The notes beneath the pieces are model-generated. The model did no database searches and was not told the origin of the DNA. It saw only the letters and a list, made by a program, of their open reading frames with translations. A DNA stretch of 36,131 nt, taken from contig JABGPJ010000106.1 of NCBI GenBank assembly GCA_018645005.1, forward strand, positions 1-36,131. The letters run 5' to 3'. The stretch comes from Deltaproteobacteria bacterium (GTDB lineage: Bacteria; SAR324; XYD2-FULL-50-16). Below are positions 1-36,131 of the stretch, piece after piece (positions within the stretch are counted from its first letter, which is position 1; each line of letters starts with the position of its first letter). A program made the translations under genes and the position numbers.

Positions 1-1
1 G

Positions 2-751
2 TTCAGCGATCGGTTGAGCATTCGCTGTCAATGTATATCTCTCGGTCGGGGTGTATCCCACTTCACTGATTCTACAGTCAGAATCGGACATTTCTGCGAT
101 AATTTTTTGAGAGGCATCCCTGTCGTTGATTTCCGGAGACAGGTCTAACGCCCTGCAGAAAACAGGTTCCCATTCAATATTCGCTGTTTTAAGCAGGCCG
201 AATAAACCACCAGCTATAGGACTGGCGTCAGAGTCAATTTGATATCCCAGTTTTCCGTTAATCCGGGTGACGGTCATGAAAACCGTACGCTGTCTAGATG
301 CCGCTTCGTTAAGGGGTTTTGCCAGGTGTTTGGCGATTAAAAAGACCAGCTTCAACACCTGTTTCTCATTGTTGGAGAATCTTTTCTTTGCAGATAAATC
401 GAAGTTTAGGCGTGGGTGTAGATGGACAAACGAAACAATGGGGCCATGAGTCTGCTGAATCTGGCCGAGAGTCTCCGTCAGGCATGGCTCATCTGCTTTT
501 TTCAGAACAAAGGAGTGTGCTGCTTTGGATTCGATTTCACTGGGTGGGATTAGCGCTTTTGGAAGTGCAAGAATGACAATACGGTTCCAACCCTTCTGCT
601 CCAAAGCGGAGACCAGTGTCCGCGTCAGCGGTGTGCCATCATCTGTGATGAGGCAGGTTTGATCCCGGGAGGGCATGAATTCCAAAGGATCCGGCGTGAG
701 AAGTTGTTTCAGCCGGACCGTCTTTCTTAAAATCCGATGGGTTAGTTCATC
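2..751 (-). CDS. PfaA-type synthase, ketoreductase region (partial, off left edge, -1 frame relative to the upstream CDS)
   Basis: On the minus strand this frame stays open for about 250 codons to the window edge. It overlaps the end of the upstream KS-AT-ACP gene in the -1 frame. The translation resembles the structural half of the ketoreductase (KR) region of PfaA. It contains GLFGLLKTANIEWEPVFCRA, then LDLSPE and EVGYTPTERYTL, which matches the family pattern of a GLxKTxxxEWpxVFCRAxDL stretch before the NADPH-binding part. It has no convincing start of its own: PfaA-like sequence begins about 25 codons before the first ATG (EFMPSRD), and that ATG lacks a good ribosome binding site. The simplest reading is that this is the C-terminal continuation of the same polypeptide, joined by frameshifting or transcript slippage at the A10 run at 754-763, or split by a sequencing error or mutation. 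The catalytic half of the KR lies outside the window. Confidence 0.72.
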
Positions 752-3700
752 AGTTTTTTTTTTGGGGCGCCTTCTTGGTCTGGTGAGGCAACAGTTCCGA
801 TTCCCTGGCTCATCTTTTCGATGATCTGCTCCAGGGTTCTCAACTCAGAAAGATCTTCCGGATTGATTTCCGGCAGGTCCGGTAGCCGCTCTTGAATCCC
901 ATTTAGGATTTCTACCCGTTTGATAGAGTCGATCCCCAGATCCGCTTCCATGTCCATATTCAGCTCAAGCATTTCGGCCTGATAGCCGGTTTTTTCGCTG
1001 ACCACTTCAAGCAACGTTCGTGACAGTGTCGGCAGATCAATGTCTGAGTCGGACACTGTTGTGTCAGTTGCTGGCGGCACTGCAACTGGTGTGCTTCCGC
1101 TTTGTATTTCCGCAGTCATGTGCTCAACAATTTGACCCAGTGTTCTGAGCTCTGAAAGTTCTTCCGGGTTGACAGGCGGCAGATCCGGCTGTTTTTCTTG
1201 AATACCGTTTAATATTTCAACCCGCTTGATGGAGTCGATCCCCAGATCCGCTTCCATGTCCATGTTCAGTTCCAGCATTTCTGACTGATAGCCGGTTTTT
1301 TCGCTGACGATGTCCAGGAGAATTCTGATAAAGAGCGCTTTGTCCACACCCTCGATGATGGGTGTTGCAGTGACAGCCTTCTGAGCCTCTGCAGGAGAGG
1401 GGATATCACTTCCACCTTCCTGTCCGGGAGACATGTGGTCAATAATCTGCTTAAGCGTTCTCAGTTCGGACAGCTCTTCGGGATTAACCGGCGGCAGGTC
1501 GGGCATCTTTTCCTGAATTCCGTTCAGTATTTCGACTCGTTTGATTGAATCGATCCCCAGATCCGCTTCCATATCCATATCCAGCTCAAGCATCTCAGCT
1601 TGATAACCGGTTTTCTCGCTGACAACAGCCAATAATGCCTCTTCAAGTGTTTTAACAGAGAACGCTGAGCTGGGAGATTCCGGGGCTGCTTGAACTGGTG
1701 CGACCGTTTTCAAAGGTTCAGGAACTGGTGCCGGCTGAATCGGCATCGGAGCGGGAGGTGCAGGTGCAGGTGGCGTATAGGGCTTAGACTGTGTGCTGAA
1801 AGTCGGAGTGACTGCCGGTTGTTGCAGCGGCTGGGTTGAGATGGGTCTGAACTGGCCGGCTGAGCTGCCCCCCACTGATTGCTGTTGCCGTAGAATCTCG
1901 AATGAGTTTTGAGAATAAGCGGCTTGTTGCTGTAAATACTGTTCGTGAATTCGGAGGGTGTCACCCTGATGTTTGTGAAACTGTCCAATACTTTGAGCGA
2001 CTTCAGGTGACATGGTTGCCGCTCCGGATTGTGCTTGTTGCTGCATGATCTGAAAGAAGCTTCTGGAGTATTCAGACTGACTGCTTAAAAACTGTTCATG
2101 CAGATGCAGGGTCTCACTTTGATGCTGATGAAAACTGGCCAGGTTACGTTCAAGTGATTCAATTGCGAACTGAGCTTTTTCTGCCCTTTGATTCGTCTGC
2201 TGTTCAATTGTGATTTCTGTTTCTGGATCTGGTTTATTCATTTCTGGTTTCTGAATCTCGTTGGGGATGATCGGCTGAGGAGTTTGGGCTGTACTTGACT
2301 GGATTTTGTGCCCGTCGTTTAATGCCTCTTCAAACACCTTTTTTGTTTTTTCACTGACATAATTCATGCCGCTGAGTTTCAAGGTCAGGGCGTTCTTTTT
2401 GGTTTCCTGCATTTCAGGAATGAGTTGGTATGGGTCGATATCGTCGAGGGCCAACCCGGCTACCCGCAGATGTATGACGGCCTCTCGGAATTGTCGATCG
2501 CTGTCTTTTTTCGCATTGGCGTTCAAGGCGACAGAGATATAGGGCTTATCCTGCAGAATATTGCTGACAAGATTCGAAAGGATGCTCTGGGGACCGAATT
2601 CGATAAAAAAGTAGCCGCCGTCATTATAAATGCTTTCTATTTCATCCTTAAATCGCACCGAGTTTAGAATATGGTCCTGCAGTGTCTTCTGGATGACTTT
2701 TGGATCCTTGCTGTATTGTTTTCCGGTAGCATTAGAATAGACAGCGCACTTGGGTTTGGAGAACTTGACACTTTTGATGGCTTCTGCAAATGGTTTTTGG
2801 GCGTGTCCTACCAATTTCGTATGGAATGCCGCGGATACACCCAGCAGTTTCGTGCGATACTTTTTCTTCTTCAGATGTTTTTGGACTTCAATCACGTCTT
2901 TCTTTGGGCCTGCCACGATCACCTGGCTTTTGGAATTCATATTGGCCATGGTGATCTCTGGGAATTCGCTGATATCCGTTTCAAGGTTTTCAACCTCCCC
3001 CATCACAGCCAGCATGCTACCGGCATCAAAATCGGGATCGTCCGGTGCGGCCATCGCTTTCCCTCGGGCTTTAGCCAGAGTAAAATAGTCTTCGGTGCTC
3101 AATACCTTTGCTGCCCAGAGAGCAGTCAGCTCTCCAAAACTATGTCCGGCAACAAAATCAGGTTCAAATCCCACCTGATTCAGAATTTGCATCTGTCCCG
3201 CGCTGAACACGCCGATAGCCGGCTGAGCATTTTCTGTCAGTTGTAACCGTGCGGCTTGCTCTTTCTTCTCCGTTTTATCAAATGTGGGCGGTGGGTAGAC
3301 GATGTCGGAAAGCGGATTGAGAGCATCTTTGATAAAGAGTTCGTCCATTGCGATCTGGCTTTCCATCAATGGTGGAAAATTATAAACCAGCTCTTTTCCC
3401 ATATTGGCGTATGGGGAACCTTGTCCGGCAAACAGCGCCACTACTTTACCTTTTGGATTGATGCCTTTTCTCCGGAAGTAAATCCCCTGTGGTAGATCCC
3501 AAAATTCTTCTTCCGGTTTCTCCTTGAGCGTCTCGATACTTAATGTCAGAAGAGTGACTGCTTCTGAATCGGATTCCGCGACAAAACCAATTCGGGCCGA
3601 GTTTTCAGCAGGGTTTGTCGAGCGGCTGTTTTCTGAAATCCGGTAAAAAGACAGGTCTGAATGGTCGGACTTGAGCTCTTCAAGGGTCTCTAGACAGGTC

Positions 3701-5214
3701 GCAAGAAGATCTGCGGGAGTGTCAGCAGAGAATAAAAATGGTTGCGGGACCTTATGAATTCTAAATTTACCCGCCTCCTTTCTTTTATACTCTTCCAGAA
3801 TAAAGTGAAAATTAGTACCACCAAATCCAAAAGCGCTGATGGCGGCTCTCCTTGGTGGGCTGCTATCCGGATGAATCCAGGGACGAACAGATGTGTTAAA
3901 ATAAAACGGAGAGGATTCCAGGTCGAATTCCTTGTTGGGCTCTTTGAGGTTTATTGTGGCCGGCAGAATCTTGTGATATAGCGCCAGCGCTGTCTTGACG
4001 ATACCAGCGGATCCGGCTGCGTTTTTAGTGTGACCCATTTGCGATTTGATACTTCCCAGAGCGATTTTTTTTATTCTCTGATCGTGGGCTTCATAAAACT
4101 GTTTTAAAGCACTGATTTCAGCCAGATCTCCTGCTGCCGTCCCAGTACCGTGCGCTTCCAGCAGGTCTATAGTGGCGGGTTCAACACCGGCATCTTTATA
4201 GGCTCTCTGCAGAGCCAGCATCTGACCCTCAGCTCTCGGAGCATAAATGCTCTTAAAGCGTCCGTCGCTGGAAGAGCCGTTTCCCTTGATGACCGCATAA
4301 ATTCTGTCGTTATCCCGTTCGGCGTCGACAAGTCTTTTTAAAAGAACCATGCCGATGCCTTCTCCCATAATCATACCGGAAGAGTTGACATCAAAAGGTT
4401 GCGAGTTTTCATCCGGGGAAAAGGCCTGGGTTTTACTGAAACAGAGAAACATGTATGGGGAGTTGTCGGTATCGACGCCGCCGGTAATCATCATGTCAGC
4501 TCGATAATCGAGCAGTTCGTTGATGGCCATGCGAATGCCACTGAAGGAGCTGGCACAGGCGGCGTCTACCACACAATTGGTTCCGCCAAGGTTCAATCTG
4601 TTGGCAATCCGCCCGGCAACGATGTTGCCCAGTGCGCCAGGAAAGGAGTTTTCCTCCCATCCCACATAGGCCTTTTTAATCTTTTCGACGATAATGCCTG
4701 TATCCTGGTCCGATACCCCACTGTTCTTGAGTACCTTTTCCCAGATCGGATATTGCAGGCGTGAGATCAACGGTACCATCAGTTTTTGCCCGCCACCCAC
4801 ACCCAGGATGACACCCGTATTTTCACGCACTTTATCAGAGGCATCTACATAGCCCCCATCCTTCATTAACTGTTTTGCAGTAATCAGAGATAATAACTGA
4901 TGGACATCTGTTACTTCCAGAATGTTGGGCGGTAATCCGAACTCCAGCGGATCAAAGTCGATATCCGGGATAAACCCCCCTCGCTTGCAATAAGTCTTAT
5001 CTTCCGCTGTTGGGTCCGGATCATAATAATCTTCTATATTCCAGCGCGAAGGAGGGACATCAGTGATGCAGTTAATCTCTTTGACAATATTATCCCAATA
5101 ATCCTGCAGGTTTTTAGATTGGGGGAAAATTGCAGACATGCCAATTATGGCAATGGGTATCTCCTGCAGTCTCGAATGCAGTTTTTTGTCTGTGTTATTT
5201 TTTTTAACCGGCAT
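742..5214 (-). CDS. pfaA: PfaA-type polyunsaturated-fatty-acid/secondary-lipid synthase, KS-AT-ACPx3
   Basis: Large iterative type I fatty-acid/polyketide synthase that loads malonyl units and condenses them on tandem carrier domains. Numbering is from the ATG at 5214, which has GGAG six bases upstream; an in-frame TTG at 5226 is less likely. A ketosynthase fills about residues 20-465, with active Cys220 in DAACASS and histidines 355 (EAHGTGT) and 395 (MGHTKNAAG). An acyltransferase follows at about 590-900, with nucleophile Ser692 in GHSFGE. A Gln/His-rich linker carries two copies of a helical repeat. Three near-identical acyl carrier domains have phosphopantetheine serines at about 1223, 1328 and 1430 (LGIDSIKRVEIL). 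The KS opening (SRWNIEDYYDPDP, CKRGGF) is typical of PfaA. The frame ends just after ACP3 at a run of ten A residues, and KR-like sequence continues in the -1 frame. The lipid product cannot be told from sequence. Confidence 0.9.
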   Translation of the reverse strand: MPVKKNNTDKKLHSRLQEIPIAIIGMSAIFPQSKNLQDYWDNIVKEINCITDVPPSRWNIEDYYDPDPTAEDKTYCKRGGFIPDIDFDPLEFGLPPNILEVTDVHQLLSLITAKQLMKDGGYVDASDKVRENTGVILGVGGGQKLMVPLISRLQYPIWEKVLKNSGVSDQDTGIIVEKIKKAYVGWEENSFPGALGNIVAGRIANRLNLGGTNCVVDAACASSFSGIRMAINELLDYRADMMITGGVDTDNSPYMFLCFSKTQAFSPDENSQPFDVNSSGMIMGEGIGMVLLKRLVDAERDNDRIYAVIKGNGSSSDGRFKSIYAPRAEGQMLALQRAYKDAGVEPATIDLLEAHGTGTAAGDLAEISALKQFYEAHDQRIKKIALGSIKSQMGHTKNAAGSAGIVKTALALYHKILPATINLKEPNKEFDLESSPFYFNTSVRPWIHPDSSPPRRAAISAFGFGGTNFHFILEEYKRKEAGKFRIHKVPQPFLFSADTPADLLATCLETLEELKSDHSDLSFYRISENSRSTNPAENSARIGFVAESDSEAVTLLTLSIETLKEKPEEEFWDLPQGIYFRRKGINPKGKVVALFAGQGSPYANMGKELVYNFPPLMESQIAMDELFIKDALNPLSDIVYPPPTFDKTEKKEQAARLQLTENAQPAIGVFSAGQMQILNQVGFEPDFVAGHSFGELTALWAAKVLSTEDYFTLAKARGKAMAAPDDPDFDAGSMLAVMGEVENLETDISEFPEITMANMNSKSQVIVAGPKKDVIEVQKHLKKKKYRTKLLGVSAAFHTKLVGHAQKPFAEAIKSVKFSKPKCAVYSNATGKQYSKDPKVIQKTLQDHILNSVRFKDEIESIYNDGGYFFIEFGPQSILSNLVSNILQDKPYISVALNANAKKDSDRQFREAVIHLRVAGLALDDIDPYQLIPEMQETKKNALTLKLSGMNYVSEKTKKVFEEALNDGHKIQSSTAQTPQPIIPNEIQKPEMNKPDPETEITIEQQTNQRAEKAQFAIESLERNLASFHQHQSETLHLHEQFLSSQSEYSRSFFQIMQQQAQSGAATMSPEVAQSIGQFHKHQGDTLRIHEQYLQQQAAYSQNSFEILRQQQSVGGSSAGQFRPISTQPLQQPAVTPTFSTQSKPYTPPAPAPPAPMPIQPAPVPEPLKTVAPVQAAPESPSSAFSVKTLEEALLAVVSEKTGYQAEMLELDMDMEADLGIDSIKRVEILNGIQEKMPDLPPVNPEELSELRTLKQIIDHMSPGQEGGSDIPSPAEAQKAVTATPIIEGVDKALFIRILLDIVSEKTGYQSEMLELNMDMEADLGIDSIKRVEILNGIQEKQPDLPPVNPEELSELRTLGQIVEHMTAEIQSGSTPVAVPPATDTTVSDSDIDLPTLSRTLLEVVSEKTGYQAEMLELNMDMEADLGIDSIKRVEILNGIQERLPDLPEINPEDLSELRTLEQIIEKMSQGIGTVASPDQEGAPKKKLMN
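754..763 (-). other. A10 slippery run at the PfaA frame junction
   Basis: On the coding strand the frame reads CCA AAA AAA AAA CTG ATG AAC TAA. A -1 slip, or one extra A in the transcript, enters a frame that stays open to the window edge and encodes KR-like sequence. An AAGAAGG motif resembling a Shine-Dalgarno sequence lies just upstream of the run. A hairpin (GGTCCGGC with GCCGGATCC, one bulged base, 687-719) lies about 34 bases downstream, which is farther than usual for a frameshift stimulator. Homopolymers of this length are also classic sites of RNA polymerase slippage and of sequencing indels. Confidence 0.55.
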
Positions 5215-5758
5215 GTTTATCTCCAATGGTTCACCAGTTTGTATAAAACGATCAATAATCAGATGGTTCCGATGCGGTAATGTAATGAATCCAAGGTGTC
5301 GGGTGCAGAATTTTCCGCTGTCGGTTCAAATCGATGAATTCAGCCGGTTCCTGCCGGTTGATGGGTTTTATAGTGACTGGTCGCTTCTTCCTCTTTAAAT
5401 GAGCCATCGTACTTGCTGATTTGGCTGATTAAAAGGCTGTGCTGTTGAATGTCTTCATGATCTTCTCTTTTATCATTAAAAAAAGAAGTCGGCAAATGCA
5501 GTTGACTCTCTGCACTGTGCAGATAGTCACTGGCAGGCGATTCAGCTCGTAAGGGGTTTTATCTGCATTTCAGTTGCAAAACAAAGGCGCGACGTTAGTT
5601 TCTCTTTTCTTGAAATGCATAAATGATTCCTTAAGAAAAGCGTCATAAATCGAGAGCAGACAACAATCAGACAGGGGTTGGGAAACGGTGCTGCCGGTAA
5701 GTGTTTTAAGAGCTTACCGGAGCGTGTTGCTGAACGGAGACGAGAGACTGGCGATTTT
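5215..5758. other. Intergenic region upstream of pfaA, no convincing gene
   Basis: This is 544 bases between two minus-strand genes. A minus-strand frame between about 5342 and 5558 stays open for roughly 72 codons and reads like a plausible, acidic, hydrophilic peptide (for example HEDIQQHSLLISQISKYDGS). It has no ATG or GTG start and no ribosome binding site, so it is not called as a gene. A 16-codon minus-strand ORF (5570-5620, starting MHFKKRE) with AAGGA upstream could be a leader peptide or chance. The promoter of pfaA presumably lies here, but I could not pick one out. Confidence 0.4.
5694..5720 (-). terminator. Hairpin downstream of the 399-residue hypothetical gene
   Basis: A perfect 8-bp stem (CCGGTAAG with CTTACCGG) encloses an 11-base loop and begins about 40 bases past the stop codon of the gene ending at 5759. 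There is no U-tract after the stem on the minus strand, so it may be a processing or attenuation hairpin and not a classic intrinsic terminator. Confidence 0.35.
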
Positions 5759-6958
5759 TTATGAGGTTAAAAACTGAATATGTTCCTTGTTTTTGATATC
5801 GATTTTAACAGTGGATTCTTCCTCACTCTTTTTTTCGGATTTCGTCTCAACTTTCTTCTTGACTGTCACCTGATTGATAGCAGAAGAGGTCATTTCCGAA
5901 AGCGCCTGCTTTCGATTTCGGGCCAGACGATCGGTCGCTCCGGTGAGCATATCCTTATAGGTTATCTCCAGGCTGTCCATTTCATGGCAGAGTGCGGTGA
6001 GGATATTGACGCTGTCTTGCGTTTCATTGGCCTCCACAGAAAAGAAACTGTCCAGTGGAAGTGCATTCAACGGTTTCGCAATTTTTTTCTGAAAATTGGT
6101 GACCGCTGTTTTGGGCAACTCCTTACCCTGTTGCAATCGTACGACTTCCATAACAAATTTTAAGAGGGTTTCCCGTTTGAGAACATCGACTGAACAGTAA
6201 CTCAAAAACTTCTGATAGCTTTCAAAATATTCGCTGGGAACCAGCAGGATGCAATTAACCGGGTTCTGAACATCGAGGGTTGCTATTTCAAGTTCGCGGC
6301 CTGTCTCAGCATCTCCATGTACCATCAAGACAAACTCGTACGCCTCTTTGAAAAACTGATTAAGATTGGCCGCCATTTCAATGGAAAAACTGAAATCTTC
6401 CGACAAGTGATATTTGACGAGTAGCTGCGTAAATCCCTCTTTCTGAATCTCCCCACCCGCTGACTTAAGAACAGATGAAATGGCCAGATACTTTTCCAGG
6501 TATGAGTCCCAGCGGATACCGACGCGGTCAATCGCCATCAGAAAGGCAATCAAGACCTCGTTGTTGGCCACCGATTTTTCATACTTAAAAAATTCCCAAT
6601 GGGTCTGCAGAAGGTCATAAATCTCTTCTGATACCACTTTCAGCGCATTGAGGTCGTTGATGAAATTGTCTTTGAAATCGTTTGCTTCAATAAACTGTTC
6701 CAGCTTGATATTCTCGGCCAGAAATTGCTTTTTGGTTTTCTCAATCGACTTGCAATACTCCTGATCAAAAAGCCGGGATCGAATTTCATTCTGGATAAAG
6801 TGTCCCAGCGTATTTGCCTCAACATGTTTTCCAAAGTTAGCGAAAAAATCGTTACAAAGCTGGGTATAAAAGCCGAATGTTTCCTGCATGAGCTTGAAAA
6901 AGGCGTCACTCACAGGAATCGTCTTTTTGAACTGTTTATGTAATTCGCTGATTATCAA
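5759..6958 (-). CDS. Hypothetical protein, mostly helical, 399 residues
   Basis: I do not recognise this family. The start is a TTG at 6958 with GGAG five bases upstream; no better ATG exists nearby. The predicted product is soluble, with no signal peptide or membrane segment. It is rich in Phe, Leu, Glu and Lys, with long stretches that look alpha-helical throughout. The last 50 or so residues form a charged, low-complexity tail of alternating Lys and Glu/Ser (around KKKVETKSEKKSEEES) that could be a flexible linker or binding tail. No catalytic motif is visible. It lies between ndk (upstream, 93 bases away) and the pfaA-like gene (downstream, across a 544-base gap), all on the minus strand. 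A functional link to lipid synthesis is possible but unsupported. Confidence 0.75.
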   Translation of the reverse strand: MIISELHKQFKKTIPVSDAFFKLMQETFGFYTQLCNDFFANFGKHVEANTLGHFIQNEIRSRLFDQEYCKSIEKTKKQFLAENIKLEQFIEANDFKDNFINDLNALKVVSEEIYDLLQTHWEFFKYEKSVANNEVLIAFLMAIDRVGIRWDSYLEKYLAISSVLKSAGGEIQKEGFTQLLVKYHLSEDFSFSIEMAANLNQFFKEAYEFVLMVHGDAETGRELEIATLDVQNPVNCILLVPSEYFESYQKFLSYCSVDVLKRETLLKFVMEVVRLQQGKELPKTAVTNFQKKIAKPLNALPLDSFFSVEANETQDSVNILTALCHEMDSLEITYKDMLTGATDRLARNRKQALSEMTSSAINQVTVKKKVETKSEKKSEEESTVKIDIKNKEHIQFLTS

Positions 6959-7051
6959 GGTCGCTCCAATGCTAGTATGATATTTTTAAGTTCCATCCAG
7001 GTCGTTTTAACAAATCCGATAGTGCTTGTTCCCGGCATCCCTTTTTATCTT

Positions 7052-7474
7052 TCAGTTTACCAATTCTGTTTCGGAAAAGAAGTAGGCAATTTCAACAGCA
7101 GCTGTTTCCGGAGCATCTGAACCATGAACCGTATTTTCACCAACTGAGTCGGCGAAATCCGCTCGAATCGTTCCCTGATCCGCATCTTTTGGATTGGTTG
7201 CGCCCATGATTTCTCGGTTTTTTGCGATGGCGTTATCCCCTTCCAGCACAGTCACAACCACAGGCCCACTGGACATGAATACGGTCAGTTCCTCAAAAAA
7301 CGGCTTATCACTGTGAACGGCATAAAACCCTTCTGCTTCCTTTATACTGAGGTGTAGCATTTTCGTGGCAGCAATTTTCAATCCGGCTGTTTCGAACCGG
7401 TTAAGGATATTTCCGATAACACCTCTTTTTACACCGTCTGGCTTTATAATAGATAAAGTTCGTTCCAAAGTCAT
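7052..7474 (-). CDS. ndk: Nucleoside diphosphate kinase
   Basis: Transfers the gamma phosphate of ATP to other nucleoside diphosphates through a phosphohistidine intermediate, balancing cytoplasmic NTP and dNTP pools. The 140-residue product has the usual family length. It opens with [15 protein letters not shown], a nucleotide-binding stretch, and carries the signature NTVHGSDA with active His117. The ATG at 7474 has AAGGAG six bases upstream. It precedes the 399-residue hypothetical gene on the same strand. A long inverted repeat and a hairpin separate it from the gene upstream. Confidence 0.97.
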
Positions 7475-7534
7475 TCTTTCTCCTTCATTTAATAGGTCTG
7501 CTGCAAATATTCGGTTATTTGTTTGTTAATGCTT

Positions 7535-7698
7535 GTAACTATTCACCACTTTTCGAGAGTCGAGGGTATCATGATTCAAAACGATGGAAAATAGGACGTT
7601 TTCCCAAAGTGTTTCTGACGAAACACTTGGCTCCAGGGACGGATTTATGCGTGTTTTGAATCTTGATACCCTCGACGGAATTCATGCTGAATAGTTAC
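7535..7698. repeat. Long imperfect palindrome with GTAACTATTCA ends (MITE-like)
   Basis: The left arm at 7535-7583 and the right arm at 7652-7698 are inverted copies. The outer 11 bases are perfect (GTAACTATTCA with TGAATAGTTAC), followed by a divergent 11-13 bases. A second block, GTCGAGGGTATCA then GATTCAAAAC, matches except for one base. The loop holds a further hairpin (CCAAAGTGTTTC with GAAACACTTGG, 7603-7630). There is no coding capacity. Flanks TAATGCTT (left) and TAATCTTT (right) are only a weak target-duplication candidate. The structure suggests a palindromic intergenic repeat or a non-autonomous transposon remnant. It sits upstream of ndk. Confidence 0.7.
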
Positions 7699-7733
7699 TA
7701 ATCTTTTAGACTATGATAATTTGCCATGTTTGC

Positions 7734-7764
7734 AAAATGATCGAAGTCCACTTTTGATCATTTT
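7734..7764 (-). terminator. AT-rich hairpin after the lipoprotein gene
   Basis: A 9-bp stem (AAAATGATC with GATCATTTT) with a 13-base loop lies 17 bases past the stop codon at 7781. Weak T runs flank it on both strands, so it could act as an intrinsic terminator for the minus-strand gene. Confidence 0.4.
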
Positions 7765-7780
7765 TGTACCTTTAGCGGGA

Positions 7781-8461
7781 CTAGTAGTGCCAGACTCCCT
7801 TTTTGCTTTTTCTGGCCATCTGCTGAGCTTTTAAATAGTCCTTGTCTTTTGGGGATTTGCCACGATCTATGAAATAGAATGAGAGCCCCTGTTGGACCAT
7901 CCAGAGATTGACATCCTGTGCACGTTCGCCGTTTTTGGTTTTAACTGACCGGTATAAGGTGCCGATAAAACGCCTGGACCGTTCTTCAAAGTTGAGTTCA
8001 GCCAGTATTTTACGGTTCTGAAGCTCGCCACTCAGAGTTTGGATCACATACTTTTTCCACTGTTCTCTAAAACGTCGACTTCCGGCGATTGAACCTGCAG
8101 GTGAGACATAAGAGAGATTCAACCGCAGTGTTTTGGTTTTATCATCTCGATTGCTGCCTGACAGGCTTGATGCGAGGATCATATACGGTTTTCTGTCTTC
8201 TATTTTGATCCAGACCGATTTTACGTCTTCATCGATTCGTGTCACCGTACCACCGATGGTTTGTACCTCTCCCACCCGAGGCGCATAAATCTGTTGGGAA
8301 GCGTCGCTCATATCCCTGCGTTTGGGTTTGACATACTTATATGAGCGGGTTTTTTCATCGTAGTAACCCCCATCCTCATCCAGTTTGCTCTTGCAGCCGG
8401 ATAAAAGGATGAAGATCGCCAGACTCATGCAACTAAATCGTACCAGTTTTCCAAATCTCAT
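7781..8461 (-). CDS. Lipoprotein with a staphylococcal-nuclease-like (TNase) domain
   Basis: The ATG at 8461 gives a short lipoprotein signal peptide: a basic N-terminus, a hydrophobic core and the lipobox LLSGC with Cys23 as the lipidated residue. A TTG 18 bases upstream would only lengthen the N-terminus. The mature part is hydrophilic. Its second half resembles the SNase/TNase OB-fold, ending in the characteristic VNLWMVQQGLSFYF block and a closing KSKKGVWHY segment. The catalytic Arg/Asp/Glu set of active nucleases is not clear here, so it may be a non-enzymatic envelope protein. It is divergently arranged to the YqgE gene, with about 115 bases between them. Confidence 0.75.
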   Translation of the reverse strand: MRFGKLVRFSCMSLAIFILLSGCKSKLDEDGGYYDEKTRSYKYVKPKRRDMSDASQQIYAPRVGEVQTIGGTVTRIDEDVKSVWIKIEDRKPYMILASSLSGSNRDDKTKTLRLNLSYVSPAGSIAGSRRFREQWKKYVIQTLSGELQNRKILAELNFEERSRRFIGTLYRSVKTKNGERAQDVNLWMVQQGLSFYFIDRGKSPKDKDYLKAQQMARKSKKGVWHY

Positions 8462-8576
8462 TGTGAAATAGGTATTCAAGGTTGTAGAGGGCGGGTTCCC
8501 GTAGCGCTTTCCCTTGCTTTCTTATTGAAAATAATTCATTCTAAGCAAAGAGTAAATCGATAATTTTCGATTGAGG

Positions 8577-9176
8577 ATGACGAATCAAATTTTTAAAACC
8601 CCAAAAGAAAGCATGTTTTCTGGCAAAGCTCAATTCCTGGTTGCCATGCCGTCACTGAAGAGTCCTATATTTTCAAACGCGGTGATTTTGATGGCAGAAT
8701 ATAATAAATCTGGCTCACTGGGGTTCATTATCAATCTGCCAACCGGCACAAAGGTCAACGACGCCTTGAAACTGATGAACCTTGAGCATACTCACCCGCT
8801 GGATATCCCCATTCTATTTGGTGGCCCGGTTCAGACTGATTTTTTTTGGGTGATTCACTCAACGGATTTTTCTGCTGAGTCGACTATCAAAGTTCACGAT
8901 CAGTTCTATCTGAGTTCGGCTCAGGACATCATGCCGGTATTGAGTGACATTTCATGCCCTGAAATATTCTATGCAGGCGTTGGATATTCCGGCTGGGGCG
9001 CCCAGCAACTGGACCGGGAAATTGAAGAAGGATCCTGGTGGCTGGGTGAATTTGATGTCGATTTACTGTTTAACGTTAAAATGTCGGAGCGCTGGAATGA
9101 AGCATTCAAAAGCCTTGGCGCTGACCCCGAACATCTGATCGACCGCACCGATCCTATGGACCCCACTATCAACTGA
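8577..9176 (+). CDS. YqgE/AlgH family protein (DUF179)
   Basis: Belongs to a widespread bacterial family of unknown biochemical role, formerly named AlgH after an alginate-regulation phenotype in Pseudomonas. Family landmarks are GKAQFLVAMPSLKSPIFSNAV near the N-terminus, GSLGFIINLPT, then LFGGPVQTDFFWVIH, and YAGVGYSGWGAQQLDREIEEGSWW near the end. Its roughly 200-residue length is normal. The start is uncertain: the ATG at 8577 follows GAGG with no spacer, a TTG lies at 8571, and a downstream ATG at 8613 would match the usual family N-terminus more closely. It converges with the inositol-phosphatase-family gene. Confidence 0.9.
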   Translation: MTNQIFKTPKESMFSGKAQFLVAMPSLKSPIFSNAVILMAEYNKSGSLGFIINLPTGTKVNDALKLMNLEHTHPLDIPILFGGPVQTDFFWVIHSTDFSAESTIKVHDQFYLSSAQDIMPVLSDISCPEIFYAGVGYSGWGAQQLDREIEEGSWWLGEFDVDLLFNVKMSERWNEAFKSLGADPEHLIDRTDPMDPTIN

Positions 9177-9203
9177 GAAACCTCCAGCGAATTTACTTGG
9201 ATA

Positions 9204-9959
9204 TCACATCAATTCTAACAGTTCAGCCAGAACCCTGCCGTTTGTGATTAAAACCGCCTGGGGATTCAGCCCGGGTCTGCCGGAGAAATCTGTTACCGTT
9301 GCACCCGCTTCTGCCGCAATCAATGCGCCAGCAGCAACATCATATAAATTCAGCTGCTGTTCCCAAAAAGCATCCAGCTGTCCATCTCCTACCAGGCAAC
9401 AGTCCAGGGCAGCTGATCCAAATCTTCTCTGATCCATTGTTCGCGACGCAATGCGACAAAATCGGGCTAAATTATTCTCTTTGAGGTTTGCGCGAAGGCA
9501 GGCAAACCCAGTTCCTACCATGGCCTGCGCCAGTTCAGAGGTATCAGAAGTCTTGATTTTTTGGTCGTTTTTTAATGCTCCTTTTCCTTTTTCGGCAACG
9601 TACAAATCTTTGAGTAAAGGCGCGTAAACAGCACCCAGGCAGATTTCACCCTCAGTTTCTAAAGCGATGCTGATGCTCCAGTAATACTGTCCATGAATAA
9701 ACGAATGAGTCCCATCAATGGGGTCTACAATCCAGCGGGATTTTTCTCCCAGGGTCTCCAGACTCTCTTCTCCCAGAAAACCAAAATCCGGTGTGGCCGC
9801 TGCCAGTTTTTTCCGGATATGGTCTTCAACCGCTATATCAGCTTCGGTCACCAGATCCTTGGCCCCTTTTTCAGTGATTTGAACGGTATCGATTCGGGAC
9901 TGGTATTGAAGGGCAATCAGACCCGCCTCAACAATCAGCGCTTGTATGAGTTTTTTCAT
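9204..9959 (-). CDS. Inositol-1-monophosphatase family phosphatase (SuhB-like)
   Basis: A Mg-dependent phosphatase of the IMPase/FIG superfamily. The metal-binding signature is complete: the acidic motif GEESLE, then RWIVDPIDGTHSFIHG, and a C-terminal LYDVAAGALIAAEAGATVTDFSG segment carrying the third metal aspartate. The length of about 250 residues is typical. Substrate (inositol phosphate, 3'-phosphoadenosine 5'-phosphate or another sugar phosphate) cannot be decided from sequence. The start is taken at the ATG at 9959 (MKKLIQA); an in-frame TTG at 9977 is possible, and neither has a strong ribosome binding site. It lies 77 bases behind glyA on the same strand and may be its operon partner. 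Confidence 0.9.
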   Translation of the reverse strand: MKKLIQALIVEAGLIALQYQSRIDTVQITEKGAKDLVTEADIAVEDHIRKKLAAATPDFGFLGEESLETLGEKSRWIVDPIDGTHSFIHGQYYWSISIALETEGEICLGAVYAPLLKDLYVAEKGKGALKNDQKIKTSDTSELAQAMVGTGFACLRANLKENNLARFCRIASRTMDQRRFGSAALDCCLVGDGQLDAFWEQQLNLYDVAAGALIAAEAGATVTDFSGRPGLNPQAVLITNGRVLAELLELM

Positions 9960-10036
9960 GTTTTGATGATGAAGCAAGTCAGGATAAATTCACGATGATC
10001 GAATAAAGGGGGTCATCTTTTGAGCGACCCGGAGGC

Positions 10037-11281
10037 TTAAAAATTGTCTTCAAATTCCGGGAACGACTGTGAGAACTCTTTGACCTGCTCGCCAATTGTC
10101 CTGATCTGCTCTTCATTCGTGAGATTCGTTAATACCCGATCGATGAAATCAGCTACCGTCACCATATCAGCCTCTTTCATCCCGCGTGTGGTCAATGCAG
10201 GTGTTCCCAAACGAATACCACTTGTGACAAAAGGGCTTCTGGTTTCAAATGGGACCGTATTACGATTGGTTGTAATATTGGCCAGATCCAGCATGTTCTG
10301 GGCGTCCTTACCGGTAATATCTTTGTTAGTCAGGTCCACAAGCATTAAATGGTTGTCTGTTCCTCCAGACGTCAGGTGATAGCCGCGTTCGATCAGTGCG
10401 CTGGCCAGCGACTGTGCGTTTGTGATGATTTGCCGGGCATAAACGCGAAAGGCCTCTGTTTGAACTTCTTTAAAGGCAACCGCTTTGGCAGCAATTACGT
10501 GGCATAGTGGCCCCCCTTGAATTCCCGGGAATATTTTTGAGTTCAGTTTTTTAGCATACTCCTCTGCACATAATATCAACCCGCCCCTTGGGCCCCGTAA
10601 CGTTTTATGGGTTGTTGTTGTCACGTACTGTGCATGGGGGACCGGATTATCGTGAACTCCGGCAGCGATCAGACCGGCAACGTGTGCCATGTCAACCATG
10701 ACGACTGCGCCGATGCTGTCCGCTATCTCCCGGAACAGTTTGAAATCAATCGAGCGGGGATATGCGCTGGCTCCGACAATGATCATTTTAGGTTGATGTT
10801 TTTTAGCAAGATCGGCCACCTGGTCATAATCTATACGCTGATCCTCTTTTTTTACACCATAATGGACAATATTATAGAGACTGCCGGAGAAATTAACTGG
10901 AGAGCCATGGGTCAAATGACCGCCGTGGGAAAGATCCATGCCGAGCACGGTATCCCCCGGTTGCAATTGCGCCATATAAACAGCCATATTAGCTTGAGAT
11001 CCGGAATGAGGCTGTACATTGGCGTGATCGGCTGAAAAAATCTCCTTTGCTCTGGATATGGCAAGGTTTTCGGCGACATCAACGTATTCGCATCCACCGT
11101 AGTATCTTTTTGCAGGATACCCTTCAGCGTATTTGTTAGTCAGCACCGAACCGGTTGCTTCCAAAACACGTGGGGAAACGATATTTTCAGATGCAATAAG
11201 TTCCAGTTTGTCGATTTGTCGCCGTTGCTCATTTTCAATAGCAGCATAGAGTTCATTATCAAATTCTTGTATCGTTTTCAT
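10037..11281 (-). CDS. glyA: Serine hydroxymethyltransferase
   Basis: A PLP enzyme that interconverts serine and glycine while charging tetrahydrofolate with a methylene group, feeding one-carbon metabolism. At 414 residues it has the standard length. Family blocks present are [31 protein letters not shown], the PLP-lysine motif [14 protein letters not shown] with Lys226, and [10 protein letters not shown] near the C-terminus. The ATG has AAGGA eight bases upstream. It follows rpiB by 86 bases on the same strand. Confidence 0.98.
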
Positions 11282-11367
11282 TTTTTTATCCTTGAGTTCC
11301 GATGTGTGCAGAGAATGAGAAGGTTGTTATTGCAGCTAACAAACGTTATTTCAGAGTGATCTCAATA

Positions 11368-11820
11368 TCAAAATGGAGTAGATGGCGTTTTGTCCAGCAT
11401 GTTGATGCGTGTAAGATGCCGATCACCTGTAAAGTCTGTATTCAGCCAGGTCATCAATATATCTTTGACTGTTTCAATCCCCAGAGTTCTGGCGCCCAGT
11501 GCCAGGATATTTGAATTATTATGCTCTCTTGAAAGTCTGGCGGTGAGGTGATCGTGACACATAGTTGCACGTACCTTTGGAAACCGGTTCGCTGCGATGC
11601 TCATCCCGATACCGGTTCCACAGATCAATATCCCTCTTTCGAATTCGCCGGAGGCAATTTTTTTTGAGACCTGCTGGGCTATTTCAGGATAATGGACAGA
11701 CGAGGTGTCGAAGCATCCCATATCCAAAATTTCGAAAGACAGATCTGCCAATATCTCTTTTATCTTCTCTTTCAGATCAAAACCGCCATGATCGCATCCA
11801 ATTACTATTTTTTCTGTCAT
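11368..11820 (-). CDS. rpiB: Ribose-5-phosphate isomerase B
   Basis: Interconverts ribose 5-phosphate and ribulose 5-phosphate in the pentose phosphate pathway; some members act on allose phosphate. The N-terminus IVIGCDHGGFDLKEKI and the active-site segment GILICGTGIGMSIAANRFPKVRA are diagnostic of the RpiB/LacAB family. The roughly 150-residue length is typical. The ATG at 11820 has AGGG about six bases upstream, preferred over the TTG at 11826. It is the first gene of a likely rpiB-glyA-phosphatase operon. Confidence 0.96.
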   Translation of the reverse strand: MTEKIVIGCDHGGFDLKEKIKEILADLSFEILDMGCFDTSSVHYPEIAQQVSKKIASGEFERGILICGTGIGMSIAANRFPKVRATMCHDHLTARLSREHNNSNILALGARTLGIETVKDILMTWLNTDFTGDRHLTRINMLDKTPSTPF

Positions 11821-12190
11821 CCTCAACCCTAAAAATCAAATAAAACGAATTTACATTTATCAAGCATGGTCTTAGACTGTTACTGTCTTAGCAAACATGA
11901 TGACCTGCCGAAAAATGAAGATATCTAAAAATGCTAACGATTCAACCGAGAAATGACAACCCTAAACTCAGTTGATTGATGAGGTAGCGGATATTGTCGT
12001 TTATTAATCAGACCAGAATGCTTCCAAAGAAGAGTGAACAGATTTCTAATCCAACGCTATCGGGGTCAATCTGAAAAACTTTTTCTGGCTATCCGCCTTT
12101 TGAAGGAGGTGATAGTTAATGTTGAAGTGGAAGTGGAAGTGGAAAAAACTTTTCTGAACAACTATAAAGGACGAATTTCCTAAATAGGAT
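11821..12190. other. Intergenic region between rpiB and the DnaC-like gene
   Basis: This is 370 bases between divergent genes. It should hold both promoters, none of which I can call with confidence. Its right half carries a copy of the TTTGAAGG repeat family described separately. No ORF with coding character is seen. Confidence 0.5.
12079..12172. repeat. TTTGAAGG-core repeat, copy 1
   Basis: This segment aligns with 31300-31375. Both share TTTTTC, GC, AT and CGCC in order, then a TTTGAAGG core, a spaced ATGTT and AAG, and a closing ACTTTTC followed by CTAT. The copy here also contains a short tandem run of GAAGTG units at 12124-12143. It is not coding and lies about 20 bases before the DnaC-like gene. 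It is likely a dispersed intergenic palindromic repeat. Confidence 0.55.
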
Positions 12191-13045
12191 ATGAAAAAAA
12201 CGAAGTGTACAGTATGTAATGATACAAAAATTGAAATCCTGCCCAAAGGGCAGTTTTCAGTCGCGGATTTCTGTTCGAATTGTCAGAAGAGTTGTCATCT
12301 GTGTCATGGTGACGGCTTTATTTTCGAAAAAGACGAATTGGGCCGGGAACATGCTCAGAAATGCCAATGTCAGGACCTTGCCTATCGCATCATGCTGTTC
12401 AATAATGCCCAGATTCCCAGTCAGTTTTATGATGCAACCTTTGAGAATTTTGAAATATCCGGGAATCCGTCTCTGAAAACAGCGCTGGCGACTGCCAGAT
12501 TTTCATTTAAAAACTACCAGAATGGAAAATGGGAAGGATTGTTATTTATGGGGGGTGTTGGCGTCGGGAAAACCAGGCTCGTCAGTACGATGCTGAGAGA
12601 CTATTCCCTGATTTATGGGATTCCCTGTCTTTTCAGAGAGTTTTCCAGTTTGTTGAGTGAGATCAAGAGCGGTTATGACCGTGGCTTGTCTGAAATGAGT
12701 GTTTTGCAAACTATCAATAATATCGAAATTCTCGTGATTGACGAGTTGGGAAAAGGCAGGAGAAGCGACTGGGAGATTAACATCCTCGATACGATTATCT
12801 CTAACCGTTACAATATGAGAAAAACAACGATTTTTACGACCAATTATACGGATACCAAAGCAACCAGCTATGGAGAAGTTGTCCGGCATAAAGATGGCAA
12901 GGGAGGCCTGATTGAGACGGAAAAAAAAGAAACTTTGGAACAGCGGGTTTATCCCAGGATCTATTCCCGGTTGAAAGGGATGTGTGATTTTATTCTGATG
13001 AAAGGTCCCGATTTTCGAGACCCCCGGGTTGAATTTTCTACTTGA
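12191..13045 (+). CDS. DnaC/IstB-like AAA+ ATPase with N-terminal zinc-binding cysteines
   Basis: An AAA+ ATPase of the helicase-loader type (DnaC/DnaI/IstB). The N-terminal 60 residues hold eight cysteines in pairs: C6/C9, C28/C31, C35/C38 and C58/C60, probably binding zinc. The ATPase core has Walker A GGVGVGKTRL at about 121-130, Walker B IEILVIDELG, and a sensor-like TTIFTTNY segment. Family knowledge suggests loading of the replicative helicase or a related DNA transaction. No IstA transposase or phage gene is adjacent, so a transposon helper role is unlikely. No good ribosome binding site is visible: GGA sits almost directly before the ATG. It converges with the 496-residue membrane protein gene. 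Confidence 0.8.
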   Translation: MKKTKCTVCNDTKIEILPKGQFSVADFCSNCQKSCHLCHGDGFIFEKDELGREHAQKCQCQDLAYRIMLFNNAQIPSQFYDATFENFEISGNPSLKTALATARFSFKNYQNGKWEGLLFMGGVGVGKTRLVSTMLRDYSLIYGIPCLFREFSSLLSEIKSGYDRGLSEMSVLQTINNIEILVIDELGKGRRSDWEINILDTIISNRYNMRKTTIFTTNYTDTKATSYGEVVRHKDGKGGLIETEKKETLEQRVYPRIYSRLKGMCDFILMKGPDFRDPRVEFST

Positions 13046-13056
13046 TCAGGAATGAA

Positions 13057-14547
13057 TTAAAGCGGTTTTCCCCTCTGGTGTTTAGCCAGGTTGATCTCCA
13101 TCCGTTCCATGAATTCATTGATATTGTCACGGGAAAGCAGAATATCATTGCGGTCCGGCATTACAGCAAAAATATATCGTACATATTCCGGGAGCAGGTG
13201 CAGTAAGAGAGCGTTGTCTGGATCCTTGATCTGTTTGGTCATAAATGCATTAATCTGATCCAGTGACATTTTCCGGAAGGTAGGGGTATAGGCTCCAACA
13301 TCTTTTTCCAACTCCGCAGTCACGTCCCTGGGATAAAAGGGAGTGAATACGATTCTTGAGCAGAAAAGCTGGGCATATACGATCATCATTATCCCCACAA
13401 TAATCCCCTCCAGTAACCCAATCATACCAAGCCCCAGAAATCCGGTTCCAATAGCTCCGAGACCCATAAAAATAGCCACAATCTGCAGTGTAATGCGGAC
13501 TTTTTCGACTGCCAGGTACTTAAAATTGTACCGCTTTTCAACCCAGAAAAGGTAAAGTCCGTGCTTAAAGGGAGGGCTGGCGATGATCACCTCTTCTGCG
13601 TTAGCCTCTCTCTCCCTTAGCTCTTTCTCAAGCACTTTCTTTTTTTCCAGCGCGTGCCGGTTCATGATATCCTGGATGATGTAGCGACGTGTACTTCGCA
13701 TACGGTCGGCCAGAATTATGATGAATTCGTTCGGGTTTTTCTGGTTAAGCGTATCAGAACGGAAATCTCCTCTTTCTGAAATGTAATCGACAACATCATC
13801 GTACAGCTTCTTAGGGTTCAGGTTTTCAGATCCTTTTTGTTTCTTCCTGCCGGTAATCAGTTTTTTCTTGGTATCGTCATCGGCTTTGGAGAGATCACGA
13901 GTCATCTCTTCCCGAATGATGAAACTGTAAATATCAGTAAGAATATTATAGAGGTCACTGTTGAGCCGCATCATCTGGATGAAAGTTTCTCCTAGTGAAT
14001 AGGCATAGGCAGAAAAATCTTTTCCCGATTCTTCGTGTTCGTGAGTCGGTCTTTTGTTGCTGATGTGCCCGTCGATAATCACTTGCAATGATTTCTCGAT
14101 AAAGGTGCGATACTCGGGATGAACGTCTTCATGCCACAACATAGCGGTCCAGGTCGTGGCAGCATACTTTTCTGTGTGTTCACTTTGGAGCAGTTCATTG
14201 GTTGTATCGAGGAAATATTCGTAAAGTTCGGGGGAGTTCATGTTTTTATAGATCATCGCCGCGACTTTGCTTGATGCGATTTCCTCATCAAGTTCCCGCT
14301 CATTGATAGCAGTGATTTTTGTGGCAGCCCGGCTGGCAAAATCCTTAGGGACGTCTTTTTCCAATGCAGATGGAGCTATTGGCGTTATTTTCGGCTTTTC
14401 TCGGTTTTGCTGTTGATCCTCGTCCTGAGAAGTTGCCGGTGGAGTTTGCGCGGCAGCAGCCTCATTTTGACCATTCTGGTCCTGGTTCAAATTCTGAATT
14501 TCACCTGCTGCGGGAGTTGCAACCTGCTCTGCCACCTCTTCGTTCAT
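13057..14547 (-). CDS. Hypothetical membrane-anchored protein, 496 residues
   Basis: I do not recognise this family. The first 60 or so residues are a Gln/Asn/Ala/Glu-rich, disordered-looking segment. Residues about 70-320 are charged and mainly helical with no known motif, including a coiled-coil-like stretch at about 298-320 (EKKKVLEKELREREAN). Residues 352-400 form a membrane hairpin of two Gly/Ile/Leu-rich segments. About 95 more soluble residues follow. The large N-terminal region is therefore probably cytoplasmic and tethered. The ATG has AGGA six bases upstream. It stands alone: convergent to the DnaC-like gene and divergent from gapA. Confidence 0.8.
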   Translation of the reverse strand: MNEEVAEQVATPAAGEIQNLNQDQNGQNEAAAAQTPPATSQDEDQQQNREKPKITPIAPSALEKDVPKDFASRAATKITAINERELDEEIASSKVAAMIYKNMNSPELYEYFLDTTNELLQSEHTEKYAATTWTAMLWHEDVHPEYRTFIEKSLQVIIDGHISNKRPTHEHEESGKDFSAYAYSLGETFIQMMRLNSDLYNILTDIYSFIIREEMTRDLSKADDDTKKKLITGRKKQKGSENLNPKKLYDDVVDYISERGDFRSDTLNQKNPNEFIIILADRMRSTRRYIIQDIMNRHALEKKKVLEKELREREANAEEVIIASPPFKHGLYLFWVEKRYNFKYLAVEKVRITLQIVAIFMGLGAIGTGFLGLGMIGLLEGIIVGIMMIVYAQLFCSRIVFTPFYPRDVTAELEKDVGAYTPTFRKMSLDQINAFMTKQIKDPDNALLLHLLPEYVRYIFAVMPDRNDILLSRDNINEFMERMEINLAKHQRGKPL

Positions 14548-16140
<1,593 letters not shown>

Positions 16141-16191
16141 CTGTTAGATTAAAGGTCCGCCGCAGTCGTGTCCCCTTTATTTGCTGAGATA

Positions 16192-16216
16192 TTCCCGGAC
16201 TCATGTTGTTCGGGAA
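16192..16216. terminator. Hairpin between convergent gapA and rtcB
   Basis: TTCCCGGAC and GTTCGGGAA can pair (nine positions, one G-T) around a 7-base loop, 52 bases after gapA and 21 bases from the end of the RtcB gene. There is no strong U-tract, so it is only a possible bidirectional terminator. Confidence 0.35.
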
Positions 16217-16236
16217 ATCAAAAGAGAGCTGGAGCT

Positions 16237-17388
16237 TCAGGCCTTGATGTTAATGATAGGTTTGACATGATGAAGAATCTTTACCATTTTTTCCTGACTG
16301 TCCATGATCTGGAAGATATCCTTATAAGCAAAAGGTGATTCATCAAGGGTTCCACTCACTACTTTAGCTTTAATGCCAACCATCGTCTCCCTGAACTGGT
16401 CGAGGGAGAGCTGTTGTTTTGCTTTTCTTCTACCTAGAATTCGTCCGGCACCGTGGGAGCTGGACCAGAGGCTGTCTGGATTTCCCAGCCCTTCAACGAT
16501 AAAGGAACCGTCCCGCATATTCCCCGGAATAACACCTGACATACCATTTTCTGCCTGTGTCGCACCTTTGCGATGGATCCAGAGACCGTGTTTGAATTCC
16601 GCATGATTGTGATTTCGATTGATCAGGCGGGTCGTATCCATCCGGGCAAACGGCTGATTCGGGAGTGTTTCGGAAAGGATATCGAAAATCTTGCCGATGA
16701 TCCGTTTTCGATTTTCCAACGCGTAAGCAACACAGAAATTCATGTCCTTGAGATAGGCCTGACCGTTTGTTGAGTTGACTTCAAAACCGAAATGCCCTTC
16801 TCTGGCTTTGCCGTCTCCGCTTGCCAGTCTCATGTAATGGCTGGCTACGTCATGCCCGAGCCCTCGCGAGCCCGAATGAACAATAATCCAGACTCGCTGG
16901 TCCTCATCAAACCCCAATTCGATAAAATGGTTTCCACTACCAAGCGTCCCCAACTGCTTTAGCCCCTTTTTACTGAAGATCCCGTGCAAAACCTTCGTTT
17001 TCTCCAGGTGGCGATAATCCCATTTTGCGGGATGGACATTGGAATTGAAACCAGTGGGAACCTGAGCATAAATTTTTTTATAAATGATTTCAGTAAAAGG
17101 GATCAAATGTTCTGCCGCGATTCCGGTTGCTGTGGCGCACATGCCGCATCCGATATCGTAGCCGACCCATGAGGGTAGGATATAATTATCTGTGCCGACA
17201 ACGCCCCCGATAGGCAGGGTGTATCCTGTATGAGCGTCTGGTAGCAGGGCGCCGGTGATAGCAAAGCCATTTTCCATTGCCGAGTAAAACTGGTTCAGCG
17301 CTTCCAGCTCTATGCCTTCGGCAAATATCTTAATTTTCTTGCCGGCAATTTTATTTTGCTGACTTGGTTTTTTACTTTTACCTGGCAT
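16237..17388 (-). CDS. rtcB: RtcB family RNA ligase
   Basis: GTP- and Mn-dependent RNA ligase family that joins 3'-phosphate or 2',3'-cyclic phosphate ends to 5'-OH ends, in RNA repair or tRNA healing. All metal and nucleotide motifs are present: VGYDIGCGM (Asp78, Cys81), GSGNHFIE (His154), VHSGSRGLGH (His171), NRNHNH (His262), HRKGAT, and SSSHGAGR with His312 as the expected guanylylated residue. At 383 residues it is shorter than the E. coli and archaeal forms, as in the short bacterial subfamilies. No archease gene or RtcR-type regulator is nearby. The start is the ATG at 17388, without a clear ribosome binding site. Confidence 0.93.
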   Translation of the reverse strand: MPGKSKKPSQQNKIAGKKIKIFAEGIELEALNQFYSAMENGFAITGALLPDAHTGYTLPIGGVVGTDNYILPSWVGYDIGCGMCATATGIAAEHLIPFTEIIYKKIYAQVPTGFNSNVHPAKWDYRHLEKTKVLHGIFSKKGLKQLGTLGSGNHFIELGFDEDQRVWIIVHSGSRGLGHDVASHYMRLASGDGKAREGHFGFEVNSTNGQAYLKDMNFCVAYALENRKRIIGKIFDILSETLPNQPFARMDTTRLINRNHNHAEFKHGLWIHRKGATQAENGMSGVIPGNMRDGSFIVEGLGNPDSLWSSSHGAGRILGRRKAKQQLSLDQFRETMVGIKAKVVSGTLDESPFAYKDIFQIMDSQEKMVKILHHVKPIINIKA

Positions 17389-17424
17389 GCCAAGGTGATG
17401 AAGGAGGGATTTTTGACGCTGATG

Positions 17425-18303
17425 TTATATTCTACTGACGAGGGAGAGTAGTCGCAAGCCCATCATCAGAAATGAGTACACACAAAGGCCCATCACTGCC
17501 AGAGCCATCCAGAATCCAGCTGAACCGTTAACCGTAAACCGCCTGAGGCTTAAAATCTGACCGATGATAAATCCGGCAATAAATCCCCCAATATGCGCGG
17601 CATTGCTGACTCCCGGCAGTAAAAATCCCATAACAATTAATATCAAAGCCCACATCCCCATCTGTCGAACCAATTGTCTGCCATAAAAGCCCCCCCGTTT
17701 TCTCCCAAAGGCAATCATAGCCCCCATTAGACCAAAGACAGCCCCTGATGCTCCAATAACAGGCAACAGCGCACTCCTTGTTCCCAAGAATGAGTTGGCA
17801 ACTAAGGGTGTAAATACTGCGACCAGATTTCCAGCAACTCCGGAAAGAATGAAAATGATCAGCATTTTGTGAGGCCCAAACAGATACTCCGTCTGGGGTC
17901 CCAGATCCCTGACCCACATCATGTTGAAAAGGATGTGAAGAATCCCACCATGAAGAAATGTCGCGGTAACCAACACCCACCAGTTCCCCGCCAGCATCAA
18001 TCTGATGTCGGCCCATCCCAGCAGATTCAGTGACACATAACTGGGCGCTGGCAGTAGGCCCAGAAAATCACGACCCATTGGCATATGAGTTGGGATGAAA
18101 AGAGGCAGCGCATAGGCGAGTATGAAAAAAGCCACATTGATAGCAATGATCGGCTTGACAAAGCTGCGAATGTTGAAACCAAAAGTTGATAAAAACCTTT
18201 GTTTCTGTCCAGGGTGTTTCAGATTGCAGTGGGGGCAGTTTTCCATATAATCGCTGACCAATTTTCCACATCCGGGGCAGATGATCGACGTTCTTTCACT
18301 CAT
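17425..18303 (-). CDS. Rhomboid family intramembrane serine protease with an N-terminal zinc ribbon
   Basis: A polytopic membrane protease expected to cleave transmembrane substrates. The N-terminus carries two CxxC pairs (CPGCGK, CPHCN) forming a small zinc ribbon. The rhomboid core has HGGILHILFNMMW (His118, His123 and Asn127), then the nucleophile in GASGAVFG (Ser186), and the catalytic base in SNAAHIGGFIAG (His237). About six to seven hydrophobic helices are seen across residues 50-290. The GxSG and H motifs are intact, so activity is likely. It lies 36 bases upstream of rtcB on the same strand, so co-transcription is possible. Confidence 0.93.
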   Translation of the reverse strand: MSERTSIICPGCGKLVSDYMENCPHCNLKHPGQKQRFLSTFGFNIRSFVKPIIAINVAFFILAYALPLFIPTHMPMGRDFLGLLPAPSYVSLNLLGWADIRLMLAGNWWVLVTATFLHGGILHILFNMMWVRDLGPQTEYLFGPHKMLIIFILSGVAGNLVAVFTPLVANSFLGTRSALLPVIGASGAVFGLMGAMIAFGRKRGGFYGRQLVRQMGMWALILIVMGFLLPGVSNAAHIGGFIAGFIIGQILSLRRFTVNGSAGFWMALAVMGLCVYSFLMMGLRLLSLVSRI

Positions 18304-18661
18304 AGTAATTTCTAGTTATGGGATTACTGAAGATAAACCGCTTTGTCAGAAGTTTCTCCAGAAGAATCTGTTGGTGCAAAACAGAAATGGGTGAGACTCA
18401 GAAGGCGGACTTGTATCTGTCTAAAAACAAATATGTCTGTTGCTATATTTCCATTTTTTCCAATGTTGAAGAGGTTGTCAATCAACTTCTCTGTAAACGC
18501 TTCGTAATAAGCGGGAGTTGTTTCGACAGACTATTTTTTTTTCGATATACTTCGAACAACGAGAAACAGGTAATAGAATCTCTCGCATAATTATTCTGTT
18601 TGATGGGGATGGGAACAGATCGATGATCAAAAAAGGTGGGGCTCCAGAGTGAACCCGCCTC
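18304..18661. other. Divergent intergenic region between the rhomboid and histidine kinase genes
   Basis: This is 358 bases. It holds the candidate sigma70 promoter described separately and a small hairpin at about 18467-18490 (AGAGGTTG with CAACTTCT). A 90-codon plus-strand ORF at 18318-18590 has no ribosome binding site and an unlikely composition, so it is not called. Confidence 0.4.
18523..18551 (+). promoter_or_regulatory. Candidate sigma70 promoter for the histidine kinase operon
   Basis: TCGACA (-35, five of six consensus bases) and TATACT (-10, five of six) are separated by exactly 17 bases, including a T-rich stretch. The kinase start is about 125 bases downstream. Confidence 0.5.
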
Positions 18662-18676
18662 GTGAAATATCAGACT

Positions 18677-19630
18677 ATGAGTGAATCAAAATTTTTCTAT
18701 CCGATCATTATCCTGGTTTTCTCGTTAGCGGCCCTGGTAACCTCCCTGTTTTTATATATTTACTGGTACCTTGAGGTCAGTGAGGGACTTAGAACAGTCG
18801 TGAGAAAGTTTAAATTGGATCAGCAGCAGGTTCTGGAGCCGCAAACCTGGATTGTTGTTTTGGTTTTGTCTATTCTAGTGGGATTTATCATTATCTGTAT
18901 TATCATTATTTTTATATACAATCAAAAAAATCTGCAGCTTTACCGGATGCAACACAATTTCATCAATAACTTCACCCATGAATTGAAGACGCCGGTGACC
19001 TCACTGAAATTGTATCTGGAAACATTTCTGAAGCATAGGCTGTCCAGAGAGGAGCAGGAGAAGTATATTGGTTATATGCTCCAGGATGCGGCACGCTTAT
19101 CTGATAATATCAGCCGGATTTTGAACCTGGCCCAGATTGAAGGGAAAAGTTACAAAGAGGACCCTGTTATTATCGATCTGGTGGAAGTGACAAAGCAGTT
19201 CCTGGTAAATAATAGACACCTGTTTCAGGGCAGTGAGATAATAGCACACAATCCTTCGAAGAAGCGTGTGCTGTACAGTATTAAATTGTCTCTCTTTGAG
19301 ATTCTGTTAATGAATCTTTTAACGAATGCAATCAAATATAACAAATCCCATAAACCTGTTGTGGATATTACATTCGCTCATGAAGGCCGTTCGCTGCTCA
19401 TCAGGTTTGCTGATAATGGGATTGGTATTGATAACGTGGATCTCAAAAAAATCTTCAAAAAGTTCTACCAGGTGGGTCGATCTGAGAATATGTCGGCAAA
19501 AGGAACCGGGATTGGGTTGTATATGGCAGACACTATAGCTCGCATGCATAATGGAAGGATTCGTGCTGAAAGTAGAGGTAATGGATTGGGATCGGTTTTC
19601 ACGTTGAAGTTGCCCTATATTTCTCGATAG
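18677..19630 (+). CDS. Two-component sensor histidine kinase
   Basis: Membrane histidine kinase that phosphorylates the response regulator encoded just downstream. Two membrane segments lie near residues 8-32 and 57-81, leaving only a short periplasmic loop of about 25 residues. It may therefore sense a membrane or protein partner and not a large ligand. The dimerisation helix carries FTHELKTPVTSL with phospho-acceptor His101. The ATPase domain has N box LLTNAIKYN, G1 box FADNGIGI, and G2 box GTGIGLYMAD. The chosen ATG at 18677 and an in-frame GTG at 18662 both lack a clear ribosome binding site. There is no HAMP or PAS domain. Confidence 0.93.
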   Translation: MSESKFFYPIIILVFSLAALVTSLFLYIYWYLEVSEGLRTVVRKFKLDQQQVLEPQTWIVVLVLSILVGFIIICIIIIFIYNQKNLQLYRMQHNFINNFTHELKTPVTSLKLYLETFLKHRLSREEQEKYIGYMLQDAARLSDNISRILNLAQIEGKSYKEDPVIIDLVEVTKQFLVNNRHLFQGSEIIAHNPSKKRVLYSIKLSLFEILLMNLLTNAIKYNKSHKPVVDITFAHEGRSLLIRFADNGIGIDNVDLKKIFKKFYQVGRSENMSAKGTGIGLYMADTIARMHNGRIRAESRGNGLGSVFTLKLPYISR

Positions 19631-19701
19631 GGTCTACTTCTCGAACTCCAGGCGGGCATCCTTTGTTGTAACAAACAGTCATCATCCAGATAGGAAAACT
19701 T

Positions 19702-20436
19702 GTGAAAAAGCCTGAAGATACCCGTATTCTTGTAGTAGAAGATGAGCGTCATATCGCTGAAGGGTTGAAACTGAATCTGTCATTTCAGGGCTATGATGTT
19801 AGAATTGCGCTGGATGGCATCACCGGTTTACAGGAGTGGAGATCCTGGCAACCGGATTTGATCGTCCTGGATCTGATGCTCCCGGGCATCGATGGCGTTT
19901 CCATACTTCGAAATATTCGTCTGGAGAACGAACAGATCCCGATTCTGGTGCTTTCTGCGAAAACTGCTCCAGATGATAAAGTGCAGTGTTTCAGTTACGG
20001 TGTGGACGATTATCTTCAAAAACCGTTTAATCTGGATGAATTTTTGCTGCGGGTAGAACGACTTTTGAAAAGATCTTCCTGGAATCAATCTGCTATCGAT
20101 GATGGCGACAGTGACTCAACATTTGGAGAGTTTTATGATTTTGGGGATAATCGGATCGATTTCAACCTCTCGGTAGCACACTGTAAAAATGATCAGATCA
20201 AACTGACCGAACAGGAAATTAAACTGATCAAGCTCTTCATTGCGAATCGGGGTAAACCGCTGTCTCGTAAAAAACTTTTGGAGATCGGCTGGGGTTACAC
20301 CGGAAAAACAGAGACCCGGACTGTCGATAATTTTATTGTTCGTTTCAGAAAATACTTTGAAGAAAACCCTAAAAAACCTAAATTCTTCAAAAGCTTGCGC
20401 TCGGTTGGGTATATCTTTAACCACGATGAAACCTGA
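19702..20436 (+). CDS. OmpR/PhoB-type response regulator
   Basis: The DNA-binding partner of the preceding kinase. The receiver domain (residues about 8-120) has the acidic pair in VVEDE, phospho-acceptor Asp57 in VLDLMLPG, the switch residue in LSAK, and Lys in LQKPF. A winged-helix output domain spans about 145-240, with LTEQEIKLIKLF, RKKLLEIGWGY and the wing segment RSVGYIF. The GTG start at 19702 is supported by AGGA seven bases upstream. It lies 71 bases downstream of the kinase gene. Confidence 0.95.
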   Translation: MKKPEDTRILVVEDERHIAEGLKLNLSFQGYDVRIALDGITGLQEWRSWQPDLIVLDLMLPGIDGVSILRNIRLENEQIPILVLSAKTAPDDKVQCFSYGVDDYLQKPFNLDEFLLRVERLLKRSSWNQSAIDDGDSDSTFGEFYDFGDNRIDFNLSVAHCKNDQIKLTEQEIKLIKLFIANRGKPLSRKKLLEIGWGYTGKTETRTVDNFIVRFRKYFEENPKKPKFFKSLRSVGYIFNHDET

Positions 20437-20581
20437 TTTCTGTGGGCTGGGCTGATTGCGTTTGTTCAAGCTGCCCAGTCTCTACTCCTTTATCAAATTC
20501 ATCATCAATTTATTTTTCATCCCTCGTTAAGCCGGAGGGGGAAAGAGGTTATTGGAAATTTTTCGAACAGGGAGTTCTGCC

Positions 20582-21481
20582 ATGAGTGACACAATCACAA
20601 AATTTGGTCCGATTTCATTTATTACCGGAACAAAAGGAGGGAGGTATCCATATTGCCATTCTCTATATATTGAAGAAGCGGGTGTGGTCATTGATCCCGC
20701 GTCCTGCCTAGATCAGTTGCAGGAAATCGCCCGGTCGGGACAGGCTAAATCCGTCTGGCTTTCCCATTGGCATGAAGATCATATCATGTATCTTAATCTG
20801 TTTGAAGAACTTCCCATCTGGATGCACGAAGCTGATGTCCCACCGATGAAGGATCTTGACACATTCATCGATTGGTATTTTTACTCGGATTCTGAATATG
20901 AAAGTATGCGGGAATCCTGGCGACAGATGATGGTGGAGATGTTCAACTATCAGCCCCGCAAAATCAGCCGATTTTTAAAAGACGGAGAAATCATCGACCT
21001 TGGCAGTGTTACGGTGGAGATTCTACATTCCCCGGGACACAGCCCCGGAAGCCTTTCATTTTATTTCAGGGAGCCACAGGTTCTCTTTCTGGGTGACACG
21101 GATTTGACTCCGTTTGGACCTTGGTATGGTGATCTCTATTCTGATATCGACGCTATCTATCAGACTGTTGAGCGGCTGAGAAATATCCCGGCGAAGATCT
21201 GGCTGACCGGTCATGAACAGGGCATTTTTGAATCGAACCCGGGTTCATTGTGGGATGATTATCTGCAGGTGATTCAGACCCGGGAAGACAAGCTTCTGGA
21301 TTTTCTCACTGAACCACGAAACATGAAAGAGATAGCCGATCAATGGATCATCTATGGGAAGCCCAAAAAGCCCGTCGAAATGTTTGCCCTTCTCGAGACG
21401 ATCAGCATGTCCAAGCACCTGGACAGGCTGCTAAAAAAAGAAGTTGTCGAATCGGATGGGGATCGGTATTGGATTAAATAA
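20582..21481 (+). CDS. Metallo-beta-lactamase-fold hydrolase with a C-terminal winged helix (LACTB2-like)
   Basis: A di-metal hydrolase of the MBL superfamily. The metal motif SHWHEDH is complete. It is followed by HSPGHSPGS, FLGDTDLT and a late GHEQG histidine. The last 60 or so residues (from LTEPRNMKEIADQW) look like the winged-helix cap of LACTB2-type proteins, some of which are RNases or thioester hydrolases. The substrate is unknown. The ATG at 20582 has GGGAG seven bases upstream and is preferred over the TTG at 20552. It lies downstream of the two-component genes on the same strand, 145 bases away. Confidence 0.88.
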   Translation: MSDTITKFGPISFITGTKGGRYPYCHSLYIEEAGVVIDPASCLDQLQEIARSGQAKSVWLSHWHEDHIMYLNLFEELPIWMHEADVPPMKDLDTFIDWYFYSDSEYESMRESWRQMMVEMFNYQPRKISRFLKDGEIIDLGSVTVEILHSPGHSPGSLSFYFREPQVLFLGDTDLTPFGPWYGDLYSDIDAIYQTVERLRNIPAKIWLTGHEQGIFESNPGSLWDDYLQVIQTREDKLLDFLTEPRNMKEIADQWIIYGKPKKPVEMFALLETISMSKHLDRLLKKEVVESDGDRYWIK

Positions 21482-21510
21482 TTCTTCCTCATTGTTCATG
21501 CAGACAAATT

Positions 21511-21743
21511 CAGCAGTCCGGTTAGGTTTTTGCAGAAAGCTGAATGATGAAACCTGGATCGGGTTTATAAGGATTTATTAGATTTTCTTAGTTTAGCATA
21601 GCGAAAATAAACCTTGTTTGAGTGAGGCAGGCAAGTTTGGCGGTTTTTCGTGAAGCAAACTTAGAAAATCTCTAAATCTTTATGCACAGAGACGGGTTTA
21701 TCATTCAGCTTCTGTTTTGCAAAAACCTAACCGGACATTGCTG
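21511..21743. mobile_element. MITE family A, copy 1 (CAGCAATGTCCGG ends)
   Basis: A non-coding element that is almost one complete palindrome. The left arm (from 21511) and right arm (ending at 21743) pair over about 110 bases each, with gaps. The right end is CCGGACATTGCTG; the left end lacks two bases (CAGCAGTCCGG). Near-perfect 9-bp direct repeats flank it: AGACAAATT at 21502-21510 and AGACAGATT at 21744-21752. This is what a transposition target duplication would look like. It lies just past the end of menA. A shorter relative lies at 25520-25659. It encodes no transposase. Confidence 0.82.
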
Positions 21744-21755
21744 AGACAGATTGGT

Positions 21756-22664
21756 TCATTGACCATTGATCAATAAACCGATGGAAAGTAGAAGACTGAA
21801 CAGAAAGGTCAGGCGTGCGGTTCCGGCTAGCGCTTTGTTCAGAATTTTCCCGTTTTCGTACAGGACCAGTCGCAACGGAAAGAGTGCGACGGGAAGTGAA
21901 ATGAGGATCAACAATGCATAAATTGGAATCATTTGTGTGTAGACTGAAATAATGGGGGTTAGGTACGCAAAACTGAGTAAAAAGACATACTCTACCCGGC
22001 TGCCTTTGTCCCCCAGCATAACCGCCATGGTCCGTTTACCCGTTTGCCGATCGGTTACAATATCCCTGAGATTATTGACCACAAGGATTGCTGTGATCAG
22101 CAACCCTACCGGCAGGGACATAATAATTGCCAGATTTGACAACTGCAGAGCCTGGACAAAATAGGTTCCACAAACAGCCACCGGACCAAAAAAAATAAAT
22201 ACAAAAAGGTCCCCCAGACCGTTTGATGCCAGCGGAAATGGGCCCCCACTGTAGGCCAGGGCTGACAAGATGGCGGCAAGACCAAGTAACAGAATAGGCC
22301 AGCCACCAATCAGCACCAGGTAAAACCCGGACAATCCGGCTGCTATCAATGTTCCCAGCATAACGCGTTTCACGGTTTGAGCTGGGATCAAACCGCTTTG
22401 TGTCACTCGCACAGGGCCTAACCGCTCTTCGGTATCCACTCCCTTTTTGAAGTCAAAATAGTCGTTGGCCAGGTTGACCCCTATCTGCAGCAACAGTGAA
22501 ACAACCAGAGCAGCAGCAGCAGGCAGCGGATTGAAGTGACCGCTTTTTAGAGCCAGCGCAGAGCCAATGAGTACAGGAGACACAGCTGCCGGGAGTGTTT
22601 TGGGTCGGATGGCAAGAATCCAGGCTTGCAGTGGCGAAATCCGGAGTTGTTTGGTTGTGTTCAT
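21756..22664 (-). CDS. menA: 1,4-dihydroxy-2-naphthoate polyprenyltransferase
   Basis: UbiA-superfamily membrane enzyme that attaches the polyprenyl tail to dihydroxynaphthoate in menaquinone synthesis. The first Asp-rich motif and its flank, NLANDYFDFKKGVDTEERLG, followed by PVRVTQSGLI, are typical of MenA. The second motif is VNNLRDIVTDRQTGKRTMAV. Eight to nine membrane helices are seen. About 300 residues is normal. The ATG at 22664 starts MNTTKQ; the codon two before it is TTG, and no ribosome binding site is obvious. It comes 25 bases after the ABC permease, so it is probably the last gene of that operon. Confidence 0.93.
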   Translation of the reverse strand: MNTTKQLRISPLQAWILAIRPKTLPAAVSPVLIGSALALKSGHFNPLPAAAALVVSLLLQIGVNLANDYFDFKKGVDTEERLGPVRVTQSGLIPAQTVKRVMLGTLIAAGLSGFYLVLIGGWPILLLGLAAILSALAYSGGPFPLASNGLGDLFVFIFFGPVAVCGTYFVQALQLSNLAIIMSLPVGLLITAILVVNNLRDIVTDRQTGKRTMAVMLGDKGSRVEYVFLLSFAYLTPIISVYTQMIPIYALLILISLPVALFPLRLVLYENGKILNKALAGTARLTFLFSLLLSIGLLINGQ

Positions 22665-22689
22665 TTGCAATGGTCGAACAGGTGTTTAA

Positions 22690-23445
22690 TTATTTTTCCA
22701 GATACAAGTGCTTGTTGAATGTTCGCTCCAGATAATCGATCAGAAAGTAAAGAGTCAGCCCCAACAAACTCATGCCCAATATACCCGCATACATTTCGGC
22801 ATAAAGAAGTACCTGGTATGTTTCAACAATAATGTAGTATCCCAGACCATAGGTTGTCAGGGACTGTTCAGCTATAAACAAAACTGCGACTGCGGTTCCG
22901 ATCGAGATGCGTAAAGCGGTGAGAACGGCTGGAAGCGAAGCCGGGATATATACATAGCGAAACAGCGCGCGCCTGCCGGCTCCGATAGAACGAACCGACA
23001 AGATGAGTTCCGGAAGCAGGTTTGCCGCCTCGTCGCGGACGACAACCAGAATCTGAAAAAAAACGATCACGGCAATCAGGAAAATCTTTGAGATGTCGGT
23101 AATGCCCATTAGAATATAAATAACTGGGAGAAAGACAATTTTTGGAATCGGATAAATGATGGCGATCAGGGGGTCGAAAATCCGGTTCAGTTTCGGCATC
23201 TGACCCAGAGCCAGGCCGGCCGGTACGGCAGTGATCACGGCCAGAGTAATTGATGCCAGCACACGGCCGGTGCTGGCCAGGAAATGGAGTCCCAGATCTC
23301 CGGTCATAGATGTCAGGAATATAGGAATCACTTCAATCGGTGACGGCATAATCGGACTGTTTAGCAACCAGGATAGTACCTGCCAGAAGACCAGGATCAT
23401 TAGTACGCCTGAAAAAATAGTGGCCAGGCTCAAGGATTTCTTCAT
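22690..23445 (-). CDS. ABC importer permease (SsuC/TauC/ThiX type)
   Basis: Membrane subunit of a binding-protein-dependent importer in the BPD_transp_1 family. About six helices span 251 residues, with the cytoplasmic coupling region around AANLLPELILSVRSIGAGRRALF and the following YIPASLPAVLTALRISIG block, typical of the nitrate/sulfonate/thiamine-precursor group. The ATG at 23445 overlaps the ATPase stop codon (ATGA) and has GGAG eight bases upstream. This translational coupling supports one transporter. Confidence 0.9.
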   Translation of the reverse strand: MKKSLSLATIFSGVLMILVFWQVLSWLLNSPIMPSPIEVIPIFLTSMTGDLGLHFLASTGRVLASITLAVITAVPAGLALGQMPKLNRIFDPLIAIIYPIPKIVFLPVIYILMGITDISKIFLIAVIVFFQILVVVRDEAANLLPELILSVRSIGAGRRALFRYVYIPASLPAVLTALRISIGTAVAVLFIAEQSLTTYGLGYYIIVETYQVLLYAEMYAGILGMSLLGLTLYFLIDYLERTFNKHLYLEK

Positions 23446-24212
23446 GTGGATTTCTCCAACTTCGTGCGGATTTTTGCACACATGACTTGAAACGATTTAT
23501 GTCTAAAATCGGTTGCCGATAGATTACTGATGATCTCAGGCTTGCGGTTGGTCGTTTTTCCCAGAATAAGAATTTTCCGGCCCATGAACACCGCTTCTTC
23601 GATATTGTGAGTCACAGTGATACAGGTCAGGTCGCGTTCACGATTCAGCTCGACAATCAGGTCCTGCAGGTCTTTGCTGGTGGGTGCGTCTAAAGCTGAA
23701 AAGGGTTCATCCATTAACAGTAGATCGGGTGACAGTGCCAGTGTTCGGGCCAGGGCTGTTCTCTGTCTTTGGCCTCGCGACATTTGAGATGGATATTTGT
23801 CCTTTAGTTCCGCAATTCCCAGCCGTTGCAGCCAGTAATCGACAATTCGCTTTTCTGCGTTCTTGTCCAGTTTTGAACCTGAAGGTGCATGCAGGCCATC
23901 GGGACCATAAAATTTGCGAATGGTTAATCCCAGATCCACGTTTTTTTGCACGGTTGACCAGGGCAAGAGACCATGATCCTGTAGAACCAGGCCCGTTTGT
24001 GGTCTGGGGCGGTTGGATATTTCACTGTCAATGGAGATGGTGCCAGAATCCGATTTGATCAGCCGGGTGATAAAATAGAGAAAGGTGGACTTACCACAGC
24101 CGGATGGACCGATAATTGACCAGAGTTCGCCCTTTTTGATAGAGAGCGAAAACCCTTCAAACAGGCGGGATTGATTCGGATAGGAGAATGTCAGGTTGCT
24201 GATTTCAATCAT
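23442..24212 (-). CDS. ABC importer ATP-binding protein (SsuB/TauB type)
   Basis: Powers the adjacent permease. Walker A is GPSGCGKST (residues 35-43), the Q-loop LVLQDHGLLPW, the signature MSRGQRQRTALAR, Walker B LLLMDEPFSALD, and the switch histidine in VTHNIEEAV. The signature reads SRGQR where SGGQR is usual, as in several members. There is an extra charged segment between the Q-loop and the signature (about residues 90-115). The ATG at 24212 lacks a clear ribosome binding site. It lies 39 bases after the binding-protein gene. Confidence 0.94.
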   Translation of the reverse strand: MIEISNLTFSYPNQSRLFEGFSLSIKKGELWSIIGPSGCGKSTFLYFITRLIKSDSGTISIDSEISNRPRPQTGLVLQDHGLLPWSTVQKNVDLGLTIRKFYGPDGLHAPSGSKLDKNAEKRIVDYWLQRLGIAELKDKYPSQMSRGQRQRTALARTLALSPDLLLMDEPFSALDAPTSKDLQDLIVELNRERDLTCITVTHNIEEAVFMGRKILILGKTTNRKPEIISNLSATDFRHKSFQVMCAKIRTKLEKST

Positions 24213-24251
24213 GGGCAGAAGAAGTGTCGGATTCGGCCTGGATAATTGCCA

Positions 24252-25232
24252 TTATAAACCAGGTAGAAAAGACGATGTCACTGACATGTCATATGACAGT
24301 GGTTTTTTCAGCAATCCCCTCTTGACCATCCATTGCATGACATCGCTCCACTGTCGTTTGTCTGGGACTGAATTTCTGGAGAATCTGGGAATCGGGTAGC
24401 TTTTTTGAACATTTCGCGGGACGCGGATTTTTTTTAGCATTAATTCCCGATAGGATTCCGGAGATGCGTTCAAACGTGCGACCGCACGATCCCATGCATA
24501 GAGAAAGCGCTTCAGCGCTTCAGGATTCTGCTTAATGGTTTTGAGGCTGAATGTGAATAGGCTGGCACTGTATTGCGGATGGGCGGAGTCGTCAATAATC
24601 AGATTGGCCCCGGCTGCCAAAGCAGCTGAAGCAAGCGGATCTGGCAGTACTGCTGTGTCAATTTGCCCCTGCATCAGCAATTGAAATCGCTCCGGTATGG
24701 CAGGGATTGATTTCTTATTTGTCAGTTCGGAACCGAGCCCCCTGGTGTCCAAAAGGCGATCCGTTACATACTCGATGATGGTGTTTCGTGAGATGCCAAT
24801 GGACGCTCCCGACAGGTCGGCCACACTTTTCAATCCGCTTTTGGGTCCTGCAACCAAACGGAACATGGGATATTTAGCGTGAGCTGTACGGATGGTGTAG
24901 ACAACGTTCACCTGGGGCGTTTTCCGATTAAAGTTGGCCACAGTGGTCATTTCATTCAGCATGCCGTCCACTTCACCCGCCTGCATCAGCTGATCCCTGT
25001 TCAGTCCGCTCATCACCGGTATCAACTTAATTTTTACGCCTGCCTTTTCAAAGTCACCATCGGCCTCTGCGATATAATAGGGAAACGAATCGATGATGGG
25101 CAGCATGGCAATTTTCAGAGTTGCGGACACTTTTTCAATGCCGAATGACAAAAAGGGATTGCCGAGAATAAAAGCGGCGCATAGGAGAATAGTGAGCAGG
25201 TATTTTTTATGTGCAGATAATATTGAATTCAT
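24252..25232 (-). CDS. ABC importer substrate-binding protein (NMT1/SsuA/ThiY-like)
   Basis: Secreted periplasmic binding protein for the importer. Residues 1-31 form a signal peptide (Lys-Lys, then a Leu/Ile/Ala core, ending near FLSFG). The mature fold matches the NMT1/THI5/SsuA family: KIAMLPIIDSFPYYIAEADG at the start, then GEVDGMLNEM, the hinge block GASIGISRNTIIEYV, and MQGQIDTAVLPDPLASAALAAG. Family members bind sulfonates, taurine, thiamine precursors or other small anions, and the ligand here cannot be assigned. The ATG has GGA six bases upstream. It is the first gene of the likely operon that ends in menA. Confidence 0.9.
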   Translation of the reverse strand: MNSILSAHKKYLLTILLCAAFILGNPFLSFGIEKVSATLKIAMLPIIDSFPYYIAEADGDFEKAGVKIKLIPVMSGLNRDQLMQAGEVDGMLNEMTTVANFNRKTPQVNVVYTIRTAHAKYPMFRLVAGPKSGLKSVADLSGASIGISRNTIIEYVTDRLLDTRGLGSELTNKKSIPAIPERFQLLMQGQIDTAVLPDPLASAALAAGANLIIDDSAHPQYSASLFTFSLKTIKQNPEALKRFLYAWDRAVARLNASPESYRELMLKKIRVPRNVQKSYPIPRFSRNSVPDKRQWSDVMQWMVKRGLLKKPLSYDMSVTSSFLPGL

Positions 25233-25411
25233 TGCTTTCCAAATGTTGATTTGCTTGATAATGATTCGACGAAGTAACCGTCTCTTTGGTCACCAAAAAA
25301 TCTTAGACTGCTTATCCTCTGTTTGATAAGAGCAGTGGGAGATGTTATCCACCCTTATTCTAGCTGACTGGTTGAAATTATCAATGAGGGATTGTAAAAC
25401 AACAATAAAGT

Positions 25412-25423
25412 GAACATTTGTTC
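25412..25423 (+). promoter_or_regulatory. Candidate LexA/SOS operator upstream of uvrA
   Basis: GAAC-ATTT-GTTC is a perfect palindrome of the GAAC-N4-GTTC form used by Gram-positive-type LexA. It directly abuts the -35 element of a candidate uvrA promoter. This fits repression by LexA, but the LexA specificity of this organism is unknown. Confidence 0.5.
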
Positions 25424-25467
25424 TTGCCTAACCAGTCTACTTTTATTATGATGATACCTGCTATAAT
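25424..25467 (+). promoter_or_regulatory. Candidate uvrA promoters
   Basis: TTGCCT (25424-25429) and TATGAT (25447-25452) are 17 bases apart. A second, extended -10 element TGCTATAAT (25459-25467) lies just downstream with no good -35. The repeat at 25520-25659 lies between these promoters and uvrA. Confidence 0.5.
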
Positions 25468-25519
25468 AGTAAATCGGCTTGAAAATATGAGTTAAAAGGC
25501 CACTTCATCGGAAAAAGAC

Positions 25520-25659
25520 CAGCAATGTCCGGCTCGCTCGTGCCTCTCTCAAACAAGGCTGATTCGCTACAGAAGCTTGAGAAAATCTAATAAATCCTTC
25601 TAAGCTCGATCCAGGCTTCATCATTCAGCTTTCTGCAAAAACCTAACCGGACATTGCTG
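25520..25659. mobile_element. MITE family A, copy 2 (perfect 13-bp TIRs)
   Basis: A 140-base non-coding element. Its ends are perfect inverted repeats, CAGCAATGTCCGG and CCGGACATTGCTG. The flanking 9-mers GAAAAAGAC (25511-25519) and AAAAAAGAC (25660-25668) match at eight of nine positions, as expected for a target duplication. Its right half aligns closely with the left arm of the copy at 21511, in opposite orientation. It is shorter, having lost much of one arm. It sits in the uvrA leader region. Confidence 0.82.
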
Positions 25660-25777
25660 AAAAAAGACGAAATAAGATAAATATTCAAAGAGATTGTTAG
25701 TGATAAAAAAAAATGCCCGAGAGTTGCAACCGGAAAACAGTAACGGTTCGGAGAGAAACGGATCAACAATTAATGAG

Positions 25778-28618
25778 ATGGATAATATCATTGTCAAAGG
25801 GGCAAAGGAACATAATCTCAAGAATATTGATGTGACATTTCCAAAAAAAAAGTTGATTGTTTTCACTGGGGTTTCTGGCTCCGGAAAATCCAGTCTAGCA
25901 TTTGATACTATCTTCGCTGAGGGGCAAAGACGTTATATTGAGTCGCTCTCTTCCTATGCCAGGCAGTTTATCGGGCAGTTGGAGAAGCCCAAGTATGAAA
26001 CTATCAAAGGACTTTCTCCAACCATCTCCATCGAGCAGAAATCGGCATCTAAAAATCCGCGTTCGACAGTAGGCACCATCACTGAAATTTATGATTACCT
26101 CAGGGTTCTCTTTGCCCGGATCGGCGTTCAGTACTGTCACCGTTGTGGGGAAAAGGTCGGTCGTGGGGATGCCTCCAGCATGGTGGAACAGATATTCGAG
26201 ATGCCTGAGGCGACCCGGTTGATTATTCTGGCACCTGTGGTTGAGAATCGCAAAGGTGAATTTCGGGATCTACTTGAAAATCTGAAGGGAGATGGATATA
26301 CAAGACTCCGCATCGATGGCGTGATCCAAAATCTGACAGATGTGCAGACCCTATCTAAAAATAAAAAACACGCTATTGAAGTGGTGGTGGATCGTCTGAC
26401 CATCAAAGACGATGCTGCCTTCCGGCATCGGTTGACCGATTCGGTAGAGACTGCCCTGAAATTAGGCAGGGGAAAAATTATTGTTCATCTCCCTGAGGGC
26501 AGGGAAATCCCGATGAGTGAATACAGTACTTGTTGCGGTATCGCTTACCCGGAGCTCGATCCAACCCTTTTTTCCTTCAACTCTCCCAAAGGCATGTGCC
26601 TGGAATGTAACGGTTTGGGATCGGTTTTATCCATGGATGAGCATAAAATTGTACCAGACAGGTCACTCTCAATCAATGAAGGTGCCGTTGTGCCCTGGAA
26701 AAACTATTTTAATGGAAAACCCGGCAAGAGAGACGGATCCTGGGGGATGGAACACATCAAAGCTGTCCAGAAACACTGGGGTGTCGATTTTGACCTGGCG
26801 TGGGATTCATTGCCTGAATCTCATCGACAGCTTATTTTGTATGGTGCGGAAGGGGAGGAACTGGTCGTCAATTTCAGTTCGGCCAGAATTAAAGGAGCGG
26901 TCACGATGCCTTTCGAGGGTGTGATGAACACCTTGATGCGTCGTTATCTGAAGACGCAATCGGAATCGCAGAAGACATGGTATGGGAAGTTCATGTCGAC
27001 AAAAACCTGTTCAACCTGCAACGGGCTCAGGCTGAAATCGGAAGTGCTGCATGTCAGAATCACAGACCGGTCTATTGTGGATTTGACAAAGATGACGATC
27101 AGTGAGGTTTTTCAGTTTTTCAACCAGCTCTCACTATCGGGAAATCAGAAATTGGTGGCAGAGGAACTGTTGAAGGAGATCCTCGCCCGCTTGCATTTTT
27201 TGTTGAACGTGGGCTTGGATTATCTGTCTCTGGACCGTAAAGGTCCGACGCTATCTGGCGGCGAGTCCCAGCGTATTCGTTTGGCCTCACAGATCGGATC
27301 GGAGCTGACTGGGGTTTTGTATGTCCTGGATGAGCCCTCCATCGGGTTACATCAGCGGGATAACATCAAACTGCTGGGAAGTCTTTGTCATTTGCGGGAT
27401 ATCGGGAATACCCTGATTGTAGTGGAGCATGACCAGGAAACCATTGAATCTGCAGATTGGGTGTTGGATATCGGACCGGGTGCTGGAAAACTGGGAGGGG
27501 AAATCGTGGCAAGTGGCACCCCGGCTGATATCCGGGAAAATCCCTTATCCCTGACGGGCCTCTATCTGTCTGGCAAGGAGAAGATTTCGGTTCCCGGGAA
27601 AAGACGGAAACCCGGCAAAAAAAGTGCTGCCTGGATTGCCATTCAGAAAGCGGCTGAAAATAACCTGAACAATATCAATGTCAGGCTTCCATTGGGTCTG
27701 TTTACCGTTTTAACCGGTGTCTCAGGTGCGGGAAAATCTTCCCTTTTGAACCAGATCCTCTATCCGGCTCTGGCGCGTAAACTACACAACGCCATGTTAA
27801 CGGTCGGCAAACACCAGAAAATTCTGGGGTTGGAAAATCTGGACAAAATAATCAATATCGATCAAAGAGCGATAGGGCGGACACCACGCAGTAATACGGC
27901 CACCTATACCAAGGTTTTCGATTTGATCCGGGATCTGTTTTCTGAACTTCCCGAATCCAAAGCCCGAGGCTATAAAAAAGGCCGGTTTTCTTTCAATGTC
28001 AAAGGGGGACGCTGTGAGCATTGTAAAGGGGATGGATACATCAAGGTGGAGATGCATTTTCTGGCGGATGTGTTTGTTCCCTGTGAAGTCTGTGAAGGTA
28101 AGCGTTTTAATTCATCGACCCTGGAGGTTCGATTCAAAGGTTTATCCATTGATAATGTGCTTAATCTGTCGGTGCGAGAGGCCTGTGAAATGTTTGCGAA
28201 CCAGCCCAGAATCTTAACCATTCTGGAGACCCTGAACCAGGTTGGACTTGCCTATATCAAGCTGGGACAGCCTGCGACGACACTCTCTGGTGGCGAAGCG
28301 CAACGGATCAAACTGGCACGGGAGTTGGCAAAAAACAATACCGGGAGAACACTTTATATTCTGGATGAACCCACTACCGGTCTGCACTTCAATGACATTA
28401 AAATGCTGCTGAAAGTGTTGCAGCAACTGGTATCTACCGGAAACACCGTCATCGTGATCGAACATAATCTGGATGTGATCAAAAGCGCGGATTGGATTAT
28501 CGATCTGGGACCCGAAGGGGGTAAAAACGGCGGACGAATTTTGGCCCAGGGGCCGCCGGAAAAAGTCGCGGCCGCCGCTAACAGCTATACCGGGGCCTAT
28601 TTAAAAAAGGTGTTATAA
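25778..28618 (+). CDS. uvrA: Excinuclease ABC subunit A
   Basis: DNA damage sensor of nucleotide excision repair; with UvrB it scans DNA and loads UvrB at lesions. The first ATPase begins with GVSGSGKSSLAF (residues about 32-43), the second with GVSGAGKSSLLN. Signatures are LSGGESQRIRLA and LSGGEAQRIKLA, with Walker B stretches VLDEPSIGLHQRD and ILDEPTTGLHFND. Zinc-binding segments include CSTCNG and a CEHCKGDG...CEVCEGKRFN finger. The start was chosen at the ATG giving MDNIIVKGAKEHNLKNI, the normal family N-terminus; an upstream TTG at 25694 would add 28 unlike residues. The first insertion finger has CCG where CxxCG is usual. Confidence 0.96.
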   Translation: MDNIIVKGAKEHNLKNIDVTFPKKKLIVFTGVSGSGKSSLAFDTIFAEGQRRYIESLSSYARQFIGQLEKPKYETIKGLSPTISIEQKSASKNPRSTVGTITEIYDYLRVLFARIGVQYCHRCGEKVGRGDASSMVEQIFEMPEATRLIILAPVVENRKGEFRDLLENLKGDGYTRLRIDGVIQNLTDVQTLSKNKKHAIEVVVDRLTIKDDAAFRHRLTDSVETALKLGRGKIIVHLPEGREIPMSEYSTCCGIAYPELDPTLFSFNSPKGMCLECNGLGSVLSMDEHKIVPDRSLSINEGAVVPWKNYFNGKPGKRDGSWGMEHIKAVQKHWGVDFDLAWDSLPESHRQLILYGAEGEELVVNFSSARIKGAVTMPFEGVMNTLMRRYLKTQSESQKTWYGKFMSTKTCSTCNGLRLKSEVLHVRITDRSIVDLTKMTISEVFQFFNQLSLSGNQKLVAEELLKEILARLHFLLNVGLDYLSLDRKGPTLSGGESQRIRLASQIGSELTGVLYVLDEPSIGLHQRDNIKLLGSLCHLRDIGNTLIVVEHDQETIESADWVLDIGPGAGKLGGEIVASGTPADIRENPLSLTGLYLSGKEKISVPGKRRKPGKKSAAWIAIQKAAENNLNNINVRLPLGLFTVLTGVSGAGKSSLLNQILYPALARKLHNAMLTVGKHQKILGLENLDKIINIDQRAIGRTPRSNTATYTKVFDLIRDLFSELPESKARGYKKGRFSFNVKGGRCEHCKGDGYIKVEMHFLADVFVPCEVCEGKRFNSSTLEVRFKGLSIDNVLNLSVREACEMFANQPRILTILETLNQVGLAYIKLGQPATTLSGGEAQRIKLARELAKNNTGRTLYILDEPTTGLHFNDIKMLLKVLQQLVSTGNTVIVIEHNLDVIKSADWIIDLGPEGGKNGGRILAQGPPEKVAAAANSYTGAYLKKVL

Positions 28619-28633
28619 GAGCTTGGGGGGACC

Positions 28634-29980
28634 TTATCGTTTGCTGTCTGTCGACACCACGGATCCGGTCTGCTGCGGCCGCTTGATTCTGACTGTTTTC
28701 CTGATTTTTCCAGGACCTGCTAACCAGATCAACGTACATGAAATGGCCAGGCTGACAATGGACATGCTCAGTGAAATCGAGTAGTCGTCTGACATGTCGC
28801 GAATTAAACCGGAGACAAAGGCCCCACAGGATCCGCCCAGACCTCCGCCGATGCCGATCATGGCGAAAATGACGCCGAAAGCCCGTCCGGAAAAAATGTC
28901 AGCGCTGACCGAGGGTAGTAAGGGGGCTGCAGAACCGTAGCCGATCCCAAAAAGCAGGGCGAAAAGCAGGGGCAGAACAATATTTCCGGATCCGGCAGTA
29001 ATCAGGCAGGCAATTCCCAAAGCTGCAATGGCTCCGCCGGCGGTGCTGATTTGTTCGCGACCGTAGATGTCCGATAGAAACCCGAAGAGGATTTTTCCAC
29101 CAGACCCGGCAATTCCCAGGATGCCAAAAAACAGGGTCGCTGTTTGTTGGGTCAACCCACCGTCCACCATGGCGGAAACCGAATGCATTAGCGTGCTTTG
29201 ATATGCAAAGGAGATGCAGAAAAAGGCACTGGTCAGAAACCAGAACTGTTTTTTCCCCATGGCCTTGAAAAGGGTCCAGTCCCGCCCTGCCCAATCTCTA
29301 TCCAGAATCTCAATTGCTCTCTTTGGCGTGACACCTTCCGATTTCTTGTGGGACGAGTCTCCATCAGGAGATAAATTCATCTCGGCGGGACTTTTCCTTG
29401 CGAAAAGAAGGTTCAACGGGGCGACCAGGAACAGTACCGCTGCAGCGGCACAAAGATAAGCAGTTCGCCAGCTATAAAACGTGATAATTTTCTCAAGAAT
29501 CGGTACCAGCACCAGCATGCCGAAACCGATGCCGGACATGGCGATCCCTACTGCCAATCCTCTTTTCCGCTCAAACCAATTTGGAAGGAATGCCGAATGG
29601 GAAGTAAATCCGATCAAACTGACGCCTATGCTGGCAAAAAAACTGTAGGCCAGATAGAAATGCCAGAGTTCCTGTGCTCTGCTGGTCAAAATCAGGGCTG
29701 CAGCCAGCAACACGGAACCAAATGGGATCACCCAGCGGGGGCCGAACCGGTCCTGTAGATGTCCTGTCAGAACGCCCATGGTTGCATGACAGATAATAAA
29801 AATGGAAAAGATACTGGATGTGACTGCCCGGCTCCAGCCAAAATCTTTGATGATAGCCAGAAAAAAAACTGAAAAGGAGTACCAGATACCAAAGGCAATG
29901 GCCAGGTTTATAAAGCCAATGCCAATGATAACCCAACCATAAAAAAACAGAGGGGTTTTTGTGGAAGCGGTTTGATTCAT
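28634..29980 (-). CDS. MFS transporter, OFA/monocarboxylate-porter type
   Basis: Twelve-helix major facilitator carrier of 448 residues. It starts FFYGWVIIGIGFINLAIAFG and has the cytoplasmic loop motif GHLQDRFGPRWV between helices 2 and 3, and FGFLSDIYGREQ between helices 8 and 9. Both are typical of the oxalate/formate antiporter-like (OFA) group, which exchanges small carboxylates. The substrate is unknown. It converges with uvrA with only 15 bases between them. Upstream on the same strand is nadE, 103 bases away. There is no obvious ribosome binding site at the ATG. Confidence 0.9.
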   Translation of the reverse strand: MNQTASTKTPLFFYGWVIIGIGFINLAIAFGIWYSFSVFFLAIIKDFGWSRAVTSSIFSIFIICHATMGVLTGHLQDRFGPRWVIPFGSVLLAAALILTSRAQELWHFYLAYSFFASIGVSLIGFTSHSAFLPNWFERKRGLAVGIAMSGIGFGMLVLVPILEKIITFYSWRTAYLCAAAAVLFLVAPLNLLFARKSPAEMNLSPDGDSSHKKSEGVTPKRAIEILDRDWAGRDWTLFKAMGKKQFWFLTSAFFCISFAYQSTLMHSVSAMVDGGLTQQTATLFFGILGIAGSGGKILFGFLSDIYGREQISTAGGAIAALGIACLITAGSGNIVLPLLFALLFGIGYGSAAPLLPSVSADIFSGRAFGVIFAMIGIGGGLGGSCGAFVSGLIRDMSDDYSISLSMSIVSLAISCTLIWLAGPGKIRKTVRIKRPQQTGSVVSTDSKR

Positions 29981-30083
29981 TCAGGGAAGCTAAATGGTGT
30001 GATAAAGGCGTCAGATATGGGCAGTCATATTTGAATTGCCGGATTCGCAGGTCGGAGACTGACCTTGATGTTAACTGCCTTTT

Positions 30084-30884
30084 TCAATCGCACAGTGCTC
30101 TGAGTTCTAGAGCCGGAGGCGCTTCATGTTTATGCTTTTGTGCCAGATGCCGCTGCCAGACGAAGGAAGTGATCGGGTCCAGGGTTTGTTCATGCATGGT
30201 CTCGGCGTGTTTCAGGCAAAACCGAATGCCTTTTTCCATTTCGTTGTAAGTATGGCCCAGATCCGCTTCGTCTGTCTGGTTGTTTTCGAGTCCGGCCGAG
30301 GGTGTGCGGTCGATATGAGATTCTTCAATCACACCCTGCTTTTTGAAATGATCCAACAGTTGATAGACCTCTGATTTGAACAGCTCCCCTATGGGGAAAA
30401 AATCGGCCAGTGCATCTCCACCCTTAGTGTCATATCCGATAAAATCTTCGGACAGGTTTCCTGTTCCAATAACACGAACCCGTTTTCCCGGAAATAGACT
30501 GGAAAGATTATGGGCGACGCCATACAGAATACACATTCTGGCACGACTGCGGGCGTTCCCTTTGTTGGTCTCAGTCAGTTCGGATGGGTCTGTGACATGT
30601 ACTTGTTGATTGATGGCGTCGGCGATGGCCTGCACCGGTCTGACCAGATGCTGAATGGCGAGTCTTTCTGCCAGGTTGGCGGAGCGGGCGTTGAATGTTT
30701 GGACGTCGACATCGTTAAAGGGCATGCTGATCCCGTATACAGCTTCCCTGCCCAGTGCCCTGGAACATAAAGTAGCCGTTAGAGATGAATCGGCGCCTCC
30801 GCTTAAACCGACAACGGCAATGTCTGTCAGATGTTTAATTTCAGTTGTGATGGCTTGCACCAATTTTTCGCAATCGCGAATCAT
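30084..30884 (-). CDS. nadE: NAD+ synthetase, ammonia-dependent type
   Basis: Amidates nicotinic acid adenine dinucleotide to NAD+. The P-loop GLSGGADSSLTATL (SGGxDS) is diagnostic of the N-type ATP pyrophosphatase fold. Also present are GTGNLSEDFIGYDTKGGDALADFFPIGELFKSEV and an adjoining IDRTPSAGL block. At 266 residues there is no glutaminase domain, so free ammonia is the likely nitrogen donor. The ATG at 30884 has GGAG five bases upstream and is preferred over the TTG at 30896. Confidence 0.95.
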   Translation of the reverse strand: MIRDCEKLVQAITTEIKHLTDIAVVGLSGGADSSLTATLCSRALGREAVYGISMPFNDVDVQTFNARSANLAERLAIQHLVRPVQAIADAINQQVHVTDPSELTETNKGNARSRARMCILYGVAHNLSSLFPGKRVRVIGTGNLSEDFIGYDTKGGDALADFFPIGELFKSEVYQLLDHFKKQGVIEESHIDRTPSAGLENNQTDEADLGHTYNEMEKGIRFCLKHAETMHEQTLDPITSFVWQRHLAQKHKHEAPPALELRALCD

Positions 30885-31278
30885 TCTCTTCTCCAAGTTG
30901 AAAGCTGTTGGTCGGAATCGGTTTTTTCAATCTTTTAACCACTAAATCAAAGAATTTGCGAATAATCAACCTTCATTCCTGTAAGGGTTTGAGGAAAATC
31001 TGGTTTTTTCTTGATCAATGGTTTTTCCGATTGCGGTATTGATGCTGTTTAATGGGGACAAGAAATGGGAATCTGCAGTCGGTTCAGGGGTGGTGTAATC
31101 TGGAAATGTGCTGCACAATCTTGTGTTCGTTCAGAAGTGTTCAGGGAGATCATAATTCTGCGTTCATTTTTTTTTGAACTGCGATAGACTGCTGTCAGAA
31201 GAGTCAACACCCTTTTTTAACCATGATCCGATAAAGCATGCAGAATATCAATTTTTATAAAAAGCAGTTGGATCAGGA

Positions 31279-31378
31279 AACATGATAGTCCCCCTTTAAC
31301 GTTTTTCCAGCCTATTCGCCCTTTGAAGGGGCAACGGGTGATGTTAAGATTGATGACACTTTTCCTGGGGGCTATCAT
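31279..31378. repeat. TTTGAAGG-core repeat, copy 2, with inverted ends
   Basis: The ends ATGATAGTCCCCC (31282-31294) and GGGGGCTATCAT (31367-31378) are inverted repeats with one mismatch. The interior has a small palindrome GCCCTTTGAAGGGGC and aligns with the copy at 12079-12172. It is non-coding. Confidence 0.6.
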
Positions 31379-31431
31379 AGACATCGATTATGTTTTCAGG
31401 GGATAATTTTGGCTCGGTTAAATAATGAAGA

Positions 31432-31494
31432 AATATCATGATATTACAGTAACAGAGACATTAATTTCACAAAAAATATATTGATTAATGTCAA
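31432..31494 (+). promoter_or_regulatory. Candidate operators upstream of the oxidoreductase operon
   Basis: AATATCATGATATT (31432-31445) is a perfect 14-base palindrome. TTGATTAATGTCAA (31481-31494) matches the FNR-type pattern TTGAT-N4-ATCAA except for one base. Both lie 225-290 bases before the first gene. Control by a CRP/FNR-family regulator is plausible but unproven. Confidence 0.35.
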
Positions 31495-31718
31495 TGTCAG
31501 GTTAAGGGAAAATATATTTTACCCCGCCGTTCGGATATACTTCATAGCTCGCCCCTAAATTCAAGCAGAATAGTCGCCCGGATAAGTTTTTCCAGAAGAA
31601 ATTGCGGAAAAAACGTCTCTGGACAACACTTATCGGGAAAATACCGAAAGACTGGTTTTCTAAGCAGTATCTGGACAGGGCATTTGTATGGTCGATAAAA
31701 AACAAGCAACGGGAAAAA

Positions 31719-32282
31719 ATGAGCAGTGAAATCACAAGAATAAGATGGCATGGCAGAGGAGGACAGGGAGCAATCACAGCAGCGAAAATCGTTGCCAAAG
31801 CCGCGTTTGATTCCGGTTATGAGGGGATCGTGATGGTTCCCTCTTTTGGAACGGAAAGGCGTGGGGCGCCGGTTTCCACTTCTCTGAAAATTTCAAAAAC
31901 AAAGATTAATGACCTTTCTCCAACAGAAAATCCGGATATTGTCGTTGTTCTAGACCATCTAATCCTGGATGAGGTGGATGTAACGGCCGGATTAAAGGAG
32001 GGCGGACTGCTGGTTTTGAACTCCCCCCGGAAATTAGAAGATTATCAGTTTAAAAATATCAAGCTGGCGATTGCAGATGTCACAGGCCTTTCCAGCGAGG
32101 TCGGATTGAAAAAAGGGATTGTTAATTCAGGAATTATCGGCGTACTCGCGAAAGCGGTCGATTTGGTGAAGATGTCGGTGCTGGCCAAAGGTATCGAAGC
32201 AGAATTTGTCGGTAAAAAGCCTGAAGAGAACGCCAAGTCAGCCCTGTTGGCATACGAGAGAACTGAGATGGGAGAGATGTAA
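31719..32282 (+). CDS. porG: 2-oxoacid:ferredoxin oxidoreductase, gamma subunit
   Basis: Gamma chain of the four-subunit pyruvate/2-oxoacid:ferredoxin oxidoreductase, which converts 2-oxoacids and CoA to acyl-CoA and CO2 while reducing ferredoxin. The opening RWHGRGGQGAITAAKIVAKA and VPSFGTERRGAPVSTSLK are diagnostic of the POR gamma (EKR) domain. The 187-residue length is normal. The ATG at 31719 (MSSEITRI) is chosen because similarity begins there; GGGA sits five bases upstream. It is the first of four tightly packed genes, gamma-delta-alpha-beta. The substrate may be pyruvate or a branched-chain oxoacid. Confidence 0.92.
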   Translation: MSSEITRIRWHGRGGQGAITAAKIVAKAAFDSGYEGIVMVPSFGTERRGAPVSTSLKISKTKINDLSPTENPDIVVVLDHLILDEVDVTAGLKEGGLLVLNSPRKLEDYQFKNIKLAIADVTGLSSEVGLKKGIVNSGIIGVLAKAVDLVKMSVLAKGIEAEFVGKKPEENAKSALLAYERTEMGEM

Positions 32283-32606
32283 ATGGACGACAAGAAATGC
32301 ATAATAATGACATCCAACAGCAAGTCCGGTCCGGGAGACGCTGGTAGAACAGGTTCCTGGAGAGTTGAACGGCCTGTCATCGATCTGAAAAAGTGTACCC
32401 CGGCCAAACGACAAAAAGCCTCTTGCTATCTCTGCTGGTTGTATTGTCCAGACGGTGTTATTTCGAAGGAATTGGAACCACAAATTAATCTGGAATACTG
32501 CAAGGGGTGCGGGATTTGTGCCCAGGAGTGCCCGACCAGTGCCATCGAGATGGTAGAAGAAACCAGGCTGATAGAAGAGGAGAGAAAAATAAATGAAAAG
32601 AATTGA
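32283..32606 (+). CDS. porD: 2-oxoacid:ferredoxin oxidoreductase, delta (ferredoxin-like) subunit
   Basis: Carries the two [4Fe-4S] clusters that relay electrons to ferredoxin. The second cluster motif, CKGCGICAQECP, is classic. The first is unusual: Cys38 is followed nine residues later by Cys48, then CYLCWLYCP (48, 51, 55), so seven residues are inserted between the first two ligands compared with the usual CxxCxxCxxxCP. The start codon lies directly after the gamma stop codon, and the end overlaps the alpha gene by 14 bases. Confidence 0.92.
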   Translation: MDDKKCIIMTSNSKSGPGDAGRTGSWRVERPVIDLKKCTPAKRQKASCYLCWLYCPDGVISKELEPQINLEYCKGCGICAQECPTSAIEMVEETRLIEEERKINEKN

Positions 32607-33786
32607 ATCTGGAAACGTTGCAGCTGCCTTAGGTGTCAAACTGGCAAAAACCCAAGTCGTGGCGGCTTATCCGATTACTCCCCAGACCCCTTTAACCGAA
32701 AAACTGTCGGAGCTGATAGAGGCTGGTGAACTTGAGGCTGAATACATCACCGTTGAAAGCGAGCACAGTGCTCTGGCAGTCTGTATTGGTGCTGCAAGTG
32801 CTGGTGCAAGGGCTTTTACGGCTACATCCGCTAACGGGCTGCTTTATATGAGCGAGCAAGTGCATTGGGCTGCAGGGGCCCGCCTACCACTGGTGATGTG
32901 CGTTGTCAACCGTGGCGTCGGAGCTCCCTGGACCGTCTGGAACGATCACCAGGATTCCATTTCACAGCGGGATGCCGGCTGGATTCAAATCTATGTCAAT
33001 GATCACCAGGAGATTATCGACACTGTCATCAAAGCCTTCCGCCTGGCTGAAACGGTCAGTATTCCGGTGATGGTGTGTTATGACGGGTACTATCTCTCAC
33101 ACACCCATATGCCGTTTGACGTGCCCGATGAGAATAAGGTGGACACATTTCTGCCAGCATACAGTTATAAACATACACTGAATCCAGAAAGCCCCGAAAA
33201 CCTTAATACAGTCACCATGCCCTTTGCCAGACCGGATCGGGATGGTGTGAACAAACCTGGATACATGGATATTCGTCATAATCTGCAGCAGGAGCTGAGA
33301 ACGTCTATTCCTGTCTTCGAAGAAATCGACACTGCCTATAAAGCCATTTTTGGACGGGGTGGAAGCCCGATTCTATCTGCTTACAAATGCGAAGGCGCCG
33401 ACTTTATTGTTGCAGCCATGGGATCCCTTTCAAATCGTATCAAGGATATTGTGGACGAGCTGAATCTGGAAGGGTTGAAAATCGGTGTGCTCAGCGTTCA
33501 TCTTTATCGACCGTTTCCCCAGGCACAGATAATCGCTGCACTTCAAGATGCCAAAGGGGTAATTGTGATTGAGAAGGCCTTGAGCTACGGAAATCAGGGA
33601 GCACTGTTCGGTGACATCAAGGCCGCCCTGTATCCTTGTATTAAGCGGCCATTTGCTCACAGTTACATTATTGGACTGGGTGGCCGGGAGATCAAAAAGG
33701 CAGATCTTTACGATGCCATCAAGGAATCCTGTACCACCTCAGAAACCTTTGAAGACACATCCCGGTGGATCGGTCTTAACAGATAG
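32593..33786 (+). CDS. porA: 2-oxoacid:ferredoxin oxidoreductase, alpha subunit
   Basis: Contributes the 2-oxoacid/CoA side of the active site. The start VVAAYPITPQTPLTEKLSEL and ESEHSALAVCIGAASAGARAFTATSANGLLYM are hallmarks of PorA. Further blocks are NDHQDSISQRDAGWIQIY and, in the C-terminal domain, GSLSNRIKDIVDEL. The 397-residue length is normal. The ATG lies inside the end of porD, preceded by GGAG about ten bases away. Pyruvate is the likeliest substrate, but VOR-type specificity cannot be excluded. Confidence 0.94.
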   Translation: MKRIESGNVAAALGVKLAKTQVVAAYPITPQTPLTEKLSELIEAGELEAEYITVESEHSALAVCIGAASAGARAFTATSANGLLYMSEQVHWAAGARLPLVMCVVNRGVGAPWTVWNDHQDSISQRDAGWIQIYVNDHQEIIDTVIKAFRLAETVSIPVMVCYDGYYLSHTHMPFDVPDENKVDTFLPAYSYKHTLNPESPENLNTVTMPFARPDRDGVNKPGYMDIRHNLQQELRTSIPVFEEIDTAYKAIFGRGGSPILSAYKCEGADFIVAAMGSLSNRIKDIVDELNLEGLKIGVLSVHLYRPFPQAQIIAALQDAKGVIVIEKALSYGNQGALFGDIKAALYPCIKRPFAHSYIIGLGGREIKKADLYDAIKESCTTSETFEDTSRWIGLNR

Positions 33787-33794
33787 GATAAAAC

Positions 33795-34700
33795 ATGAAC
33801 AAACAAGTGACAAACCCTGTTAATTTGACAGCCGAAGAGTTTATGCATCCGGGGAATAGAGCCTGTTCAGGCTGCGGTCTGAGTACGCTATATCGAATTG
33901 GGCTGAAGGCACTGGGGAGAGACAGCATATTTGTTGTGCCGCCGAGCTGTCTGACTGTGATGCAAGGACTCTATCCCATTGCGGCGACTCAGATCCCGTG
34001 TCTTAATGTGACCTTCGCGTCGACCGCAGCTGCTGCCAGTGGTGTACGGGCTGCGCTCAAGGTGAGAAAAAAAGAAAATACCAAAGTGGTCGCCTGGGCC
34101 GGTGACGGAGGTACCAGCGATATTGGTATTCAATCACTCTCTGCTGCCATTGAACGGGGAGAGGATTTTCTTTATATCTGTTATGACAACGAAGCGTATA
34201 TGAATACCGGAGTGCAGCGTTCAGGTACAACGCCGCAGGGAACGATCACCACCAATACCCCAATTAAGGGAAAGATTCAAAAGAACAAGGATCTGCCCAA
34301 GATTATCGCAGCCCATAACCCCACTTATGTGGCCACTTGCTCAGCAGCCTATCCGCTGGATTTTTATAATAAAATCATCAAGGCAATCAGTCTGAAAGGG
34401 ATGAAATATATCCATATCCACACCCCCTGTCCATCCGGGTGGGGAATAGCGGAGCGGTTATCGATCACCGTAGGTAAAATGGCAGTCAATGCAGGACTGT
34501 ATGATCTTTACGAGGTTGAAAACGGGAAGAAGACGTTGAGCGGTCCTTCAAGTAAACTCCTGCAAAAAAAAGAGCTGCCGCGCGTCGCAGAGTATTTGAA
34601 AATCCAGTCCCGGTTTAGAGCCCTGTCTGAACAACAGATAGCCGAAATTCAAGCGGAAATTGATACCAAATGGGAAGGTTATCGACAGGAGGTGGGATAG
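33795..34700 (+). CDS. porB: 2-oxoacid:ferredoxin oxidoreductase, beta (thiamine diphosphate) subunit
   Basis: Binds thiamine diphosphate and a proximal [4Fe-4S] cluster. The cluster ligands include CSGCG (Cys24, Cys27), Cys52 and a late Cys in HTPCPSGWG. The ThDP/Mg motif is WAGDGGTSDIG (103-111), followed by CYDNEAYMNTGVQRSGTTPQG. The ATG has AGGA six bases upstream and lies eight bases after the porA stop codon. It ends the operon and converges with the prenyltransferase gene. Confidence 0.95.
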   Translation: MNKQVTNPVNLTAEEFMHPGNRACSGCGLSTLYRIGLKALGRDSIFVVPPSCLTVMQGLYPIAATQIPCLNVTFASTAAAASGVRAALKVRKKENTKVVAWAGDGGTSDIGIQSLSAAIERGEDFLYICYDNEAYMNTGVQRSGTTPQGTITTNTPIKGKIQKNKDLPKIIAAHNPTYVATCSAAYPLDFYNKIIKAISLKGMKYIHIHTPCPSGWGIAERLSITVGKMAVNAGLYDLYEVENGKKTLSGPSSKLLQKKELPRVAEYLKIQSRFRALSEQQIAEIQAEIDTKWEGYRQEVG

Positions 34701-34721
34701 TCGAGGATGATATCCGGCGGT

Positions 34722-35495
34722 TCATTTCCCGAATCGCCTCTCCCTCTGTTGATAAATGCGGATAGTTCGCCAGAAGTCGATTATTCTAAAAGCGGGCCAG
34801 TAAATTTCGGTAAAATAGAGCTCTGAATAGGCGCTTTGCCAGAGCAAAAAGCCGCTCAAACGCTCCTCTCCGGATGTGCGAATGATGAGATCCGGATCCG
34901 GCATACCTTCGGTGTAAAGGTTTTGAGAGATGGTCTCCTCATCGATATCGTCTATTGCCAACTCTTTGGCTTCAATCTTACAAGCGATTTTCTTGACTGC
35001 ATCCACAATCTCTGCCCTGCCACCATAGCTGACAGCGATATTCAGATGAAAATTGTCATAATCTCGGGTCAGATCCTCGATCTTTTTAATTTCATCATTT
35101 ATCTCTTTTGACAAATACTCCAGCCGACCGATGACCTTGATTCGGACTTGGTTTTTCTGGATCAGCGGTTCGTTCTGGAAATCTTTAAGCTTTTTTTCCA
35201 GAAGATTCATCAAAGTTGCCACCTCTTTTTCACTGCGGTCAAAATTTTCAGTAGAAAATGCATACAGTGTGACCATTTTGATGTTGAGGCGCCAGCACCA
35301 GCGCAATAACTCTTCAACCTTTTTGGCACCAAACAGATGACCTTCCGTCGCTTCCAGGCCTTTCCCTTTAGCGAATCTTCGGTTTCCGTCCAGAATAATA
35401 CCAATGTGATGCGGTCTTGGACCGTTTCTTATCTGGCGCCAGAGAATTTTTTCGTACAGTTTGTAAATCAGAGGTTGAACTTTCATTTTATGCAT
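34722..35495 (-). CDS. uppS: Isoprenyl (cis-prenyl) transferase, UppS-like
   Basis: Condenses isopentenyl diphosphate onto an allylic diphosphate in cis, making the polyprenyl carrier lipid for envelope glycans. Family blocks are HIGIILDGNRRFAKGKG, GHLFGAKKVEELL, TLYAFSTENFDRSEKEV, and the C-terminal PDLIIRTSGEERLSGFLLW and SELYF. The catalytic motif reads DGNRRFA, whereas typical bacterial UppS has DGNGRWA. DGNRR is the form seen in archaeal and eukaryotic cis-prenyltransferases. At 257 residues its length is normal. Two in-frame ATGs (35495, 35486) are possible starts. It may be a second, specialised enzyme. Confidence 0.88.
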   Translation of the reverse strand: MHKMKVQPLIYKLYEKILWRQIRNGPRPHHIGIILDGNRRFAKGKGLEATEGHLFGAKKVEELLRWCWRLNIKMVTLYAFSTENFDRSEKEVATLMNLLEKKLKDFQNEPLIQKNQVRIKVIGRLEYLSKEINDEIKKIEDLTRDYDNFHLNIAVSYGGRAEIVDAVKKIACKIEAKELAIDDIDEETISQNLYTEGMPDPDLIIRTSGEERLSGFLLWQSAYSELYFTEIYWPAFRIIDFWRTIRIYQQRERRFGK

Positions 35496-35711
35496 GCTGC
35501 GGTTTCATTTTTTCGTGGGTTGAATTGCCCTGTTTTTATTAAGCCCTATGGTAAAATTGTGACCTATTTTAAGTCAACAACAGAATCTGTTGCAGGGCAA
35601 GCAGCGTCATCTTATTGCACATGACACGGGTAAATTGAATCGATAGTACTAAAACTGGCAGGGTTAGGGCGGATCGGTCTGTTTTCCTTGGGCTTGAATG
35701 CTATTTTGCTG

Positions 35712-36131
35712 TCATTGGTGTTTGATTTTGATCTCTATTTCCTGAAGCTGGTCGGTCACTATTTCCTCTTGGATCTCTTCAATATCTTCTCCCAAATCGT
35801 CGATAGTATCTACTAACCCCTCAATGATGTCATCCGGATCGAATATATCCTCAATGTCAATTTCAGGCTCCTCAAAATCGATGTCATCGATCTCGGCTGA
35901 ATCGAGGTTTTCCAGGTTAATGGCGTCATCGCCACCAATACCTTCGCTGTCTGAATTTCCTGTCTCAAAAACATCTGCACCGCCGGCGCCCGGGGAAACG
36001 AGTCCTGGAGTTCCGGTCTGGCCTGCTCGGGGTGACTTCTCCTGACGGCCGGATTTCGCCTCCTCTTTCTTTTCGGCGGGGCTGGACTTTTTTTTCGTTT
36101 CCGGTTTGACAGATGTATCTGGAACCGCTTC
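35712..36131 (-). CDS. Acidic C-terminal part of an unidentified protein (partial, off right edge)
   Basis: An open minus-strand frame of 139 codons enters from the right edge and stops at 35712-35714. The visible part is low in complexity: a basic Lys/Pro/Ser/Glu-rich stretch (KKKSSPAEKKEEAKSG), a Gly/Ala-rich linker, then a strongly acidic region with repeated Asp/Ile/Glu patterns (IDDIDFEEPEIDIEDIFD) ending in alternating charged residues. This looks like a disordered tail. No fold or function can be named. Upstream of uppS on the same strand, about 216 bases apart. Confidence 0.6.
   Translation of the reverse strand, partial: EAVPDTSVKPETKKKSSPAEKKEEAKSGRQEKSPRAGQTGTPGLVSPGAGGADVFETGNSDSEGIGGDDAINLENLDSAEIDDIDFEEPEIDIEDIFDPDDIIEGLVDTIDDLGEDIEEIQEEIVTDQLQEIEIKIKHQ

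Follow-up and report, generated by a model that had tools for sequence, protein, structure and literature searches.

A conserved A10 run in a SAR324 pfaA-like gene: a probable slippage site with two predicted synthase products

Results

The pfaA-like gene and its frame break

The window (the whole 36,131-nt stretch of DNA analysed here, from a SAR324 bacterium; assembly GCA_018645005.1, contig JABGPJ010000106.1) carries on its minus strand a pfaA-like gene whose reading frame is broken at ten consecutive A residues. The features at this locus are as follows.

742..5226 (-), pfaA-like ORF in the 0 frame, KS-AT-ACP-ACP-ACP (Pfam KS, AT and three PP-binding stretches; TIGR02813, 1760 bits)
770..776 (-), SD-like AAGAAGG (12th percentile of control windows; absent in the same-genus relative L004; probably not functional)
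754..763 (-), A10 homopolymer, candidate slippage site, CCA AAA AAA AAA CTG (plus-strand T run 754-763)
742..744 (-), 0-frame stop TAA, three codons 3' of the A10, read from the sequence; the short product would end ...GAPKKKLMN
2..753 (-), -1 frame, KR region (N-terminal portion), truncated where the contig ends (TIGR02813 profile 1755-1979; 66% identity with the same-genus relative)
703..753 (-), proposed downstream hairpin region (z = +0.36, no better than shuffles; fold at the 40th percentile of controls)

The 0-frame ORF has 1494 codons when counted from the first possible TTG and corresponds to the predicted short product. Its score against the PfaA profile TIGR02813 lies above the cut-off of 1010 and covers profile positions 2-1489, while the -1 frame matches the same profile further along (E 4.6e-26). 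Joined, the two parts have the order KS-AT-tandem ACP-KR and align colinearly to that profile. Read on the minus strand, the context of the run is ...GGC GCC CCA AAA AAA AAA CTG ATG AAC TAA, and the predicted product joined across the A10 reads ...GAPKKKTDELTHRILRKTVRLKQL... An A_AAA_AAA heptamer of the X_XXY_YYZ type is present in phase within the run.

The initial annotation had described a KS-AT-ACPx3 frame that ends 12 nt after the ten A residues, a KR-like -1 frame that stays open for about 250 codons to the edge, and similarity that begins ahead of any usable start codon. All three descriptions are accurate. The -1 frame (2-769, minus strand) is open for 256 codons up to the edge. No KR-frame start codon lies 5' of the window's A10, and the first one 3' of it is a TTG located 23 codons after the run. 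The edge of the window is also the edge of the contig, so the KR part is incomplete owing to the assembly. This genome is a fragmented assembly (68% complete), and the rest of the window's KR-DH was not found on any of its other contigs. The companion gene pfaD was likewise not found in the window's genome, which is only 68% complete; it scores above cut-off in 13 of 13 SAR324 relatives, G001 among them.

The gene is adjoined by an ORF of 399 aa (5759-6958, minus strand) with no Pfam or NCBIfam match, a homologue of which also adjoins pfaA in the same-genus genome (L207). Elsewhere in the window, a second in-frame A9 is found at 25843-25851 (+) inside a uvrA-like ORF (25694-28618). It reads CCA AAA AAA AAG, encodes FPKKK, and has a motif of the type seen in pfaA.

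Conservation of the break

A set of 78 relatives was searched, their junction DNA was then read, and class- and order-wide searches added more. The same-genus genome (SAR324 clade, L004) has the A10, the early stop and the -1 frame as in the window, with a KR protein that is 66% identical over the stretch available in the window, and in the same-genus genome the KR part in the -1 frame runs on for 831 codons. Further members of the window's family share the break, as does a second family of the class, the usual sequence being GTA AAA AAA AAC TCC TGA. Outside the class it was found in Cyanobacteria (Nostoc, Xenococcus, Chrysosporum and Symploca), in Parabeggiatoa with related Gammaproteobacteria and in one bacterium of the Cytophagales, and a member of the Pseudomonadales has it at a short A6G site. 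Isolate genomes, for example that of Chrysosporum bergii ANA360D, are among the carriers. The signal at the ACP-KR boundary extends across five phyla, namely SAR324, Cyanobacteria, Pseudomonadota, Bacteroidota and, with one MAG, the Acidobacteria. The comparison that the initial annotation had recommended, whether the same run and frame break occur in related genomes, was therefore answered positively in the same genus, in the SAR324 class and in other phyla.

Invariant or near-invariant residues (P21 and D22 of alignment A1) are located close to the junction. In a codon-position test on 12 SAR324 genes, codons 19-55 of the -1 frame gave a clear result (p 4e-4); the first 18 codons pointed in the right direction, weakly (15 of 31 variable sites at third positions, p 0.06). 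In all 42 genes with a -1 break there is no KR-frame start codon 5' of the run. The first one 3' of it lies 0-65 codons on, at a variable distance and mostly inside the conserved domain.

A survey of 159 junctions

Our survey covers 159 distinct ACP-KR junctions; related genomes are not independent, so Fisher p-values computed from such counts overstate the evidence. The frame is continuous at 112 junctions, broken at -1 in 42 and broken at +1 in five. Every one of the 47 breaks sits at an A run, 46 of them at A8-A11 and one at A6G, and the five +1 breaks are confined to A9-A10. A run of A8-A12 is also present at the junction of 34 in-frame genes. In the junction DNA (25,244 nt, sense strand) we counted 74 runs of at least nine A residues, against three in 336,479 nt of coding sequence flanking the junctions of these 159 genes. 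This amounts to an enrichment of about 330-fold at the junction, with near absence from the remainder of these genes.

Stops in the alternative frames are close to the runs. In shifted genes the 0-frame stop comes at a median of one codon (11 in controls), whereas in run-bearing in-frame genes the -1 stop comes at a median of three (nine in controls). The nearer of the two alternative-frame stops is at most six codons away in 34 of 34 of these in-frame genes. Early stops in either polarity mean that the in-frame and the shifted arrangements lead to one prediction, a full-length protein accompanied by a short KS-AT-ACP form. A quick tree built from 158 KR sequences, several of its branches being long, requires no fewer than nine changes of frame state among run-bearing genes, which suggests that the run is kept while its polarity flips.

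The shifted KR ORF has about 1160 codons in L040 and L094 (Parabeggiatoa group) and in the cyanobacterial L036 and L037, compared with about 840 in SAR324, which points to extra sequence or domains after KR in these four. Two close cyanobacterial relatives, L183 (A9, in frame) and L184 (A10, broken at +1), represent a natural DNA-level toggle of a single A.

Neither a long run nor a heptamer is present in 51 of the 112 in-frame genes, for example those of Colwellia, Moritella and many cyanobacteria. This suggests that the short product is not needed universally. The initial annotation had held that unbroken homologues with no homopolymer would speak against recoding. Such homologues exist at 78 of the 159 junctions, yet 27 of these 78 have a heptamer of the dnaX type, and we do not regard their existence as a refutation.

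Short sites and stimulatory elements

A dnaX-type A_AAA_AAR heptamer is located at the junction of 27 in-frame genes that lack a long run. In the Shewanella/Photobacterium group (Parashewanella included), 13 of 13 genomes have CTA, GTA or TTA followed by AAA AAG, which creates an A_AAA_AAG in phase, and a -1 stop follows one to five codons on. Psychromonas, four cyanobacteria and MAGs of Gammaproteobacteria and Acidobacteria have similar heptamers. Codon choice at the junction is distinctive: a KK pair is coded NNA AAA AAR in 27 of 31 cases there versus 13 of 139 elsewhere, and in 13 of 13 versus 0 of 6 within the Shewanella/Photobacterium group. Two sister pfaA genes of Pseudomonadales (L048 and L051) share the same A_AAA_AAG with an upstream AGGAG; L048 is in frame and L051 is shifted by -1.

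An SD-like peak about 10 nt upstream (8-11 nt) was observed at the heptamer sites (n=28) and at the A8 sites (n=6), and was absent at sites with at least nine A residues (n=74). The short-site relatives (the 27 in-frame heptamers and L051) thus resemble the E. coli dnaX type, with the heptamer in phase and an SD duplex minimum at -11 to -8. One Psychromonas heptamer site also has a 12-bp hairpin (z = -5). At sites with at least nine A residues no general hairpin was found on the 3' side, the mean percentile being 0.44-0.50 in the two main groups.

The initial annotation had put forward AAGAAGG and a downstream hairpin as stimulators of frameshifting in the window, and neither proposal held up. 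The SD-like element is missing from the same-genus relative, where the corresponding score is at the 52nd percentile, and the predicted fold is no better than its shuffled versions. The window site has neither a conserved SD about 10 nt upstream nor a stable downstream structure.

Discussion

What the compared genomes show directly is the break in frame and how widely it is conserved, together with the statistics for runs, heptamers, stops and SD-like elements. Based on these observations, we predict that the A10 is a conserved slippage site in a pfaA gene with two products, and we put the probability of this reading at roughly two in three (0.68). RNA polymerase would slip on the A run and create a mixed pool of transcripts. 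Unslipped mRNA (10 A) would be read in the 0 frame and end three codons on, giving a short KS-AT-ACP3 protein, while mRNA with one extra A or two fewer would bring KR into frame and give full-length KS-AT-ACP3-KR(-DH). Some full-length product may be added by -1 slipping of the ribosome on A_AAA_AAA. In some relatives the polarity would be reversed, with the full-length protein as the default and the short form as the result of a slip. Lineages without a long run would use a ribosomal A_AAA_AAR site of the dnaX type with an SD at about -10. The occurrence of slippage and its efficiency, like the production and use of the two proteins, are inferred from sequence comparison. The proposal of the initial annotation that one gene gives a short KS-AT-ACP form and the full synthase by recoding is strongly supported by this comparison.

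Assignment of the mechanism depends on the class of site. The junctions have runs of about nine or more A residues at a domain boundary, conserved together with overlapping frames, with no SD peak at sites of at least nine A and with breaks in both directions, as would be expected of programmed transcriptional slippage genes of the Thermus dnaX type. The lack of an SD peak in this class favours transcriptional slippage over stimulated ribosomal frameshifting. The reading that fits best is that sites with at least nine A residues, the window's included, are sites of RNA polymerase slippage and that the short sites are sites of ribosomal -1 frameshifting; ribosomal -1 slippage may also contribute at the A10. 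One could instead propose that, in the manner of E. coli dnaX, most of the window's full-length product comes from -1 ribosomal frameshifting on A_AAA_AAA, aided by AAGAAGG and the hairpin. The heptamer is indeed in phase, the SD-like element is of moderate strength at the 12th percentile, and the related short sites look ribosomal, with their SD peak at -11 to -8 and the Psychromonas hairpin. However, the window's own SD is not conserved in the same genus, its hairpin is not significant, the A>=9 class lacks an SD peak with runs exceeding the 7 nt that a ribosome needs, and the +1 breaks at A9-A10 could not be read by a -1 ribosomal shift. We consider a mainly ribosomal origin doubtful.

Slippage might also take place without being programmed. 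In that case a lysine-rich linker acquired an A run, the frame was then lost through a 1-nt indel, slippage restores sufficient full-length protein and the short product has no function. Slippage rescue of broken genes is known (PMC1088944), the frame state toggles repeatedly among run-bearing genes as would be expected of near-neutral indels in a run, and half of the in-frame family has no site of any kind. The in-frame A9 of the uvrA-like gene also counts against our preferred explanation, as it indicates that long A runs are not wholly avoided in the window's genome. Against tolerated slippage stand the concentration of A>=9 runs at one place with near absence elsewhere in the same genes, retention of the run by in-frame genes despite the cost in product, stops in the alternative frames that are nearer than in controls in both polarities, and the use by unrelated lineages of a dnaX-type heptamer with an SD at the same boundary. 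Taken together, these make functionless slippage unlikely. Phase variation at the DNA level, in which changes of chromosomal run length would switch the full-length synthase on and off, has a parallel in the single-A difference between the cyanobacterial sisters L183 and L184, but 12 of 12 close SAR324 relatives keep an A9 and the -1 state, unlike a hypervariable locus. We view phase variation as very improbable.

A truly split gene, with KR translated from its own start by reinitiation as in Psychroflexus torquis and Aureispira marina, has precedent in Type D clusters, in which KS-AT-ACP and KR are separate genes (PMC3098273), and the cluster from A. marina is functional in E. coli (PMC4882568). 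None of the -1-break genes, however, has a KR-frame start before the run, the later starts are spread over 0-65 codons and are not conserved, and conservation of the -1 frame sets in at the run. Translation of KR on its own is unlikely, with only a slim chance of being correct, and we reject reinitiation on the basis of these start codons. Error in sequencing or assembly, or decay into a pseudogene, deserved consideration with an error-prone homopolymer in a fragmented assembly. We reject both, and attach a negligible probability to them, given that the same break is seen in the other genome of the genus and that independent assemblies from SAR324, Cyanobacteria, Bacteroidota and Gammaproteobacteria, isolates included, show it by the dozen. 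The same conservation excludes the error that the initial annotation had listed as an option. The A10 is almost certainly a built-in signal.

With regard to function, the predicted short form is a complete KS-AT-ACP3 protein and probably serves as an additional KS-AT-ACP subunit, acting beside the full-length protein or beside a separately supplied KR. Extra KS-AT-ACP subunits in a fixed ratio would be a reasonable role by analogy with organisms that have split genes, with the functioning A. marina cluster, and with the reported rise in PUFA yield with ACP number (PMC5067506). We lean slightly towards a wider proposal, suggested by the sequence comparison, in which PfaA-type synthases, including those of the Shewanella/Photobacterium EPA lineages, would form a broad dual-product family similar to dnaX. 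The signal at the ACP-KR boundary would set the ratio of short to full-length protein, and evolution would exchange polymerase slippage, ribosomal -1 frameshifting, gene splitting and polarity while keeping both products.

If this is true, PUFA and secondary-lipid synthases contain two PfaA proteins in a set ratio instead of one, which bears on how chain growth is shared among many ACPs and on why split pfaA genes work. Heterologous PUFA production would also be affected, since codon changes that remove the A run or the heptamer would silently drop the short subunit. A megasynthase family spanning five phyla would be added to the known cases, with transcriptional slippage and ribosomal frameshifting appearing to serve the same end. 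Genes that look broken in this way readily pass for pseudogenes or for pairs of ORFs in annotation, and many such synthases have probably been overlooked.

We found no report of recoding in PfaA or PUFA synthases in the literature, in which subscription papers were thinly covered, so that absence is not proof; the Antonov 2013 survey has a polyketide cyclase only. As far as the searched literature shows, the mechanism is already known in kind and its use by the PfaA family is apparently unreported. Our sites resemble the 9A slippage genes and IS elements of Baranov et al. 2005 (PMC1088944) in having conserved overlapping ORFs joined at 9A. The conserved cases there are, in contrast, IS elements and mapW, and the results consulted mention no polyketide or fatty acid synthase.

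Among PUFA synthases, the window's gene shares its family and domain order with the PfaA of the Shewanella/Photobacterium EPA synthases (TIGR02813), whereas the frame of the latter is continuous and has a heptamer in place of a long A run. The Type D genes of P. torquis, pfaA1 (KS-AT-ACP5) and pfaA2 (KR), are divided at the same ACP-KR boundary (PMC3098273), and arachidonic acid has been obtained in E. coli from the A. marina cluster, where KS-AT-ACP and KR are likewise separate (PMC4882568). KS-AT-ACP apart from KR can therefore work, although in both organisms the parts are described as separate genes, unlike in our case.

The closest parallels are the two dnaX systems. In Thermus thermophilus, slippage on a run of 9 T/A leads to about 50% full-length product, each of the two other frames contains a stop, and the gene yields tau and gamma (PMC5009743). 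Similarly, run-bearing pfaA genes have a long A run between functional domains, nearby stops and a predicted long and short product, and the in-frame ones fit this pattern (PMC5009743). The differences are that pfaA belongs to another gene family, that its runs range from A8 to A12 over several phyla, and that the unslipped default would be the short product in the window and at 46 other junctions. The E. coli dnaX arrangement (A_AAA_AAG, SD and hairpin) is approached by the pfaA genes of Shewanella/Photobacterium, Psychromonas, cyanobacteria and MAGs that have an in-phase heptamer with an early -1 stop, most of them with an SD-like peak at -11 to -8 and some with a strong hairpin. Unlike in E. 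coli dnaX, a hairpin is not general in pfaA, the window site is a long run without a conserved SD, and frameshifting in pfaA is a prediction from sequence. If long runs act through slippage and short sites through ribosomal -1 frameshifting, pfaA would be a case of the same two solutions that are found in the dnaX genes of Thermus and E. coli (PMC5009743).
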